64,000 bases of DNA from Tenericutes bacterium MZ-XQ (GTDB lineage: Bacteria > Bacillota_I > Bacilli_A > Acholeplasmatales > Acholeplasmataceae): NCBI GenBank assembly GCA_002838205.1, contig CP017950.1, positions 496,001 to 560,000 of the forward strand. The letters run 5' to 3'. The notes below the pieces were generated by a model. That model was not told where the DNA came from, searched no databases, and saw only the letters and a program-made list of their open reading frames with translations. Of the stretch, positions 1 to 64,000 are shown one piece after another. The translations under genes were made by a program, and so were the position numbers. The number at the start of each line of letters is the position of its first letter. Position 1 is the stretch's first letter.

Positions 1-113
1 GCTCAAAATTAGAACAACCACCTTTAATTCATTTAATTAAATATTAATGGATAAGCTATAATAACGTAGACCCATAGTTAAGAGAATAAATAATTATAAT
101 AATGATAATGTGT

Positions 114-1064
114 CTAAACATAAGATTCATAGGGTCTTTGTGTCATCATGATGCGCATATTGCCTTTAAATACAATTTCTTCTACCCTCTCTTGTCCAGT
201 AAGGATAAAATGGTCTCCTTTTTTGATTTCATGATTATTGACATAACCATGACCTTCTAATACACTGCATAACTGATATTTATGCGTTTTTAATACAAAT
301 GATTGTTTAACATCTACACGAGTTAATTCAAAATATTCATTTTTAATATAGTGATATAAATCATATGATTCATGATTTATGAACTTTACATCAACATCAA
401 TGTCTTTAGAAGGCAAATCAATCACATCTAAAGCTTTATCTAAATGCAAGTCTCTTTTCTTACCATGATCATCTTTTCTATCATAATCGTATATTCTATA
501 GGTTGTATCTGATGATTGTTGTACTTCATATATCAAAGAACCTTTACCAATCGCATGTACTTTTTTAGCTGGAATATAGATAAAATCATCTTTTTTGATT
601 TGTCTTGTTTTCCATAAAGACAAATCATTTTGTTTAATCTTTTCAATAAACTCCTGTTTTGTAAGTGCATAATGACCATCAATGATGATTGCATCTTCAT
701 CGGCATCTATCACATACCAGCACTCAGTTTTTCCATAATCATTTTCATGTGTCATGGCATACTGATCATCTGGATGTACTTGAATTGATAAATCATCATT
801 CGCATCTAAAATCTTGACGAGAAGTGGAAATCTATCACTTGGATCATTGTTAAATAATTGAGTTTTAAAGTTACTAAATAAATCATCTAACTTCATACCC
901 TCATAAGGACCATTTAAGACTTTAGATGATCCATGTTGATGTCCAGATATAGCCCAGCACTCACCAATAGGTTTATCTTTTATTGGATAATTAAACACTT
1001 TTTTTAATTTTTGCCCACCCCATATACGTTCTTTAAATATAGGTTCTAAGAATAATATTTCCAT
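114..1064 (-). CDS. manA: Mannose-6-phosphate isomerase, class I (short form)
   Basis: Interconverts mannose 6-phosphate and fructose 6-phosphate in the cytoplasm with a bound zinc ion. The cupin zinc ligands are visible: His97 in QVHPDD, Glu114 in TECWYV and His170 in KVHAIG. The length of 316 aa is normal for the short Firmicutes type. I chose the internal ATG at 1064 because AAGGAG stands seven bases upstream; the longer frame to 1094 has no ribosome binding site. It is the last gene visible in a long minus-strand sugar operon and would feed imported mannose-type sugars into glycolysis. A second, larger isomerase lies two genes upstream, so the two probably differ in substrate or regulation (inference). 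Confidence 0.93.
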   Translation of the reverse strand: MEILFLEPIFKERIWGGQKLKKVFNYPIKDKPIGECWAISGHQHGSSKVLNGPYEGMKLDDLFSNFKTQLFNNDPSDRFPLLVKILDANDDLSIQVHPDDQYAMTHENDYGKTECWYVIDADEDAIIIDGHYALTKQEFIEKIKQNDLSLWKTRQIKKDDFIYIPAKKVHAIGKGSLIYEVQQSSDTTYRIYDYDRKDDHGKKRDLHLDKALDVIDLPSKDIDVDVKFINHESYDLYHYIKNEYFELTRVDVKQSFVLKTHKYQLCSVLEGHGYVNNHEIKKGDHFILTGQERVEEIVFKGNMRIMMTQRPYESYV

Positions 1065-1103
1065 CTTTACTCCTTTTCTTACAAAACGGATCAAATTGAT
1101 CCG

Positions 1104-1799
1104 TTATTTTTTTAAATATGGTTGAATAACTTTTGAAACCACTTCATATCCTTCTTGATTCAAATGAAGCCCTTCTAATGAATAATCCGGATTTAAAACA
1201 TCTTCATTAATCAGTTTATCATAAATATTAATGAATGTAATCCCTTGAATTGTTTTTATTAAGCTGTTTGTTTTTTGAATGTTTTCATTAGTTCTTCTGC
1301 CTACAGTGGTCTTATCCATAAGCGGATTGACTGGATAAAGAGAAATCAAATAGATTTCAGTCTTTTTAAAATGTGTTCTGATATGTGTAACAACTTCACT
1401 GATACGCTTATAAATCTCATCAGGTGTAGCTTCTAATAGTTCTAAATCATTAGTCCCCATCTGAATAAATACTTGAGATGGTTTTAACTCATCAATTGAA
1501 ACATCTAACCTTTTTAATAAACCTTCAGTTGTATCTCCACCAATACCTCTATTATAGACATGATATCCTTTAAAATATTCATGAACATTGAAATCTTGAG
1601 TAATTGAATCCCCAACAAAAACAATACCATCTGGTTTTGCATGTTTATTCAAAGACTTAAAAGCTTTAACTTTTGAATCAAAACCAAACTTAAACAGCAT
1701 CTCAAAAAAAGCTTGACTTGCTTTTTTAAAACCATATCTATATCCGATGTAAAATATAACTGGCATCAAACAAATAAGCCCTATAATCGCATATATCAT
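1104..1799 (-). CDS. Membrane-anchored SGNH/GDSL hydrolase
   Basis: Predicted esterase or deacetylase of the SGNH fold, related to PAF-acetylhydrolase-like proteins. Residues 1-20 form one membrane helix, so the catalytic domain is probably anchored on the cell surface. Block I is GDSI with nucleophile Ser65, the block II glycine lies in RGIGGDT near 87, and block III is GTND with Asn117. The final catalytic His212 is in EGLHLN, where the usual Asp three residues before it is Glu. It lies between two mannose-6-phosphate isomerase genes, which suggests removal of acetyl or other ester groups from the imported glycan. That role is inferred from context. Confidence 0.85.
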   Translation of the reverse strand: MIYAIIGLICLMPVIFYIGYRYGFKKASQAFFEMLFKFGFDSKVKAFKSLNKHAKPDGIVFVGDSITQDFNVHEYFKGYHVYNRGIGGDTTEGLLKRLDVSIDELKPSQVFIQMGTNDLELLEATPDEIYKRISEVVTHIRTHFKKTEIYLISLYPVNPLMDKTTVGRRTNENIQKTNSLIKTIQGITFINIYDKLINEDVLNPDYSLEGLHLNQEGYEVVSKVIQPYLKK

Positions 1800-1803
1800 A
1801 CTA

Positions 1804-3516
1804 TCATCTCACATGTGCTTTGATCACTTTACAACCCTTTGGATCTAAGCATTTCATCTTTACTTTTTGTATCTTAGCAGGCATAATAAATGTTTCGGCA
1901 TAATGAACTTCATAATCGTCAAAACTATGATCTAAACTCATGATTTTAGCATGTGTGCCTTCAACTAAGTTACCCACATTAACACTACCTTTTAGATCTA
2001 TAATAACTTCATCATCAAAAGTATATCTAATGGTTTCTAAAAACTCTCTTTCATGTAATCCAGTGATTTCACTATACTTATCAATTGGTTCAATTTGATT
2101 AATCAACTCATTTTTAACATATGTTGTATCTCTGTCAAATTGCAAGTTCTTAAAGCCATGATCTAAATGAACAGGTCTAGGTTTCTGGTCAAGTCCAAGT
2201 CTTCCCCAATCCCAAAGTTTAAATGTAAATATATATACACATGCACTGATTTCTAGAACCATTGTATTTTTTCCACTACAATGGATTGTTCCTGCTGGAA
2301 TTAAGAAGTGATCATGTTTTTTTGCTGGAAATTTATTGATATACTTGTCAGCATCAAAAACAATTTCACCTTTTTCTGCTTTTCTTAAATCATTTTTAAA
2401 GGCATCTTGATCTATGTTTTCTTTAAATCCTAAATAAACAACACCATCATCTTTTGTATCTAAGATATAATAGCTTTCGTCTTGTGTATAAGTCATCCCA
2501 AAAGTTTCTTGTATATATTCGGTTAATGGATGCACTTGAAGAGATAAATTACCCCCTTCAAAAGTATCAAGTAAGTCAAATCTAATAGGAAAATGTTTTC
2601 CAAACCTCGCATGCACTCTATTGCCCATAAGATCGATAGATCTAAATTGGACTAGATCCTGAGCAGGTAGTTCAACAATCGTTTTTCCAAGTTGAATCTT
2701 AATTGAGTTTTCCTCTGGAACACCATCAAAACTCCAAGCGAAATTTTGTTTATTAGGATCTAAATGGCAAACTTCTTTCATCCATTGTCCACCCCAAACG
2801 CCTGGATCAAAATAAGGCACCATTCTAAATGGTCTTTTCACCATTTCATCTAATATGAGATGATAACCTGCTTTCGATATCATTTTTGGTTGATCAAGCT
2901 CATTAAAATCAATGACATAATCAAGCTCGTTGATATATTGGTCTTTGATTCGATCTGCAACTCTCCATTCAACAAAATAACCTCTTTTATATTTTCTTAA
3001 AATATCTTCATCTTGATTTTCTATTCTAAAATTCGTTGCTCCTTGTCGATATCTTAACTGTATTTCCCATCTTGTAAGTGAAACCATAATCAATGTATCA
3101 AAATCAATTAAAGAAGCACCAAAACCATAAACAATGGTTAATTTATCTTTATCAATGTTTTCATTGATTGTTTTAATCGAATCTATATCATAAAAATCTT
3201 CTATCTTATGATAACTATATTTACCAAATACTCGATCATCAGTTAAGTTATATGCGAGCATTTGATTAATGGTTTCTTCAGGTTTTGCATACTGTTCGAT
3301 AAAGATCAATTGATCAGGGTTCAACCCATCGATTATGCGTGTTCTTAAAACAGATAAGTCAGTACCTGGATATGTTTCAAAAACAACAACACCTTTTTTT
3401 ATGTTTTTTAATTGCTCATGTATATTGGTAAAGCCCTCATAAACATGATCATCATGATCAGTAAGTTTGATCACAGGATTTCTATTATATTCACTTTTAA
3501 AATTCAAATATCCCAT
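1804..3516 (-). CDS. Long class I mannose-6-phosphate isomerase with N-terminal kinase-like domain
   Basis: 570 aa, almost twice the size of ManA. About residues 1-210 look like a P-loop kinase or uridine-kinase-like fold: VVVFETYPGTD stands where a nucleotide loop would be, but the classic GKS/T is absent, so this part may bind without phosphorylating. Residues 230-570 are a phosphomannose isomerase cupin, with the zinc ligand motif LQVHP, a following ESYY, and a later TIHCSG histidine. It is translated two bases after the DUF624 gene stop, with GGAAGGA upstream of the ATG. Such long isomerases are known from Firmicutes sugar operons, but the work of the N-terminal half is not clear from sequence. 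Confidence 0.82.
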   Translation of the reverse strand: MGYLNFKSEYNRNPVIKLTDHDDHVYEGFTNIHEQLKNIKKGVVVFETYPGTDLSVLRTRIIDGLNPDQLIFIEQYAKPEETINQMLAYNLTDDRVFGKYSYHKIEDFYDIDSIKTINENIDKDKLTIVYGFGASLIDFDTLIMVSLTRWEIQLRYRQGATNFRIENQDEDILRKYKRGYFVEWRVADRIKDQYINELDYVIDFNELDQPKMISKAGYHLILDEMVKRPFRMVPYFDPGVWGGQWMKEVCHLDPNKQNFAWSFDGVPEENSIKIQLGKTIVELPAQDLVQFRSIDLMGNRVHARFGKHFPIRFDLLDTFEGGNLSLQVHPLTEYIQETFGMTYTQDESYYILDTKDDGVVYLGFKENIDQDAFKNDLRKAEKGEIVFDADKYINKFPAKKHDHFLIPAGTIHCSGKNTMVLEISACVYIFTFKLWDWGRLGLDQKPRPVHLDHGFKNLQFDRDTTYVKNELINQIEPIDKYSEITGLHEREFLETIRYTFDDEVIIDLKGSVNVGNLVEGTHAKIMSLDHSFDDYEVHYAETFIMPAKIQKVKMKCLDPKGCKVIKAHVR

Positions 3517-3517
3517 G

Positions 3518-4120
3518 TTACTCAGTTCCTTCCTCGTCTAATTGTTCAATATAAGGTTTATATACTTTTTGTAAATGAAACGCTACTAGAAATCCGTAGA
3601 TCGCTACACCTATCAGTAAAAATGCTTCATGTACATAAAATACTAAAAAGACAACAAACACAAAGCTACCTAATATTTTTATATTTGTCCATAAGTGATA
3701 ATTTGCTAATAATAATACGTTTTTGATCAGTTCTTTAAGTGAAGCAGTTTCAAAAAGTGCTACAGTTGGAAAAAAATACACTGTAAACATGATAAGTTGA
3801 TAACTAACAAAAATTGCAATCACTAAGAGAAAAACTAAATCATGATATAACGCATATGTAAGCATGATATAAGTAGATACACCCAATATTAATAAACAAA
3901 AGTAAACCAATGTGCTTAGAAGAAAGTTTTCTTTAAAACTTTTAATGAACAAAGGAAACACATTGGTTGGCTCTTTTGTTTTAAATACTTGAAATATCAC
4001 TCTAAATAGTGCAGTTGTAGCTGCACCAAGAGTTAATAATATGCCTAAAAAACTAAAAAGTATCCATAAGAAGTTTGCATAAACGATGTCTGTTGCTTTT
4101 TTATATAGTTCTTTAAGCAT
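3518..4120 (-). CDS. DUF624 (YesL-like) membrane protein
   Basis: 200-aa integral membrane protein with about five hydrophobic segments. The N-terminal pattern, a short amphipathic stretch followed by NFLWILFSFLGILLTLGAATTA, is typical of the DUF624/YesL family. These proteins are almost always encoded next to sugar ABC importers of the MalE/MalF/MalG class, as here, but their biochemical role is unknown. The gene is tightly packed in the operon between a surface lipoprotein and the long isomerase. Confidence 0.82.
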   Translation of the reverse strand: MLKELYKKATDIVYANFLWILFSFLGILLTLGAATTALFRVIFQVFKTKEPTNVFPLFIKSFKENFLLSTLVYFCLLILGVSTYIMLTYALYHDLVFLLVIAIFVSYQLIMFTVYFFPTVALFETASLKELIKNVLLLANYHLWTNIKILGSFVFVVFLVFYVHEAFLLIGVAIYGFLVAFHLQKVYKPYIEQLDEEGTE

Positions 4121-4139
4121 ATGTATCAGTTCCCTTTAC

Positions 4140-4973
4140 TTATTTTTTAAATTTTAATACTAAGAAAACACCGCCACCGATTAATGCAACTGCACCAATC
4201 ACTAAACCAACGATTAAACCTGTATTTGTAAATGATCCTGTAAGTTCAAAATCATCACTTTCAACAAAAATCACTTTACCAGTATCTCCAGCATCATTGT
4301 TTTCTGATACATTTGGATCATAATATCTGATTTCTGATAATTCTTCATCACCAATTCTTACTGTGTAACCAGCTAATACTGAGATATCTGCTTTAGTCAC
4401 AAATCCAGCCAAATCAGCTTCATTGTAAATATCATTATAAATGCCATCAATTGCCCAGTCTAATGATGCTTCAAGAATAGTTTTTGATTCATAGAATGTT
4501 AATGTCTTAGTAAAACCACCTGTCATATCTAAACTTGGTTTTTCTGAATCATCAAAGTCATCCCAACTCATGTTTGGTGATAAGTTAACAAGTTGTTCAT
4601 ATTTATCTAAGAAGTCATCAAAATCATCAAATGAGTAACTCATTGTAAATGTACGTACATATCCATCAACAGTTGCATCTTCAACAGTGATGAAATCTGG
4701 TGCATTATCTTCTAACCATGTTTGAATAGCAATGACACCACCATCAATATGCTTGTCATTTAATACAGCACCTTTACCTTCATCTTGATCTGGATCATCT
4801 GGATTGATAATTGCAGTATCTGATAAAGTATCATCCATAACTTCTATCATGATGGTACGAGTTCCTGATCCATCAGCATTGAATTCTGTAACAACACCGA
4901 TTTCACCTGGCCAACATGCTGTAAGTGTTAATGCAAATACAGCCATAACTACTAAAACAAGTAATTTCTTCAT
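4140..4973 (-). CDS. LppM/DUF3153-like lipoprotein with C-terminal membrane helix
   Basis: 277 aa. The signal peptide ends in the lipobox LTAC at about residues 17-20, so the N-terminus should be lipidated. The following VVTEFNADGSGTRTI segment resembles the start of LppM/DUF3153 domains. A second hydrophobic helix lies at about 252-273, ending in KFKK like the tail of a wall-anchored protein but with no LPXTG. The protein therefore appears tethered at both ends with an acidic domain outside. It sits directly downstream of the sugar permease, and I infer a surface accessory role in glycan binding or in assembly of the importer. Confidence 0.7.
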   Translation of the reverse strand: MKKLLVLVVMAVFALTLTACWPGEIGVVTEFNADGSGTRTIMIEVMDDTLSDTAIINPDDPDQDEGKGAVLNDKHIDGGVIAIQTWLEDNAPDFITVEDATVDGYVRTFTMSYSFDDFDDFLDKYEQLVNLSPNMSWDDFDDSEKPSLDMTGGFTKTLTFYESKTILEASLDWAIDGIYNDIYNEADLAGFVTKADISVLAGYTVRIGDEELSEIRYYDPNVSENNDAGDTGKVIFVESDDFELTGSFTNTGLIVGLVIGAVALIGGGVFLVLKFKK

Positions 4974-5006
4974 TTTATTTCTCCCTTTTTTTATTTTTTT
5001 TATTAT

Positions 5007-5918
5007 TTAACTTTCTTCGCCTAAATAAACAACATATTTATTTAAGCGTAAAGCAATAACCGTAATTATTAAAACAATCACTAATAAAATCCAAGCCATG
5101 GCACTTGCCATACCCATTGCTCGATCGACCATCATCTTATCAAATAAATAGTAAGCATAATAATATGTTGATCTTGATGGTCCCCCAGCTGTCATAATAT
5201 AGGCAATCGTAAAGACTTGAAATCCACCGATAAGCCCCATAATCAGATTAAAGAAAATAGATGGTGTCATGAGTGGTAATGTAATATAAAAGGTTTTTTT
5301 AATCCAATTTGCACCATCAACTTCAGCTGATTCATATAAACTCGTTGGTATATCTTGCATCTGCGCTAAATAGATTACCATCGATCCTCCAGCAGTCCAT
5401 AAACCCATCAAGATTAGTGTAAACTTAGATGTGGATGGATCTTGATGCCAACGCAGTGGCTCCATTTTAAACAGTTCATAGACTGGGGATAAAACTTCAT
5501 TAATAAGTCCAAAGCTTGGTTGAAACAACCATAACCATAATAAACTCATCGCAACAATACTAACAACGTTAGGTAGATAAAAGAGTGTTCGATATATACT
5601 CATACCTTTAATTTTATTGTTTAACAATAATGCTAAAGATATACCTACCAAAAGTCCTAACGGTATTGCGATTACAACATGATATATCGTATTTCCTAAA
5701 CTTTGCCAAAAGATATTATCGTTTGTAAACAAGATTCGATAGTTTTCAAACCCAATAAATTTTGGGACACCTATCATATCATAAGACGTGAAACTAATAT
5801 AAAGCGATGCCAAGATTGGAAATGCACCAAGTACAATCAGTCCAAATAACCAAGGAGACGCAAATAAGTATCCGATTATATTTTCTTGTTTTTTTAACTT
5901 TGTAATCGAACTAGCCAT
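5007..5918 (-). CDS. Sugar ABC transporter permease, MalF/UgpA type
   Basis: Inner membrane subunit of a carbohydrate importer with six predicted helices. The cytoplasmic EAA loop that docks to the ATPase reads ESAEVDGANWIKKTFYITLP. The start is placed at the third codon (5918), because AGGAG lies eight bases before that ATG and only two before the ATG at 5924. It pairs with the second permease at 7258-8127 and the binding protein between them. No cognate ATPase gene is in the window, as is common where one MsmK-type ATPase serves several importers. Confidence 0.93.
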   Translation of the reverse strand: MASSITKLKKQENIIGYLFASPWLFGLIVLGAFPILASLYISFTSYDMIGVPKFIGFENYRILFTNDNIFWQSLGNTIYHVVIAIPLGLLVGISLALLLNNKIKGMSIYRTLFYLPNVVSIVAMSLLWLWLFQPSFGLINEVLSPVYELFKMEPLRWHQDPSTSKFTLILMGLWTAGGSMVIYLAQMQDIPTSLYESAEVDGANWIKKTFYITLPLMTPSIFFNLIMGLIGGFQVFTIAYIMTAGGPSRSTYYYAYYLFDKMMVDRAMGMASAMAWILLVIVLIITVIALRLNKYVVYLGEES

Positions 5919-5936
5919 AATCATTTCTCCTTTATG

Positions 5937-7247
5937 TTAATTTGTAGCTTCGTAGTTTTCCTTCTTTTGTAAATAATTAAGTCTTGCTTGTTCTAATGCT
6001 TCACTTACAGTCAATGTTCCTTCTAAAGCTTGATTATAAAACGGTTGCCAATCATTGCCATGCCAACCTGGTGCATATGGAATATATACTTTATCCATTG
6101 CATCATCAACTTCTACTAACAATTTTTGCATGATTGGTTTATCAGAAACATATTCTTCCATCGCTGAAATGTGGCTCATTATCCACCCATTAACTTCTGC
6201 TAATTCTATTTGTGTGTCTTTACTCATTAAGTATTTAACAAAAGCGTATGCGCCTTCTTTTTGATCATTTTCATCTTTACCATTATCATAAAGTTCTAAT
6301 GAGAAACCACTACCCCAATTCACATGAATGCCATCTTCATCTGGAATTGGAATAGGTGCGACACCATATTCAAAATCTGCACCACTATTTTTAATGATTT
6401 GATATAAACCATCAACTTCTACGATCATTGCGACTCTTTCTGCTGCAAAAGGGTTTATCCCTAGCATTTGATTTCCTTCACCAAAGGCAGTAAGTTGACT
6501 TCTTGTATAATCACTACCATTAAAATCAATGATCCATTGTAAGACATCACGATGACCTTGAGTGTTTAATGTTGGGTTTTGATCTTCATCAAAGAAATCT
6601 AAACCTTTTTGCCATAACCATCCATGGTATGTCGCATTTCCATACGTTGGATCAAATCCTAATCTTTGAATTGCTCCACCTTCAACAACATCAAATTTTT
6701 TAGCGATTTCTTCTAGTTCACTCCATGTTGTTGGTACGTCTGCTTCAGTTAGGCCTTCTTCTTCAAACATGTCAATGTTATAGAATAATGCTCTTGTTGT
6801 TGCAGAAAATGGCATTGCATATATGTCACCATCATAAGTAGCAAAATCTAATTGTGATTGTCTAAACTCATTAAGATCAATCAAGTTCGTATCAGAATTA
6901 TCATTTGCCATTAAATCTGTGATGTTATACAAAACGCCTTTTGATGCTCTTGCTTCAACATCATCAATGGTTGATAATCCTACATCTGGTGCAGTTCTTG
7001 AACTTACTGCGACATTGATTTTATCCCAGTAATCCCAAAACGAGAAACCAGTACCTTTAACAAAATATGTATCTTGTGATTCATTAAATTCAGTAATAAT
7101 CGATCTCATTCCTGAATATGATTCACTACCTACTGGAGACATATGCCAAAAATCAATTGTGATTTTATCTCCTGAATCATCACCATTACACGCAATTAAT
7201 GTGAAACTTAATAACAGTGTAAACATTAAAACAACTATTTTTTTCAT
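5937..7247 (-). CDS. Extracellular solute-binding protein (family 1) of sugar ABC importer
   Basis: 436-aa lipoprotein with lipobox LIAC at about residue 20, followed by an acidic linker and the family 1 sugar-binding fold. The FWHMSP motif near residue 33 is typical of these proteins. It captures an oligosaccharide outside the cell and delivers it to the flanking permeases. The ligand cannot be read from sequence; the mannose isomerases in the same operon hint at a mannose-containing or mannose-yielding glycan. GGAGA precedes the ATG. Confidence 0.93.
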   Translation of the reverse strand: MKKIVVLMFTLLLSFTLIACNGDDSGDKITIDFWHMSPVGSESYSGMRSIITEFNESQDTYFVKGTGFSFWDYWDKINVAVSSRTAPDVGLSTIDDVEARASKGVLYNITDLMANDNSDTNLIDLNEFRQSQLDFATYDGDIYAMPFSATTRALFYNIDMFEEEGLTEADVPTTWSELEEIAKKFDVVEGGAIQRLGFDPTYGNATYHGWLWQKGLDFFDEDQNPTLNTQGHRDVLQWIIDFNGSDYTRSQLTAFGEGNQMLGINPFAAERVAMIVEVDGLYQIIKNSGADFEYGVAPIPIPDEDGIHVNWGSGFSLELYDNGKDENDQKEGAYAFVKYLMSKDTQIELAEVNGWIMSHISAMEEYVSDKPIMQKLLVEVDDAMDKVYIPYAPGWHGNDWQPFYNQALEGTLTVSEALEQARLNYLQKKENYEATN

Positions 7248-7257
7248 ATTTTTTCTC

Positions 7258-8127
7258 CTATCCTTTTATTCCTGTAAATGTAATACCTTCAATAAAACTC
7301 TTTTGAGCAAAGAAGAATATAATAAGCGTTGGTAACATAATTAATAATGCTGCGGCCATCATCAAATCAAAACGACCACCAAACTGTGTTTGAAATGCTC
7401 TCAGACCTATCGCGAGCGTCCAGTGATCTGGATTACTCAAGAAAATCAGTGGTCCAAAATAATCATTCCATGTTGCCATAAATGTGAATAACGCAACAGT
7501 GATAATCGCTGGTTTTGTCAGAGGCAACATGATTTTAAGAAAGATTTGAATGTGATTTGCACCATCTATGATTGCACTTTCAGATAATTCTTTAGGAATT
7601 CCTTTATAAAACTGTCTGAGTAAAAAGATATAAAATGCTGCACCACCACCAAAGAACGCTGGAACAATTAACGGTAATCTTGTGCCTAACCATCCAATTT
7701 GAGCATACATGATATAAGTTGGAATCAAAATAACTTGAATCGGAATCATCATCGTTGCTAGCATAACCAAAAACCATTTGTCTCTACCTTTCCAACTTAG
7801 TTTAGCAAATGCATAAGCTGCAGTTGTTGCTGAAAAAAGTGTTCCAATCATTACCAATACCACAATTAACAAGCTGTTTTTCAAATACATAAAAAACGGA
7901 ATTGCTGTAACAGCGGTTTTAAAGTTTTCCCATTGTGGTTTTGTTGGAAAAAAGACTTCTGTACCTTGTAATAACTCTTGTGGCGTCTTTAATGCTGTAA
8001 ATAACATCCATAAAAATGGAAATACAAACGCGAAACTTAAAATCGTTAAGAGTATATTTAAAAGTATCGTCTTGATTAAAATCCGTTGTTTCTTTGTTAA
8101 AAGCGGTCTTTTATATTCATCAATCAT
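7258..8127 (-). CDS. Sugar ABC transporter permease, MalG type
   Basis: 289 aa, six predicted helices. The EAA loop SESAIIDGANHIQIFLKIMLP and the C-terminal FIEGITFTGIKG ending are hallmarks of MalG-class permeases. Start has AAGGTAATGAT before the ATG. It is encoded 10 bases upstream of the binding protein gene and completes the membrane pair with the 5007-5918 product. Confidence 0.93.
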   Translation of the reverse strand: MIDEYKRPLLTKKQRILIKTILLNILLTILSFAFVFPFLWMLFTALKTPQELLQGTEVFFPTKPQWENFKTAVTAIPFFMYLKNSLLIVVLVMIGTLFSATTAAYAFAKLSWKGRDKWFLVMLATMMIPIQVILIPTYIMYAQIGWLGTRLPLIVPAFFGGGAAFYIFLLRQFYKGIPKELSESAIIDGANHIQIFLKIMLPLTKPAIITVALFTFMATWNDYFGPLIFLSNPDHWTLAIGLRAFQTQFGGRFDLMMAAALLIMLPTLIIFFFAQKSFIEGITFTGIKG

Positions 8128-8139
8128 ATCATTACCTTC

Positions 8140-9939
8140 TTACTTTGTAGTGTCGTTTAAGAAAATGAATCTGGGTCTATAAATGTTTGAGTTAGACATA
8201 TTATGATCAAAATTATATGTATTGGTATTATAAGATACTAATACTTTTTTAGAAGATGATAAGTGTGGATGTGCTTTTGCATTATATGTGTAAGTCGTTG
8301 ATTTAAAGATTTCTTGTTCTGGTGTTTTATAAACCTTTTGTGGTTTACTAAATGGGCTATAAGGAGTATCACCAATAGCATATGAGACATATGGTGTATT
8401 AACATCATATGTAAATACTGCCAAGTATTTTCCTTGATATAACCCTTCGTTAACTAATGATACTGAAAACTCGCATGAAATGTGCTTAAGTAGTGGAGCT
8501 GATTTTAAGATATCATACTGGAATTTTTCGCCATCGAAATAGGTCCATTCATCAACAAATTCAAAATCCGCTTCTTTTACTCTTGCTACAATCATTTCTC
8601 TTAAGCCCATGGTTGTTTTATATCCATAAATATAAATGTAACCATTTCCAGATTTAGGATTTGCTTGAAGTGAATTTGGCATGATGGCACCACCATACAA
8701 ATATTCACTATCTTTATCATAAACTAAGATCGGAGCCATTTTTTGTATACGTTTTTCAGGAACAATTTGATTGTTTTCAATCGGTGTTTTAAACATGGAA
8801 ACACCTTTGATTTTAAATTGTAATCCTTCTGGTTGTGTTAAATCACTATTAACCACCATTGGAATAAAATAAAGTGAATCATTGATGACTACACCATCTT
8901 GTAGCCATATCCATGAATGATCATGATCTCTAAGTAATACATGATTTGAAGTGACTTTAATATCTCGATATTGTCTATCTTCATTAAAGAATTTCACTTT
9001 GTTTAAACCAAATAATCCTTCTTCAAACGTCTTGTCATTATAATTTGCATCTTTATCTTTGGGTTGAACACTTATCTTGATATATCTATAGGTTTGATTG
9101 ATATCAATGTGATTAAAATCATCAAAAGAATAACTCATTTTTAATGTGTGTTTTTTAATCTCTTGATACTCTATTTGATTAAGAGAGCCTGAAATCACTA
9201 TATTTTTTAAACCTCTTTTTGCTAACTCATTTGACTCTTTTGAAAAATAATTGAATATATGCATGTGAGTGATGCATTGAGGCTTATGTAAATCAAATAT
9301 CAGTTCTAATTGATTTGGGTGATATCCACTTACAAATGAATCTACATTTGTTTTTTGATCATAAGTCACTAAATTTTGAGCAATCGAACCATTTTCATCA
9401 AACACTTCATCCATTTGATAAAACGCTTGAATCTCTCCATTTTCTTGCCAGTTCAATTTAAATTCTATGTCATCTTTTATCTTATAAGCAATTGAATTGT
9501 TTGGCATAAGATGTGGTTGAAATCTTTGATGTGTTTTCTCATCTGATCTACCAACAAACGTATCTCCAAAAACAAATAATGTATGGATATCATCTTTCTG
9601 ATCAAATTGATCATTACCATTGGTCAAATTAAACGAGTAGATCCCATCTCCACCTGACCATTTGTTGTGTGATACAAATTTTTGTGTGAATGTATCATTT
9701 TTCTCTACATAATATCCTTTTCCTAATTGAATATCTAGTGATGTCTCTTTATGAGCTACAACAACCAAATGATTTGCGTAGATACAATCAAACATCATGG
9801 ATTGTTTTTCATCATCTATCAAATAACTGATTTCAAGATTTGAATCTTTTATGGGTGATATCGGATATATATAACCTAAATCTATTTGATTGATGCCTTG
9901 TTTTAAATTGACACTTTTAATAATATCTTGATATTTCAT
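8140..9939 (-). CDS. DUF5005/DUF4185-like protein, cytoplasmic paralogue
   Basis: 599 aa with no signal peptide or membrane helix, so probably cytoplasmic. Residues about 90-150 contain WSGGDGIYSF and LFVFGDTFVG, the pattern of DUF4185/DUF5005 beta-propeller proteins thought related to glycosidases. A middle part near 200-290 (LELIFDLHKPQCITHMHIF, later RYIKISVQP) resembles a coagulation factor 5/8 type C sugar-binding module inserted in the fold. The C-terminal half has repeated aromatic GYIYIYGYK-type strands. It is homologous along its whole length to the next gene upstream, which encodes a lipoprotein. I infer carbohydrate processing or binding inside the cell on the imported product; the activity is unknown. 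Confidence 0.72.
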   Translation of the reverse strand: MKYQDIIKSVNLKQGINQIDLGYIYPISPIKDSNLEISYLIDDEKQSMMFDCIYANHLVVVAHKETSLDIQLGKGYYVEKNDTFTQKFVSHNKWSGGDGIYSFNLTNGNDQFDQKDDIHTLFVFGDTFVGRSDEKTHQRFQPHLMPNNSIAYKIKDDIEFKLNWQENGEIQAFYQMDEVFDENGSIAQNLVTYDQKTNVDSFVSGYHPNQLELIFDLHKPQCITHMHIFNYFSKESNELAKRGLKNIVISGSLNQIEYQEIKKHTLKMSYSFDDFNHIDINQTYRYIKISVQPKDKDANYNDKTFEEGLFGLNKVKFFNEDRQYRDIKVTSNHVLLRDHDHSWIWLQDGVVINDSLYFIPMVVNSDLTQPEGLQFKIKGVSMFKTPIENNQIVPEKRIQKMAPILVYDKDSEYLYGGAIMPNSLQANPKSGNGYIYIYGYKTTMGLREMIVARVKEADFEFVDEWTYFDGEKFQYDILKSAPLLKHISCEFSVSLVNEGLYQGKYLAVFTYDVNTPYVSYAIGDTPYSPFSKPQKVYKTPEQEIFKSTTYTYNAKAHPHLSSSKKVLVSYNTNTYNFDHNMSNSNIYRPRFIFLNDTTK

Positions 9940-9961
9940 ATGTTCTCCCTTATCTTATGTT

Positions 9962-12034
9962 TTATCTTTTTTTCACTTCTACCATACGTATAAACCTAGG
10001 ATAATAAATTCTTGCATCTGATAACGCTCCAGCACTTCTCGTGTTCACATTATAGCTAATGACAAAGTTACCTGGTTCACTCAAATTTGGATGCAATTTA
10101 GCATTATAACTAAATGCATCTCTTAAGTACGATCCCTCAGTGGTTTGATAAATTAGTGTATAATCACTAAATGGTCCAACAGGTGAATCTGCCAAACTAT
10201 AACTTATTTTTCCACTTGTTGTATCTTCCATTACTGTAAGCATGTATTTATCCTTAAATAAGCCTTCAGTCATGTATGTAACAGAAAGTTCAGCAGATAC
10301 TTTATCGATCAGTGCAACACTTTCGTTGATGTTTTTTGACCAATCTTGCCCATCAAAATACATCCAATTATTAAAATCCTTGATATCTTCAGGCAAAAAT
10401 CTACCCACTGTTAAACGTCTACCATCTAAATCTTTATAACCATATATGTATATATATCCATCTTTATCTCTATGATCCATGAGTCCTGCACCATAATAGA
10501 TCACACCACCATCTGGTGTATGTGTCATCAGTGGTGTTGAATAATAGTTTTGATTTTTATAATCAAATCTTTGATCAACAATTGGGACTTCCACCATGGA
10601 TACATGATGTACTTTAAAAATATCTGCATCATCTTTAACTAGGATAGGAAATACATATAATTGATGATCTATCATTACACCATCTTGTAGCCAATATCTT
10701 GATGTTTTTTCATTATCTGTTAACTCTGTAATTTCATGTGCTGCAGTAATGTTGCCAAACAATGGATTCTGATTTTCATCTTGTATTAATAATTTACCAA
10801 GTCCAACGTATGTTTGATCATAAGAGGATAAAATCTCAATTTTTATGTATCTTATATCTTCTTGATCTAAATCAATTCTTAATTGATAAGCTGATTGATC
10901 AAGACCACTTGCTTGTTCTATCTCATAAGTATCTATCAGTGTAAAAGATGTTTGGTCTTTTGCTACATATAAATTAAATGACTGGACGCCAAAGGTTATC
11001 GTTTCATTGAAGTTCCATAGATAAATCGATGATACGTCTACTTCTTTTTTTAAATCAATAATCAGTTCATTGTCTATCTGATCGGATAACCACATCGTAC
11101 CTTCATTAACATTAGTAAGTAAACCATTTTGGTCATAACTCGGCATGATACCATCATTATCAAGTAAATTTCTAGCTCTTGATCCAATCATTTCATTTGG
11201 TTCTATCACTGATTTAGCAACACCATCTTTTATATCATAGTCGAATGACAATTGATCACGATCAAATGGATCATTATGTGATAAATAGCCAAATGAATTA
11301 TTGATGATCAAAGATGATTTTCTAAGTTTGTTGTTTTCATAAACTTCACCAACAAAAGTGTCAGAGAAAATAAAACCTGTCGTTTCATGATCGACACCAA
11401 TCCGATCACCACCATTGTTCATATCAAATGTGAAAATACCGTCTGCGCCTGTCCATCCTTGATATCTTAAAAACGCATCAGACATTTCTAAGTCTTCTTT
11501 AACGATCATGCCATCATTTAAATAAAAAGATACGTCTGTTAGTTTTTGTTTTTCATCTTTTTGGTTAAATGTGATTTTTACTGATTTTGCCATAGTTCCA
11601 CCTAACTCTATCTGATTATCGCTTTTTTCCAATACGTAATCTTGAAATAACCGATCATATGATAATAAATTTAAAGATACATCAATATCGACATCCTCAA
11701 CAGCTAGAGCATCTTTGCTATCCGGATTATATATCGCTATATAATCAATTGGATAGATATGTTCAAATACAAAAATAATTTGATGTGTTTTGATATCTGA
11801 ACTTATAAAATATAACGGGTTAATTTCCTTAGGTTTATGGATATTAATGAAATTATCTATTTGACCTTCAGTTGTACTATATGGAATATCTATGTCAATC
11901 ACTTCAATTTTATCTCCAACAGTTTCAGTAAAAACATAATCAGTTTCTTCAATAACAATGGGTTCTAGTTGTTTTTGACAAGCACTTAGTAGTAGAAGGA
12001 TAATAACAAATAAACTTAGTATAATCTTTTTCAT
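9962..12034 (-). CDS. DUF5005/DUF4185-like lipoprotein with F5/8C-like module
   Basis: 690 aa starting at the ATG at 12034, chosen because it has AAGGTGA upstream and begins MKKIILSLFV; the frame open to 12049 lacks a good site. The signal peptide ends in lipobox LSAC near residue 18. The propeller motifs WTGADGIFTFDMNNGGDR and IFSDTFVGE are near residues 195-230, and an F5/8 type C-like segment (ELIIDLKKEVDVSSIYLWN to IRYIKIEIL) near 330-400. It is the first gene of the operon and a paralogue of the cytoplasmic 599-aa protein. A surface role in glycan capture or cleavage before import is plausible but unproven. Confidence 0.75.
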   Translation of the reverse strand: MKKIILSLFVIILLLLSACQKQLEPIVIEETDYVFTETVGDKIEVIDIDIPYSTTEGQIDNFINIHKPKEINPLYFISSDIKTHQIIFVFEHIYPIDYIAIYNPDSKDALAVEDVDIDVSLNLLSYDRLFQDYVLEKSDNQIELGGTMAKSVKITFNQKDEKQKLTDVSFYLNDGMIVKEDLEMSDAFLRYQGWTGADGIFTFDMNNGGDRIGVDHETTGFIFSDTFVGEVYENNKLRKSSLIINNSFGYLSHNDPFDRDQLSFDYDIKDGVAKSVIEPNEMIGSRARNLLDNDGIMPSYDQNGLLTNVNEGTMWLSDQIDNELIIDLKKEVDVSSIYLWNFNETITFGVQSFNLYVAKDQTSFTLIDTYEIEQASGLDQSAYQLRIDLDQEDIRYIKIEILSSYDQTYVGLGKLLIQDENQNPLFGNITAAHEITELTDNEKTSRYWLQDGVMIDHQLYVFPILVKDDADIFKVHHVSMVEVPIVDQRFDYKNQNYYSTPLMTHTPDGGVIYYGAGLMDHRDKDGYIYIYGYKDLDGRRLTVGRFLPEDIKDFNNWMYFDGQDWSKNINESVALIDKVSAELSVTYMTEGLFKDKYMLTVMEDTTSGKISYSLADSPVGPFSDYTLIYQTTEGSYLRDAFSYNAKLHPNLSEPGNFVISYNVNTRSAGALSDARIYYPRFIRMVEVKKR

Positions 12035-12044
12035 GGCATCACCT

Positions 12045-12058
12045 TGCAAGCGTTTTCT
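12045..12058 (+). promoter_or_regulatory. cre-like catabolite control site
   Basis: TGCAAGCGTTTTCT matches the CcpA consensus TGWAARCGYTWNCW at 13 of 14 positions; the third base is C. It lies at the predicted transcription start of the sugar operon, a position where bound CcpA would block initiation. No ccpA gene is in the window, so this rests on the motif and its position. Confidence 0.55.
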
Positions 12059-12064
12059 ATTTTT

Positions 12065-12093
12065 AATATATCATAAGCTAAACCATATTTCAA
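12065..12093 (-). promoter_or_regulatory. Promoter of the sugar operon
   Basis: On the minus strand a -35 TTGAAA (12088-12093) and a -10 TATATT (12065-12070) are separated by 17 bases, with an extended TG one base before the -10. The predicted start is about 12058. The GntR-type 11-bp repeats abut the -35 and the cre-like site covers the start. Confidence 0.65.
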
Positions 12094-12134
12094 TACATTT
12101 ATAATACATTTATAACTTTTATAATACAATTAGA
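12093..12134. promoter_or_regulatory. Tandem 11-bp repeats upstream of sugar operon (candidate GntR operator)
   Basis: ATACATTTATA occurs twice head to tail at 12093-12103 and 12104-12114, and a related ATACAATTAGA lies at 12124-12134. The repeats touch the -35 of the operon promoter. The same 11-bp unit occurs three times over the gntR promoter, which makes the GntR protein the likely binder. Confidence 0.5.
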
Positions 12135-12135
12135 T

Positions 12136-12164
12136 AAAAAAACCACAAGAATTATTTCTTGCGG
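12136..12164 (-). terminator. Rho-independent terminator of gntR
   Basis: On the minus strand a nine-pair stem CCGCAAGAA/TTCTTGTGG with loop ATAA is followed by seven T. The stem includes the last codons and stop of gntR. It separates gntR transcription from the sugar operon, which then needs its own promoter. Confidence 0.85.
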
Positions 12165-12883
12165 TAATATAATCTAGTTCTATATTCATAATGTTTTGAA
12201 TTATAATAAGTCTCTGTATATTCAATTAAGCGATTTGATTCATTATAACTGAATCTTTTTCTTTTGAGCTGAGGTGTATCGTCATAAATTTGTAATAAGT
12301 TTTTAATTTGTTTCGGTGCTTCTACTGCACTAATGTATTCTTCAAAGACATTGAAATATACGTTTTGAGAAGCCAAATACTCATAAAGCGAGCCTTTTAA
12401 AACTGCTTGATCATTTGGGATTTTAACAACGGGGAGCAGATAAGAATCAGAAAACAATATTGGAATAACAGTTCCTCTAACGCGTTTTAAATTATATAAC
12501 TTATCTCCCTCATTGATGTTGAATATAGATGCTAAAGTAACATCAGCCTCAATGAGTTTTAGCTCAGCTTCCATTGTTTTACTTGGCAGACCCATTTCAT
12601 TCATTTCATTGGTGAAACTTCTAATCATTGTAAAATTCGAAAGGCTTGATTTGTTCTTATATACGGTTGTACCATAGCCAGCACGCCTGATCAAGTATTG
12701 TTCTTGCACTAAAGCTTTGATGGCTGTACGTATAGTTACTCTACTGACACCATATTGTTCAGTTAGCTCTTTTTCAGAGGGAATGATTTCTCCTTCTTTC
12801 CATTCGCCACTTTCAATTTTATAGCGCATATCATTTCTTACTTGAACGTATAAAGGCTGTTTGTCTATCATACTAATTTTCAT
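12152..12883 (-). CDS. GntR-family (HutC subfamily) transcriptional regulator
   Basis: 243 aa from the ATG at 12883, which has AAGGTGAG before it; the frame open to 12931 lacks such a site and overlaps the promoter. Residues 1-70 are the winged helix (IDKQPLYVQVRNDMRYKI, then IIPSEKELTEQYGVSRVTIRTAIKAL). Residues 85-240 form a UTRA ligand-binding domain, which in this subfamily usually senses a phosphorylated sugar. It lies between the sugar operon and a divergent sugar kinase. Shared 11-bp repeats at its own and the operon promoter imply autoregulation and control of uptake. Confidence 0.92.
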   Translation of the reverse strand: MKISMIDKQPLYVQVRNDMRYKIESGEWKEGEIIPSEKELTEQYGVSRVTIRTAIKALVQEQYLIRRAGYGTTVYKNKSSLSNFTMIRSFTNEMNEMGLPSKTMEAELKLIEADVTLASIFNINEGDKLYNLKRVRGTVIPILFSDSYLLPVVKIPNDQAVLKGSLYEYLASQNVYFNVFEEYISAVEAPKQIKNLLQIYDDTPQLKRKRFSYNESNRLIEYTETYYNSKHYEYRTRLYYRKK

Positions 12884-12908
12884 TATCTCACCTTCGTATT
12901 TTTCTTTA

Positions 12909-12937
12909 ATTGTATCATGATATTGATACATTTACAA
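12909..12937 (-). promoter_or_regulatory. Promoter of gntR
   Basis: On the minus strand TTGTAA (12932-12937) and TACAAT (12909-12914) are 17 bases apart, with an upstream TG making an extended -10. The tandem repeats at 12926-12958 overlap the -35, so a bound regulator would occlude RNA polymerase. Confidence 0.6.
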
Positions 12938-12958
12938 TACATTAATAATACATTTAAT
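12926..12958. promoter_or_regulatory. Three tandem 11-bp repeats over gntR promoter (candidate operator)
   Basis: Units ATACATTTACA, ATACATTAATA and ATACATTTAAT follow each other without gaps at 12926, 12937 and 12948. The exact 11-bp period places every copy on nearly the same face of the helix. The same unit is found in tandem at the sugar operon promoter. Confidence 0.5.
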
Positions 12959-12997
12959 AGATATCCTCACTTTGTATATCTTTATATTTGAGAATGT

Positions 12998-13026
12998 TTG
13001 ACAAATTTTATAAATTAAGATATCTT
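12998..13026 (+). promoter_or_regulatory. Promoter of the divergent sugar kinase gene
   Basis: A perfect -35 TTGACA (12998-13003) is followed after 17 bases by TATCTT (13021-13026). The tandem repeats of the gntR promoter lie 40 bases upstream, so the two divergent promoters may be co-regulated. Confidence 0.6.
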
Positions 13027-13058
13027 TAAACTAGATTAATCTTGAAGGGATGATTACT

Positions 13059-13973
13059 TTGGCAATATATTTAGGTATTGATGGTGGCGGTACGAAAACG
13101 AAAGTAACTTTAATGAATGAAAAAGAGAAAGTCATTTATCAACATACAAGTGGACCATCATCGATTGATACCGTTGATCTTAAAACCACTAAACAAGCAT
13201 TTTCTGATGCTTTAAAACCATATTTCGACGCACATCCACATGATAAGATAGATGCTGCTTTTATTGGGTTAGGTGGTATTGTTTTTGATGAAGATTGCAA
13301 TAAAGTTGAGCGTATCGTAAAAGATCTTCCATATTTAACTGAACATGCGATTGTTCAAGCAAGAAACGATATGGAAAATGCATTATATTCAGGTGGATGC
13401 TTTGAAGAAGGTATTTCTTTGATTTGTGGAACAGGTATGGTCGCTTTTGGAAAAGATATACATAAATCACATAAATCAGCCGGATGGGGTTATAAAGAAG
13501 GCGAACTTGGTAGTGGTTTCCATTTAGGTCGAGAAGCTATCAGATATGTGATTAGAGCTTTTGATGGCAGATATGAAAAAGACGATTTTGCGGTAGATAT
13601 TGCTGACTCAATTGGACTGACTAAAGCTACGGATATCATTCCAATTATGGAAAGCTATTATGGAAATAGAACAAAGACTGCAAGTCTTGCTCCAATTGTT
13701 ACGATGTATGCAAACAAAAACAATCCTCATGCAAAAAGAATTGTTGATCTCGCAACAGATGAATGTGCACTTGCAGTTAGAGGAGTATATAACAATATCA
13801 ACTTAAAAAACAAGACTTTAGTCGTTATCGGTTCATTGGGAAACGCTTCAGGATATTATAGAGATGAGTTGCATAGAAAAGTGAAACTTATCGATCCTCA
13901 TATCAATATTATTAAGCCAATCATAGATCCAGCTGATGCTGCAGCTATGATGGCTAAAAAACTTTTGAAATAA
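13059..13973 (+). CDS. BadF/BadG/BcrA/BcrD-type ATPase, likely N-acetylglucosamine/sugar kinase
   Basis: About 304 aa of the actin-like ATPase fold. The phosphate 1 loop GIDGGGTKTKVTLMN is at the N-terminus and the phosphate 2 region ISLICGTGMVAFG lies near 130. This subgroup includes N-acetylglucosamine and glucosamine kinases, and I expect sugar phosphorylation in the cytoplasm. I prefer the TTG at 13059, nine bases after GAAGGG; the ATG at 13050 directly touches that sequence. It diverges from gntR and the ABC importer operon, suggesting it phosphorylates an imported sugar or its breakdown product. The exact substrate cannot be read. Confidence 0.85.
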   Translation: MAIYLGIDGGGTKTKVTLMNEKEKVIYQHTSGPSSIDTVDLKTTKQAFSDALKPYFDAHPHDKIDAAFIGLGGIVFDEDCNKVERIVKDLPYLTEHAIVQARNDMENALYSGGCFEEGISLICGTGMVAFGKDIHKSHKSAGWGYKEGELGSGFHLGREAIRYVIRAFDGRYEKDDFAVDIADSIGLTKATDIIPIMESYYGNRTKTASLAPIVTMYANKNNPHAKRIVDLATDECALAVRGVYNNINLKNKTLVVIGSLGNASGYYRDELHRKVKLIDPHINIIKPIIDPADAAAMMAKKLLK

Positions 13974-14099
13974 AGATTTTAAACATCCATTCATATGTTA
14001 AATTTGAATGGAAAATACTTGTTTTAATGAAGGGTTATTAATAAATGTCAATATATTTTTAAATATATGTAACAAAGTTCATAAATCATAATTTTCTAC

Positions 14100-14128
14100 T
14101 CGAAATTATACCTATCCTATGTTAAAAT
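14100..14128 (+). promoter_or_regulatory. Probable promoter of the oxaloacetate decarboxylase operon
   Basis: TCGAAA (14100-14105) and TAAAAT (14123-14128) are separated by 17 bases, with TG one base before the -10 (extended -10). Initiation would fall near 14135, inside the inverted repeat at 14130-14151. Confidence 0.45.
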
Positions 14129-14129
14129 T

Positions 14130-14157
14130 GTTATGGAAGCACTTTCATAACTTTTTT
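14130..14157 (+). terminator. Hairpin with T run just upstream of oadA
   Basis: GTTATGGAA, loop GCAC and TTTCATAAC form a stem of nine pairs including one G-T, followed by six T. It has the form of a rho-independent terminator and could end transcripts from the upstream kinase gene. It also overlaps the predicted start of oadA transcription, so it may instead be an operator or attenuator. Confidence 0.55.
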
Positions 14158-14184
14158 ATGCAAATTAGACGAGGAGTTTTATTC

Positions 14185-15582
14185 ATGTCAGTAAAAATTG
14201 TTGAAACATCCATGCGTGATGGCCATCAATCCTTAATGGCCACACGAATGACAACCAAAGATATATTATCCATCATACCAGAGCTAGATCAAGCAGGATT
14301 TCATGCTTTAGAGGTTTGGGGAGGCGCAACCTTTGATGCGTGTTTACGCTTCTTAGATGAAGATCCATGGGAGCGTTTAAGAGAGATAAAGAAACTTGCA
14401 CCTAATACAAAACTACAAATGCTATTTAGAGGACAAAACATCTTAGGTTATCGTCATTATCCAGATGATATCGTTGATAAATTTGTGCAAAAATCCATTG
14501 AAAACGGGATTGATATCATTAGAATCTTTGATGCTTTAAATGATGTAAGAAACTTAAAGTCAGCTGTAGATGCGACAAAAAAATATGGCGGTCATTGTCA
14601 AATCGCTCTATCTTATACGACTTCTCCTGTACACACCATTGATTATTATGTAAAATTAGCTCAAGAAGTTGAAGCGATGGGCGCTGACTCATTATGTATT
14701 AAAGATATGGCGGGTATACTTCTACCCACTGATGCGTATAACCTTATTAGAGCTTTAAAACAAAATACGAAACTACCAATCAATCTTCATGGTCACGCGA
14801 CTGCAGGGATCATGGAAGCAACCTATATGAAAGCCATTGAAGCAGGTGTCGATATCATCGACACTGCACTATCACCTTTATCAGGTGGTACTTCTCAAGT
14901 GGCTACAGAATCTTTTTATCATATTTTAAAGGGTACACCTTATGACACTCATCTTGATATCAATCTATTAAAGAAAGCTTCTGAAAAACTCACAGTGATT
15001 AAAGATGCGTATTTAAGTAAAGGTATCTTAAATCCTAAAGCACTCACTTCTAATCCGAATATCTTAGAATACCAAGTGCCTGGGGGCATGTTATCAAACT
15101 TAATGAGTCAACTTAAAGAACAAAATCAAATGGACGATTATGAAAAAGTCTTAAAAGAAGTCCCTATTGTTAGAAAAGACTTAGGATATCCGCCACTTGT
15201 AACACCTATCTCTCAAATGGTAGGTACACAAGCAGTCATGAATGTTATGACTAGAGACCCTTATAAAATCGTTTCTAAGGAAGTTAGAGAATATCTTCAT
15301 GGTTTATATGGGAAAGCTCCAGCAAAAGTCAATGCATTGGTTTTAGCTAAGATCATTGGTGATGATGAAATCATTACCCATAGACCAGCAGATAATCTAA
15401 AACCTGAATTTGAAGACTTAAAGAAAAAATATGAAGGGTTTGCTAAATCTGATGAAGATATTTTATCAATAGCTTTATTTGGTAAAGTTGCGATTTCATT
15501 TTTAGAAAAGAAATATCAAGAAAAACCGAAACCTAAACAAGAAATTTATGCCTTTAGCGTAACGGTAGGGGATGGTGATTGA
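14185..15582 (+). CDS. oadA: Oxaloacetate decarboxylase-type carboxyltransferase subunit (alpha)
   Basis: 465 aa. It transfers the carboxyl group of oxaloacetate (or a related acid) to biotin on the carrier protein. The N-terminal TIM barrel shows ETSMRDGHQS near residues 7-16 and the metal-binding HGHATAG near 200. The conserved C-terminal PYCB-like domain follows, but there is no biotinyl domain, since that is encoded separately at 15886. The ATG at 14185 was chosen for GAGGAG eight bases upstream, over the longer frame from 14119. It ends in TGA immediately before the next gene. First gene of a five-gene Na+-pump operon. Confidence 0.93.
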   Translation: MSVKIVETSMRDGHQSLMATRMTTKDILSIIPELDQAGFHALEVWGGATFDACLRFLDEDPWERLREIKKLAPNTKLQMLFRGQNILGYRHYPDDIVDKFVQKSIENGIDIIRIFDALNDVRNLKSAVDATKKYGGHCQIALSYTTSPVHTIDYYVKLAQEVEAMGADSLCIKDMAGILLPTDAYNLIRALKQNTKLPINLHGHATAGIMEATYMKAIEAGVDIIDTALSPLSGGTSQVATESFYHILKGTPYDTHLDINLLKKASEKLTVIKDAYLSKGILNPKALTSNPNILEYQVPGGMLSNLMSQLKEQNQMDDYEKVLKEVPIVRKDLGYPPLVTPISQMVGTQAVMNVMTRDPYKIVSKEVREYLHGLYGKAPAKVNALVLAKIIGDDEIITHRPADNLKPEFEDLKKKYEGFAKSDEDILSIALFGKVAISFLEKKYQEKPKPKQEIYAFSVTVGDGD

Positions 15583-15583
15583 T

Positions 15584-15871
15584 ATGATTTATAATACATT
15601 GTCAGATGGACTACTCATCTCACTATTTAGCATTATTACAGTCTTTTTAATCCTAGGGTTTGTTGCATTATCGATTAGTTTACTAAAATATATCGTTATT
15701 GAGAAAAAAGCTATAGAAGCTCCAGAAATCAAAACGATTAAAAAATCTATATCTTTATCCGATATTAAAGATGAAGATATGATGGTAGCGGCATTAATCG
15801 CATCCATCGATTATTACAACGAAATCAATAAAGATGTTCGAATCATCTCAATCAAAGAAATTAAAGGTTAA
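15584..15871 (+). CDS. oadG: Sodium-pump decarboxylase gamma subunit (OadG family)
   Basis: 95 aa with one N-terminal membrane helix (about residues 10-35) and a C-terminal segment DMMVAALIASIDYYNE that matches the OadG/MmdD pattern. It would hold the carboxyltransferase to the membrane beta subunit. The ATG at 15584 is preferred because GGTGAT is suitably spaced; an ATG at 15572 inside oadA abuts a run of G. The stop overlaps the start of the next frame. Confidence 0.85.
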   Translation: MIYNTLSDGLLISLFSIITVFLILGFVALSISLLKYIVIEKKAIEAPEIKTIKKSISLSDIKDEDMMVAALIASIDYYNEINKDVRIISIKEIKG

Positions 15872-15885
15872 TGAAAGGATCCATC

Positions 15886-16212
15886 ATGAAACTCTATAAA
15901 ATAAATGTCAATGGTAAATCTTACGAAGTTGAAGTTGAAAGTATTGAAGAAATAGAATCAAAACCTGTCTTAAAAAAACAAGAACCCAAAGAAGAATCTA
16001 AAACCAATGTCTTAGCCCCTATGCAAGGCAAGATTACTACACTTAATGTCAAAGTAGGCACGACTGTTAAAAAAGGTGATGTCTTAATGGTTTTAGAAGC
16101 GATGAAACTAGAAAATGATATCTTATGTCCAGTTGATGGATATGTCAGACAACTTTTAATCAAAGAAAACGATCAAGTTGAAATCAATCAACTGATGTTA
16201 GTTATCGGATAA
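15886..16212 (+). CDS. Biotin carboxyl carrier protein of the decarboxylase
   Basis: 108 aa. A short N-terminal domain (KLYKINVNGKSYEVEV) and a charged linker lead to the biotinyl domain. Biotin attaches to Lys74 in EAMKLEN. It carries CO2 from the alpha subunit to the membrane beta subunit. The ATG at 15886 has GAAAGGA six bases upstream. The biotin ligase gene for its modification is in the same operon. Confidence 0.93.
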   Translation: MKLYKINVNGKSYEVEVESIEEIESKPVLKKQEPKEESKTNVLAPMQGKITTLNVKVGTTVKKGDVLMVLEAMKLENDILCPVDGYVRQLLIKENDQVEINQLMLVIG

Positions 16213-16215
16213 ATC

Positions 16216-17376
16216 ATGTTTGATGCTATCATAGATTTTTTTAAGAGTACAGGACTCTACTTCTTTTTCCAACCCGATGGTTGGAAATACTTTGTGATGA
16301 TTATCATTTCACTGACGTTATTATACTTAGCAATATTTAAAAAATTTGAACCTTATCTATTAATCCCTATTGGATTTGCGATGTTACTTGTAAACATCCC
16401 AAACACCCATATGTTTGTAGAAACGAAGACCATCGTCGATGGTATCGAAAAAACAACCTATGAGGGCTTATTAGGATTTTTATATTATGGTGTAAAACTT
16501 GGGATCTATCCACCTTTAATTTTCCTAGGCATAGGAGCAACCACTGATTTTGGACCTTTAATTGCAAATCCAAAATCGATGCTTTTAGGAGCTGCTGCAC
16601 AAATCGGGATTTTTATCACATTTTTAGGTGCTATCCTATTAGGCTTTAGTGGTGCAGAATCGGCTTCTATCGGTATTATTGGTGGTGCAGATGGACCAAC
16701 ATCTATTCTACTATCCAGTGAGCTTGCACCCCATTTAATTGGTGCAATATCACTTGCTGCATATTCTTATATGGCACTAGTTCCAATGATTCAGCCACCA
16801 ATTATAAGAATGTTAACAACTAAAAAAGAACGTGCCATTAAAATGGAGCAATTAAGAGAAGTTAAACAAATCGAAAAGATTTCTTTTTCTGTCATTGTAA
16901 GTGTGATCTGTATGACACTCATTCCTTCTTCTGCACCAATTATTGGTATGCTTATGTTAGGTAATTTAATTAAGGAATCTAAAGTTGTTCCTAATTTAAC
17001 TAAAACAGCTGGAGAATCATTATTATATATCATTACGATACTACTAGGTTTATCGATTGGTGCAACTACGGCAGGTACAAGTTTTTTAAGACTTGAAACT
17101 TTAATGATTATCGGCCTTGGATTATTTGCATTTGCAATAGCAACTGCATCAGGTGTCTTAGGTGGTAAGGTGATGTGTAAACTTACTAAAGGTAAAGTTA
17201 ATCCAATGATTGGTGCTGCTGGTGTTTCTGCAGTCCCTATGGCAGCAAGAGTTGTCCACAAGGAAGGACAGCTTGTTGATCAAAATAATTATCTCTTAAT
17301 GCATGCGATGGGACCTAATGTTGCTGGTGTGATTGGATCTGCGATTGCTGCAGGATTATTCTTAATGTTCTTCTAA
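16216..17376 (+). CDS. oadB: Sodium ion-translocating decarboxylase beta subunit
   Basis: 386-aa polytopic membrane protein that decarboxylates carboxybiotin and exports Na+. The diagnostic stretch IGIIGGADGPTSILLS near residues 150-165 contains the conserved Asp of the OadB/MmdB/GcdB family, followed by YSYMALVPMIQPPIIR. About ten hydrophobic segments are seen. It starts four bases after the carrier protein stop, so translation is coupled. Whether the complex takes oxaloacetate, methylmalonyl-CoA or glutaconyl-CoA is set by the alpha subunit, which here is of the oxaloacetate type. Confidence 0.93.
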   Translation: MFDAIIDFFKSTGLYFFFQPDGWKYFVMIIISLTLLYLAIFKKFEPYLLIPIGFAMLLVNIPNTHMFVETKTIVDGIEKTTYEGLLGFLYYGVKLGIYPPLIFLGIGATTDFGPLIANPKSMLLGAAAQIGIFITFLGAILLGFSGAESASIGIIGGADGPTSILLSSELAPHLIGAISLAAYSYMALVPMIQPPIIRMLTTKKERAIKMEQLREVKQIEKISFSVIVSVICMTLIPSSAPIIGMLMLGNLIKESKVVPNLTKTAGESLLYIITILLGLSIGATTAGTSFLRLETLMIIGLGLFAFAIATASGVLGGKVMCKLTKGKVNPMIGAAGVSAVPMAARVVHKEGQLVDQNNYLLMHAMGPNVAGVIGSAIAAGLFLMFF

Positions 17377-17377
17377 T

Positions 17378-17905
17378 ATGAAACATATACATTTTAAAGA
17401 AATAGATTCAACAAATAGTTATTTAAAAAAACATTACCAAGAACTTGATCATATGACTGTTGTCTCTGCTGATTATCAAACAAAAGGTAGAGGACAAGGG
17501 AATCATGTATGGTATGGAGATAAAGATTCACTTATGTTTTCCATATTACTCAAAGAAGGCATCAATGATATTGATATCAAAGAGATGCCTTTTTTAGCTG
17601 CTGGGTGGCTTAAAGATGCTTTATCTGAGTATTGTGAGGATATAACTATTAAAAATCCAAATGATCTCATGATCCACGGTAAAAAAGTTGCTGGGATATT
17701 AGCTGAATCTATTATTATGGGTAATGAAGTGTTAGCTGTTATTATAGGATTTGGGATTAATGTGAATCAAAAAAAATTCCCTCCTGAATTGGAAGGGAAT
17801 GCCATTTCATTATTCTTAGCGTTAGGTAAATATGGAGAAAAAAATCATTTGATAAGTAAAATTGTTGATAAAATCATATTACAGTCTAAGGCTTTTAACT
17901 CTTGA
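17378..17905 (+). CDS. birA: Biotin--protein ligase, catalytic domain only, short C-terminus
   Basis: 175 aa. It joins biotin to the carrier protein via biotinyl-AMP. The core is present: EIDSTNSYLK at the N-terminus, KGRGQGNHVW as the biotinyl-AMP loop near residue 40, and KKVAGILAE near 105. There is no N-terminal helix-turn-helix, so it cannot act as the classical repressor. The usual C-terminal beta domain of about 45-60 residues is also missing. Its last 27 bases overlap tail to tail with a gene of the ATPase/TOPRIM-like pair, so an insertion may have cut the gene. It starts one base after the oadB stop. Activity is likely but not certain. Confidence 0.85.
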   Translation: MKHIHFKEIDSTNSYLKKHYQELDHMTVVSADYQTKGRGQGNHVWYGDKDSLMFSILLKEGINDIDIKEMPFLAAGWLKDALSEYCEDITIKNPNDLMIHGKKVAGILAESIIMGNEVLAVIIGFGINVNQKKFPPELEGNAISLFLALGKYGEKNHLISKIVDKIILQSKAFNS

Positions 17906-18643
17906 TTTAAAAAACGATTCTGGTTTTAAATCGATAATATAAAATAGCGATGTATTTAAAACTAGTACAGAATTATCCTCACTTTTAAATAAAGCATCTT
18001 GAATTTCAGCTATCTTTATGTCTTCTTTGTAACTCAGCATCCGAAATTGATCTATAGTCGACATTCTATTATCCCCATAAAGTATGTAGTTATACTTAAT
18101 AAAATGATGTGCTATCATTTCCAATACTATATCGTATGTATAAGAATTTAGGTCAGTATAATCACTATTCAATGATACAAAATGTTTATATCTTCTTATT
18201 TGAGTTTCATTAACTTTCAGTTCTAAAAATGAATTATCAGGCATCATCCTTAAATGTCTATGTGACTCTACAGCAGGATAATTAATATATAACCTACCAT
18301 TTTCCGAGGATTCATTGAAAAACTTAATCATATTTTTAATTTTTTCAAAATCATATCTGTGATATAAAGGTTCAAAATCAAAAATTAAATAAATTGCAGC
18401 GTATTTACGGCTTAAGATTCTTCTATCGTGATCAGAAGTCGTTTTTTCTTTAAGCAATTGAAGTATATCTAAGTACTCATCTCTATCTAGTTCTTCATAC
18501 AACTCATATATACATGTTTTATAGGAATAAACTTCATATTCATCTACAAGCATGTATTTGTATATTTTTTTCAAAAGTTTGGGTTCTGTATCTTCACCTT
18601 CAACTATAAAAAGTATATTTTTATGTATCAATAAACTCACCAT
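17879..18643 (-). CDS. TOPRIM-like (RloB/DUF4435-type) partner protein
   Basis: About 255 aa. The N-terminal ILFIVEGEDTEPKLL has the Glu of a TOPRIM-like nuclease fold as found in RloB proteins, and AIYLIFDFEPLYHRYDF near residue 110 gives the acidic second motif, followed by GRLYINYPAVES. I infer a nucleic acid-acting effector, but neither metal binding nor cleavage is shown. The start is unclear: ATG at 18643 is in frame with no strong ribosome binding site, and TTG at 18661 is possible. The gene overlaps the 3' end of the ATPase gene, so it is probably translated by coupling. Confidence 0.65.
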   Translation of the reverse strand: MVSLLIHKNILFIVEGEDTEPKLLKKIYKYMLVDEYEVYSYKTCIYELYEELDRDEYLDILQLLKEKTTSDHDRRILSRKYAAIYLIFDFEPLYHRYDFEKIKNMIKFFNESSENGRLYINYPAVESHRHLRMMPDNSFLELKVNETQIRRYKHFVSLNSDYTDLNSYTYDIVLEMIAHHFIKYNYILYGDNRMSTIDQFRMLSYKEDIKIAEIQDALFKSEDNSVLVLNTSLFYIIDLKPESFFKSRVKSLRL

Positions 18644-19736
18644 TTCTATACATTTTTTCAAGATTGTGACCTTCTCTAAGTTCTCTCTCAGTACAATCAG
18701 TTAGAGGTTTTAAACTATTATTGGATAATATAAAGTAGCAATCTGGTCTTAAGATAGAGTTCGTCATTAAAGCAGTATTATGTGTAGTAAAAACTGTTTG
18801 AAATCCTTTTCTATGGCTAATTAATTTTAAAATATATTCGGATAATTCTGTATGATAAAATGCATCAAACTCATCAATAAACAAAAATGAAACATCCATG
18901 AATTTTTGGCTCCAATAGAAAAAAAGTGTAAGAGCGTGTGTACCACTTGATGCAGTTTCCCAGAATGGCAATAATTTATTAGTGAATTTATTTGCGATTA
19001 TTTCATTCCCTAAAGCATCTTTTACAACTTGTAAATCACTTTTTATACCAACTTCATTTAAAAACTTATTAAAAGAACTAACCATTCCGTTTTTAATTAT
19101 GTTGGTCGTTATGGCTTCGCCACCTTTCAAATAACCAATATAGGAGTTGCTTTCAACTGATCTAAACCACAGCATATGACTGACAAAATCCATGAATTTT
19201 TTAATAATTGATGATCTAGATAAATTAGCATTATTTGCTATATATCTAACCATAGAAATATTTAACTTTTCATCTGTGAACTCAAAATTAAGCAATTGAG
19301 CATCAATTGCCTTCAAATTATGGAAATCACCTTTATGAGTTTCAAAATTATAACTAAATACTTTTTCATTATTCATATAGAACTCTTCGTATAATAGTTT
19401 ATTTGCTTGTGCTTTCCTATACGAGTATTGGATTAGATTATTATCAATAGCTATCTTATAATTGAAGGTAGAATGAGATTCATCACTATCTGCATTTAAG
19501 TAATAAGATAATTGCAACGGTATTGTTTCTCTATCAATTAAATGAGTGGTTATATCAAATAAGGCTAATCCAAGATTGGTTTTGCCAGAAGAATTTTTAC
19601 CATAAATAATTGCAGTATTAATTAAGTCATTTTGTATAACGTAACTATTATACTTGTAATCTTTGAACTTAGTAAAATCAATTAATATTTCATCCTTAAA
19701 ACTCTTATAATTTTTCACCTTAAATTCTCGCAACAT
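18621..19736 (-). CDS. AAA/ABC-type ATPase (RloA/AbiL-like, AAA_15/AAA_21)
   Basis: 371 aa. It begins with FKVKNYKSFKDE, the typical opening of SMC/RecF-like ATPases of anti-phage systems. Walker A is YGKNSSGKTN near residue 48, a signature-like ETASSGTHAL lies near 262, and Walker B is FLFIDEFDAFYHTE near 285, followed by the FTTHNT switch. The start at 19736 has GAGGTGG upstream and a near-consensus promoter. Together with the overlapping TOPRIM-like gene it resembles RloAB/AbiL or OLD-type defence pairs; that function is inferred from architecture. It is encoded opposite to the oad-birA operon. Confidence 0.8.
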   Translation of the reverse strand: MLREFKVKNYKSFKDEILIDFTKFKDYKYNSYVIQNDLINTAIIYGKNSSGKTNLGLALFDITTHLIDRETIPLQLSYYLNADSDESHSTFNYKIAIDNNLIQYSYRKAQANKLLYEEFYMNNEKVFSYNFETHKGDFHNLKAIDAQLLNFEFTDEKLNISMVRYIANNANLSRSSIIKKFMDFVSHMLWFRSVESNSYIGYLKGGEAITTNIIKNGMVSSFNKFLNEVGIKSDLQVVKDALGNEIIANKFTNKLLPFWETASSGTHALTLFFYWSQKFMDVSFLFIDEFDAFYHTELSEYILKLISHRKGFQTVFTTHNTALMTNSILRPDCYFILSNNSLKPLTDCTERELREGHNLEKMYRNGEFIDT

Positions 19737-19753
19737 ATTACCACCTCAAAATA

Positions 19754-19791
19754 ATATTATCACGGGTGTAATTTTTTGTCAATAAACCCGT
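19754..19791 (-). promoter_or_regulatory. Strong promoter with flanking dyad for the ATPase/TOPRIM-like pair
   Basis: On the minus strand TTGACA (19777-19782) and TAATAT (19754-19759) are 17 bases apart. An inverted repeat ACGGGT/ACCCGT (19762-19767 and 19786-19791) brackets the -35, with 18 bases between the arms. This is the position of a repressor site. No regulator gene lies next to the pair. Confidence 0.6.
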
Positions 19792-20173
19792 AATTTTTTT
19801 ACACTATGTTAGATTGTGTGAATTAACTCTTTTTATATAGTGACTAAAATCGATTAGAAAGTTCACTTTTTACTTTTTGCTTTGTAAATATACGTACGAA
19901 ATCACTAATAACAAAATTTTTTTCATAGTGCTTATATTTCAGTACTTTTAATCTCTTATGTTGGTTTTCGCTATTATATTTGCACTTAAAAACTGATTTT
20001 AGTTTTCGATTGCATTTGATTTGATCATTTTATCAACGAACACCGTGCAATTCTGTGAAATACATCAAAAATAGACATAACAACATCTTCATTATTGATG
20101 TGTTGTAATGTCTCCTTATGTTAGTGGTTGAGATTTTCTAGAATTTTCAACATCCAATAGTTTGATTCTATTT
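19792..20173. other. Non-coding stretch between the defence-like pair and the 20174 gene
   Basis: AT-rich and without a convincing reading frame on either strand. It holds the promoter region of the ATPase gene at one end and the terminator hairpin at 20065-20112 at the other. I looked for a leftover 3' end of birA here and found nothing recognisable. Confidence 0.5.
20065..20112 (-). terminator. Long hairpin terminator of the 20174-21091 gene
   Basis: On the minus strand GACATTACAACA and TGTTGTTATGTC form a long stem closed by an AT-rich loop and followed by TATTTTT. It lies about 60 bases after the stop of the minus-strand gene. Confidence 0.6.
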
Positions 20174-21091
20174 TTACCCATGTCTTGCGTTTTTTGATTC
20201 ACCAAAGCTCATATGTGCACCAGAATAGAGATGATATTGATCTTTCTTTTCTTTTAAATAACTTTTAGGAAATGCATATAATCCATCAACATCACGATAA
20301 CCATCAAATTCATTCAGTATATTTTGCATATACGTATGTGATTTCATGCAAGAAAATCTTGACAGCAAACTAGCAAATAAAACTTTCCTCTGTTTAATGT
20401 TCACTGCATGATACACACTACCTGCAGCAAACTTATAAGATCTCTTTGAACTTTTGATATAAGCTTTTTCTGGAATCAACTGAAACCTTTGATCAACGAT
20501 ATATAGCACAATCTCATTGATTCTGTGACTTAAATCTTGATCATTGATATCAACATATGCCCATGCATATAGGTCATAAATGGTAGGCAAAGCCTCTTCT
20601 TTTGGATTGATATTAAAGATCAAACTTTGATTTTCATCCTTGCGATCAATTGATTCAAAAAAATTATATCCTCTATACTTAATTGTATCTTCAATTTTTT
20701 TTAATCGCTTATAAAAATAATTATGCACTACTTTTTCGTTCATATAACCAGCTCTTATTAAGAATGGATATGCAACAACAGCCCTAATTTCTTGGTCAAA
20801 ATCTTCATGATTGCACCAAATATCAAGATTTAGTACTTGTTTGGATAATTGATCGACTAATAAATGATTTTTATCGTATCCTAAATCTAATAGCCTCGAC
20901 ATAATATTTTCAAAATCTGTATCTTTTCTCCCATGAATCCCCGTCAAACGGTCTATGTTCATGATGTTTGATACATACGGATGTTGTTCTAATTTTTGTT
21001 TATCGTGTAATAAATCAAAAACAAGATGTTTGATTACCTCATCTGCGTGTATGTCTAGATAAGATTTTATGTTATGTATGGTTTTATGCAT
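20174..21091 (-). CDS. Hypothetical protein, helix-rich
   Basis: 305 aa, not recognised. There is no signal peptide or membrane segment. The sequence is rich in charged and aromatic residues and looks mostly helical; the closing GAHMSFGESK and repeated PFLIRAGYMNE/AYPF segments hint at an alpha-alpha barrel of the kind seen in prenyltransferase-like or glycosidase-like proteins, a weak impression. AAAGGAC precedes the ATG. It stands alone on the minus strand between the ATPase/TOPRIM-like pair and the malic enzyme gene. Confidence 0.6.
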   Translation of the reverse strand: MHKTIHNIKSYLDIHADEVIKHLVFDLLHDKQKLEQHPYVSNIMNIDRLTGIHGRKDTDFENIMSRLLDLGYDKNHLLVDQLSKQVLNLDIWCNHEDFDQEIRAVVAYPFLIRAGYMNEKVVHNYFYKRLKKIEDTIKYRGYNFFESIDRKDENQSLIFNINPKEEALPTIYDLYAWAYVDINDQDLSHRINEIVLYIVDQRFQLIPEKAYIKSSKRSYKFAAGSVYHAVNIKQRKVLFASLLSRFSCMKSHTYMQNILNEFDGYRDVDGLYAFPKSYLKEKKDQYHLYSGAHMSFGESKNARHG

Positions 21092-21136
21092 GAATAAGTC
21101 CTTTCTTCTTTATCTTTTATAAATATCAATAAAAAC

Positions 21137-22288
21137 CTATTTTTTTTCTTTTACAATTGCTGAACTAATTGCTTTAGCAACACCTTCATGAAAAACATTA
21201 GGAACAATATAATCTTCGTTTAATTCTTCATCACTGATAAGTTTAGATAATGCATAACAAGCAGTCTTCATCATATCCATATCAATATTTTTAACCCTAG
21301 CTTCCAAAGCACCTTTAAAAATACCAGGAAAAACTAAAGCATTATTGATTTGATTCGGTGTATTAGAAATGCCTGCACCATAAACTCTAACTCCTCCAGC
21401 AAGTGCTTCTTCTCTATCAATTTCAGGCGTTGGATTTGCTAGTGCAAAGACTACACTATCTTTGCTCATCAAACTTATCCATTCCTTTTTTAAGACATTT
21501 CCAGCACTAACACCGATAAAGACATCAGAATACTTTAAAGCATCCTTTAAAACACCCTCAGTGTGTTTAGGATTAGTTATCTTTGCAATTTCAACTTGTA
21601 CTGAATTAAGTTTATCATTTTCAGGATCTAAAATACCATCTTTATCACACATCACGATATCTTTAACGCCTAACTCAATTAAGAATCTAGAAATCGCAAT
21701 ACCAGCTGAACCAGAACCATTGATCACAACTCTGATGTGATCAATCTCTTTTTTTACGAGTCTAAGTGCATTTAATAGTGCTGCACCAACAACAATTGCT
21801 GTTCCATTTTGATCGTCGTGAAAAACTGGAATATCCAGCATCTCTTTTAATCTTTTTTCAATTTCAAAACATCTAGGTGCACTAATATCTTCTAAATTAA
21901 TACCCCCAAAAGATGGTGCTAAAATTTTAATAGTTTGAATAATCTCCTCAGTATCTTTTGTATCCAATACAATCGGTACAGCATTAATCCCTGCAAATTG
22001 TTTAAAAAGTGCACATTTGCCTTCCATCACTGGCATGGCAGCTAAAGGACCAAGATCACCTAAACCTAAAACAGCAGTCCCATCAGAAATAACCGCAACC
22101 GTATTGCCTTTACCAGTAAGTTCATATGACATCTCTTGATTATCTTTAATCGCTACTGAGCTTGCTGCTACGCCTGGTGTATATATTAAAGATAAATCTT
22201 CTTTATTTTTTATTATCATTTTTGATTCGATTGAAAGTTTACCTCTAAGTTTTTTATGTAAACTTAACGATTTTTCTTTAATATCCAT
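21137..22288 (-). CDS. Malic enzyme (NAD(P)-dependent, short bacterial form)
   Basis: 383 aa. It oxidatively decarboxylates malate to pyruvate in the cytoplasm. Residues about 35-55 contain the catalytic Tyr in SLIYTPGVA. The [23 protein letters not shown] segment gives the malate site with the catalytic Lys, FHDDQNGTA is a metal-binding motif near 150, and [11 protein letters not shown] is the dinucleotide loop near 180. AGGAG precedes the ATG. With the oxaloacetate decarboxylase at 14185 it gives two routes from C4 acids to pyruvate, suggesting use of malate or citrate-derived acids (inference). Confidence 0.93.
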
Positions 22289-22303
22289 ATAAACTCCTAA
22301 AAA

Positions 22304-23245
22304 TTATTTTGATTGAATAACTTCTTCTTTTAGCCAAATCTCTTGATAATATAATTCTTTAAATCCTATCTTTTTATACGCTTCTTGATTAGAACCAACA
22401 TATAGTTTATGCGCACCTTTTTTTAACAAGCGATTCATGCCCTCATAGATCAATGCTTTAGCAAGTCCAAGTTTTCGATGTTTTGGAACAGTGCCTAGTG
22501 GTTCAAGTATACCAATTTGATTTTGATCATCATACCAAAAACCAGCAAATGCAGCAATCTCACCATTTGGATCAAGTACTGCAAGATCCAGCGTCTCATC
22601 ATAGTCAGGTGCATTTCTTAAAGATCTAAACGCAAGCATAGAATCATCATCATCCGGTGTATCTCCCTTATAATACCCAAAAGCCTTACCGTGAGCAAAA
22701 CCTTTCATTCCATCTGTAAATATGGTCGAATCTACAATTTTATATACTTCAGGTAATTCAACTTCATGTCTATCGTCAATTTCAATCATTGAAAGAAACT
22801 CTTTATATCCAGTTTGTTTATATCCTAACTCAGTGATTAAGGCTTTAAATCTGAGTTGATCAGGACCTATATGCATATATAGTTTTGAAATCCCATCTTT
22901 TACAATTGGAAAATGCGTTTCAGCATGCTTGATCATGCTCAATAGATTTTCATCTGAAAAATCTATATTCTCAAATTGAAAAAATGCATGACCAGCATCT
23001 CGATTTACAACTTCACCTTCAGAATTAACAACTGCTAAAATACTGCCTTCAGCATTTTCAAAAATACCTACGGTTGCTGGCCAAACCTCAACAGTATTAT
23101 GCATGACTTGTCCAACATATCTTGTAAAATTCCAGCGGTCTATTAACCAGTTATGATGTCTATCCTCTTCATGATAAGTCCTTTTTAAAAAATCTCTGAT
23201 TCTTAAGAAATCATTTTCTTGATATGCTTTTTTTATAAGTTTCAT
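22304..23245 (-). CDS. GNAT-family N-acetyltransferase
   Basis: 313 aa, about twice the minimal GNAT length. The C-terminal domain shows the acetyl-CoA loop LGTVPKHRKLGLAKALIYEGM near residues 255-275 and AYKKIGFKELYYQEIW at the end. The N-terminal half appears to be a second, degenerate GNAT fold. AGAGGAAAG precedes the ATG. Substrate unknown. It is next to the malic enzyme gene, 15 bases apart, and may be co-transcribed with it. Confidence 0.85.
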   Translation of the reverse strand: MKLIKKAYQENDFLRIRDFLKRTYHEEDRHHNWLIDRWNFTRYVGQVMHNTVEVWPATVGIFENAEGSILAVVNSEGEVVNRDAGHAFFQFENIDFSDENLLSMIKHAETHFPIVKDGISKLYMHIGPDQLRFKALITELGYKQTGYKEFLSMIEIDDRHEVELPEVYKIVDSTIFTDGMKGFAHGKAFGYYKGDTPDDDDSMLAFRSLRNAPDYDETLDLAVLDPNGEIAAFAGFWYDDQNQIGILEPLGTVPKHRKLGLAKALIYEGMNRLLKKGAHKLYVGSNQEAYKKIGFKELYYQEIWLKEEVIQSK

Positions 23246-23335
23246 ATACTTTCCTCTTTGCTATTAAACGGCTTTATAAATCCATTATATCATAGTCTAT
23301 GACACAAAAAATAATGAAAAAGAAAACTTTGTTCT

Positions 23336-23809
23336 CTACTTACAAGTTTCTTTTTCTTTATAAACAACTTCAAAATCTTCAAAAACTACTGGCATATCTT
23401 GATCAAATGAATATCCTGACTCTTTTCCATCGATTTCATAAAATCTTTGATGTTTTTCTTGCCAACTTTCTAAGGTTTCATCTTCACCTTCTCTTTTGAC
23501 AACATCAAAGGTTAAATCTTTATAGGGTATAATTGAAATCTTTGTCGTCATGATGACTGCAAATGGTTCACCACGAAAATTAGTTACAACCGAATAATCA
23601 CCAACTTTAGGCATCTTTTCATCTGTAGCTTCATAATGATATAAACTAGATGCGGTTGCTTTCTTGATCCCCTTGAGTACCAGATTACATAAATGATCAG
23701 CACTTTCTTTAGAAGTATCAAAATAAAAGCTTTCTAGATAAGTTGTATCTTTTGGTAGGTTTGTTTTAATTAAAAACCTATGCCAAAATGCCGCTATTAG
23801 ATCTTGCAT
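23336..23809 (-). CDS. ASCH-domain protein
   Basis: 157 aa from the ATG at 23809, which has AGGAGG eight bases upstream; the open frame begins nine bases earlier. The ASCH/PUA-like beta barrel is indicated by KGIKKATASSLYHY, PKVGDYSVVTNFRGEPFAVI and a C-terminal GEDETLESWQEKHQRFYE. These proteins bind RNA or modified nucleosides, and a few are hydrolases of acetylated cytidine. The gene begins 13 bases after the stop of the large helicase-nuclease gene and is probably in the same operon. Confidence 0.8.
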   Translation of the reverse strand: MQDLIAAFWHRFLIKTNLPKDTTYLESFYFDTSKESADHLCNLVLKGIKKATASSLYHYEATDEKMPKVGDYSVVTNFRGEPFAVIMTTKISIIPYKDLTFDVVKREGEDETLESWQEKHQRFYEIDGKESGYSFDQDMPVVFEDFEVVYKEKETCK

Positions 23810-23822
23810 CTCCATCACCTCC

Positions 23823-26800
23823 TCATTTATGTTTCAGTTTATCTTTTATCATCTTGAGTACTTGATTTGGGTTTTCATACCAATGCATATGAAAAACTCT
23901 CAAGACATCCCATCCTCTAGCATTTAAGAATCTTTCTTGATGATATAAGGATTGTCTAGCATTGATATCATAGTGACTATCTAAACTGCATATAATGCCT
24001 AATAAGTATTGATGCGTTTTTTCATCATAAATCGCTAGATCCATTTTAAACTGACCAATCCCAATGTGTTGATCAACATGATAGCCTAGACGTTCAAGTC
24101 TTTGTTTAATTTCACTAGCTATACCAGATAAAATGATTGTTTGTGTCATCGATTCTTTTTGATAAAGACTCTTCAACACATCTTGGGCTAAGTCTCTTTT
24201 TTGATGTGATATGTAGTAACAATATCTCATGAAATCTTTTAATAGTTTTGGTCCCTTACCACTTAAATCATCGACTTTTAAATTTTCAGGGTATAAACTT
24301 GAGACAAAATATATTTTCTTTTTCGCTCGTGTGATTGCGACATTGAGTCTATTTTGACCGCCTTCATGGTTTAGCCAACCAAAACGACGCTTAACAACAC
24401 CAGTTTCATCTTTTGCATATCCCATGGAAAATATGATGATGTCTCTTTCATCACCTTGAACATTTTCAATGTTTTTTACAAATAAACTTTTATCTTCTTG
24501 ATCATTTGTTCTAAACAGTTCTTTTTCAAAACGCTTTTGATGTACACTCTTTTTAAAGAGTTCTTCATCAATTTTATTCATAATCAAATCTCTTTGATTG
24601 CTATTAAATGTGATAATCCCTATAGACTCATCATCAGTTTTATCTTTAAGTACTTTTTTGAGTAAAGTAATAACAGCATCTGCTTCTTTTTCATTGCTTC
24701 TCTTTATAAACATACCATCTTTAACATATATATAGGAGATTGGTGGTTCTTCTGGTTCATCAACATTGGGTGAAATCATCAAGTTCCCATCATAAAAAGC
24801 ATGATTTGAAAACTCTATCAGTTCTTGATACTTACTTCGATAATGATAGTTTAGTAATGCTTCTTGATATTTATATCTGGCAAGGTCTAATAAACTTTTT
24901 GCATCATATGTTACATGTTTTAAAACTTCATCTTCTTCATATGGATCTTCTTCATCTATTCGTCCAAAGCCTAAGGATGAAGGTCTAAGCTGCTTTGGAT
25001 CACCTGCAATCACAACTTTTTTTGCGCGATATATCGCAGGTATACCTTTTTCAACATACATTTGTGATGCTTCATCAAAGATGACTAAATCAAATAGATT
25101 GAGTTTTAAAGGAATGATGGTCGATAATGCTTCAGGTGTTAACAACCATACTTTCACATGGGATAATAGTTCTAGTTGATAAAGATCGAAAAAAGCTTTG
25201 ACTGAAGGCTTTTGATCACTTTCTAAGATACGTTTAATATCCATAATCCGTTTTGTATTTGAAAAATCTAGCGCATGTGAAAATAAAGCCATCTCAAAGG
25301 AATCTTGAGTGATATGCTTCTTCTCATCAATAAGTGTTTTAAGTTCATCTATTTTCTTTTCATAAGCATCGATGATAAATAAATATTTTTGATGTTTAGC
25401 TTTAAAATCTTCTAAAAATCCTGTGAAATAAGCATCAAACATATACGATCTAAACAGTTCAGGTTGATCATGTTTACTTAATGTTTCATTAAAAGTCATC
25501 ATATCTAAGAACTTGATCTCTTTTTCAGATAGTTTATCATAGTTGGTTTTGATCTTATTTAACTCTTTGATGTAGGATGTAAACTCAGATGAAAAAACCG
25601 GGTCTTTAACCATTGTTTTTAAGAATTGGTGATCAACAGATTTTTTTTGCGTTAAAAAACTTAAAGTCATCTGATGATCATTTAAAAACTTACTTAATCG
25701 TCTTCTTTTTTTAAAAAACCATGACTTTTGATAGATGACTTGCATATACTCTAACGCTTTAATAAACTTTTGATACTCTAGTATACTACTTCTTGAAACT
25801 TTGGTATCGAGTTTAGAGAAAAAGCGATACGTCTTTAAATATTTATGATAAAACATAAAGGCTTTTAGTTTTTTATCTTTATCAAATGTCTTTTCAATAT
25901 CTTCAACAACATCAAAATCGATATCACCAAGATATTGATTAAATAGATGATAAACTTTTTTAGGGATGAGATCATCTTTGATTTCTCTATCTTTTAAATA
26001 TCTCTCATAAAAATAAGCAAGTGGTTTATATTGAAACTGTTTATGATAAAGCAGTTTAATTGCTTCATTAAAATGATGGTCAAGATCTTTAATCTGCTCT
26101 TCAATTTGATATACATCATTGTTATGTCTTCTTTGTGGTACATGTTGTGCCATCAGGTTTTTTAACTGGTCATAAAACTTATGTTTATCTGATGCATCAT
26201 CAATAAACATCGTATAAGTTGCTGCGCCACCTAAACGATGATAGATCACATCAAGTGCAACTTTCTTCTCACTGATCACGCATACATTTTGTCCTCTTAA
26301 GACTTGATTTGCAATGAGTGATGTAATTGTTTGACTTTTCCCTGTGCCTGGAGGGCCCCAAATCACCATCTTCTTGTGCTTGTCAATCATCTCTATAACT
26401 TTTTCTTGGGAGAAGTTTAAATCATTAATGTAAGTTAGCTTTGACTCATCGATTTTTTCTCTTGAAAGTGTTATCTTTAGAGGTTTTTCGTCTGCATATA
26501 AATCTTGTTCATCAATTAAACCTTCTAATAACTCATTGTAAGTCTCACTTTCTATGATATCAGCCATATCCTTTTGAAGCATAGATGAGTAGAGTTGATA
26601 TCTACCAAATGTAATATATGGTTTAAGTTCAAATTTATATTGATGTGTTTTTAAAAAATCTTCTTTGAGCTCATTTTTAAATGGGATGAAAGCAAGTGTC
26701 TTTCCCTTTTTAAACTCTAAACCATGTTTTTCATAAAAAGGCAGGATCACGCGTTCAATGGTTTGATGCGATAAATCATTTAAATCTGGCATTTCCTGAT

Positions 26801-27524
26801 CAATATTGGCTTTTTCAATCTTTGAAATCGCAAGCAATAAATCTCTATTGATCATAATATCTTTATGTGTATCAAAGCTTAGCGTATATGTTTTTTTATG
26901 TCTTTCTAGTTTTACAGGCATATATGCTAGCGGTGCTTTAATTGGAAAATGATCTTGTTTAAAAATGCCTTCTACATATGGATATGCAAGATATAAATGA
27001 TAAGTCCCCAAATCTTTATAATCTTTGTTCATATGTCTATATAGCGTTGTTAAACGTTCAAAGACATCTACTTGATCTGTATTTAACTTATAGGTATCTT
27101 TTTTTCTTGATAAGAATTTTTCAATATCTTCTCTATACGTTTCATCATATAGATCAAAATTTCTAAGTTTAACAATACTTCCCATATATAAGTTTGGATT
27201 GGTTTTAGAAATATTAGATAGACGATCTTTATAACGATCTAAAACAAATGATGCTGACTTTGAAACCTTTACTTTTTTAACTTCTTTTTTTGTAAAGTTT
27301 AAAATCACATCTAAAAATAGATGTGCATACATCTCTAAAAAATCACGATCTAATCCTGGAATCGCAAGAAAGTCACTGAGTCTTTCTGGCTTCTTCTTTG
27401 CCATTTCATCGAGTGCTTGATCTGTGCATATATTTTTTATCATGCCTTCAGTCTTTAATTTTTCTTTGATATCGTCTCTTAAAGTCTCTAATGCTTCAAG
27501 CAACTGATTTTTTCTAACACCCAA
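23823..27524 (-). CDS. HRDC/SF1 helicase fused to PD-(D/E)XK-like nuclease
   Basis: 1233 aa. Residues about 15-80 resemble an HRDC module (LLEALETLRDDI to FLAIPGLDRDFLEMY). The AAA_11/AAA_12 superfamily 1 helicase has Walker A WGPPGTGKSQ near 390, Walker B FDEASQM near 816 followed by GDPKQLRPS, and the late motifs NVQGDERDIIIFSMGY and RLNVAITRAKK near 1030-1075. The last 100 residues form a Vsr/MTES_1575-like nuclease (SLYHQERFLNARGWDVLRVF). The start is TTG at 27524 with a weak GGGGTG. Related proteins (DUF4011 helicases) occur in defence islands; the target is unknown. Confidence 0.85.
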   Translation of the reverse strand: MGVRKNQLLEALETLRDDIKEKLKTEGMIKNICTDQALDEMAKKKPERLSDFLAIPGLDRDFLEMYAHLFLDVILNFTKKEVKKVKVSKSASFVLDRYKDRLSNISKTNPNLYMGSIVKLRNFDLYDETYREDIEKFLSRKKDTYKLNTDQVDVFERLTTLYRHMNKDYKDLGTYHLYLAYPYVEGIFKQDHFPIKAPLAYMPVKLERHKKTYTLSFDTHKDIMINRDLLLAISKIEKANIDQEMPDLNDLSHQTIERVILPFYEKHGLEFKKGKTLAFIPFKNELKEDFLKTHQYKFELKPYITFGRYQLYSSMLQKDMADIIESETYNELLEGLIDEQDLYADEKPLKITLSREKIDESKLTYINDLNFSQEKVIEMIDKHKKMVIWGPPGTGKSQTITSLIANQVLRGQNVCVISEKKVALDVIYHRLGGAATYTMFIDDASDKHKFYDQLKNLMAQHVPQRRHNNDVYQIEEQIKDLDHHFNEAIKLLYHKQFQYKPLAYFYERYLKDREIKDDLIPKKVYHLFNQYLGDIDFDVVEDIEKTFDKDKKLKAFMFYHKYLKTYRFFSKLDTKVSRSSILEYQKFIKALEYMQVIYQKSWFFKKRRRLSKFLNDHQMTLSFLTQKKSVDHQFLKTMVKDPVFSSEFTSYIKELNKIKTNYDKLSEKEIKFLDMMTFNETLSKHDQPELFRSYMFDAYFTGFLEDFKAKHQKYLFIIDAYEKKIDELKTLIDEKKHITQDSFEMALFSHALDFSNTKRIMDIKRILESDQKPSVKAFFDLYQLELLSHVKVWLLTPEALSTIIPLKLNLFDLVIFDEASQMYVEKGIPAIYRAKKVVIAGDPKQLRPSSLGFGRIDEEDPYEEDEVLKHVTYDAKSLLDLARYKYQEALLNYHYRSKYQELIEFSNHAFYDGNLMISPNVDEPEEPPISYIYVKDGMFIKRSNEKEADAVITLLKKVLKDKTDDESIGIITFNSNQRDLIMNKIDEELFKKSVHQKRFEKELFRTNDQEDKSLFVKNIENVQGDERDIIIFSMGYAKDETGVVKRRFGWLNHEGGQNRLNVAITRAKKKIYFVSSLYPENLKVDDLSGKGPKLLKDFMRYCYYISHQKRDLAQDVLKSLYQKESMTQTIILSGIASEIKQRLERLGYHVDQHIGIGQFKMDLAIYDEKTHQYLLGIICSLDSHYDINARQSLYHQERFLNARGWDVLRVFHMHWYENPNQVLKMIKDKLKHK

Positions 27525-27629
27525 TCATAACACCCCAATCTAAACTCTATTATCTATAGTATATCAATTTGTATGTAGCATATAAAGAAAAAATGAGATG
27601 TTTTAGATATTTTACATATCTCATTCATC

Positions 27630-27997
27630 TCATTGAAGTTTATTGCACTTAAAGATGATGGTTTCAAGTTCCACCAAGTCTTTCGCTAAGATCTTTAATT
27701 GATGTGTCCCAGGTTGGATCTTTTTGACACTAATGCAATCATGTATAAGTGTGACTTGTTGATCATTTAAAACATCTGTGTATTGGATTAGTAGCAATTA
27801 TTAAGAGTATTTATTAATGCATCTTTATATCTAGTAGCAATCTTTTTCAAAATATGTAACGTTTGTCTTTGATATAACTCATTTATAAATAATATAGTAT
27901 GGTCATTTGAGTTATCGATATTAGTATCTGTTTGACCACCTGGAACCGCATGAAGATCTAATATGATGTATATTTCATGTTGATGACATAAACCAAT
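27630..27997 (-). pseudogene. Decayed glycoside hydrolase family 5 gene
   Basis: Two open fragments on the minus strand that overlap by a few bases in different frames. The first (27997-27788) translates to a stretch with YIILDLHAVPGGQTDTN and then FINELYQRQTLHILKKIATRYKD, the recognisable mid-domain of GH5 glucanases, and ends at a stop. The second (27794-27630) reads QQVTLIHDCISVKKIQPGTHQLKILAKDL and looks like a C-terminal beta-sandwich end. The enzyme's N-terminus and catalytic glutamates are absent. With the GH81 glucanase at 31088 it suggests past use of beta-glucans. Confidence 0.75.
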
Positions 27998-28010
27998 TCA
28001 AATATCATAC

Positions 28011-28036
28011 AAAAAAGAAGACTCTCATCTTCTTTT
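28011..28036 (-). terminator. Terminator of the DUF4386 gene
   Basis: On the minus strand AAAAGAAGA and TCTTCTTTT pair around a six-base loop, and the run of T continues after the stem. It lies about 45 bases downstream of the stop at 28080. Confidence 0.65.
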
Positions 28037-28079
28037 GTTTATTATTGCAACTAGAGTATTCTTAATTATAAAAGTATTT

Positions 28080-28730
28080 CTAAATTGAAGTGTTGATTGT
28101 TTTAGGAGTTGCTTTATTAAGTAACAACGCAATCCCCATACCTATTTCTGCAAGTGTAACAAAGATCAATAATAGATTTCCAACACTTGTAAAAAATAGA
28201 CTATCAAGTATAAAGTGATTAAACACATCAATTAAGTATCCAACACTACCCAAGATTAAGATGTACCCTAAATATTTCCATAACGTTTTTACATACTTGA
28301 TCATTATGATACCTAAAACAAGCACATGGAAACTAAAGACAAACTGCCATACAAAGGTAAAATCAACATGTAAATCGACGAAACCAATAGGATTTGTACC
28401 ACTACCAATGAGAATCAACATTAAATAAACCACATTGATGATCATCACACCAACTACAATCATTCTTAAAACATAAGCAACCTGCGATAAGAACCGATCG
28501 ACTGGAAGAAACAATTTCAGTAATAGAAATGCTAAAGCAATTTCGATTCCAATAATTAAAACATCTAAAAACAGCCAAATATAAATTAAATACATGTTAT
28601 TTAAAATATATTGATTAGGATCTACCGCATTATAAATCATATCAGGTATAAGTAAAAATGCGAAAGGTCCAGGAATAATCAATGATAGATATAAAATGCC
28701 TGCAATCAAACTTCTTTTCCTTTGTGTCAT
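28080..28730 (-). CDS. DUF4386 family membrane protein
   Basis: 216 aa with about six membrane helices. The opening SLIAGILYLSLIIPGPFAFLLIPD and the ordered helices match the DUF4386 family, whose role is unknown. AAGAAG precedes the ATG. It stands alone between the GH5 remnant and the IS110 element. A TATACTC/GAGTATA inverted repeat with 19 bases between arms lies just upstream and may be an operator. Confidence 0.75.
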   Translation of the reverse strand: MTQRKRSLIAGILYLSLIIPGPFAFLLIPDMIYNAVDPNQYILNNMYLIYIWLFLDVLIIGIEIALAFLLLKLFLPVDRFLSQVAYVLRMIVVGVMIINVVYLMLILIGSGTNPIGFVDLHVDFTFVWQFVFSFHVLVLGIIMIKYVKTLWKYLGYILILGSVGYLIDVFNHFILDSLFFTSVGNLLLIFVTLAEIGMGIALLLNKATPKTINTSI

Positions 28731-28808
28731 TTTACTTCTTGTATACTCAAAACTGTAATAATAGTTAGAGTATAACTTCCTTTCTTTCTATTGTTATAAT
28801 TAAATTAA

Positions 28809-28957
28809 GCACTGTGGATTTGTGTCATTTATATATAGCTTTGACTATTGGAGGAGACTCTTACCACAGTTCTTATTTTTAATGTCAATCAGTAAGTTAG
28901 CGCTTGACGCTTCATCACAAGACTACATAAATAAGAAATCTGTGACTTACCCAGTGC
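28809..28957 (+). ncRNA. Structured left end of IS110 element, candidate bridge RNA
   Basis: Non-coding DNA upstream of the transposase gene carries several nested complementary pairs: GCACTG/CAGTGC (28809, 28952), ACTGTGG/CCACAGT (28811, 28864), a perfect nine-pair TTCTTATTT/AAATAAGAA (28870, 28929), and an inner GTCAA/TTGAC. IS110 elements are known to encode a bridge RNA in this position that names the target and donor DNA. The exact ends and guide loops cannot be set by eye. Confidence 0.5.
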
Positions 28958-28982
28958 TAAAACTTATATTGGAGGTGTTTTT

Positions 28983-30149
28983 ATGTACTTAATCGGAATT
29001 GATATCTCTAAGTACAAACACGACTGCTTCATAGCTACTGAAGCAGGTATTCAAATCAAAGCATTCAGCTTTGATAACAATCGTTTAGGTTTCGATTTAT
29101 TTCTTGAGGTCTTAAAATCTTTAGATCAGTCAAAAGAAATAAGAATAGGTCTTGAGTCAACAGGACACTATGGATCAAACCTTAAACAGTTTATCACGGC
29201 ATCTGGTTATACTTATCTGGAATTTAACCCTTACTTAACGCACATGTTTTCCAAGGCATTATCGTTACGTAAGACAAAGACAGATAAAGTTGACGCCAAA
29301 ACGATTTCAAGTATGCTAGGTTCTGTTGACTACAAGACCTTACATACTAAATTTTACCACATCAACGAATTAAAACAACTGGTAAGGTATCGTCATGTTC
29401 AAATGGTCAATCGTTCTAAAACACTCATTGAACTGACAAACATCCTTGATCGTATCTTTCCTGAGTTTAAACCTTTTTTTAACGAAAGACTCTCTAGTAG
29501 TGCGATGTTCATCCTTAAAAAGTTCAAATCCAGAGCAAGAATTTCGAAACTTTCTAACAATGACTATGAATCCATTAGAAGTCACTCTAAAGGCAGATTA
29601 TCTTATGTTAGAGTTCAAAAACTTAAATCTTTAGCTAAATCATCAGTTGGATATGAAACTCAGTCTGATCTGTTACTTCTTAAACACTCCATAAAACACT
29701 ATGAGACGTTAACTGAAATCATTGAATCTGTTGAACATGAAATCATCCATCTCATGGAAAATATCAATCAAACACTGACAACCATTCCAGGTCTCAACAT
29801 CATCTCTGCAGCAATTATCATCGCCGAACTTGGTGATTTTAAAAACTTTACAAATCCAGCTCAAATTGTTTCATTTGCTGGACTGGATACATCTGTCAAT
29901 CAATCAGGAACAATAGAAACCAGAGGACATATCGTCAAACGTGGATCCGGATTACTTAGAATGACTTTTTGGCAAATCACTTTTGCGGGCTTAAGATTGA
30001 ATCCTAAACTCTATGATTATTACCTTAAGAAACGTGCTGAAGGTAAACATCATAAAGTCGCCATGGTTCACTCTGTTAGAAAACTAATACGCACGATATA
30101 CTATTTAGGTGTCAACCAACTGACATTTGATCATTCACATTTCAAATAA
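28983..30149 (+). CDS. IS110-family transposase
   Basis: 388 aa, full length. The N-terminal RuvC-like DEDD domain shows Asp in IGIDISK near residue 6, Glu in GLESTGHYG near 60 and the Asp pair in TDKVDAKTI near 102. The C-terminal Transposase_20 domain has LTTIPGLNIISAAIIIAELG near 265 and the catalytic serine in SVNQSGT near 310. All key residues are present, so the element could be active. GGAGGT precedes the ATG. Confidence 0.95.
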   Translation: MYLIGIDISKYKHDCFIATEAGIQIKAFSFDNNRLGFDLFLEVLKSLDQSKEIRIGLESTGHYGSNLKQFITASGYTYLEFNPYLTHMFSKALSLRKTKTDKVDAKTISSMLGSVDYKTLHTKFYHINELKQLVRYRHVQMVNRSKTLIELTNILDRIFPEFKPFFNERLSSSAMFILKKFKSRARISKLSNNDYESIRSHSKGRLSYVRVQKLKSLAKSSVGYETQSDLLLLKHSIKHYETLTEIIESVEHEIIHLMENINQTLTTIPGLNIISAAIIIAELGDFKNFTNPAQIVSFAGLDTSVNQSGTIETRGHIVKRGSGLLRMTFWQITFAGLRLNPKLYDYYLKKRAEGKHHKVAMVHSVRKLIRTIYYLGVNQLTFDHSHFK

Positions 30150-30228
30150 TCAAATGAGGGTGTAGCTACCTCTTATTTGTTCATAAAACTTATATAGGCT
30201 TCCATGTGAGGTCTTTTACTATTTTTTA

Positions 30229-30477
30229 TCATTTATTGCTTGACTTATTATAGTAAGTCTCCTCATCTTTAAAAAATATTTCTTCAATGGTTAAATCGAA
30301 GACTTCTGCAATCTTAAACGCTAAATCAAGCGATGGTGTATAATTGCCTTTTTCAACTGCGACAATTGTTTGCCTTGAAACACCTACAAGATCACTGAGT
30401 TGTGCTTGCGACATCTCATCATGCATAAACCTTAGTTCTCTGATCCTGTTTTTAATATAACTTTCTTTTTTACTCAT
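30229..30477 (-). CDS. XRE-family small helix-turn-helix regulator
   Basis: 82 aa, nearly all one HTH_3 domain: ELRFMHDEMSQAQLSDLVGVSRQTIVAVEKGNYTPS, then EVFDLTIEEIF. This short form (YozG-like) is usually encoded with a membrane protein that it regulates, as here, where the membrane gene ends two bases before it. The protein probably represses the pair's own promoter. Confidence 0.9.
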   Translation of the reverse strand: MSKKESYIKNRIRELRFMHDEMSQAQLSDLVGVSRQTIVAVEKGNYTPSLDLAFKIAEVFDLTIEEIFFKDEETYYNKSSNK

Positions 30478-30479
30478 GG

Positions 30480-30914
30480 TTATACACCATACTCATAATA
30501 CTTGATATATGAAACTTGTAAAACTAGACCAGATACATGAAGTGTGATAAACAATGCTAGAAATGGATAAAAGATATATGTAGACACTAAGAACAATAAA
30601 CAACTGATGAAGAAACCTAACATAAATGCAATTCCAAAGTTTCTTACACTTTTATATTCTATAATCGTATCAAACTCATCCATTTGATCTCTTTTTTTAT
30701 CTTTATCTTTATTCACATCGAGTAAGTTAAAGATGAACTTCCCAATCATATCAATGACAATAAGTACTGGTACAACTAACAATAAATATTTACCTAAATC
30801 TTCTTTAGTGAATGTCTCAACATCTGTTTCTCTTAATATGTATAGTAAGAATATAACAAATCCTATGATGGTTGTGACCATCGTCACATAACTTTTTTTT
30901 AACTGATAACCCAT
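30480..30914 (-). CDS. Four-helix membrane protein of the XRE cassette
   Basis: 144 aa from the ATG at 30914, which has AGAGGTG upstream; a longer frame to 30968 would run over the -10 element. Four hydrophobic segments are seen, with a charged loop KDKDKKRDQMDEFDT after the second. I do not recognise a function. Genes of this layout, membrane protein plus short XRE regulator, are common in Firmicutes. Confidence 0.7.
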   Translation of the reverse strand: MGYQLKKSYVTMVTTIIGFVIFLLYILRETDVETFTKEDLGKYLLLVVPVLIVIDMIGKFIFNLLDVNKDKDKKRDQMDEFDTIIEYKSVRNFGIAFMLGFFISCLLFLVSTYIFYPFLALFITLHVSGLVLQVSYIKYYEYGV

Positions 30915-30944
30915 ATTAAACACCTCTTTTTTTATTCTGATTTT

Positions 30945-30973
30945 ATTGTACACTTTATTTGTCATCATGTCAA
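30945..30973 (-). promoter_or_regulatory. Consensus promoter of the XRE/membrane cassette
   Basis: On the minus strand TTGACA (30968-30973) and TACAAT (30945-30950) are 17 bases apart. Repeated CTTTATTT motifs in and upstream of it are candidate sites for the XRE protein. The palindrome ACATATA/TATATGT at 31005-31022 lies between this promoter and the GH81 gene. Confidence 0.65.
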
Positions 30974-31087
30974 GTTTATTTTACTTTATTTTGTAAAAAA
31001 ATTTACATATATTTATATATGTGATTTTATAACATTTAAGCTTTTTATGTGGTATGCTACTTCTATAAACCAAAAAGGATGTGCTTT

Positions 31088-33838
31088 ATGAAGAAATTTC
31101 TATATATAGTTTTACTGATATCCCTGATCATCTTGCCTAGTGCTTGTAAAAAAGATGATAACGACCCAGATGATCCTAAATCTGATGTCCCTGAGACCAT
31201 TGAATCGATTTCTGGATTAGAAAACAAGGAGATCATTGTCGGTCATTATTTTGACCCTTTAGAAGATGTAGAGATTATAACGAATAAAAACAGAAATGTC
31301 GCACACTTATTTCACATATCTGGACATGTTAATTATGGTGTTATCGGGTCATACACATTAACCTACACCTTGTCCTTAGCAGATGAAAACATCAATCAAA
31401 CAAGAACAATCGATGTTGTTGAAGGCACTTATGAAGCACCTACTGGACAAAGATCAACAACATCGCCTGGACAACAATCTTTAGGATTTGGTTCTTATTA
31501 CGAAGGTGCTTTATCAGCGTTTGATCATCCGGTTAACCCCGCCTTTATTGAAGCTGATTTATTAGATACTGCAATACCATCAAGCGGATGGTGGACAAGC
31601 TTGCTAGTCACAAACTATGGTGGTAGTAATGGCATATATACTAACCCTTTAAGACTGTCTTACACCAATGATGGCATGGAAATTACCAATCCAGAAGATG
31701 GATTTGTACAATACTGGAATGTTAACCAAACACCCACTATGGCACAGTTTCCACTCGCATTAAAGGATTCTTTCTTAAAATCATCTGATCTTGACTTAGG
31801 CTATATGACAAAAGTGATTGGATATAGTGATGCATCTGTGAAAGTTGCGATGCGAAACGTCAATGATTCAACAGATCATATGGTCACAACGCTCACACAA
31901 GGATCACCTTATGTATTTGTTGAAGTCGCTAATCAATCGTCTATAACTTACACATTTGATACCATTGGATTAGATAATTATGAATACTATGATATTGATG
32001 GCAACCTCATTACTTCATCTGCTTACACTGGAGAAGCCATCATCGTTAAACTTGTAAAAAGACATTCTGGTTATGATACAAGTCCACCTGAAATTATAGG
32101 TAATCCAACATATTCTGATAAATATTATTTAATCAATGCACCTGAAAACACAACGTTTACAATCACGTCAAATAACCATCCTTTTGGATTGAAAAATCGT
32201 TTAAACATGTCTTTAGGTGACTCAAATATTGTATCCATCGCTGCAATCAATCATCTGACTGAAGCATCATTTTATCATGAGCATGGATATACGATGACTC
32301 ATGATACAGATGTATCCTATGAAATTGATCATCAAAACAGTGATGTGATCACAACGTATCATTATCAACAAACAAACTTTAACGAAAACAACTCAAATGC
32401 TTTATTACTAGCATTAATGCCACACCATTATAAATATGCTGATGTGAATGTAACCACTTATACTTATCGTACTGTTAGAGGCACATTGAAACTACTTGAT
32501 AACAATCAATTTCAAACAACCCTTTCTTTTCAAGGCGTACTTCCAGGATTTACATTACCTGAAAATGATGCATTTTCAGATACAACTTTAGTTTCTTATC
32601 TAGAAGGTTTAAATCAAGACATTGATATCACAGATGATGAAGGTTTCATCAATGCTGAAGGGCCTTATTGGAATTCTAAAGCTATTTATCCTTTATCTCA
32701 AGCCATCATCATTTCTGATCAACTTGGACAAAATGCTTTAAAATCAGAGTTCATCGCTAAACTGAAATATGTGATTGAAGATTGGTATACTTATAGTGGT
32801 CAATCAGATGATAAGTTCTTATTTTATAACTATCAATGGGGAACCACTTACTATTCAAATAATGATTTTGGAACTGCCTCTGAATTATCTGATCATAGCT
32901 TTACACATGGCTATATCATCTATGCATCCAGTATTTTAGCAATGTATGATCCATCATTTTTAGATAACTATCAAGATATCGTTAATCTACTTCTTGATGA
33001 TTATATGTATCCATATAAAGATCATGACCAATTTGAGTACTTAAGAAACTTTGACCCATGGGCTGGACATACATGGGCACATGGCTATGGTACATTTGCA
33101 GAAGGCAATAACTTAGAATCAACTTCCGAAGCTTTAAACTCATGGAATGCTGGTTATCACTGGGCGCTTGCGACCAATGATACAGATCGAAGAGATGCTG
33201 CAATCTATGGATTTGTCACTGAACTTTCAGCAATCAAAGAATACTGGTTTGATTATGATGATACAAACTGGGATCCTGCTTATGGTGATTATGTAGATGT
33301 TGCTGGTATGGTTTGGGGTGGTAAACATGATTATGCCACTTGGTTTGGCGCAAACCCAACATTTATATATGGTATTCAGTGGTTACCAACAGGTGAGTAT
33401 TTGACAAGTTATGCGCTTAATGATGAGGAGCATCAAAAGTTGTCCTCAATTTTCGACACATACTTAGCTGCAAAAAACCAAACAATCGATACATGGTTCT
33501 CACATATGTGGTTTATCCAATCGATTACTGATAGTCATACTGTGATATCTAACTTTGATGCCTCAAAAATATTAAACGATGATTATCCAAATGAGCTAAG
33601 TCTTTCCTATTATATGATTCATGCGATGCATATGCTTGGACAAAGACATAGTGAAACTTGGATGAATGTCCAAGATCAAGTGAGTGCTTCACTTTACGAG
33701 AATCATACTGGTGATATATATGCTATGGTTTGGAATGCTTCAGACCAAAGTGAAAGCATTGAGTTTTTCGATGCATCAGGTTTAGTTTTTGAAACCACAG
33801 TTGATGGCTTAAGCTTTACAAAAATAAAAATCAATTAA
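31088..33838 (+). CDS. GH81 endo-beta-1,3-glucanase lipoprotein
   Basis: 916 aa from the ATG at 31088 (AAGGATG upstream). The signal peptide ends in lipobox LPSAC near residue 19, so the enzyme is attached to the outside of the membrane. Residues about 35-125 form an Ig-like domain. The rest is a GH81 catalytic region: TYTYRTVRGTLKLL, DFGTASELSDHSFTHGYI near 600 and the signature NFDPWAGHTWAHGYGTFAEGN followed by LESTSE near 676, where the catalytic Glu lies. It cuts beta-1,3-glucans such as laminarin or fungal wall glucan. Full length and apparently intact; no glucan importer is adjacent. Confidence 0.93.
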   Translation: MKKFLYIVLLISLIILPSACKKDDNDPDDPKSDVPETIESISGLENKEIIVGHYFDPLEDVEIITNKNRNVAHLFHISGHVNYGVIGSYTLTYTLSLADENINQTRTIDVVEGTYEAPTGQRSTTSPGQQSLGFGSYYEGALSAFDHPVNPAFIEADLLDTAIPSSGWWTSLLVTNYGGSNGIYTNPLRLSYTNDGMEITNPEDGFVQYWNVNQTPTMAQFPLALKDSFLKSSDLDLGYMTKVIGYSDASVKVAMRNVNDSTDHMVTTLTQGSPYVFVEVANQSSITYTFDTIGLDNYEYYDIDGNLITSSAYTGEAIIVKLVKRHSGYDTSPPEIIGNPTYSDKYYLINAPENTTFTITSNNHPFGLKNRLNMSLGDSNIVSIAAINHLTEASFYHEHGYTMTHDTDVSYEIDHQNSDVITTYHYQQTNFNENNSNALLLALMPHHYKYADVNVTTYTYRTVRGTLKLLDNNQFQTTLSFQGVLPGFTLPENDAFSDTTLVSYLEGLNQDIDITDDEGFINAEGPYWNSKAIYPLSQAIIISDQLGQNALKSEFIAKLKYVIEDWYTYSGQSDDKFLFYNYQWGTTYYSNNDFGTASELSDHSFTHGYIIYASSILAMYDPSFLDNYQDIVNLLLDDYMYPYKDHDQFEYLRNFDPWAGHTWAHGYGTFAEGNNLESTSEALNSWNAGYHWALATNDTDRRDAAIYGFVTELSAIKEYWFDYDDTNWDPAYGDYVDVAGMVWGGKHDYATWFGANPTFIYGIQWLPTGEYLTSYALNDEEHQKLSSIFDTYLAAKNQTIDTWFSHMWFIQSITDSHTVISNFDASKILNDDYPNELSLSYYMIHAMHMLGQRHSETWMNVQDQVSASLYENHTGDIYAMVWNASDQSESIEFFDASGLVFETTVDGLSFTKIKIN

Positions 33839-33856
33839 ATTATTTATGTAGGTCAT

Positions 33857-33881
33857 AAAAAAAGCACAAATGTGCTTTTTT
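33857..33881. terminator. Bidirectional terminator between GH81 and GNAT genes
   Basis: Seven A, GCACA, two loop bases, TGTGC and six T form a symmetric hairpin. It serves the GH81 gene on the plus strand and the convergent minus-strand gene whose stop overlaps it. Confidence 0.9.
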
Positions 33882-34377
33882 ATTTGACTACATATTTATA
33901 AATCCTATATGATTTGCCATTTCTTTGGTACATCTTTGTGTGCACAAAATCAAATGCTTCAAAAAAACGGTGAGCAACCAAATTATCTTCATGACAGATT
34001 AAATAAAAACAATGAACTATCCCCATAGGATATTTTTGTAAAATCGATAACAACTTAGAAAAAGCATGTCTACCTAAATGCTGGTCTTGATAATGCCTAT
34101 CAATCATAAATGCATCAATCAAGTAACCATCTTCATCAAACTGATAAGGTTGAACACCTTTGCCTACATAAATAACTTTTGTAAATCCAATCATCTGATC
34201 ATGGTTTTTTATCCCATAAACAAGTTCTTGATATCTAAGTTTTAAGTTGACATAGGCTTGTGATAAAAAGGTTTTTATATCTGGCAAAAAAACAGTTTGT
34301 TCTTCTTTAACTTTAAGATCAATGACTTGATCAAGGTTATGCCAATCTATAGAGACAAAACTAAGCTTTACATCCAT
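33880..34377 (-). CDS. GNAT N-acetyltransferase (diamine/BltD-like)
   Basis: 165 aa. The fold is seen in IDAFMIDRHYQDQHLGRHAFSKLLSIL (acetyl-CoA loop, near residues 90-113) and NLVAHRFFEAFDFVHTKMYQRNGKSYRIYKY at the end. The pattern is that of spermidine/diamine acetyltransferases of the BltD type, an assignment by resemblance. It follows the broken methyltransferase gene by two bases. Confidence 0.85.
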   Translation of the reverse strand: MDVKLSFVSIDWHNLDQVIDLKVKEEQTVFLPDIKTFLSQAYVNLKLRYQELVYGIKNHDQMIGFTKVIYVGKGVQPYQFDEDGYLIDAFMIDRHYQDQHLGRHAFSKLLSILQKYPMGIVHCFYLICHEDNLVAHRFFEAFDFVHTKMYQRNGKSYRIYKYVVK

Positions 34378-34379
34378 CT

Positions 34380-35182
34380 TTACATCTTCTTTCTTCCAAT
34401 AAACAACATGTGATTTGATCTACCTAACATCTCAGGTTTTTCTGCACAATAAAGATGACATCTAGGGTATTGTTGATAACTCACATCAGACATTTGATTA
34501 ATCTTTTTAGCTAAGAGTTCTGATACACCATCTTGTGCAACCATCTTATCAATCATAATATCCGTTTGATCAAAAAGTTTGATCGCTTCATCTACTGTAT
34601 GAAAAACAAAAGGAAAATCTACGATATCAAACGTTTCATGGTCATATTGATCAGACTCAAAAAATGTTTGATTATAATCAAGTTCTGTTAAAAACACCAT
34701 ATCATTTGATATAAATGCTGCAAAAAGAACACCATCATTTTTTAATACTCTTTTCGCTTCTAGTATTGCTTTTACCTGATCTTCTTTGCTTGCAAGATGA
34801 TACAAAGGCCCCATCAAAAGCACTAAATCATAATAATCACTCGGATAAGCCTTTAAATCGAGTGCATTACCCTCTTTTAAGGTGATCCGCATATCTTTTG
34901 TAATCTCTTTCTCAAATGCCTTTATATTGACTTTTGAAAGCTCAATAGCATCTACCTGATATCCCTTTTTAGCATAATGCAAACTGTAATACCAGCACCA
35001 GCACCAATATCTAGTATCTTAGCATCTTGTTTAAGATATTGATCCATATAAGTAATACCGGTGATAAATTCTACTTGACTCGCTTTAGAAAGTTTTAATC
35101 TCATTGCTTCATCAAAGATTTCATAAGTTTTATTGACTCTTATATGTTCTTCTTTTATTTTTTTAATGTCATCAAAGTTCAT
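34380..35182 (-). pseudogene. SAM-dependent methyltransferase, frameshifted
   Basis: Two frames on the minus strand join into one class I methyltransferase of about 268 residues. The first (35182-34952) ends after motif I AKILDIGAGAG; the second continues YSLHYAKKGYQVDAIEL and has motif II/III AYPSDYYDLVLLMGPLYHL. Adding one base after the last Gly codon, near 34990, restores a full-length family member. It is either a one-base deletion or an assembly error. The frame is otherwise clean, so the lesion is recent. Confidence 0.85.
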
Positions 35183-35236
35183 GTTATACTCCTTGAATAA
35201 TTTATAAATAGTATAACATGAAAACCATCATGTCAT

Positions 35237-35950
35237 TTAAGAAAGTAACATGGTGACACCAACCGCAATAACATTGCTGATGCTATGAATAACCATCGGA
35301 TAAATAACACTGCCAGTTTTCTCATAACAATCCCCATATATGAGTCCTAAAGCAAATGCATAAATTAATTGAAACAGATTATATCTAAGTTCAAATGGTG
35401 CAAAATAAATACCAACATGTGCGAGCCCAAAAATTACTGCAGCAATTAAATTACTAACACTAAGCTTGTCTTTGAATATTCTTTTCTTAAAAACAAGTCC
35501 CAAAATGGTGATCCCAAATGCTCTAAATAGAATTTCTTCTGAAGGTCCAGATAGTAATAACTGAAACCCTAAATAGCCAAAAATATTTCTTGCGTTTAAA
35601 TCATTTGCATATGGCACAAATGAATCACTGATTAGTGTCATTCCAAATCCTACAGCTGTATAGATTAAAAATCCAATGGTAAAGAATCCAACATATTTAA
35701 ACCCTTTTTTCTTTTCATTAAAGTTAAATCCAAAATTTATTTCTGGTTTAACTTTTTTTATTAATAAAATCAAAATAATAAACATCAACATCTGTGCAAT
35801 ATGATGAATACTTATCCATAAAAATGCTCCATCTGGATCGATAGCTTCTACAAACAAAGCATCAGCAATATAACCAGAGATGAGTGGCAAACCCAAAAGG
35901 AGTAATGTAACTATGAATACAACACTTATTTTTTTTATCAAATTATGCAT
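35237..35950 (-). CDS. CPBP-family intramembrane metalloprotease (CAAX protease-like)
   Basis: 237 aa, about seven membrane helices. The Abi/CPBP motifs are GPSEEILFRAFG (EExxxR) near residue 140, FGLAHVGIY near 175 and VIHSISN near 222. Such proteins cut within the membrane or act in bacteriocin self-protection. It starts five bases after the TetR gene, so both are probably co-transcribed and the protease gene may be under TetR control. Confidence 0.88.
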   Translation of the reverse strand: MHNLIKKISVVFIVTLLLLGLPLISGYIADALFVEAIDPDGAFLWISIHHIAQMLMFIILILLIKKVKPEINFGFNFNEKKKGFKYVGFFTIGFLIYTAVGFGMTLISDSFVPYANDLNARNIFGYLGFQLLLSGPSEEILFRAFGITILGLVFKKRIFKDKLSVSNLIAAVIFGLAHVGIYFAPFELRYNLFQLIYAFALGLIYGDCYEKTGSVIYPMVIHSISNVIAVGVTMLLS

Positions 35951-35955
35951 ATTTC

Positions 35956-36597
35956 TTACCTCGACAATGTCTTATATATTAAATTTAGTGCATCCTCAAC
36001 CCACATATCAACATCGATGTGATGCATATGCTTCATATAATTCTTTTTAAGCCTTTCTGTTTCTAAAACACCAAGCAAATAAGACCATACTGTAAAAGCA
36101 GTTTTTTTAATGTCTAAATCACTTGATAAGCTGCCATCATGAACACCTAGTCTTATGGCTTCCATTAATATACCCATAGAGATTTCGCCGAGTTCATAAG
36201 TTTTTTGAATCAATGCTTCAGATACTTCAAAATCAGTATGCTTGTTCTCATAACTCATGACCATCCAAAAATGAAGTGGATCTTCATGACTGTAATGATA
36301 GAGAGCCTTAGCAATTCTTTTTAATCTTTCCATACCTGTATGTTCATTTTTGATGACTTGATTAAGCCTTTTGATCATAATCTCATGTCCTCTAATCATA
36401 ATCTCAAACTGTAATTGCTCTTTAGACTTTATATACTGATAAACAGTACGTTTTGTAAAGTCAGCTTTCTCAGCAATTTCATTCATGGTCACTTTTTGAT
36501 AATCATAATTCTTTTCAATGATGAGTTTTTCACAAGCATCAATGATTGCTTTTTTATTCATTTCTACAATTTTTTCTTTTCTTTCATCTTTAGTCAT
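35956..36597 (-). CDS. TetR/AcrR-family regulator
   Basis: 213 aa. The N-terminal HTH spans about residues 12-58: KAIIDACEKLIIEKNYDYQKVTMNEIAEKADFTKRTVYQYIKSKEQL in outline. The C-terminal helical ligand domain is unassigned. The start ATG overlaps the stop of the nitroreductase frame (ATGA), so it is translationally coupled. It likely controls the nitroreductase and CPBP protease genes around it. Confidence 0.9.
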   Translation of the reverse strand: MTKDERKEKIVEMNKKAIIDACEKLIIEKNYDYQKVTMNEIAEKADFTKRTVYQYIKSKEQLQFEIMIRGHEIMIKRLNQVIKNEHTGMERLKRIAKALYHYSHEDPLHFWMVMSYENKHTDFEVSEALIQKTYELGEISMGILMEAIRLGVHDGSLSSDLDIKKTAFTVWSYLLGVLETERLKKNYMKHMHHIDVDMWVEDALNLIYKTLSR

Positions 36598-37733
36598 GAG
36601 TTCACCTCTTTAATCACTTTTTCCGGTTTAAACCTCATGGTATGTTTAGATGCTTTTGAAGGATATCCAAGTCTTGCAAGCATCGCGATATGCATTCCAT
36701 TACCATAAGCTTTATGGATTTTATCATAGACTTGCTTCATCTCATCATAGACTTCAATGGCTTGACTTAATGGTTGAATGACTAATGCTAGCTCATGCAA
36801 TTGAAGGATGAGTTCTTGATATAACATACCTACAGAAATTAACTGTTCTTTACTTAAATCTTCACAGTGAATCATAATAAAAGCGTATGTATGATCAATT
36901 GCTGTTTTTGTACCATTTAGAAAAGCTTTCTTTGTTTGATCTGGGTGATTAAAACTTGGAAAGAACTTCATTAAAATTTGAATAAACCAAATCATAAAAG
37001 CAGGTAATCCTTGTCCTTCAAGAGAAAACCCATATGGATGTGTGTTCTTGGAAGACTCATTGTTTTTAAACAATCTACATGTCTCATTCATGACATCTTG
37101 ATTTCTAGCTTCAATAAAAGCCGCTTCAAGTGCTAAATGACCAATATGAGTGACTTGCTCTTTGTCATCCAACAAACTTAACGTAACACCTTCATAAGTA
37201 TTTAATGCTTCTATTGTTTTTTTCATATGCTCTGTGAGCTTATTTTCTTTATAGACGCCTCTATTGGTGTCTGGCTTAAACATATGCTCATAAAACATAT
37301 GCTTTTTCGCAATTGTTTTTTTTATGGTGATTATTGCAAGTCTTTGATATATATGCCAATCATCAGAAAAATTGAACTGAATATCCAAATCATAACCTAA
37401 AACATGTGCTGCAATTTCCATATTTTTTAAACATGTGCCTTGCGAGATGAATAGTTGTCTGTGATCTGGATCAACATATTCTGTTAAATGACATCAATCA
37501 ATATACATATCAAAGCTATCTTGATCTAGACCGAGTACAAATTTCCATGGTTGTGTATTATGCCCTGAACTTGCAAGTAGACCATGGGCTATGATTTGCT
37601 TTCTAGGATCGTTATATGTTTTATGAAAATCTTTACGCCATGAATCCAAATAATTTCTATGGTTTTTAAAGAATAAATATCTTATCAGTCCATAACTGAA
37701 AATAATGATAATACTTGTTATTAACCATATCAT
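36594..37733 (-). pseudogene. Acg-type nitroreductase-like gene with in-frame stop
   Basis: A single frame of 379 codons from the ATG at 37733 is broken by TGA at 37494-37496. Before it, ASSGHNTQPWKFVLGLDQDSF is the FMN-binding opening of Acg-family nitroreductases. After it the same frame continues LTEYVDPDHRQLFISQGTCLKNMEIAAHVLGYDL. TGA is a genuine stop elsewhere here, so this is a nonsense change, and only the part after 37421 could restart. The N-terminus carries a membrane helix (MIWLITSIIIIFSYGL). It is coupled to the TetR gene downstream. Confidence 0.8.
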
Positions 37734-37734
37734 T

Positions 37735-38289
37735 TCATATACCATCCTTTGCAATACTTGTTTTAAACTCTTCAGCAAGCATTGCATATTGATATGTATT
37801 AAACCATATGGGTTCTTGATGTTCATCAACTTTAAAATACATGTTTTTCATATAGCTTGCTTCTCTTCTAAAACCTAATCGTTCTAAAAGTTTGTAAGAT
37901 GCGCTGTTTTCTTGATTACAGTATGCGACTATTCTGTGAATGTGTTGATTCATAAATAGATCAAACAATATCGCTTGAGTAGCTTCAGTTGCATATCCAA
38001 AATGTTGATATACTGGATTAAAAACATAGCCTATGTTTTTTGTGCGAACATCATCAGGACCTTCATTACCTACATATAAATTGCCAATGACTTTTTGCTC
38101 ATCTTTTAAGACAACAGCAATGAAAGCTGGATTATCTCTTCTACTCACTGCACTTGCTACTGCTTCTTCATATGTAAATGGATCATAAGGTTCATATGTA
38201 CAGACACTTTTTTCTTTCAAATATTCATATAAATCGTTTGCATCTTCTTTTTCAAATCTTCTTAATATTAATCGCTTTGTTTCTATCAT
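37735..38289 (-). CDS. GNAT N-acetyltransferase (RimJ/RimL-like)
   Basis: 184 aa. It has the RimJ/RimL family frame: IETKRLILRRFEKEDANDLYEYL at the start, KNIGYVFNPVYQHFGYATEATQAIL near residue 85-110 and ENSASYKLLERLGFRREASYMKN near 130-150. The target is probably a protein N-terminus or a small amine; it cannot be told. It ends just before the nitroreductase start. Confidence 0.9.
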   Translation of the reverse strand: MIETKRLILRRFEKEDANDLYEYLKEKSVCTYEPYDPFTYEEAVASAVSRRDNPAFIAVVLKDEQKVIGNLYVGNEGPDDVRTKNIGYVFNPVYQHFGYATEATQAILFDLFMNQHIHRIVAYCNQENSASYKLLERLGFRREASYMKNMYFKVDEHQEPIWFNTYQYAMLAEEFKTSIAKDGI

Positions 38290-38371
38290 TTCTATACCTT
38301 CTTCAATTTAAGTATACCGTTAGTATATTTAATACACTTTAATTATACACACAAAAATATATCTGTCAATA

Positions 38372-38415
38372 CTAAAAATAAAAGAAATCGCTTTTTTGAT
38401 TCAAACGATTTCTTT
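38372..38415 (-). terminator. Terminator of the seven-gene ABC/two-component operon
   Basis: AAAGAAATCG and CGATTTCTTT (38381-38390 and 38406-38415) form a ten-pair stem; on the minus strand it is followed by TATTTTTAG. It lies six bases after the serine hydrolase stop. Confidence 0.8.
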
Positions 38416-38420
38416 ATAGC

Positions 38421-39857
38421 TTATTTTCTTAATTTTTTTAATAATGATAAACTCACGAAACTACCAATACTTAAATTTAGAATCAGCAATGCATAAACCA
38501 AATATTCAAAATGGATAGGGATTAAGACATGAATAAACATGTAATTTCCTGTTAAGAAATAAATAATAAAGTATGCTGTTAATACCCAAAATGCCAAAAA
38601 TAATATGTAATACAAGAGTTTGTTAATCTGTTTTTTCTTAATCATTTTAAAGATCAAGAGCCCTGCACAATATAATGTCATAGCAATCAATACTTCAAAT
38701 ATAATCATTAATGTATGAATGTTTTTGATGCCAGGAGCATCTAAATCATAGGCATCATTTAACATTGTCGATAACATTGAGATTAATGGATATGTCCTTT
38801 GACTGTTTGACATAACAACATAACCACTTTGATTTTTTAAATCAATATGATAAAAAGCCATAAATCCCAAACCTTGTCCTCCGTGTGCAAATGTCACAGA
38901 TTCACCCATACTTTCAACAAAAACGCCATAACCATATCCATCAAAGGCTAAGCCGTAACCTCCTAAAGAAATATCAGGGTCGAATGTTAAAAGTAGATCT
39001 ATATGCTCATTATCAATGATTTCACCGTGAATCAGTCCATATAAAAATTTATAATAATCACTTGATGTCGATAATAAACCACCAGATCCTAATTCCGGAT
39101 AGCGATAATGATCGATTCTATTTTTATACTGGTCATATCCAAAAGCAAGATCATCCAAATCAATATCATCATAAGAAAAAGAAGTATGCATCATTTCAAG
39201 TGGTTCAAACACATAAGTTTTCGCAAGATGCTCATATCCATCTTCGTCAACTTGATTAATGATATACTCTAAAAGATTATACCCAACATTGGAGTAAAAA
39301 TATCCTCCATTTGGTCTTTTTTGATTCAAGTCATAAATGAGCGCTTCTTCTAAAGACATCATGCTCTGATCATTTATAGCAAACATACGATTAAAATCAC
39401 CTAAAGGCATATATGCTTCATGCTTTAAAATTTGATGGATCGTTACATCATGAAATATGTCTGGGATTTTTGAAATAAATGATTCACTTACAAGATCTTT
39501 TAATTGAGCATCTAAGTCTATCTGATTATTTTCTACCATTTTTAAGATCAAGACCGCAGTCACTGTTTTTGACAATGATTGTGCTCTAAAAACAGTTTGA
39601 TCATCTATCAAATCCATGTTATTAAAGTCTTTATATCCAAAAGTTTTATGCACTTGTTCTTCATGATCAAAAAGGGTAAGTTGTACACCAGGAATGTCAT
39701 ATCTTTCCATCATTTCCACTATTTGAGCATCTATTTGATCTTCATATAGATCGATATGATCCACAGTTGGAATGGGATGATACAAAAACAATATCAGCAA
39801 TAAGCTCATTGAAATGATGATTCCTAAATGAATTATAATATTTTTAATGATACGCAT
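38421..39857 (-). CDS. Membrane-bound beta-lactamase-family serine hydrolase
   Basis: 479 aa from the ATG at 39857, which has GAGGT upstream. After one N-terminal helix comes a class C beta-lactamase/DD-peptidase fold with the SxxK motif SLSK, YSN in FYSNVGYNLL, and HGGQG in place of KTG. Four more helices follow at about 370-475. Such proteins act outside the cell on peptidoglycan or D-amino-acid peptides. It is the last gene of an operon with a histidine kinase and an ABC exporter, which suggests envelope stress or peptide antibiotic response. Confidence 0.85.
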   Translation of the reverse strand: MRIIKNIIIHLGIIISMSLLLILFLYHPIPTVDHIDLYEDQIDAQIVEMMERYDIPGVQLTLFDHEEQVHKTFGYKDFNNMDLIDDQTVFRAQSLSKTVTAVLILKMVENNQIDLDAQLKDLVSESFISKIPDIFHDVTIHQILKHEAYMPLGDFNRMFAINDQSMMSLEEALIYDLNQKRPNGGYFYSNVGYNLLEYIINQVDEDGYEHLAKTYVFEPLEMMHTSFSYDDIDLDDLAFGYDQYKNRIDHYRYPELGSGGLLSTSSDYYKFLYGLIHGEIIDNEHIDLLLTFDPDISLGGYGLAFDGYGYGVFVESMGESVTFAHGGQGLGFMAFYHIDLKNQSGYVVMSNSQRTYPLISMLSTMLNDAYDLDAPGIKNIHTLMIIFEVLIAMTLYCAGLLIFKMIKKKQINKLLYYILFLAFWVLTAYFIIYFLTGNYMFIHVLIPIHFEYLVYALLILNLSIGSFVSLSLLKKLRK

Positions 39858-39867
39858 AAATACCTCA

Positions 39868-41265
39868 TCATCTAATAGTGATTCTAAATATCGTCTTATC
39901 ATGCTCATCAGCAGTTAAAACTATATCTCCACCATGTTTTTCTACTAATTTTTTTGTAATCGCAAGTCCTAAGCCAGAGCCTTCTTTGGATGTTCTAGAT
40001 GTATCTCCTCTATAAAAAGGCATAAAAATATGCTTTCTTATATGTTCATCAATACCAACACCATTATCTTTAACATCGATGATGACACATGCTTTAATCG
40101 CTTTGAGTTCAACACTAACTTTTGTATGTTTAGGATTATAATGAATCGCATTACTTAATAAGTTAGATATTGCACGATGGATTGCTTTTTTATCTATCTT
40201 CAACATGAAACGTTCCAAATCGCAATTAAACGCTAACTCAATATCCTTCTCTTCTGCTTGTTCATAGAACTCCGCAACAACCAAACGTACGACCTCAACG
40301 ATATTTTCATCCTTCATCTCTAGTTGATATCCAGCGTTTTCTAATTTTGATAATTCAAACAAATCATCAACAAGTTGTGCGAGTTTCTGTGATTTTTTAT
40401 AAATCGTGTTTAAAACGTTTTTGACTTTGACAGGATCATTAATCATTCCTTCAGATAAAGCCTTGGAAAAACCTGAAATGGTAGTGATTGGTGTTTTTAA
40501 ATCATGTGAGATATGGACAAACATTTCATTTTTCAAATGTTCGATTTCCTGTTTTTCTAATGCTTGTTGATGCAGTTTTTCAATCATCATATTAAATGCA
40601 TCTCTAATTTCCAAAAATTCATACTCAGCTTTAAAATCCATTGGCGTTTCAAGTTGTTTTTCTGTCACTTCTTTTAATCCTAAAGAGATTTTTTCAAGCG
40701 GCATTTTAATCTTCTTTGCTGTCCATTTGGTATAAACCCATACATTGCCTATAAATAATAAAATAAATACAATCACGCTTAATATAAGCGTTATGACAAT
40801 TTGATTACTTGTATCAAATAAACCAAATGTGATGTTGATGTTAAGCTCAACTGCATCTTCAGGAAGCACAACTAATAAAATAAGGGTTTCATCTTCTGTA
40901 GATAGAAAAGCTTCAGACTGATAGAAATATGCTTGATGTTCTTGATATCCGATAAGATCAGCTAAGTCAGCTAATGTATAATTCATAAAAGCTGTTTTCT
41001 TATCTCCTTTGACAAAAATGACATCGCCCTGACTGTCTATAATTTCAATCCATCCACCTGCAATTTCTAAATCTGTCATATCGATGGTTTCATAATTTTC
41101 TTTAACAAGACTTTCTGCAGTGATTTTAGGCATGACTTCATCTTGCATGGAAGACGTTAAAAAAACTGCAGATAGCATAATCGTTAAGAAAACGATAAAA
41201 ACTAATACAGCTGTAAATAATACATAGTTTTTGATTAACGTTTGAAAAACACTTCTTTTCTTCAT
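39868..41265 (-). CDS. Sensor histidine kinase
   Basis: 465 aa from the ATG at 41265 (AGGGAT upstream). Helix 1 is at about 10-33, an extracellular sensor at 34-150, helix 2 near 155-180, then HAMP. The phosphoacceptor box is FVHISHDLKTPITTISG near 255, the N box AISNLLSNAIHYNP near 365, and the ATP lid motifs DNGVGI and GSGLGLAITKK. All catalytic boxes are intact. Its partner regulator gene just upstream is frameshifted. Confidence 0.94.
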   Translation of the reverse strand: MKKRSVFQTLIKNYVLFTAVLVFIVFLTIMLSAVFLTSSMQDEVMPKITAESLVKENYETIDMTDLEIAGGWIEIIDSQGDVIFVKGDKKTAFMNYTLADLADLIGYQEHQAYFYQSEAFLSTEDETLILLVVLPEDAVELNINITFGLFDTSNQIVITLILSVIVFILLFIGNVWVYTKWTAKKIKMPLEKISLGLKEVTEKQLETPMDFKAEYEFLEIRDAFNMMIEKLHQQALEKQEIEHLKNEMFVHISHDLKTPITTISGFSKALSEGMINDPVKVKNVLNTIYKKSQKLAQLVDDLFELSKLENAGYQLEMKDENIVEVVRLVVAEFYEQAEEKDIELAFNCDLERFMLKIDKKAIHRAISNLLSNAIHYNPKHTKVSVELKAIKACVIIDVKDNGVGIDEHIRKHIFMPFYRGDTSRTSKEGSGLGLAITKKLVEKHGGDIVLTADEHDKTIFRITIR

Positions 41266-41266
41266 G

Positions 41267-41961
41267 TTATCCCTGCTTTTCAAAACGATACCCTAATCCG
41301 CGTATCGTTTTTAAATACTTTGGCTCACTTGGATGATCTTCAATCTTCTCTCTAATTTTCCTAATATGAACCATAATCGTTAAATCATCTCCATCACTAA
41401 ACTCACTCCATACATGTTCAAATATTTGTGAACGTGTAAAAACTTTACCTGGATGACTCATCAATAGCTCTAAAATTTTATATTCTGTAGAGGTTAAAGA
41501 AATCTCTTTTCCCTCTTTTTTTAACATGCAACCTTCTATATCTAATACATAAGGATCAATCTTTATGTACTTAGGTTCATCATCTATATGATACATATTT
41601 TTCCTTCTTAGTTGAGCATCAACTCTTGCAACAACTTCTAAAGGATTAAATGGCTTCGCCATATAATCTCTGCACCTAAGCCTAAACCTAAGATTTTGTC
41701 GACATCTTCATGCTTAGCAGATAGCATAATGACAGGAAAAGGATAGATTGATCTGATTTTTTTAACCAAATTAAACCCATCCATTTTTGGCATCATCACA
41801 TCGATGATGGCTAAATCAACTTTTTTATTTTGGATTTTTTGCCATGCATCAAGGCCGTCGTATGCTTCTATGATTTCATATCCTTTTTGTTCTAAATAAA
41901 GTGATAATAGCTCAATGATTTCTTTCTCATCATCAACGATTAATATCTTTTCTTTCATCAT
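41267..41961 (-). pseudogene. OmpR-family response regulator, frameshifted
   Basis: The receiver frame (41961 downward) holds ILIVDDEKE and the phosphorylation site AIIDVMMPKMDG, then leaves frame after GLGLGA. The other frame resumes as YMAKPFNPLEVVARV and carries the complete winged helix ending IRGLGYRFEKQG. The DNA reads GCAGAGATTAT where GCAGATGATTAT would give the conserved GADDYMAKPF; one T missing near 41668 accounts for it. The neighbouring kinase gene is intact, so either the system has just been lost or the base is an assembly error. Confidence 0.88.
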
Positions 41962-42446
41962 TCATCTTCCTTTGTTTTTTCCATATACAAAGCATCTTGA
42001 TGCTCTTTTGATGTTATGTGCTCTTTCACTTTAAATCCAAGTTTTTCATATAATAGTAATGCTTTATGATTATCTTTGTGCGGATCCACCCAAACAATAT
42101 CTGCTCCTTGCATAAAAGCTTTATCAATTGCATAAGACAAAGCTATAAATGCGATACCCTTACCTCTAGCATGCTTGTGAAGTTTGATATCTAAACTTGC
42201 TTTATGATCATTTGGATTGATGTGGTAAAATGTTTCACCACAAAAAACGTTATCCTTATAAATTGAATAGTGATTAACTAATGGTCTATGCTTATCAATC
42301 CACTCATACCAATTCAGCATTTGATCTTTGGTTTGCTTGAGACCGTCAGGAAATCCAACATATGTCATAACTTCTCCGTCCGCCCATAATGTTTGTATGT
42401 TTGTGATATCCTTTTGTTGTGTTTCAGTGATTTTCAGTTGTTTCAT
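41958..42446 (-). CDS. GNAT N-acetyltransferase within the ABC/two-component operon
   Basis: 162 aa. The acetyl-CoA loop is SLDIKLHKHARGKGIAFIALSYAI near residues 85-108, followed by HKDNHKALLLYEKLGFKVKEH. Its start overlaps the stop of the upstream gene (ATGA), and its own stop overlaps the start of the regulator gene, so it is firmly part of the operon. A role in modifying a toxic peptide or amine is a guess from that context. Confidence 0.87.
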   Translation of the reverse strand: MKQLKITETQQKDITNIQTLWADGEVMTYVGFPDGLKQTKDQMLNWYEWIDKHRPLVNHYSIYKDNVFCGETFYHINPNDHKASLDIKLHKHARGKGIAFIALSYAIDKAFMQGADIVWVDPHKDNHKALLLYEKLGFKVKEHITSKEHQDALYMEKTKEDE

Positions 42447-43414
42447 ATAGACTCCATTTCATCATCGATATTTGCAATCAAAAGCTCAAACAAGCTAGAA
42501 CTCGAGTTAAATACTTGAGTCTTCCAATCCGGATCATATGTATCTAAAAGCAAAGATATGGCCATACCGCTTCTTAAATATTTTTCTTTACCACCAATAT
42601 CTTCATTGATATCTTCTATATATTGATTATACAATTGCTTTTCATCTAAAGCAAATAGTGTTTTTAATTGTACATATCTTGCAGTACCTTCAATCTTCTC
42701 ATAGTAGTTTTCAAGATATAGGATGTCATCAACAATTTCTTGATCATATGTTTGATTGAGTGCATTGATATACATCTGTCTTGCATGCTTGTAGTCATTA
42801 ATCGTTTTTTCTCCTTTTATAATATCATATAAAACACGATTTTGTTTCAGCTGTAATTCATAAAGATCTTTGTCATCTTTAATTGACTCGATATACTGAT
42901 ATGTTTCTCTTTCATCAAAATCATTTGGCATGGTTCTAAAAATGTCATCTTCATAATATTTCATTTGATATCCATGAAAGATTTCATGATATAAAAGCGC
43001 AATATAATGATTGTTTGTAAGCTTCATACCACTTAAGCTAAAAGCACTTGATAACAAAGGTCCACCTTCATAACCATCGTTCATCAATCTTCCTAACTTC
43101 TCCATTGCATCTTTTGACGGCATAAATACTTGAATCTCATCATCAACCTTATAGACGGTTGCTGCTAGAACAGGAAGTAATGGTTCTCTTTTTGTTTTTT
43201 CACCCTTATAAAAAAGATATGCGTTATCATCTTCTCTAATTTCAATAGGAAAAACTCCCATATCAAAATTAGGCCAAATATCTTCTTCATTGACTTGAAA
43301 AGCCTCTTCTATTAACGATTCTTCTAAATCTGGAAAATCGTCTTTTTGTAACAAAATAAAACTTGAGATTAAAATAATACCAAACATGATAAAACCTGCT
43401 TTAAATCTCTTCAT
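42443..43414 (-). CDS. Putative membrane-anchored HExxH metalloprotein
   Basis: 323 aa. A helix at about residues 8-24 anchors it outside the membrane. ALLYHEIFHGYQMKYYED near residue 140 is a zinc HExxH motif, and YYEKIEGTARYVQ about 80 residues later could supply the third ligand Glu, as in gluzincin-type peptidases. No family is recognised. It lies between an ABC permease gene and a GNAT gene with overlap or 2-base spacing, so a role in cutting or trapping the molecule handled by the exporter is possible. Confidence 0.65.
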   Translation of the reverse strand: MKRFKAGFIMFGIILISSFILLQKDDFPDLEESLIEEAFQVNEEDIWPNFDMGVFPIEIREDDNAYLFYKGEKTKREPLLPVLAATVYKVDDEIQVFMPSKDAMEKLGRLMNDGYEGGPLLSSAFSLSGMKLTNNHYIALLYHEIFHGYQMKYYEDDIFRTMPNDFDERETYQYIESIKDDKDLYELQLKQNRVLYDIIKGEKTINDYKHARQMYINALNQTYDQEIVDDILYLENYYEKIEGTARYVQLKTLFALDEKQLYNQYIEDINEDIGGKEKYLRSGMAISLLLDTYDPDWKTQVFNSSSSLFELLIANIDDEMESI

Positions 43415-43416
43415 AC

Positions 43417-44172
43417 TTAAACATCCTTTCTTAGACTCACCATGGTAAGTGAAAGTGCTACATATAAGAAAATGCTAACTGTAATGAGTGGCAATAATTC
43501 TATACTAGCTCCTAAGAGAGCAGATGAAGCCTGTTCTTGGACACTACCTAAATCTGGCACAATATATAAAACAGTCTTTAAAACAACTGAAAGTGACCCT
43601 TCAACAGCAGATACTGCAGTTTTAATTGATCCATAAGCTACACCAACACTATAAATAACTAAGCCAATGATTGCGTTGATAAAACTAGGTATGTACATGC
43701 TTAGCAAACTCATGATTGCTGCTAATGCTGATATATTGATTGATAAAATAAGCATACTCAAACATACATATAATAATAAATCAAATCTACCAAATCCAAC
43801 AATCATCACGACTAAAGTTAAATTGATTGCGGCCATAAATATAAGAGATGTAAATATGTTTCCTAATGCTAATGCAAATGTATAATTGCCTTTTTTAATA
43901 CCTCTAGATAAAATCAAATGAGGTGTTTTTCTCTCAAATTCTAGCGGAATGGTTTGTATACTAGTCATCATTGCAAGTATCGATCCTAAAAAAGTATTGA
44001 TTGCTATCGCTACAGGTATTCTCTGCTCAAAGCTAGTAATTTTCACACCATTAATGGATAATCCATTCCCCATACTAATCAGTAACATAAGCAACATACC
44101 AATGATTAAAACGATTGAAATTGCTTTACTTCTAAATTTCTCTTTAATCACATTAAATGCTATCGTTAACAT
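43417..44172 (-). CDS. ABC-2-type transporter permease
   Basis: 251 aa with six predicted helices; the first follows a short cytosolic lead MLTIAFNVIKEKFRSKA, as in ABC-2 membrane proteins of NosY/NatB type. The start at 44172 has GGGAGGT and overlaps the ATPase gene by 20 bases. It forms the exporter with the ATPase upstream. Substrate unknown. Confidence 0.87.
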   Translation of the reverse strand: MLTIAFNVIKEKFRSKAISIVLIIGMLLMLLISMGNGLSINGVKITSFEQRIPVAIAINTFLGSILAMMTSIQTIPLEFERKTPHLILSRGIKKGNYTFALALGNIFTSLIFMAAINLTLVVMIVGFGRFDLLLYVCLSMLILSINISALAAIMSLLSMYIPSFINAIIGLVIYSVGVAYGSIKTAVSAVEGSLSVVLKTVLYIVPDLGSVQEQASSALLGASIELLPLITVSIFLYVALSLTMVSLRKDV

Positions 44173-44854
44173 TATTTTTACCTCCCATTGCTTTGATGAA
44201 GATAGATTCTAGACTCATTGCTTGTTCATCACATCTTAAATCTACTTCTTTTACTACATGTCCATCCTTAATCATACACACTCTGTCTGCCACAGTTTCA
44301 ACATCATTTAATATGTGTGAATTTAGCAATATCGTTTTACCTTCACGCTTTAACTTTAAAATGAGTTTCTTCATCTCAATTCTACCTAGAACATCTAATC
44401 CAGCACTAGGTTCATCAAATATTAACACATCTGGATCTCCTAAAAGTGCTTGTGCAACAGCAAGCCTTTGCAGCATACCTTTAGAAAATTTTTGTACCTT
44501 TCGATGCATGTCATTTTCTAATCCAACTTTTTTTAAACATAACTTGATATGTTCTTCAAATCCATTTTTTGGTAGTTTTTGAATTTTCGCATAAAAAGCT
44601 AATACTTCATAAGCTGTAAGATACCCATGAAAATATGGTGTCTCTGGTTGATAACCTATTTTTAGATGATCATCTTTAATTATTTGTCCATCATCTAGTG
44701 TTGCTAAACCTAAGATCATTTTAATTGTTGTTGTCTTACCCGCACCATTTGGTCCTAACAAACCAAAAATCTCACCTTGTCTTACTTCAAAACTTAATCG
44801 ATTAAGTACGCTCTTATTTTCATAAGTTTTTTCTAAATTGATGCATTTTATCAT
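44153..44854 (-). CDS. ABC transporter ATP-binding protein
   Basis: 233 aa. Walker A is GLLGPNGAGKTTTIKM near residue 35, the signature FSKGMLQRLAVAQAL is a common variant of LSGGQ, and Walker B is VLIFDEPSAGLD near 150, with the switch His in LLNSHIL. First gene of the seven-gene operon. It energises the ABC-2 permease, probably an exporter for an antimicrobial or lipid-like compound. Confidence 0.94.
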   Translation of the reverse strand: MIKCINLEKTYENKSVLNRLSFEVRQGEIFGLLGPNGAGKTTTIKMILGLATLDDGQIIKDDHLKIGYQPETPYFHGYLTAYEVLAFYAKIQKLPKNGFEEHIKLCLKKVGLENDMHRKVQKFSKGMLQRLAVAQALLGDPDVLIFDEPSAGLDVLGRIEMKKLILKLKREGKTILLNSHILNDVETVADRVCMIKDGHVVKEVDLRCDEQAMSLESIFIKAMGGKNNVNDSI

Positions 44855-44886
44855 ATTTTAAACCTCTTTTCTTTGAGTTCATCCAT

Positions 44887-44944
44887 AGTATAAATCATCA
44901 ACCTTTATCTTTACGATGAGTAACCTTAAGATTGGCTTAAGATT
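44887..44944 (-). promoter_or_regulatory. Operon promoter with 11-bp-spaced direct repeat (candidate OmpR-type site)
   Basis: AATCTTAAG on the minus strand occurs twice with a period of exactly 11 bases (44925-44933 and 44936-44944). It lies about ten bases upstream of a weak -35 position and a -10 TATACT at 44887-44892. OmpR-family regulators bind such 11-bp direct repeats and activate from this distance. The operon encodes one, so autoregulation is likely. Confidence 0.5.
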
Positions 44945-44976
44945 ACAAGACAAGTATCTAAAATCCAAAATGCATA

Positions 44977-44985
44977 TGTTATAAT
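44977..44985 (+). promoter_or_regulatory. Extended -10 promoter of the 45016 gene
   Basis: TG, one base and a perfect TATAAT (44980-44985) form an extended -10 element; no good -35 is seen. The coding region begins 31 bases later after GAGGAAGG. Confidence 0.5.
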
Positions 44986-45015
44986 AAAATCAAATTAAAC
45001 GAGGAAGGTATATAT

Positions 45016-45468
45016 ATGGAACACTTAGTCTATTTAGACCATAAAGCAAAAGAGCTTGAAAAAATTATAGAAAAAACTAAAACTAAAATCATTAGAGGAG
45101 CGACAGGAAGAAAGCTACCATATGGTAGGGTCTTTGAAGATGAAATATTGTATTTTGTAGAAAACGATGGATCTCAACTCATTAAAGCAAAAGCATATGT
45201 GAAGTCAGTTTTTAATTCTGAGCCACTAACTCCTGAAGCATCAACAAACCTCATCTTAAGTGAACAACCTGATTTGAACTTAACAGATGCACAGCTTAAA
45301 AGATGGTCAGGAAAAAAAAGATTATGTATTGTTGAAATTAAAGGGTTTGAAATGTTAGATCAACCAATCCCTTATTATAGACAAAAAAATATGGATGACT
45401 GGATAACAGTCGCCCATATTAATGAAATTTTAGAAGATCAAGACTATCAGTCACTTAGAATTAAATAA
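45016..45468 (+). CDS. Hypothetical protein, possibly PUA/ASCH-like
   Basis: 150 aa, soluble. An N-terminal helix is followed by IRGATGRKLPYGRVFEDEILYFVEND and AKAYVKSVFNSEPLTPE, which resemble the opening strands of PUA/ASCH-like barrels that bind RNA or nucleotides. The C-terminal part (CIVEIKGFEMLDQPIPYYRQKNMDDWI) has a strand pattern that fits but no catalytic motif. Monocistronic, divergent from the ABC operon. GAGGAAGG precedes the ATG. The family call is tentative. Confidence 0.6.
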   Translation: MEHLVYLDHKAKELEKIIEKTKTKIIRGATGRKLPYGRVFEDEILYFVENDGSQLIKAKAYVKSVFNSEPLTPEASTNLILSEQPDLNLTDAQLKRWSGKKRLCIVEIKGFEMLDQPIPYYRQKNMDDWITVAHINEILEDQDYQSLRIK

Positions 45469-45512
45469 GCTTTTTTAAAAATTGATTTTGAATGTATAGA
45501 TTTATGAGGTGG

Positions 45513-46793
45513 TTATTTCCACGAAGTTATATTGACCCATGTGTTGATGTCCTCAACGCCATCAAGTTTTAATATTTGATAATCAGAGGTATATATCGTT
45601 GTGCTACCAAGTTGATAACATGCAAAATATCCATCATCGAAATAGTCAATGAACATATAGTCAAAATTAATTTTCAACTCACCTTGATCATCATAAACAC
45701 CATAAGTGCCATCTTTGATTGCGATAATTACATGATCGACAAAATCAACAACAACAGAAGCTTCTATGCTAATGCTTTCAGTTTGATCCAAAGTATAAAT
45801 GTTGATCGTATTATCTCTTCTATCCTGAATCGCAAAATCATAATCATCGCCATATAAAATGAAGCGTGCATATTGACTCTTGACCTGATGGACAATTTCA
45901 AAATTTTCATCAAGCAATACATGATATGCTACATCGTCAATATTGATTATCAAGGCATATGAGCTTAGGATGTCTACAATATCATATGAGATTGTTTTTG
46001 TTTCTTTGTTTTTAGGATTATAATAATAATAATCAGTATCTATTTCATCTTTAACGATATATTGTTGGCTTACTGCATATAATGTATGTGCATCATCGAT
46101 GAGCACCTCTTGATTCTTTATATCAATTAAGTCATATACATATGAACTATTTTCTATCGTTTTAGTGGCAATCATTTGACCTTTTTCATTTATGTTATGA
46201 AGATTTTCATATTTAAAATCTAAAACAACATTGCCTTTGGTATCAACAGCACCCCAGTATCCATCTTTTTTAACAGGTGCATATCCATTTTTAAAATCTT
46301 TAGCATCTTCATAAGTTGCTTCGATAATGATTTGACCTTGATCGTCGATAAGTCCAAATAAGTCATTAATTTCATACCAAGAGAGACCTTCGCTAAAAAA
46401 TCTAATCGAATCATAAATCGATTCTGTTAGCTTTTTGCCATCTAAATCATATAGACCGAGTTTATGTTCTTTCTTATAGAAAATCATACCACTGTATGGA
46501 TCCTTGTATAACCAAGTCTGTGCTTCATCAAGGAGTTCATTGCCCTTAGAATCAATTAATTGATATTGATCTCCAAGCTTTACAATGGCTGTATCATAAA
46601 AAAATGCGCTTGCACGATCATATTGAAAATCAATGACAACTTCTGCTTCTTGATTCATATATCCCCATTGATCATCTTTTTCAACAGCAAGCAGATCAGA
46701 TGGAAATAATAGATGTTCATCATTTGCCTCATCTTTTTGACATCCGACTAAGATTAATAATATAATAAACAAAATAATACTGTTTTTTTTCAT
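45513..46793 (-). CDS. WG-repeat lipoprotein
   Basis: 426 aa from the ATG at 46793, where a run of seven G gives the ribosome binding site; the frame is open upstream but would cross the divergent gene. The signal peptide ends with lipobox LVGC near residue 17. WG/KWG repeats follow at about 35-residue intervals: QWGYMNQEAEVVIDFQYD, KLGLYDLDGKK, LFGLIDDQGQIII, YWGAVDTKGNVVLDFKYE, and a last TYGVYDDQGELKINFDY. Such repeats form surface beta-propeller-like binding domains. The role is unknown. Confidence 0.82.
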   Translation of the reverse strand: MKKNSIILFIILLILVGCQKDEANDEHLLFPSDLLAVEKDDQWGYMNQEAEVVIDFQYDRASAFFYDTAIVKLGDQYQLIDSKGNELLDEAQTWLYKDPYSGMIFYKKEHKLGLYDLDGKKLTESIYDSIRFFSEGLSWYEINDLFGLIDDQGQIIIEATYEDAKDFKNGYAPVKKDGYWGAVDTKGNVVLDFKYENLHNINEKGQMIATKTIENSSYVYDLIDIKNQEVLIDDAHTLYAVSQQYIVKDEIDTDYYYYNPKNKETKTISYDIVDILSSYALIINIDDVAYHVLLDENFEIVHQVKSQYARFILYGDDYDFAIQDRRDNTINIYTLDQTESISIEASVVVDFVDHVIIAIKDGTYGVYDDQGELKINFDYMFIDYFDDGYFACYQLGSTTIYTSDYQILKLDGVEDINTWVNITSWK

Positions 46794-46883
46794 AAGTGTT
46801 TCCCCCCCACTATTTTTTATCATTTTAATACAAATAAGAAAATAAATCAACATAAACCCATAAAAAGTAAAGGATGTGATATC

Positions 46884-47441
46884 ATGCACACAAATGAAAT
46901 TACTATTATAGAAGTTAATCCTAGTCAATTAAGTGAATATCAAAAGATTGATATGCTTAAACATGTAACTGAAATCAGATATTATGATTCACTAAGTGAT
47001 TATAAAGTTCTTTCAGTAGACCCTCATATCATTGATCTAGCTAGTGAAGAAGATATTGATGATTGGAAAAACATCATTGATTTTGATCAATCTAAAATAT
47101 ATGTCGCTACATACAATAACACGTGGGTTGGGGGTTGTGTGATTATCACAAACTCACCAAAAGTCCATATGTTTAATCAACGCATGGATCATTCAGTATT
47201 ATGGGATATCAGAGTCAAAGATAATTTTAAGCATATGCACATAGGGACAAGACTGTTTAAAAAAGCTATTGATTTTTCTAAAGATAAAGGTTGTACAAAA
47301 ATGATTATAGAAACACAAAACAACAACGTGAATGCGATTTTATTTTACGAGAAAATGGGTGCGTACTTGCATCAAGTCAATAAAAACTATTATGAAGATA
47401 CACCAGAAGAGGATCAACTCATCTTCCATTATGACATTTAG
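46884..47441 (+). CDS. GNAT N-acetyltransferase
   Basis: 185 aa. The acetyl-CoA loop is IRVKDNFKHMHIGTRLFKKAIDF near residues 110-132, with NNNVNAILFYEKMGAYLHQVN following. The pattern of an acidic middle and late Tyr is near streptothricin acetyltransferase-like enzymes, a loose match. AAAGGATG precedes the ATG. It diverges from the WG-repeat gene; about 90 bases between them hold both promoters. Confidence 0.85.
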   Translation: MHTNEITIIEVNPSQLSEYQKIDMLKHVTEIRYYDSLSDYKVLSVDPHIIDLASEEDIDDWKNIIDFDQSKIYVATYNNTWVGGCVIITNSPKVHMFNQRMDHSVLWDIRVKDNFKHMHIGTRLFKKAIDFSKDKGCTKMIIETQNNNVNAILFYEKMGAYLHQVNKNYYEDTPEEDQLIFHYDI

Positions 47442-47501
47442 CAATCCAGTTCAAGTCAAATTTGGTTTTTGTCATAAAATACTTGTGAAAAGAGGGATAA
47501 C

Positions 47502-48413
47502 TTGAAAGACCTAAACACGTATGAAGCTGTCTCAAAGATGCAAACATACATAAAACAACATCTTCACGAACCGATTACACTTTACAACATCGCATCAGTG
47601 TCTGGTTACTCAATGTGGCATGCATCTAGACTATTTAAAGAACTCACAGGCAAAACACCTTTTGACTACATCAGATCCATGAGATTATCTCAAGCCGCAA
47701 TAAATCTTAGAGATCATGAGCATCAAGTGATTGACGTCGCATTTGATTACTTATTTGACTCTCATGAAGGTTTCACCAAAGCTTTTACAAAAGAGTTCGG
47801 ATTAAACCCAAGCACTTATAGAGAAAAAAAGCCCATGATTAGGCTTTTCATGCCAGCACAGGTTAAAGACTATTACCTCTTTTTAAATCAAAAACCAAAG
47901 GAGTATAACATGGAACAATCATTTATTTTTACCCAAGTGGTCAAAAGACCAAAAAGAAAACTTATTTTAAAAAGAGGTATCAAAGCTGAAGATTATTTTG
48001 CTTATTGCGAAGAAGTATCTTGTGATGTCTGGGGTGAGTTACTAAGTATTAAAAATGCTGTGTCTGAACCTGCAGGATACTGGTTACCTAAGCATCTAAG
48101 AGATAACAAAAGCACATATGTTCAAGGTGTAGAGGTTGCACTTGATGATACAACTGAAATTCCAGAAGGCTATGATTCAATCATATTGGATGAAGCATAT
48201 TATCTTATTTTCCAAGGTGAACCCTATCAAGATGAAGAACTGAATTATGCACATGCAATTAGAGACGTTAAAGCAGCAATCAAAAAATTTAAACCTGAAA
48301 CATACGGATATAAGTTTACTGATGAATATCCTAGATATCAACTTGAGCCACAAGGCGAACGTGGATACATTGAAGCTATTGGTATTAAACCTTTATCTAA
48401 TCAAACGTTTTAA
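47502..48413 (+). CDS. AraC-family regulator with GyrI-like effector domain
   Basis: 303 aa starting with TTG at 47502 (AGAGGGAT upstream). Two AraC helix-turn-helix units fill residues 1-105: EPITLYNIASVSGYSMWHASRLFKELTG and VIDVAFDYLFDSHEGFTKAFTKEFGLNPSTYR. Residues 140-300 are a GyrI/SOUL-type ligand domain like those of Rob and BmrR (VQGVEVALDDTTEIPEGY). Such proteins sense lipophilic compounds. A terminator follows at once, so it stands alone; no clear target gene is adjacent. Confidence 0.9.
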   Translation: MKDLNTYEAVSKMQTYIKQHLHEPITLYNIASVSGYSMWHASRLFKELTGKTPFDYIRSMRLSQAAINLRDHEHQVIDVAFDYLFDSHEGFTKAFTKEFGLNPSTYREKKPMIRLFMPAQVKDYYLFLNQKPKEYNMEQSFIFTQVVKRPKRKLILKRGIKAEDYFAYCEEVSCDVWGELLSIKNAVSEPAGYWLPKHLRDNKSTYVQGVEVALDDTTEIPEGYDSIILDEAYYLIFQGEPYQDEELNYAHAIRDVKAAIKKFKPETYGYKFTDEYPRYQLEPQGERGYIEAIGIKPLSNQTF

Positions 48414-48420
48414 TAAGCAA

Positions 48421-48450
48421 AAACAACTTCGTCTGAAGTTGTTTTTTTTC
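48421..48450 (+). terminator. Terminator of the AraC-family gene
   Basis: AACAACTTC, loop GTCT and GAAGTTGTT are followed by a run of T. The A-rich upstream arm also lets it act for the convergent dipeptidase gene. Confidence 0.9.
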
Positions 48451-49389
48451 TTAACCTAAAATTTCTTTGATTACTCTAAAGAAATTTTTATATTTTATTT
48501 TATCAATATCTTCTTCTTGATATCCTAATTTTTTGAGTTCATCAAAAAGATTTGATAATTCTCCAATAGTCTCAAAGCCTTTGACATTTGTAGATGTTCT
48601 ACCTTCATATAAGTAGTAACAAACATCTAAACCTAAACCAACATAATCAATACCGATTAATTTTACAATATAGTCGATATGTTTTGCCATAAATTCTACA
48701 GTATGATTTTCCACTTCATTGGAAATAAAATTAGCAATACCACAAACGCCAATGACACCATTTTTTTCTTTGATCATCATCAACTGTTCATCTGTATAAT
48801 TCCTTTTATGATCACAAAGTGTTTTTGCATTCCCATGGGATAAGATCACTGGATGATGTGTCACTTCCATGATATCATTGAATGTCTTTGGATTTGCATG
48901 TGATAAATCGATGATCATACCTAATGATTCCATCGATTTGATCAATAACTTACCTTTTTCAGTGAGTCCACCATCTTCAATCAGAGCACCACTGGCATAA
49001 TCATTTTGCTCATTCCAAGTGATGATTGCATGTCTTAATCCTCTTTGATACAAACGCTTAATATCTTCTACTTCTTTTAAATATTTTAAACCTTCAACGC
49101 CAATAATGATACCTAATTTATCTTCTTTTTTTGCTTGTAACAAATCATCATGTGTATAACAAACTTTAATGATGTCATCCATCTCATGTAATGATTTTAT
49201 ACCAACATCAAAAATCCTGTTAAACACTTGACTATCTTTTTGTGGATCTGTCCAGTTTACGAAAATCGAACTGGTTATCTTGGCTTTTTGGTATAAAGGA
49301 TAGTGTTTTGTTCTAAAGGAGTCCTTATGCCCTTTTATTTCTTCTTCATATATATCTGTTAATATATCTCCATGCGCATCAAATATCAT
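48451..49389 (-). CDS. Membrane dipeptidase (peptidase family M19)
   Basis: 312 aa counted from the ATG at 49389; the frame is open ten codons further into the GNAT gene. Zinc ligands are seen in FDAHGDILTD (HxD) near residue 5 and Glu in IIGVEGLKYL near 100, and His in IDLSHANPKT near 180 and VILSHGNAK near 200. It hydrolyses dipeptides, often including D-amino acid ends or beta-lactam-like bonds. The last gene of an operon headed by two GntR regulators and two GNATs, suggesting dipeptide or antibiotic-like ligand turnover. Confidence 0.9.
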   Translation of the reverse strand: MIFDAHGDILTDIYEEEIKGHKDSFRTKHYPLYQKAKITSSIFVNWTDPQKDSQVFNRIFDVGIKSLHEMDDIIKVCYTHDDLLQAKKEDKLGIIIGVEGLKYLKEVEDIKRLYQRGLRHAIITWNEQNDYASGALIEDGGLTEKGKLLIKSMESLGMIIDLSHANPKTFNDIMEVTHHPVILSHGNAKTLCDHKRNYTDEQLMMIKEKNGVIGVCGIANFISNEVENHTVEFMAKHIDYIVKLIGIDYVGLGLDVCYYLYEGRTSTNVKGFETIGELSNLFDELKKLGYQEEDIDKIKYKNFFRVIKEILG

Positions 49390-49397
49390 AAATTCAT

Positions 49398-50189
49398 CTA
49401 CTTTCTGAACATTGTCCATTTGCCCATTGGTTTAAATCCCAAACTCAAATAAATCTTACCTGCTTCAGGATTATCATAAAACAAACAAAGTTCTTTATTT
49501 TTTTCTTCTATATATATTTTCATCAAGGTCTTCATTAATCTTGTAGCATATCCTTGACCTCTATATTTTGGATGGGTTGCTACTGCAACAACCATCGCAC
49601 TTTTAGTCGTCTCAGCTGTTGTCGCAACCGTAGAAATGACCTTTTCATGATCTTCAACAACTAAAGTGATACCCATCTGTTTAGATACCATTTTATCTTT
49701 AATAAACTGATCTTTTTCTCTTTTAATAAACTGAAACTCCTCAATTCGAAGTAACAAATCATAAAGTTTCTTATAGTCTTCTTCTTCTGTAGCTACTTTA
49801 ATATCTGTAACTTCTTCATTATAAGTATTTAAAGTGTTAGCTTTACAAAAGAAAGTTACTTGTTTTTTTGAAAAAGTTAAATAAGGCTCAATCATCTCTA
49901 AAAGTTCATATTTACCAGAGAAAATCTCAAATGGATCTTTATTAAAAACTTCTAAGTAAGCATCATTAAAACGATGTTCATGTGCGTAATAGATTGCACT
50001 TTCTCGATATCTTAATAAAATACTTTTTAGCTGATGTTCATCATCAAACTCCCCATAAATTCTTTGAAAATCTTGATCAAACCCAAAATGTTCAACATCT
50101 CCAATAGGAAAAATATTATATGATGGTTCTTGATATAAATACTCTAATAACTGTTTCTCATCATTTTTTGTTAATAGACGTATCATCAT
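49398..50189 (-). CDS. Two-domain GNAT acetyltransferase
   Basis: 263 aa. The C-terminal half has the GNAT core VVAVATHPKYRGQGYATRLMKTLM near residues 205-228 and ELCLFYDNPEAGKIYLSLGFKPMG at the end, as in the FR47-like subgroup. The N-terminal 130 residues are a degenerate second domain. GGAGGT precedes the ATG. The start overlaps the end of the 50186 gene, so it is coupled. Confidence 0.87.
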   Translation of the reverse strand: MMIRLLTKNDEKQLLEYLYQEPSYNIFPIGDVEHFGFDQDFQRIYGEFDDEHQLKSILLRYRESAIYYAHEHRFNDAYLEVFNKDPFEIFSGKYELLEMIEPYLTFSKKQVTFFCKANTLNTYNEEVTDIKVATEEEDYKKLYDLLLRIEEFQFIKREKDQFIKDKMVSKQMGITLVVEDHEKVISTVATTAETTKSAMVVAVATHPKYRGQGYATRLMKTLMKIYIEEKNKELCLFYDNPEAGKIYLSLGFKPMGKWTMFRK

Positions 50190-50701
50190 TTTACCTCCAA
50201 TCGACGCATTAAAGCTTTTAAGTCATATATAAAAACATCTACTTTTGTATGTTCGTCTTGAATGTTCTCTCTAAGCAACTCTGCGCCTAAATATCTATAA
50301 TAAGTATTGGATTCTGAGAAACGATGATTATAGGCAATCACTTTTTCTTTATCGATATAATAGGATAATCCCTTTTTTAGCAACTCTAATGATATACGCT
50401 TTTTTCGATTAGCTTGATCAATCCATAATCCGTTAATCTCTACAGCACGCTCATGATCAGATATTTCTGCATAACTAAGAAAAATACACCCAACGACTTT
50501 ATCTTGATCAAATGCACCTAATAAAGTTCTTTTATCGTCATGAAGATGTGCTTCATCCATCCATTTTGACCAGAAATCATAAGTTTCATCTAGAGTTATC
50601 TTAGATTCAACAACACCATCTAATTCTACATTCCAATAATGAACTTTAAATTTAAGTGCTTCCTTTAAGGAAGTCTTTTCTAAAGGTCTAATCTCCATCA
50701 T
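50186..50701 (-). CDS. GNAT-like acetyltransferase
   Basis: 171 aa. MMEIRPLEKTSLKEALKF opens as in GNATs, and VVGCIFLSYAEISDHERAVEINGLWIDQANRKKRISLELLKKGL gives the core strands and a poorly conserved acetyl-CoA loop without the usual Q/R-x-x-G-x-G/A. It may be a weak or altered enzyme. AGAGGTGAT precedes the start. Middle gene of the GntR-GNAT-dipeptidase operon. Confidence 0.72.
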   Translation of the reverse strand: MMEIRPLEKTSLKEALKFKVHYWNVELDGVVESKITLDETYDFWSKWMDEAHLHDDKRTLLGAFDQDKVVGCIFLSYAEISDHERAVEINGLWIDQANRKKRISLELLKKGLSYYIDKEKVIAYNHRFSESNTYYRYLGAELLRENIQDEHTKVDVFIYDLKALMRRLEVK

Positions 50702-50709
50702 ATCACCTC

Positions 50710-51444
50710 TTAATCTTTAAATCTTACAAAAAAATTCATATTAAAATAAACTTGGAAGTATATCATCAATTGATGATACTCATCATAGTAATACTCTTTA
50801 GATAAAAACCCTGAGGTGCCTTTACTTTGAGATAACATTTCGTTAATCCTATCATCAAACTTAATGGCGATTAGTTCTTGTCTAAACGGCAAAACATAAT
50901 CTTGATTAAAAGATAAAATCTCATATACAGGCATAGAAATAAACGGATCTTGATCCACATTAGGCATAAGTTGTTTCGAAAAATAGATTTCCATATATGC
51001 TTTTGGATAATCATCACCAAAGAAGATACGCTTATGATGATAGATTTCTTCACCTAAAACAAAAGGAGCTTCTTTACATAATTTTTGATCTGCATGCAGA
51101 TATCGCTCATCAAACACTTTCACAAAAAACTTTTGATGAGTAGCTTTAATCATATCAGAAACTGAGTGAACAACTTCATCATTAATATCTACTACTTCTC
51201 TATATGTTAGTTCATATTTATCGCCAAATACAGAAACCATTTGCTGTTTAACAAGCATGTTAAATGCCTTAATCACCTGATCCTTACTCATATCAAGACT
51301 TTTTGATAGCAACTCAACATCTAATAAATCATTGGTAAACTGATGTGTTAATATTTGGGATTTGATTTGTCTTACGATTTGTTCATGTTCAGGTTCTGTA
51401 GATCTATGATCAATTTGAATATTGATGTTTGCTTTCTTTTTCAT
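50710..51444 (-). CDS. GntR-like regulator with divergent DNA-binding domain
   Basis: 244 aa. Residues 1-85 follow the GntR wing layout (EHEQIVRQIKSQILTHQF, LLSKSLDMSKDQVIKAFNMLVKQQMVSVFGD) but lack the SEREL-type loop and the arginine-rich recognition helix typical of the family. The rest is UTRA-like (GEEIYHHKRIFFGDDYPKAYMEIYFS). It begins 35 bases inside the upstream gntR gene with AGGAG before the ATG. It may bind a variant operator or act by pairing with the neighbour. Confidence 0.75.
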   Translation of the reverse strand: MKKKANINIQIDHRSTEPEHEQIVRQIKSQILTHQFTNDLLDVELLSKSLDMSKDQVIKAFNMLVKQQMVSVFGDKYELTYREVVDINDEVVHSVSDMIKATHQKFFVKVFDERYLHADQKLCKEAPFVLGEEIYHHKRIFFGDDYPKAYMEIYFSKQLMPNVDQDPFISMPVYEILSFNQDYVLPFRQELIAIKFDDRINEMLSQSKGTSGFLSKEYYYDEYHQLMIYFQVYFNMNFFVRFKD

Positions 51445-52162
51445 GATTACTCCTAAAAAATACTGTGTATTCCCCCGGATAATAAGTTATGATACAACAA
51501 ACAGGTTGATCCTCTTTAAAATATGTTGTTCTTGCAACCACAAGAGGATCATAAATTGCAATGTTTAAAACATCAGAAATCATTTTATCTGCGCTTGCTG
51601 CATTTATGCTAGTCACATTTTTTATATCTGACTGATATATATCTTTTAAAATATCCCTTAGCAAGGATTTAGAATTTAGCCAAGCATTAGCTTCAAACAT
51701 TTGATTTGGACTGAGACAAATATCAAAATAACAAACTGGCAAACCTTGATAACTCACAAGAACTTTACTTAATTTGACTCGATCTTGTTTTTCATGTTTA
51801 TGCTGCTTATCAAACTCAATAAACCCATCAGCATACTCTGTAGATATAACTTTATAAGTATATTCCTGCCTTAAAGGTATAGACATTTGATCGATATTAG
51901 CACTATCAACCATATGTGTTTTTCTCGTGTAAATAAATGTACCTTTTCCTTTTATTCTTTGAATCAGGCCTTGATCTTCTAAAATCTTATACGCTTTTTT
52001 TACAACAAAACTACTTACATGATAAACTTGATTCATTTGAACTTCAGAAGGAAGCATATCAAAATGATTGACTTCTTGAGATCTTATCTTCATCTCAACT
52101 TGTTCAATGATTTGTTTATAAAGCGGTTTTTTTAAGGTTTTATCCAAACTAAAATAGATCAT
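51410..52162 (-). CDS. GntR-family (HutC subfamily) regulator
   Basis: 250 aa. The winged helix is standard: LYKQIIEQVEMKIRS, then MLPSEVQMNQVYHVSSFVVKKAYKILEDQGLIQRIKGKGTFIY. Residues 95-245 form a UTRA ligand domain. AGAGGAT precedes the ATG. First gene of a five-gene operon with a second GntR-like gene, two GNATs and a dipeptidase; it probably controls that operon in response to an amino compound or sugar-like ligand. Confidence 0.88.
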   Translation of the reverse strand: MIYFSLDKTLKKPLYKQIIEQVEMKIRSQEVNHFDMLPSEVQMNQVYHVSSFVVKKAYKILEDQGLIQRIKGKGTFIYTRKTHMVDSANIDQMSIPLRQEYTYKVISTEYADGFIEFDKQHKHEKQDRVKLSKVLVSYQGLPVCYFDICLSPNQMFEANAWLNSKSLLRDILKDIYQSDIKNVTSINAASADKMISDVLNIAIYDPLVVARTTYFKEDQPVCCIITYYPGEYTVFFRSNHEKESKHQYSN

Positions 52163-52483
52163 ATATATATCCTCTATGTGTCATTATATCATATAATGGT
52201 TATAAAAATTTTAATTTATTCTGCTAATAAATAGGGGGCACCAAAATAAGTGCCCCGCTTTTATGTCACATATTAATTTTCTAAAATTATAGCGATTGAA
52301 TATGAGATATCTATCGTTTTAAGTGCATAGTTCTAAAGTGTTTTTTCTTAAAGTTTCAATCTAAGACTTAGAAAAGATAAATCTAAAAAAGGATCTGGAA
52401 TTTTTTATCTCTTTTAGATTTTCTTGTTCCTAATTGTTTAAAGCAACTCTACTTGATCTTCCATTTGTTAAATACGTATCAAA
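52163..52483. other. Intergenic stretch with a GC-rich hairpin
   Basis: Holds the promoter region of the GntR operon at the left and a hairpin GGGGCAC/GTGCCCC with eight-base loop at 52235-52256, unusually GC-rich for this genome and followed by GCTTTTATG. Its distance of about 230 bases from the 52484 gene makes a normal terminator role uncertain. The rest is AT-rich with scattered stops in all frames; I recognise no gene remnant. Confidence 0.5.
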
Positions 52484-53371
52484 CTATATGGTTACATCAA
52501 AAGATTTCAAGTTTTTTAACAACTCAACTGTTAGAATACCTTGCCAAGCTTTCTTTGAAACTTCAAATACCTCTAAATCATTTGACCAAGACCAAAGCAC
52601 TTCTATATAACCGTCTTGATGCATGTTTTTAGCTGAAAATGTAAGTTCAACTTTAATTAAATCCTTAATTTCAGCAAACCCTGGACTCTGTTCTGAAGTA
52701 ATCACTTGTAATGGTTTTGCACAATAAGTACTAAACCATTTATCATGCTCTTTTTCAATTGTCTTTAGATTCATTTTTGCTAATGCTGATTCAAACTTTT
52801 TCACATTCATATCTAAATATATATAATCATAAAGTTCATTAAAACATTTGAGTTCATGCATTTCTACATCTTCTTGCTCAATAAAATAAGTCATCGCTTG
52901 TTCAATCATTCTTATTATGATTGGATACTCTTTATCTTTTAAATCCATGTAGTTAAACAAAAACCCTAATAAAGACGCTGTTGGATTATATCCACTTATG
53001 GCTTTTTGATCTTCATAATGCCACCACGGCGCATGAGGATAGAGATTGTTAGATGGTATGTTATAATGAAACATCCAGTCATCTTTATGTGGTGTTGTTT
53101 TTAAATATTTAACAAGTTTTATGACCATCGGATGATCAATAGAAAGCCCAATCTCATCAATAATCTTTGAAGCTGCCCAACAATCAATCGGATTACTGTT
53201 TGGATTTAAAAAATCAGGCTCCAGTCCATGTCCAAATCCACCACCCTCATTTTGATATGATTTCAATGCTTCTACGACTTCATTTTCTGATCCCTGCTCA
53301 AAATAAAATCTATATAATGATAACTCTAAAGGTCTTGCATGTTTTTTTATCCATTTTACAGCATGTTTCAT
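52484..53371 (-). CDS. Prenyltransferase/squalene-cyclase-like alpha-barrel protein
   Basis: 295 aa from the ATG at 53371 (GGGGGTG upstream; a GTG two codons earlier is possible). SYQNEGGGFGHGLEPDFLNP near residues 37-56 is a QW-like motif of the alpha-alpha barrel found in terpene cyclases and protein prenyltransferases, and AWWHYEDQKAISGYNPTASLLG continues it. The catalytic acids of true cyclases are not evident, and there is no membrane segment. Function unknown; this family is often annotated as prenyltransferase-like hypothetical. Confidence 0.7.
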   Translation of the reverse strand: MKHAVKWIKKHARPLELSLYRFYFEQGSENEVVEALKSYQNEGGGFGHGLEPDFLNPNSNPIDCWAASKIIDEIGLSIDHPMVIKLVKYLKTTPHKDDWMFHYNIPSNNLYPHAPWWHYEDQKAISGYNPTASLLGFLFNYMDLKDKEYPIIIRMIEQAMTYFIEQEDVEMHELKCFNELYDYIYLDMNVKKFESALAKMNLKTIEKEHDKWFSTYCAKPLQVITSEQSPGFAEIKDLIKVELTFSAKNMHQDGYIEVLWSWSNDLEVFEVSKKAWQGILTVELLKNLKSFDVTI

Positions 53372-53480
53372 AAACACACCCCCGCCTATACGTGTCCGTT
53401 TCTTTTATTCTACTAAACATAGACTAAAAAGTCTACATAGAACATGTTAAAATTTTGATATTTAAAGTTATATATAAAAA

Positions 53481-53528
53481 ACTGATAACACATTGATGTG
53501 TCATCAGTTACAGACTGTAGACAAAAAC
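53481..53528 (+). repeat. Left terminal inverted repeat of the IS1182-type element
   Basis: Matches the reverse complement of 55197-55242 with few differences. Its outer half is a hairpin, ACTGATAACACA paired with TGTGTCATCAGT. Confidence 0.75.
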
Positions 53529-53626
53529 AGTTTTCAATGAAGAATATCTCATTTAGAGATGTTCTTTTTTCGTTTGAAGTATAAAAAAAGAGTTTTTCAC
53601 TCAATTTCAGTTGAATGGTAAAGATA

Positions 53627-54973
53627 TTACCATATGATTGTGGCTAATTTTTTCAAATTGTACATACTTAAAATCATGAAGCTTCGATCCTCATTTTTCC
53701 TAAGTCCTCTAAGAAACGTAAATCCCAGGCAATGATTCATTTTTGAAATTCCAAAAACCCTTTCAACTGACGTTTTTCTTTTCGGATATACCTCTTTTCC
53801 AATCTCAGATAGTCGAATCCGTTTAGCTTCTTCACTATCTGCTTCATAAAAATGCCTTAATATCACTTTTGTTTTTTGATTTGTACACTGAGTCTTAAAA
53901 GGACAATTTAGACAATCTTTCGTTTTTGTTTTATATGCTTTATAGCCTTGTTTATTAGTACCTCTATAAGTTAATACTTTTTCATTTGGACAAATATAAT
54001 AATCATGAAGTTCAATATACTTGAATCTATGTTTTGTAAAATATAATGCATTGGATGATCCACCTGCACCTTTTCTTCCTTTAGGTCTTTTATAAGGAAT
54101 TACAGGCTTAACACCTCGTTTAAATAATTCATGAAGTAATACTGGATGATCATACCCCGAATCCATGACTGCCATGTCAACTTCTTCATGGGCATCTATA
54201 TAATTAATGACTGTTTCAAGTCCAGTTTGACTATCGTGTAAGTTACCCGGAAATACTTGAGATGCTAATACCCATCCGTTTTCATCACTGATCACTTGGT
54301 TACTATAGGCTAACTGTCTTTCTTTCTCACCTTTATGAAACATACCGCAGTCCGGATCCGTTAGACTCTTTGTTACTTTTTTAGCTTCATTAAAGTCTAT
54401 TTCTTCTTTGCCTTCTTCACTTCTAACTTCATTGATTTCTTTTTGTAGAGCTTCTACATACCTGTTCGTTGAATCATTGATTAAGATATCATTGACTTGT
54501 CTTTTATTTGCATATGCCTTAATATGTGTTGCATCGACAAATATATTATCCATTTTGACAAGCTTTAATTTCATAGCTTGATATAAAATCGTATTAAATA
54601 TCTCCTCAAAAACAGAAGTGCCTTCAAATCGACGTACATAGTTTTTTCCAAAGGTTGAAAAATGTGGGACGAAATCATTAAAATCATATCCTAAAAACCA
54701 CCGATATGCTGCATTAACTTCGATTTCTTCAATTGTTCTTCTCATGGATCTAATGTTGAATAAATATTGAATAAAGACAATCTTAAATAAAATGACTGGG
54801 TCTATAGAAGGTCTTCCCATATCATCCGCATATAAATTTTCTACAATATCATAAATAAAACTGAAGTCAATCGCTTTATCTATTTTTCTAACTAGATGAT
54901 TGTTTGGAACGAGTTTATCCATTTCCATGATGAAGATGTTTTCGCGATTGTTTATTTGATGTTTTGTTAACAT
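53627..54973 (-). CDS. IS1182-family transposase
   Basis: 448 aa. The N-terminal DUF772 domain shows DDMGRPSIDPVILFKIVFIQYL and RSMRRTIEEIEVNAAYRWFLGYD. The DDE core follows: NIFVDATHIKA near residue 145 (first D), MAVMDSGYDHP near 270 (second D), and the C-terminal KRKTSVERVFGISKMNHCLGF with the Glu. A zinc-ribbon-like YICPNEK...CLNCPFKTQC lies between. All catalytic residues are present, so the copy may be active. Confidence 0.94.
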   Translation of the reverse strand: MLTKHQINNRENIFIMEMDKLVPNNHLVRKIDKAIDFSFIYDIVENLYADDMGRPSIDPVILFKIVFIQYLFNIRSMRRTIEEIEVNAAYRWFLGYDFNDFVPHFSTFGKNYVRRFEGTSVFEEIFNTILYQAMKLKLVKMDNIFVDATHIKAYANKRQVNDILINDSTNRYVEALQKEINEVRSEEGKEEIDFNEAKKVTKSLTDPDCGMFHKGEKERQLAYSNQVISDENGWVLASQVFPGNLHDSQTGLETVINYIDAHEEVDMAVMDSGYDHPVLLHELFKRGVKPVIPYKRPKGRKGAGGSSNALYFTKHRFKYIELHDYYICPNEKVLTYRGTNKQGYKAYKTKTKDCLNCPFKTQCTNQKTKVILRHFYEADSEEAKRIRLSEIGKEVYPKRKTSVERVFGISKMNHCLGFTFLRGLRKNEDRSFMILSMYNLKKLATIIW

Positions 54974-55196
54974 GAAATCACCAACCTTTATTGTTATTTT
55001 ACCATGTTACCTATATATTTATATATAGGTAAAAGTTCATTTTTGATTAAAAAATAAAAAGAGAGTACTCAGAACACTAATCAAACTCTAGGTTTAAGTG
55101 TTTTTAAGCAGTCTAAGCCGCACTTTTTAAACTGGTACTCTCACACCTTCATTTTATAACAAAAAATAAAAAAGTACAATATCCGAAGATACTGTA

Positions 55197-55242
55197 CTTT
55201 GTCTACAGACTGAAACTGATAACACATTGATGTGTCATCAGT
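55197..55242 (-). repeat. Right terminal inverted repeat of the IS1182-type element
   Basis: Inward-reading partner of the left end. It lies six bases from the stop codon of the BY-kinase gene, so the hairpin in this repeat may now end the capsule operon transcript. Confidence 0.75.
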
Positions 55243-55248
55243 TATGTT

Positions 55249-55950
55249 TTAGCGATATTGATAATAATAGTAATTCATATAACGGCTATCTTTTTTAGAT
55301 ACACGAGTTAAAACCGAACCAATAATGTTTGCTCCATTGTTTTCTAAAGATTTTATGATATCTTTTGTGATGTGAACCTCTGTATCTCTAGATGCAATAA
55401 CCAGCAGTATACCATCACAAAACGAACTAATAATAGATGCATCTGCAACAGCTGTCATTGGTGGTGTATCAATGATAATTCTCTCATATATCCCCTTTAA
55501 ATTATCAATAAATAACTTTAATTGTTCACTTGATAAAAACTCTGCTGGATAAGGTAGTTTTGAACCTGATGGTAAAACATCAAGATTGGCATCAATATGT
55601 TCAACAACTTCAGTAATATCATACTTTTTGGTGAAAATATCTGATAACCCTTTTTTATTAATAAGTTTAAATCCTCTATGAATCTTTGGTTTTCTTAAAT
55701 CCATGTCGATCAGCAAAGTTTTTTTACCACTTTGTGCATAAACTTCTGCTAAATTGATTGCGGTTAACGTTTTACCTTCCATTGCATTGGTTGAAGTGAT
55801 TCCGACAATTTGAATCTTTTTATTAAACTCAGATAATTCTATATTTGTTCTTAGTTTTCGATATTGCTCAGAAATGATTGATTGTGGTTCAAGTCTAGTA
55901 ATAGGAATATAAGAACCTCTTTGATCATGTTTTTGTTTTTTATTCATCAT
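55249..55950 (-). CDS. cpsD: Bacterial tyrosine kinase (CpsD/Wze)
   Basis: 233 aa, cytoplasmic. Walker A is ITSTNAMEGKTLTAINLAE near residue 52, Walker A' LLIDMDLRKPKIHRGF near 80 and Walker B RIIIDTPP near 160. The tyrosine cluster YMNYYYYQYR at the C-terminus is the autophosphorylation tail. It works with the membrane adaptor encoded just upstream, whose gene overlaps it by 11 bases, to control polysaccharide chain length and export. Confidence 0.94.
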   Translation of the reverse strand: MMNKKQKHDQRGSYIPITRLEPQSIISEQYRKLRTNIELSEFNKKIQIVGITSTNAMEGKTLTAINLAEVYAQSGKKTLLIDMDLRKPKIHRGFKLINKKGLSDIFTKKYDITEVVEHIDANLDVLPSGSKLPYPAEFLSSEQLKLFIDNLKGIYERIIIDTPPMTAVADASIISSFCDGILLVIASRDTEVHITKDIIKSLENNGANIIGSVLTRVSKKDSRYMNYYYYQYR

Positions 55951-56644
55951 CTTTTTGATCCTCCGGCATCACATACTCTGGAATGGTCGCTAAAACTCTT
56001 AAATTCAGTTTTTGCTCAATATCTTTACTTGTCTTGATCGTTTTGTCCATCATTTCAGCAATAAAAATGATCCCTACACCCGTAATTCCACCTAAAATGA
56101 CACCAATCACGACATAAAGTATCCTGTTAGGTCCTGATGGTTGAAGTGGTAGTTGTGCTTCATCCAATATTTCAATATTATCAAAACCTTCATAGGTGCT
56201 CGATACCTCTTGCATAACTTTAACCATTTGATTGGCAATATCCATCGATAGCTTAGGATCATTTGTTACTATAGATAATTTAATAATAATTGTATCTTGA
56301 ACACCACTTATTGATACTTTGTTTCGTAAACTTTCCTGACTATAAGTTAAACTTAGTTCGTCTATCACTTGATCAATGACGATATTGCTTTTCGCTAGTT
56401 CTGTATAAGTTTTCACTAACTTTGATGAGAAGTTAAAGTTTTGTTCATTTGATTGTTCTTCATTGGATACTAAAACCATCATTGAAGCATTGGCAGTATA
56501 CTCGTTATCTAATGCTAAATAAGCATAAACAAACGCACCTGTAAAAAATAACAAAGTGAACCCAATAATTATATACCATTTCCTAAATAGCATGCCAATT
56601 AATGACATTAAATCAATTTCATTTGTCATCACATCTTGTTCCAT
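55940..56644 (-). CDS. Wzz/CpsC-type chain length and kinase adaptor protein
   Basis: 234 aa with two membrane helices, near 25-47 and 180-204, and an extracytoplasmic loop between them containing SNEEQSNEQNFNFSSKLVKTYTELAKS. LPLQPSGPNRILY before helix 2 is the proline-rich motif of the Wzz family. It activates the BY-kinase. AAAGGAG precedes the start. Middle gene of cpsBCD. Confidence 0.92.
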   Translation of the reverse strand: MEQDVMTNEIDLMSLIGMLFRKWYIIIGFTLLFFTGAFVYAYLALDNEYTANASMMVLVSNEEQSNEQNFNFSSKLVKTYTELAKSNIVIDQVIDELSLTYSQESLRNKVSISGVQDTIIIKLSIVTNDPKLSMDIANQMVKVMQEVSSTYEGFDNIEILDEAQLPLQPSGPNRILYVVIGVILGGITGVGIIFIAEMMDKTIKTSKDIEQKLNLRVLATIPEYVMPEDQKDDE

Positions 56645-56645
56645 G

Positions 56646-57370
56646 TCAAATCTCCTTTAATTTATGTTCGTGCTTTATAATATATCCAGGAAAATTAACA
56701 AAGATTTGATCTGTATAATCTTTCCCTTTTTTCTTTAAAACGAAATCATAAGCTTCTTTCATTGATAGAATTGTATGAATGTCATGTGCGTCTGATGATA
56801 CGACATCAATCTGATCGTCTTTAAGTAATTTTAAGGCAATCTTATGAGCTCTTTTATGCTTTTTAGATATTAAGTGCTTAGATGAGACTTGAAATAAAGC
56901 ACCTTCTTTTTTTAATGAATCAATGTTTCATAATCTAGATAATCTAGACGTTCAGGATGTGCAATAATGACTTTATAGCCATAAAGCCCCATTTCATAGA
57001 TGACTTCAGATATATCAGTAGTCCTCATGGTGAAATCGACAAGAATGTATTTTGACTGATGAATATTACAGCCACTTCTTACAGTCTCAATTAAATCATC
57101 GTGCTCATCAATTTCTGCACCTAAAAAAAGCTCAATATCAATCCCCATATTTTGGGCTTCTGTTTTTAACTGATTAAATCTTCTTGTTACGATTGCATTT
57201 GTGCAAGCATAGGGTCGATATTTAGAAACGTGAGGCGTTAATACGATTTGCTTTATACCAATTGAATGCGCAGTTTTTAACATTGTAATTGAGTCTTCAA
57301 TACTGTGCGCACCATCATCTACATCAAACAAAATGTGTGTGTGTAAATCAACCAATGGAAAAACCCCCAT
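56646..57370 (-). pseudogene. cpsB: CpsB-type PHP tyrosine phosphatase, frameshifted
   Basis: PHP-family phosphatase that would dephosphorylate CpsD. The first frame has the metal motif VDLHTHILFDVDDGA, TPHVSKYRPYA and AHPERLDYLDYE and stops in ETLIH. The second frame continues IDSLKKEGALFQVSSKHLISKKHKRAHKIALKLL and VVSSDAHDI, the final metal motif, to a TGA at 56646. Restoring one A in the short A run near 56926 gives a full-length 242-residue protein. A single-base loss, recent or an assembly error. The TTG codon at 57355 is an alternative start. Confidence 0.88.
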
Positions 57371-57550
57371 TTCTTAAGCATATAGTGTCTATTATATGGA
57401 TTATTTCTTTCATTTCTCTTTCTTTTTATAATATTTCTATATATTTTCTTGTATTGCAAAATACTGCATTAGTAATACTTATTAAGCCATTTAAAATGCT
57501 TAAATCAACTAAATATGATATGCTAAATATATAAGAGAGGTGTTAATCAA

Positions 57551-58429
57551 ATGAAAGAACTTATTTTTGCATCTTTAATGTCTAATGCAGCATCTTTAGG
57601 TGTTCACTGGATATACAATCATACCTATTTAGAAGAGACATCTAAAAGTAAATCTTTGTTATTTATGAAACAAGACAAATTGTTTTATGATAACGCAAAA
57701 CCTTCGTTTTATATATATCCCGATCATGAAGTCGGAGAAGTAACAGTTCAAGGTGAAATCTTAAGATGGTTGTATGAAGCATTAAAGCAAAATCCCAAAT
57801 TATCTCAATCTGATTATGAAGCATTACTTTATGAAAAATTTAAACCAGGTGGTTCATATCATGGTTACGTTGAAACCTATGCAAAAAAAATGGTCCTAAA
57901 GACTATGTCTAAAGAACTTGATATTAAAACTGATGCATATTTAAGACAAGACACACATCTAGTCGGATTCATGCCTTACCTAGCGACAAAAGCTCTAGAA
58001 TTACCTATTGAAAAAGCTTGGGAACTCGCACAATTATTTACAGACAATCAATACTATTTAACTTATTATCTCTATTTTGATGTGCTTTTTGAACTGATTA
58101 GAGAACATGCATTAAAAGATGCAATCAAACTTGCATTACCTTTTGCACCAGAAACTTATAAAGAAAAACTTGAAAAAGCAATGTCAATCAAAGACACTAA
58201 TACATTTATTGAAGCATATGCAGGAAGAGCATGTTCTATCGATCAAGCAATTCCAGTCATTATGCATATTTTATACCATACTGAAAACTTTACAGACGCA
58301 TTAGAATTGAATGCTAAAATCGGTGGAGCTTCATCTGATCGAGGACTTCTCATTGGAGCAATCCTAAATGATGTTTATCAAATTCCAGACTCTTGGATTA
58401 AAAAAGTAAATCCTTATTTATCTAAATAA
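57551..58429 (+). CDS. ADP-ribosylglycohydrolase superfamily protein
   Basis: 292 aa, helical. The opening LIFASLMSNAASLGVHWIYNHTYL matches the subgroup of ADP-ribosylglycohydrolases whose members begin with a similar alanine-rich segment and HWIY. The C-terminal GGASSDRGLLIGAILND is the metal-binding loop, which differs from the classical GGDTDT by lacking two of the acids. It may cleave ADP-ribose from proteins or nucleic acid or have another substrate. AGAGAGGTG lies upstream. It diverges from cpsB. Confidence 0.8.
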   Translation: MKELIFASLMSNAASLGVHWIYNHTYLEETSKSKSLLFMKQDKLFYDNAKPSFYIYPDHEVGEVTVQGEILRWLYEALKQNPKLSQSDYEALLYEKFKPGGSYHGYVETYAKKMVLKTMSKELDIKTDAYLRQDTHLVGFMPYLATKALELPIEKAWELAQLFTDNQYYLTYYLYFDVLFELIREHALKDAIKLALPFAPETYKEKLEKAMSIKDTNTFIEAYAGRACSIDQAIPVIMHILYHTENFTDALELNAKIGGASSDRGLLIGAILNDVYQIPDSWIKKVNPYLSK

Positions 58430-58451
58430 AAAGCCTTTACAAAGGCTTTTT
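58428..58451. terminator. Bidirectional terminator between 57551 and 58437 genes
   Basis: Five A, GCCTTT, AC, AAAGGC and five T form a symmetric hairpin that overlaps both stop codons. Confidence 0.92.
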
Positions 58452-59231
58452 GTTTATCCATGATCGATTTTTAATATATATAACAACTACGAAAAGAAAC
58501 ATTAGGCTTAATTGAATAAGTGCTCCAGTTTGATTAAAAACTAGCGGTATTAAACCAATACTTAAATTTGCCATCGTATGCATTACAAGGGGAGTAACGA
58601 TACTTCTTTTTGTCTTTTCAAAATAAACACTAATTAAAAAACTTAAACATATCGTATAAAACAAATACCCGATCAAACTTAAACCGATGCCATAGAGTTT
58701 TGTAAACTCATTTTGCAAAACATCTTCTATAAAAAACTTAGGTAAGTGCCATAATGTCCATATAAAGCCTATCATTATGCTCGTTTGAAATACACTGTAT
58801 TTTTCTTTTAAAACTGGAAAAAGATAACCTCTCCATCCAAATTCTTCTCCTAAAGGTCCCATTAAAAATATGATTGTAATAAAGACAATGGGTATTTCAT
58901 ACCAAAGATATGATATATCTGGTACAGCAAGATTAAGTAAACGCATCAAAACATATGCTGATAAAACGATAGCAAGTGGAAGCAAAAATATTGACAGATA
59001 ATGTTTTAACTTCATTCTAAATTTAAAATGCTCTTTTAAAAATGTTTTTATATTCGTGTTGTGAGTCTTAAAATATAGAAATATACCTACAATAGATGGT
59101 ATAAATGTACCTATTGTGATCAGATAACTCGGTTTAATCGTATTATTGATGAACAAAGGTAACCATATCATCCAGCTTAAAAAATAACTAAGTCCAATAA
59201 ATATAAGTATTCTATTTTTATATTTTTCCAT
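58437..59231 (-). CDS. CPBP-family intramembrane metalloprotease
   Basis: 264 aa from the ATG at 59231, six bases after AGAGGT; two in-frame ATG lie just upstream. About seven helices. The CAAX-protease motifs are GPLGEEFGWRGYLFPVL near residue 137, FIWTLWHLPKFF near 172 and VMHTMANLSIG near 230. Last gene of a minus-strand operon begun by the marR gene. Unrelated in detail to the second CPBP protein at 35237. Confidence 0.9.
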   Translation of the reverse strand: MEKYKNRILIFIGLSYFLSWMIWLPLFINNTIKPSYLITIGTFIPSIVGIFLYFKTHNTNIKTFLKEHFKFRMKLKHYLSIFLLPLAIVLSAYVLMRLLNLAVPDISYLWYEIPIVFITIIFLMGPLGEEFGWRGYLFPVLKEKYSVFQTSIMIGFIWTLWHLPKFFIEDVLQNEFTKLYGIGLSLIGYLFYTICLSFLISVYFEKTKRSIVTPLVMHTMANLSIGLIPLVFNQTGALIQLSLMFLFVVVIYIKNRSWINKKPL

Positions 59232-59269
59232 CATCAAACCTCTTTTCATTTAAAACCATCATCATTATT

Positions 59270-59719
59270 TTAAAAAATTAGATCAAGCTGATCATATTTA
59301 ATGTCTTCAACTGAATGATCAATTTTCGCAATTTTTTTTACGATCAATTTGCTAAACCAACCAAGTTTTTTAAAGTCATATGCACCACCTACATGCGTGA
59401 TCTTTGCATGTTTTCTAATACTTTCATCAAAATTCATTGAAAGCATTTGTTCATAATTATCTAGATTCATCGCACAAATGAAAACATGAACTTCTTTCGT
59501 AAGTAGTACTTCTTTGTTTGTTTCGATAAAAGATTTAACCACTTTATTGATTTGTCCAACGTAAACAGGAGTTCCAATCACTATTTTATCATACATTGAT
59601 AAATCATCTTTAAACTCTGAAATCTTAACCATATTTTCAAAATGGTTTTTTTCTTTAATATAGGTTGCACATTTTTTTGTACATCCGTGTTTTGATTCAT
59701 ATAATATAATTGTTTTCAT
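59270..59719 (-). CDS. Flavodoxin-like protein
   Basis: 149 aa. The phosphate-binding loop IILYESKHGCTKKCATYI at the start and IVIGTPVYVGQINKVVKSFIE near residue 48 are those of the flavodoxin/HemG fold. The C-terminus is basic and short. It probably carries electrons via bound FMN to the neighbouring FMN-domain protein (inference from gene order). AATTAAAAC lies upstream with only a weak ribosome binding site. Confidence 0.85.
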   Translation of the reverse strand: MKTIILYESKHGCTKKCATYIKEKNHFENMVKISEFKDDLSMYDKIVIGTPVYVGQINKVVKSFIETNKEVLLTKEVHVFICAMNLDNYEQMLSMNFDESIRKHAKITHVGGAYDFKKLGWFSKLIVKKIAKIDHSVEDIKYDQLDLIF

Positions 59720-59722
59720 GTT

Positions 59723-60112
59723 TTAATTACCCTCCATAGCATTTTCTATTACTAATAATATAACTTTTGAAGATGTCGTTGCACCTGAAACATAATCGAC
59801 ATTTAAGCTTTGTTCAGCAATAACGCTGTCAATGATACTTTCTGCTTTACCACCTAAACCATAAACATGTTCTAGTAAAATGATGTCTTCTAATCTACCA
59901 TCTTCGATAAGCACTTCTACTTTTGCACCGATTTGATTCTCAAAATAATATAACCCTTCATAAGTTCCATCTTCATACATAGAAAAATCGATTTGACCTA
60001 ACGATTCTTCTTGGATTTCTTTCATTTTGCTTGTTAAGGATATCCACATAACGGCACCAAGAATAACTAAAACCGCAAAAAACCCTAACAACACTTTAAA
60101 TACTAATTTCAT
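59723..60112 (-). CDS. Membrane-anchored FMN-binding domain protein
   Basis: 129 aa. One N-terminal helix (residues 5-27) is followed by an FMN_bind domain facing outward. DYVSGATTSSK near residue 110 is the SGATxSS motif in which the Thr is flavinylated by ApbE enzymes in related proteins. No apbE is in the window. A short extracytoplasmic electron carrier fits, working with the cytoplasmic flavodoxin encoded three bases downstream. Confidence 0.88.
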   Translation of the reverse strand: MKLVFKVLLGFFAVLVILGAVMWISLTSKMKEIQEESLGQIDFSMYEDGTYEGLYYFENQIGAKVEVLIEDGRLEDIILLEHVYGLGGKAESIIDSVIAEQSLNVDYVSGATTSSKVILLVIENAMEGN

Positions 60113-60117
60113 TTTTA

Positions 60118-60579
60118 TTAATTTCCTTTCATAAAATCTTCTTTTAATTGCTTTGTTTCATCAAGTATAGATATAAGTGACTGCATCAAAGCTTTAAGTT
60201 GATCAGTTTCTAGAGTACTAAACATTTTTCTCATTGTTTGATCATCATTTTCACTTCTATTTTTCCAAAACTGTGCTGCTTTCTCAGTTAATCTTACTCT
60301 TAAAATTCTTTGATCATGTTGATCTTTATAAAGTTCAGCATAGCCACTTTTTTCTAATTTCAAACAAATTTGTTTGACATTCTGATGACTTGTTCCAATG
60401 AGTTCACTGATTTGACCTAAGTTTAACTCGTTTTGATGTGACCCAATCACGATCATCATAAAAAACTGTTTCGCAGTTAAATTTTCATCTTTAAGTAATA
60501 AGTCTATATAACTTTGTAATACATTTGATAATTGGAATAGCCTAACAACGATTTCTCGTTCATATCCTTGTCGTTCCAT
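60118..60579 (-). CDS. MarR-family regulator
   Basis: 153 aa. The winged helix is LTAKQFFMMIVIGSHQNELNLGQISELIGTSHQNVKQICLKLEKSGYAELYKDQHDQRILRVRLTEKA, cut here to its outline: helix near 35-90 and the wing DQRILRVRLT. First gene of an operon with the FMN-binding, flavodoxin and CPBP genes. Two perfect 12-bp palindromes at its promoter suggest it represses itself. Confidence 0.9.
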   Translation of the reverse strand: MERQGYEREIVVRLFQLSNVLQSYIDLLLKDENLTAKQFFMMIVIGSHQNELNLGQISELIGTSHQNVKQICLKLEKSGYAELYKDQHDQRILRVRLTEKAAQFWKNRSENDDQTMRKMFSTLETDQLKALMQSLISILDETKQLKEDFMKGN

Positions 60580-60595
60580 AAAAACCTCCTAATAT

Positions 60596-60649
60596 GTAAC
60601 ATGTTACCTTTACAATAAGTAATATATTACATATTTAATTTAATGTCAA
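60596..60649 (-). promoter_or_regulatory. marR promoter with two palindromic operators
   Basis: On the minus strand TTGACA (60644-60649) and TATATT (60621-60626) are 17 bases apart. Perfect palindromes GTAATATATTAC (60619-60630) over the -10 and GTAACATGTTAC (60596-60607) beyond the start share GTAA/TTAC ends and are centred 23 bases apart. This is a typical MarR repressor layout. Confidence 0.75.
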
Positions 60650-60670
60650 TAGTTTTTGGAAAAAAAGCGA

Positions 60671-60698
60671 AAAAAAAGTACTTAGCTTGGCTAAATAC
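60671..60698 (-). terminator. Terminator of the CapD-like gene
   Basis: On the minus strand GTATTTAGC, loop CAA and GCTAAGTAC are followed by eight T (with one G-T pair). It begins right after the stop of the 60699 gene. Confidence 0.85.
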
Positions 60699-62564
60699 CT
60701 ATTTATCTTGATTTCCATTTCGATTATATGTCGTTACAATGCTAGCAACAAATGATTTTACCTCTTCGTTTGTTAAAGATTCTAACTCCCTAGTGATCTT
60801 ATCTATTGCGAGCTCATCAGCTTCAACATTTCTTTGTTTTTCAATAAATATCTTATCATTACCTGTTTTACATTGATCTTTGTGATTATGATCAACCAGT
60901 AACTCCTCAAAAAGTTTTTCACCTGGTCTAAGTCCAGTAAATTCAATTTTGATATCTTCGTAAGGTTTTAATCCATTGAGACTAATCATTTTTTCAGCTA
61001 GATCCACAATTCTTACCGGTTCACCCATATCAAGAATAAAGACTTCTCTACCTTGTGCAAATACCCCACATTGAAGGATTAAACCTACTGCTTCTGGGAT
61101 TGTCATAAAATATCTTGTAATCTCAGGATGAGTAACAGAAACTGGACCACCATCTTCGATTTGTTTTTTGAAAAGTGGAATCACGCTGCCATTGCTTCCT
61201 AATACATTTCCAAATCTAACAGCACTAAACTTCGTTTGCGTTTGTCCATTTTGTTGGTCTTGGATGATGAGTTCAGCATAACGCTTAGTCGCACCCATGA
61301 CGTTCGTTGAACGAACTGCTTTATCACTACTTACAAGTACGAATTTCTTTACACCGTACTTCTTAGACAAAATTGAACAGTTGAATGTTCCAATCACATT
61401 AGTTCTTACTGCTTCTACAGCACTTTCTTCCATTAATGGGACATGTTTATAAGCTGCTGCATGGAAAACTAGGGTTGGTTTAAATGTTTTAAATAAATCT
61501 TCTAAACGTTTATGATTATAGACACTACCGATCCAAACTTTAAGATCGATTTCTTTATCTTCTTTTTTAAAGTTTCTTAAAATTTCTTGTTGAATATCAT
61601 AAGCATTATTTTCATAAATATCAAAGATAATCAGTTGTTTTGGTTCATATTTTACAATTTGTCTACAAAGCTCACTTCCAATAGAACCCCCACCACCAGT
61701 AACTAAAACAACTTCACCTTTAATGAATGAAGATATTTCGTTATCATCAAGTGATATTTCTTCTCTATTCAGTAAATCTTCAATTTTAACATCAATAATT
61801 TTAGGTCTTGAGTCTTCATTGAATTCTGAAACGGATAACATTTTTTTAATTCTTATATTTTTCTTTTCAATCAGTTGATTGATTTCTCTAATTTTTCTAT
61901 TTGGAAAATCATTGATTGCAATGATAATCTCTTCTATTTTATATTCATCGATATATTGATTAATGGATTCTATGGGTCCTAATATCTTAACACCTGATAA
62001 CCTTGAACCAATTTTGGTGTGGTCGTCATCTATAAATCCCATAGGCATATTATTTAAATCTTTATTTCTATATATCTCTTTTAAAACGGCTTCTCCGGCA
62101 GAGCCCGCACCAATAATAAGTGTTCTTCTACCTAAAGCTTTTTTCCAATCCCAGTTAATCTTAAAGTATAAAATGATACGGTTTGCAACTCTTGGCAATG
62201 TGAATAAGAATATTTCAGCAATAGTAATAAAGAAATATGTTGATTTATACATAAATGCCATATCAGATAACCAAATAAAAACAACAATTGAAACATTGGT
62301 AAATGCAGTTGCTACTGAGATTTTTATCACATCTTCAAAACCGATGTGATTGACAAGCATATTGTACATGCCAAATAAAGCAAACACGCTAATCTTAAAC
62401 ACAATGATGCCTGGTAAGACATAAAGCATTTGATCAGTGTCCACTGGAATTTCCAATACCATAAACATGAGTATGGCAATGAGATATGTAATTAAAATTG
62501 CAATGATATCAAAAGCTATAAATATTAGTATTTGCTTGATGCGTTTCATTTTTGATACGTCCAT
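60699..62564 (-). CDS. Polysaccharide biosynthesis NDP-sugar 4,6-dehydratase (CapD/WbpM-like)
   Basis: 621 aa from the ATG at 62564 (AAAGGGG upstream). Four membrane helices lie in residues 5-125. A CoA/NAD-binding-like domain (TLIIGAGSAGEAVLKEIYR near 140) and the SDR domain follow, with VLVTGGGGSIGSELCRQI near 290, FHAAAYKHVPLMEE near 370 and VLVSSDKAVRSTNVMGATKRYAE near 410, where Lys and Tyr are catalytic. It converts UDP-N-acetylglucosamine to the 4-keto-6-deoxy sugar for a surface glycan. Its gene is separated from cpsBCD by the MarR operon and the ADP-ribosylglycohydrolase gene. Confidence 0.93.
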   Translation of the reverse strand: MDVSKMKRIKQILIFIAFDIIAILITYLIAILMFMVLEIPVDTDQMLYVLPGIIVFKISVFALFGMYNMLVNHIGFEDVIKISVATAFTNVSIVVFIWLSDMAFMYKSTYFFITIAEIFLFTLPRVANRIILYFKINWDWKKALGRRTLIIGAGSAGEAVLKEIYRNKDLNNMPMGFIDDDHTKIGSRLSGVKILGPIESINQYIDEYKIEEIIIAINDFPNRKIREINQLIEKKNIRIKKMLSVSEFNEDSRPKIIDVKIEDLLNREEISLDDNEISSFIKGEVVLVTGGGGSIGSELCRQIVKYEPKQLIIFDIYENNAYDIQQEILRNFKKEDKEIDLKVWIGSVYNHKRLEDLFKTFKPTLVFHAAAYKHVPLMEESAVEAVRTNVIGTFNCSILSKKYGVKKFVLVSSDKAVRSTNVMGATKRYAELIIQDQQNGQTQTKFSAVRFGNVLGSNGSVIPLFKKQIEDGGPVSVTHPEITRYFMTIPEAVGLILQCGVFAQGREVFILDMGEPVRIVDLAEKMISLNGLKPYEDIKIEFTGLRPGEKLFEELLVDHNHKDQCKTGNDKIFIEKQRNVEADELAIDKITRELESLTNEEVKSFVASIVTTYNRNGNQDK

Positions 62565-62678
62565 AATATCCCCTTTAATATGTTTCAGTTCTTTTATGCA
62601 ATTTAATAACAAAGTTATTTTATCACATTCTTAACAATATTGAAAGAATTCGCAATCTTCTTTCCTCGATTTTCGTTA

Positions 62679-62704
62679 TAAGAAAAACAGCTATTCGCTG
62701 TTTT
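62679..62704 (-). terminator. Terminator of the atypical response regulator gene
   Basis: On the minus strand AAAACAGC and GCTGTTTT enclose a five-base loop and are followed by TCTTAT. The stem includes the stop codon of the gene. Confidence 0.7.
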
Positions 62705-63392
62705 GTTCACATAACTTATAATTTAGTCTATATCCAACACCCCAAATGGTTTCAATAAGTTGCATCCTTGGATCATATGTTAGTTTTTTCCTAAGTCTTG
62801 TAATATGAATTCCCAATGCGTTATCTGTAGCTGATTTGTCATTATCCCAAACATAGTTAATGATACGATCTTTAGTTACTGTCTCATCCTTACTCTCTAA
62901 AAGTATTGATAAAATCTTGTACTCTACATTTGTTAGATGATAAGATTCATCACCTTTTTTGATTTGATGATTAGCCATATCAATCTCAAACGGACCAAAA
63001 TGGAATCTATTGATGTTTTTATTTGTTAGTTGATTCAAAAATTTTAAAACAGACATCATGCGTGCATAAAGCTCTATGTCAGAAAATGGAAATTGAATAT
63101 ATCCTTCTGATCCAGCATTTAAAAGTTTTACTCTTTCCTCATCAGAGTGGTTTCGACCAAAAATATAGAGTGGGACTCTCGTCGTTTTTTTGATATTTGA
63201 AATAATATGCTGATTAATTAAATCATTATACTCCAAATGTAAACATACGAAATCACAATCCATTAATTTGGATCGATGTTGTCCAACCTCATCAACATTA
63301 ATGAATCTGACTTGAACATTGTTTTTTGAAAAAATCTCGGCTAAATTTAAGAATGGGTCCTTAATGGTGGTGACAAATGCTATTTTATACAA
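62691..63392 (-). CDS. Orphan OmpR-type regulator with atypical receiver
   Basis: 233 aa. The C-terminal winged helix is clear (FGPFEIDMANHQIKKGDESYHLTNVEYKILSILLE, DNALGIHITRLRKKL, IETIWGVGYRLNYK in outline, residues 130-228). In the receiver the expected phosphorylated Asp is missing: the strand reads CDFVCLHLEYND where a DLVILD would be, and the acidic pair at the N-terminus is absent (YKIAFVTTIKDP). The protein is probably not phosphorylated and may be controlled by ligand or dimerisation. No kinase gene is adjacent. Confidence 0.85.
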   Translation of the reverse strand: MYKIAFVTTIKDPFLNLAEIFSKNNVQVRFINVDEVGQHRSKLMDCDFVCLHLEYNDLINQHIISNIKKTTRVPLYIFGRNHSDEERVKLLNAGSEGYIQFPFSDIELYARMMSVLKFLNQLTNKNINRFHFGPFEIDMANHQIKKGDESYHLTNVEYKILSILLESKDETVTKDRIINYVWDNDKSATDNALGIHITRLRKKLTYDPRMQLIETIWGVGYRLNYKLCEQNSE

Positions 63393-63675
63393 TGTAATAC
63401 CTCCCCTAGTATTTTCATTTATTCATATTATAAAATATAATTCGTTTCATGTTCATTTCATTTTTTTGAAAGAAACGTATATTTCTTACTTTTTTCTTAA
63501 CTTTATATGTGGTACCGGTTTCATATCTCTATTTTGCACTATTTTTGAACTTGTTATGCGACATAATTTATTTTTCATTCTATTTTTACACATATATATG
63601 ATGTTATTTAGAGACAAATTTCTTATGCTTGAAGTTGATTTCATAAGAAATGGTTAAGTAACGAAGTGATTATGT

Positions 63676-64000
63676 CTATTTAAAGCAAATGTTTCGCAAC
63701 ATTTTTTTCAGACTTAGATGAGGATTTATCATGGAATATTCTAGACTTTCATAATAAGGAACTATCGCATAGATTTCATCAAAAACATCTGTTTTTATAC
63801 TCTCATCTATTTTAGCAAATATACCGATGACCTTTTTATTATACTTTTTAGCAATCTTCGCAATCCCATAAGGGGCTTTACCAAATAATGTTTGTTGATC
63901 CAATTTACCTTCACCGACAACAATGATATCATAAAACCTCAACTTATCCTCTAAATTTGATAATTTTATCATATAATTGATACCTGAATTTAAATGTGCT
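63676..64000 (-). CDS. Glycerate kinase, C-terminal part (gene runs off window)
   Basis: The last 108 residues or so of a glycerate 2-kinase (GckA/GlxK type). The signature DIIVVGEGKLDQQTLFGKAPYGIAKIAKKYNKKVIGIFA matches the conserved C-terminal region GEGxLDxQTxxGKAP. The frame is open to the window edge, and the first ATG at 63972 is internal. It phosphorylates glycerate for entry into glycolysis. Its start lies beyond 64000. Confidence 0.88.
   Translation of the reverse strand, partial: AHLNSGINYMIKLSNLEDKLRFYDIIVVGEGKLDQQTLFGKAPYGIAKIAKKYNKKVIGIFAKIDESIKTDVFDEIYAIVPYYESLEYSMINPHLSLKKMLRNICFK

What the first reader, a model, noticed from the sequence alone, without database searches (positions are those of the whole stretch)
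28809..28982. Likely bridge RNA of an intact IS110 element
The 170 bases before the transposase gene contain nested perfect complementarities, including a nine-pair stem. IS110 recombinases use a bridge RNA made from this end to choose target and donor sites. This lineage's guides may be new.
Basis: partly seen in the sequence, partly recalled or inferred. Interest (0 to 1): 0.5.

Follow-up and report, generated by a model that had tools for sequence, protein, structure and literature searches.

The report
Jumping gene aimed at gene starts
The DNA in front of this transposase gene almost certainly encodes the guide RNA of an intact IS110 mobile element, and the guide is written to match the ribosome-binding site and start codon of genes, so the element lands just before the coding part of many different genes.

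Summary
Window 28807-28962 is the bridge RNA of an intact IS110-group element (28740-30260), present as 7 identical copies in this 2.16 Mb genome. A covariance model built only from other, 46-61% identical relatives finds it at 151.6 bits, E 1.3e-28. The fold covaries: 17 of 27 pairs change on both sides, 0 of 500 shuffles as good.

The new part is what the guides say. The right target guide is a Shine-Dalgarno (SD) sequence, and the left target guide usually begins with an antisense start codon. All 7 copies sit between SD and ATG. Uninterrupted sites in related genomes confirm this. Over 70 sites of relatives, guide and target covary (0 of 2000 permutations), and 57 of 70 sites open a gene (controls 51 of 700).

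All 20 IS110 copies of this genome lie at gene starts. Twelve carry the SD in the right guide and strip the gene of its SD. Eight distant ones (28% identity) carry it in the left guide and leave the SD with the gene.

Transcription and activity are untested. IS900 is a precedent for such sites. New variant of a known kind.

The parts
28738..28739 (+). Left copy of the core dinucleotide CT (antisense of the AG inside the SD of the target gene)
   Evidence: Shared by all 7 copies, after which the left flanks differ; uninterrupted sites in related genomes
28740..28982 (+). Left end (LE), 243 non-coding bases before the transposase gene
   Evidence: Identical in 7 copies
28742..28747 (+). TATACT, predicted -10 of a promoter that exists only in the circular form (with TTGACT of the right end, spacer 17)
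   Evidence: 65 distinct junctions, -35/-10 score mean 10.2 of 12 against 8.0 shuffled; spacer 17 in 60 of 65
28807..28962 (+). Bridge RNA (model match); transcript ends not measured
   Evidence: Hold-out covariance model 151.6 bits, E 1.3e-28; covariation
28808..28811 (+). 5' arm of the closing helix (AGCA)
   Evidence: Pairs with 28955-28958; 3 of 4 pairs with changes on both sides
28955..28958 (+). 3' arm of the closing helix (TGCT)
28812..28817 (+). 5' arm of the target-binding-loop stem (CTGTGG)
   Evidence: 100% of cells paired in 26 sequences
28826..28834 (+). Left target guide CATTTATAT: antisense start codon CAT, spacer letters, and T at core position 8
   Evidence: position 8 is T in 86 of 86 RNAs; letters around CAT match targets, 0 of 1000 permutations
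28835..28848 (+). Inner hairpin of the target-binding loop, ATAG-CTTTGA-CTAT
   Evidence: 4 of 4 pairs with changes on both sides
28850..28856 (+). Right target guide GGAGGAG = Shine-Dalgarno sequence, pairs with CTCCTCC of the target top strand
   Evidence: Guide-target covariation
28864..28869 (+). 3' arm of the target-binding-loop stem (CCACAG)
28870..28878 (+). 5' arm of the nine-pair donor-binding-loop stem (TTCTTATTT)
28929..28937 (+). 3' arm of the nine-pair stem (AAATAAGAA)
28891..28898 (+). Left donor guide AGTAAGTT, matches the right end AGTAAGT at 30252-30258; last T lies over core base C
   Evidence: T in 85 of 86
28899..28911 (+). Inner hairpin of the donor-binding loop AGCG-CTTGA-CGCT
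   Evidence: 100% of cells paired, 3 of 4 pairs with compensatory changes
28914..28921 (+). Right donor guide ATCACAAG, pairs with CTTGT(AT) at the left end
   Evidence: its core letters agree with those of the right target guide in 85 of 86 RNAs
28983..30149 (+). IS110 recombinase (transposase), 388 aa
   Evidence: PF01548 E 6.4e-32, PF02371 E 2.1e-21
30150..30258 (+). Right end (RE), 109 bases
   Evidence: Identical in 7 copies
30240..30245 (+). TTGACT, predicted -35 of the circle-junction promoter
30259..30260 (+). Right copy of the core CT; with 30261-30263 (target) it is CTCCT, the antisense SD
28080..28730 (-). Target gene (DUF4386 protein, 216 aa), start codon 7 bases from the core; its SD now lies on the far side of the element

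Best explanation
This is an intact IS110-group insertion sequence whose left end encodes a bridge RNA. SHOWN by sequence: the RNA has a target-binding loop and a donor-binding loop. The donor loop matches the two ends of the element. The target loop holds an SD sequence as right guide and, usually, an antisense start codon plus spacer letters as left guide. The element and its relatives sit, in a fixed orientation, with the crossover inside the SD of a gene pointing away from the left end. INFERRED from IS621: the element excises as a circle whose joined ends form a sigma-70 promoter. The RNA made from it binds the recombinase, pairs by its right guide with the top strand at the SD and by its left guide with the bottom strand at the start codon, and recombines at the two-base core (CT here, CA in about half of the lineage). 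Because an SD five to seven bases from an ATG is found at many genes, one guide serves many sites. Insertion leaves the coding frame whole but moves the SD away from it, so the gene is probably turned down unless the element supplies transcription and translation signals (inference). A second, distant IS110 type of the same genome reaches the same address with the SD in its left guide and leaves the SD attached to the gene.
For: Seven identical copies; all reconstructed sites read AGGAG-N(5-7)-ATG. Uninterrupted sites in 4 related genomes of the genus carry SD and ATG directly joined for sufU, an aminotransferase gene and rlmN; in the nearest one the joint is the reconstructed sequence, one base apart for sufU. 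Type B: 4 of 4 at GAGGTG with core CA. Right guide against right target over 70 sites, permuted within core class: positions 10-13 match 96, 94, 90, 79% against 73, 74, 67, 45%; 0 of 2000; one site per guide pair n=53 and one per distinct right guide n=38, 0 of 1000 each. Left guide aligned on CAT, 55 of 70 sites: 2.85 of 5 letters against 2.13, 0 of 1000. Start codon 2-13 bases from the core opening a frame of 60 aa or more (or 30 or more cut by the locus end) in 57 of 70, control 51 of 700. AGGAG alone does not give this: of 49 AGGAG in the window only 14 have ATG 3-9 bases on. Core letters in right target guide and right donor guide agree in 85 of 86 RNAs. Fold covariation; hold-out model. 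Junction promoter.
Against: No transcript or recombination was measured. Thermodynamic z-scores are modest. The left guide fits only loosely: in the fixed IS621-like register it matches 3.41 of 7 against 2.98 permuted, and neighbouring registers are also above chance; the SD-to-ATG distance in targets varies (mainly 5-7) while the guide encodes 5, so a bulge or tolerance has to be assumed. 31 of 101 distinct sites were dropped for short contigs or uncertain ends, and the ends were located with the core read from the RNA. One of the 7 window-type sites opens only a 7-aa frame.
Confidence: 0.93

Rival explanations
1. The element inserts widely and selection keeps only copies upstream of coding frames, so the gene-start pattern is survivorship and not guide-directed.
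For: Insertions between SD and ATG spare the coding sequence, and such bias would also enrich intergenic sites (general reasoning; for the sites).
Against: The crossover is at the same base of the SD in all 7 copies. Right guide and target covary between elements with different SD spellings (CTCCT, CACCTC, CACTCC, CAACTCC, CATCTCC, CACCCC, CTTTC), 0 of 2000 permutations. Survivorship cannot produce that.
Confidence: 0.03
2. The conserved structure is a regulatory leader of the transposase mRNA (it lies in its 5' region) and not a guide RNA.
For: It directly precedes the transposase ribosome-binding site; ISPpu9 of the same family has a structured 5' region and regulatory small RNAs (title and start of abstract of PMC8450116 seen).
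Against: Loop letters covary with target flanks and match the element's own ends, which a leader would not need. Both roles may coexist.
Confidence: 0.04
3. Only the SD (right guide) determines the site; the left guide and the start codon are passive, because SDs lie before start codons anyway.
For: Right-guide signal is much stronger than the left-guide signal. Left-guide register is loose.
Against: In the window only 14 of 49 AGGAG have an ATG 3-9 bases on, yet all 7 copies do. Left-guide letters around CAT match above permutation, and 64 of 86 left guides read CAT or TAT at the expected place.
Confidence: 0.2

Closest known systems
IS621 bridge RNA and recombinase (IS110 group; PMC11208160, PMC11208158, passages read)
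   Same: RuvC-like plus Tnp-domain recombinase, long left end, bridge RNA with target-binding then donor-binding loop, left guides 5' and right guides 3' in each loop, CT core, donor right side CTTGTAT, circle-junction promoter, right donor guide with skipped base(s).
   Different: Targets are translation-initiation regions, not REP elements. Right target guide is 6-7 bases, not 4. Position 8 of both left guides is T in all or nearly all RNAs (86 and 85 of 86), so only the right guides read the second core base. Core is CA in about half the lineage, although the second T is called almost invariant for IS621. A helix closes the whole RNA; no separate 5' stem-loop was identified.
IS900 of Mycobacterium avium subsp. 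paratuberculosis (IS110 family)
   Same: Reported to target translation initiation signals (title of Doran et al. 1997, seen only in the reference list of PMC8141618). As I recall, it sits between SD and ATG in one orientation.
   Different: IS900 carries an opposite-strand frame spanning the element (hed); here the longest opposite-strand frame inside the element is 71 aa. No guide RNA explanation of its target was found in the library searches.
seekRNA of IS1111 members and ISEc21 (PMC11187229, passages read)
   Same: Same guide principle; upstream non-coding region in the IS110 type.
   Different: Its IS1111 members have the RNA downstream of the gene; none of the passages read mentions SD or start-codon targets.
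Elements of Tenericutes bacterium MO-XQ (L083/L034) and UBA5409 (L081/L033)
   Same: 89% and 96% identical recombinase, same fold, same kind of SD guide.
   Different: Other target sites; right guide GAAGGAG.

Membership tests
IS110 group (IS621-like) of the IS110 family | Recombinase with DEDD_Tnp_IS110 (PF01548) and Transposase_20 (PF02371) | tested here: met
   E 6.4e-32 and 2.1e-21, both above the curated cut-offs; ISCro4 and IS621 are the only solved relatives by sequence
IS110 group (IS621-like) of the IS110 family | Long left end, short right end, no long terminal inverted repeats | tested here: met
   LE 243, RE 109 bases; ends of the 7 copies read by eye
IS110 group (IS621-like) of the IS110 family | Bridge RNA in the left end with two internal loops | tested here: met
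   Covariation, hold-out model; transcript not measured
IS110 group (IS621-like) of the IS110 family | Target guides pair with target flanks | tested here: met
   Right guide 0 of 2000 permutations; left guide 0 of 1000 when aligned on CAT, weaker in fixed register
IS110 group (IS621-like) of the IS110 family | Donor guides pair with the element's own ends | tested here: met
   Read off; the ends were located with these guides, so this is partly circular, but for type A the ends were first fixed by comparing 7 copies; core agreement between two separate loops 85 of 86
IS110 group (IS621-like) of the IS110 family | Promoter formed at the circle junction | tested here: met
   Sequence only: TTGACT-17-TATACT; 65 junctions, 74% score at least 10 of 12 against 3% shuffled
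IS110 group (IS621-like) of the IS110 family | RNA bound by the recombinase, RNA-guided recombination | not testable with these tools
   Needs RNA sequencing and a recombination assay
IS1111 group | Long right end carrying the RNA, long subterminal inverted repeats | tested here: not met
   Right end is 109 bases; RNA lies in the left end
IS900-like use of translation-initiation sites | Insertion between SD and start codon in one orientation | tested here: met
   7 of 7; empty sites
IS900-like use of translation-initiation sites | Long opposite-strand frame (hed) that borrows the host SD | tested here: not met
   Longest opposite-strand frame within the element 71 aa, not at the end; no ATG, GTG or TTG close behind the retained SD (sequence)

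The most novel reading that the evidence does not exclude
In this part of the bacterial tree IS110 guide RNAs have repeatedly been aimed at the translation-initiation region as such. One guide reads the SD and the other the start codon, with tolerance for the spacing between them, so the target is a piece of gene grammar and not one sequence. At least two guide arrangements reach it with opposite effects: SD in the right guide cuts the SD from the gene, SD in the left guide leaves it attached. Cores change naturally between CT and CA, because the left guides hold a neutral T there and only the two right guides must change together.
Probability: 0.65. Interest if true: 0.75.

Novelty: new variant of a known kind. 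Interest (0 to 1): 0.62.

Why it matters
It gives the target choice of an IS110 lineage a readable code. A natural guide set that addresses gene starts explains how one element can hit many genes without breaking a reading frame, and offers an RNA-guided explanation for older observations such as IS900. The natural CA cores, the invariant T in the left guides and the 6-7 base right guides are possible rules for people who reprogramme bridge recombinases, for whom the second core base was thought nearly fixed. Two guide arrangements in one genome, one that strips and one that keeps the SD, make the effect on host genes directly testable.

Tried and rejected
Thermodynamic folding alone: z -1.4 and -1.6, not convincing; replaced by covariation.

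A first reading that the element's right end includes CTCCT was rejected: the CCT belongs to the target, because relatives' empty sites carry it and only then is the junction promoter spacer 17.

Closing helix of 7 pairs and an extended donor stem (CACAG/CTGTG): paired cells only 63-76%, several pairs often broken; four closing pairs kept.

Left guide in fixed register: significant but weak and spread over three registers; aligned on the start codon it is clearer.

A conserved -10 inside the left end just before the RNA: 85 of 86 have one, but shuffles give 66%, so this count proves little; the hexamer's place (15-17 bases before the stem in 66 of 86) is suggestive only. An earlier version of this count used 5 sequences through a parsing fault and is discarded.

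Recombinase residue 111 (Y or W in 44 of 46 CA elements; M, K or others mostly in CT elements) looked like a core reader, but the tree offers only 4 independent contrasts, so it is confounded with descent.

Self-targeting of the element's own transposase start: 16 of 86 right guides match it fully over 6 bases; no consequence was traced.

Full report
WHAT WAS CHECKED. The finding places a bridge RNA in the 170 bases before an IS110 transposase gene at 28983-30149. The frame encodes 388 aa with PF01548 and PF02371. The window is part of a 2,157,199-base single-contig genome. The nearest named relatives are Acholeplasmataceae and 'Tenericutes bacterium' records. The genome holds 7 identical copies of this element (type A), 4 copies of a 48% identical one (B), one of 46% (C) and 8 of a 27-28% identical one (D).

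ENDS AND SITES. Comparing the 7 copies fixes the element at 28740-30260 with a CT core on each side. The reconstructed sites, read on the strand of the target gene, are all AGGAG, then 5 to 7 bases, then ATG, with the core AG inside the SD. One first doubt was whether the CCT after the right core belongs to the element. For the sufU, aminotransferase and rlmN targets, the other 4 genomes of the genus (5, 4 and 4 loci) have no insertion there, and an SD-like sequence runs straight on to the start codon. In the nearest relative the joint is the reconstructed one, with one base different for sufU. So the CCT is target sequence. In the window the target is a DUF4386 gene, 28080-28730 on the minus strand. 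The SD side now lies at 30259-30263, next to the end of a helix-turn-helix gene whose last residues are now encoded by the right end.

FOLD. 86 distinct left ends of relatives with at least 38% protein identity were aligned. On 26 of them (chosen for closeness in length and kind) the structure named has 89.9% of cells paired, 17 of 27 pairs with changes on both sides, 0 of 500 shuffles as high, and falls to 35-50% when slid. A covariance model from 19 sequences without type A finds window 28807-28962 at 151.6 bits, E 1.3e-28; the next match has E 0.064. In the whole genome it finds 12 places, which are the 7 A, 4 B and 1 C copies. Rfam has no match in the window at its gathering scores.

GUIDES. 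IS621 supplies the layout (passages of PMC11208160 and PMC11208158). Here the target loop has the left guide CATTTATAT (28826-28834) and the right guide GGAGGAG (28850-28856). The donor loop has AGTAAGTT (28891-28898), which matches the right end, and ATCACAAG (28914-28921), which pairs with the left end CTTGTAT with one base skipped. Position 8 of the left guides is T in 86 of 86 (target) and 85 of 86 (donor) RNAs. It would form a U-G pair with the complement of the core C, so the second core base is read only by the two right guides. Their core letters agree in 85 of 86 RNAs: 46 CA, 37 CT, one TT, one TA; L069 disagrees. On a protein tree the CT/CA label needs 5 changes (at least 4 on well supported branches), so the core has switched several times.

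GUIDE AGAINST TARGET. From 144 copies, 101 distinct sites were derived and 70 kept; the 31 dropped are named (short contigs, low end scores). Among the kept, L081 was misplaced by my end finder (the alignment shows the right place) and was left in. Right guide against right target: 47 of 70 sites match all 6 of core plus 4, 18 match 5, and 5 match 3 or 4. Within-core permutations never reach the observed match (0 of 2000; 0 of 1000 with one site per guide pair or per distinct right guide). The spellings differ and follow each other, for example CACTCC, CAACTCC, CATCTCC, CACCCC and CTTTC. The left guide is weaker: in the IS621-like register 3.41 of 7 letters against 2.98 (0 of 300), with two neighbouring registers also above chance. 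Aligned on the start codon the five letters after CAT match 2.85 against 2.13 (0 of 1000) and the six before it 2.82 against 2.50 (1 of 1000), in 55 of 70 sites. 64 of 86 left guides read CAT or TAT at the place that would pair with a start codon five bases from the core. Targets have 3 to 12 bases there, mainly 5 to 7, so some slack is needed.

GENE STARTS. In 57 of 70 sites a start codon 2-13 bases from the core opens a frame of 60 aa or more, or of 30 or more cut by the end of the locus; random positions open one of 60 or more in 51 of 700. 62 of 64 start codons found are ATG. CAT lies within 12 bases of the core in 62 of 70 sites, against 14 of 70 for a nearby control stretch. AGGAG alone is not enough: 14 of 49 in the window have an ATG 3-9 bases on, 11 of 49 with a frame of 60 aa.

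A SECOND ARRANGEMENT. Following the more distant IS110 types gave a surprise. The 8 D copies, and six elements 35-37% identical in three other genomes (L070-L072, L076, L077, L044), also lie at gene starts, but their crossover is on the other side of the SD: the gene keeps AGGAG or AGGAA and its start codon. Their RNA region holds antisense SD letters in what looks like a left-guide position: CACTCCT in 7 of 8 D sites, ACTCCT for L070, TCTTCCT for L077, TATATTCTCC for L044 (for L071, L072 and L076 the best shared string lay elsewhere and may be chance, and L025 gave a five-base one). The metK site of a D copy is uninterrupted in the 4 other genomes of the genus and, in the nearest one, matches the reconstructed site closely; a second gene tried this way had no close relative and was not used. 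D targets include metK, a TyrRS and a ThrRS gene; in the ThrRS case the T-box leader is cut off from the gene. Taken together, 20 of 20 IS110 copies in this genome lie at SD plus start codon, and 18 of 20 open a frame of 60 aa or more (A 6 of 7, B 4 of 4, C 1 of 1, D 7 of 8).

HOW IT PROBABLY WORKS. As IS621: circle, junction promoter (TTGACT-17-TATACT here; 65 junctions score 10.2 of 12 against 8.0 shuffled), bridge RNA, recombination at the core. The site preference is explained by the guides.

KNOWN OR NEW. Bridge RNAs are known; this is a lineage with a different aim and with core variation. IS900 is an older observation of the same aim without a guide RNA (title of Doran et al. 1997 in the reference list of PMC8141618; its site consensus is recalled, not seen). 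Searches of the open library for bridge RNA with Shine-Dalgarno, IS110 family with Shine-Dalgarno, IS110 with ribosome binding site, IS900 with translation initiation and bridge RNA papers since 2024-2025 listed, by title and start of abstract, no paper that reports guide RNAs aimed at gene starts; 'Shine' and 'start codon' do not occur in PMC11208160. Most subscription papers and all preprints are outside that library.

Noticed in passing
L025-L032 (own genome), L070-L072, L076-L077, L044: Distant IS110 elements (27-37% identity) also sit at gene starts but leave the SD with the gene; antisense SD letters are in a left-guide position.
   Followed up: partly
L028:2862-3054 (T-box) and L028:3-1166 (ThrRS gene): A D-type IS110 separates a threonyl-tRNA synthetase gene from its T-box leader, while the gene keeps its SD.
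   Followed up: partly
window 30229-30477 (-): The helix-turn-helix gene upstream of the target now ends inside the right end of the element; its last residues are element-encoded.
   Followed up: yes
window 28742-28775: TATACTC ... GAGTATA inverted repeat at the start of the left end, kept with compensating changes in relatives (by eye); it puts a TATACT on both strands, one of them facing the target gene (weak promoter match, 9 of 12).
   Followed up: no
recombinase residue 111 (window 29313-29315): Aromatic (Y/W) in 44 of 46 CA-core elements, rarely in CT-core ones; possible reader of the second core base, but confounded with descent.
   Followed up: partly
right guides of 16 of 86 RNAs: The right target guide matches the SD of the element's own transposase gene over 6 bases, so self-insertion looks possible.
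   Followed up: no
L069 (G007:C1:1786183-1787337): Outlier: right target guide and right donor guide give different core letters, and the SD is missing from the right guide.
   Followed up: no
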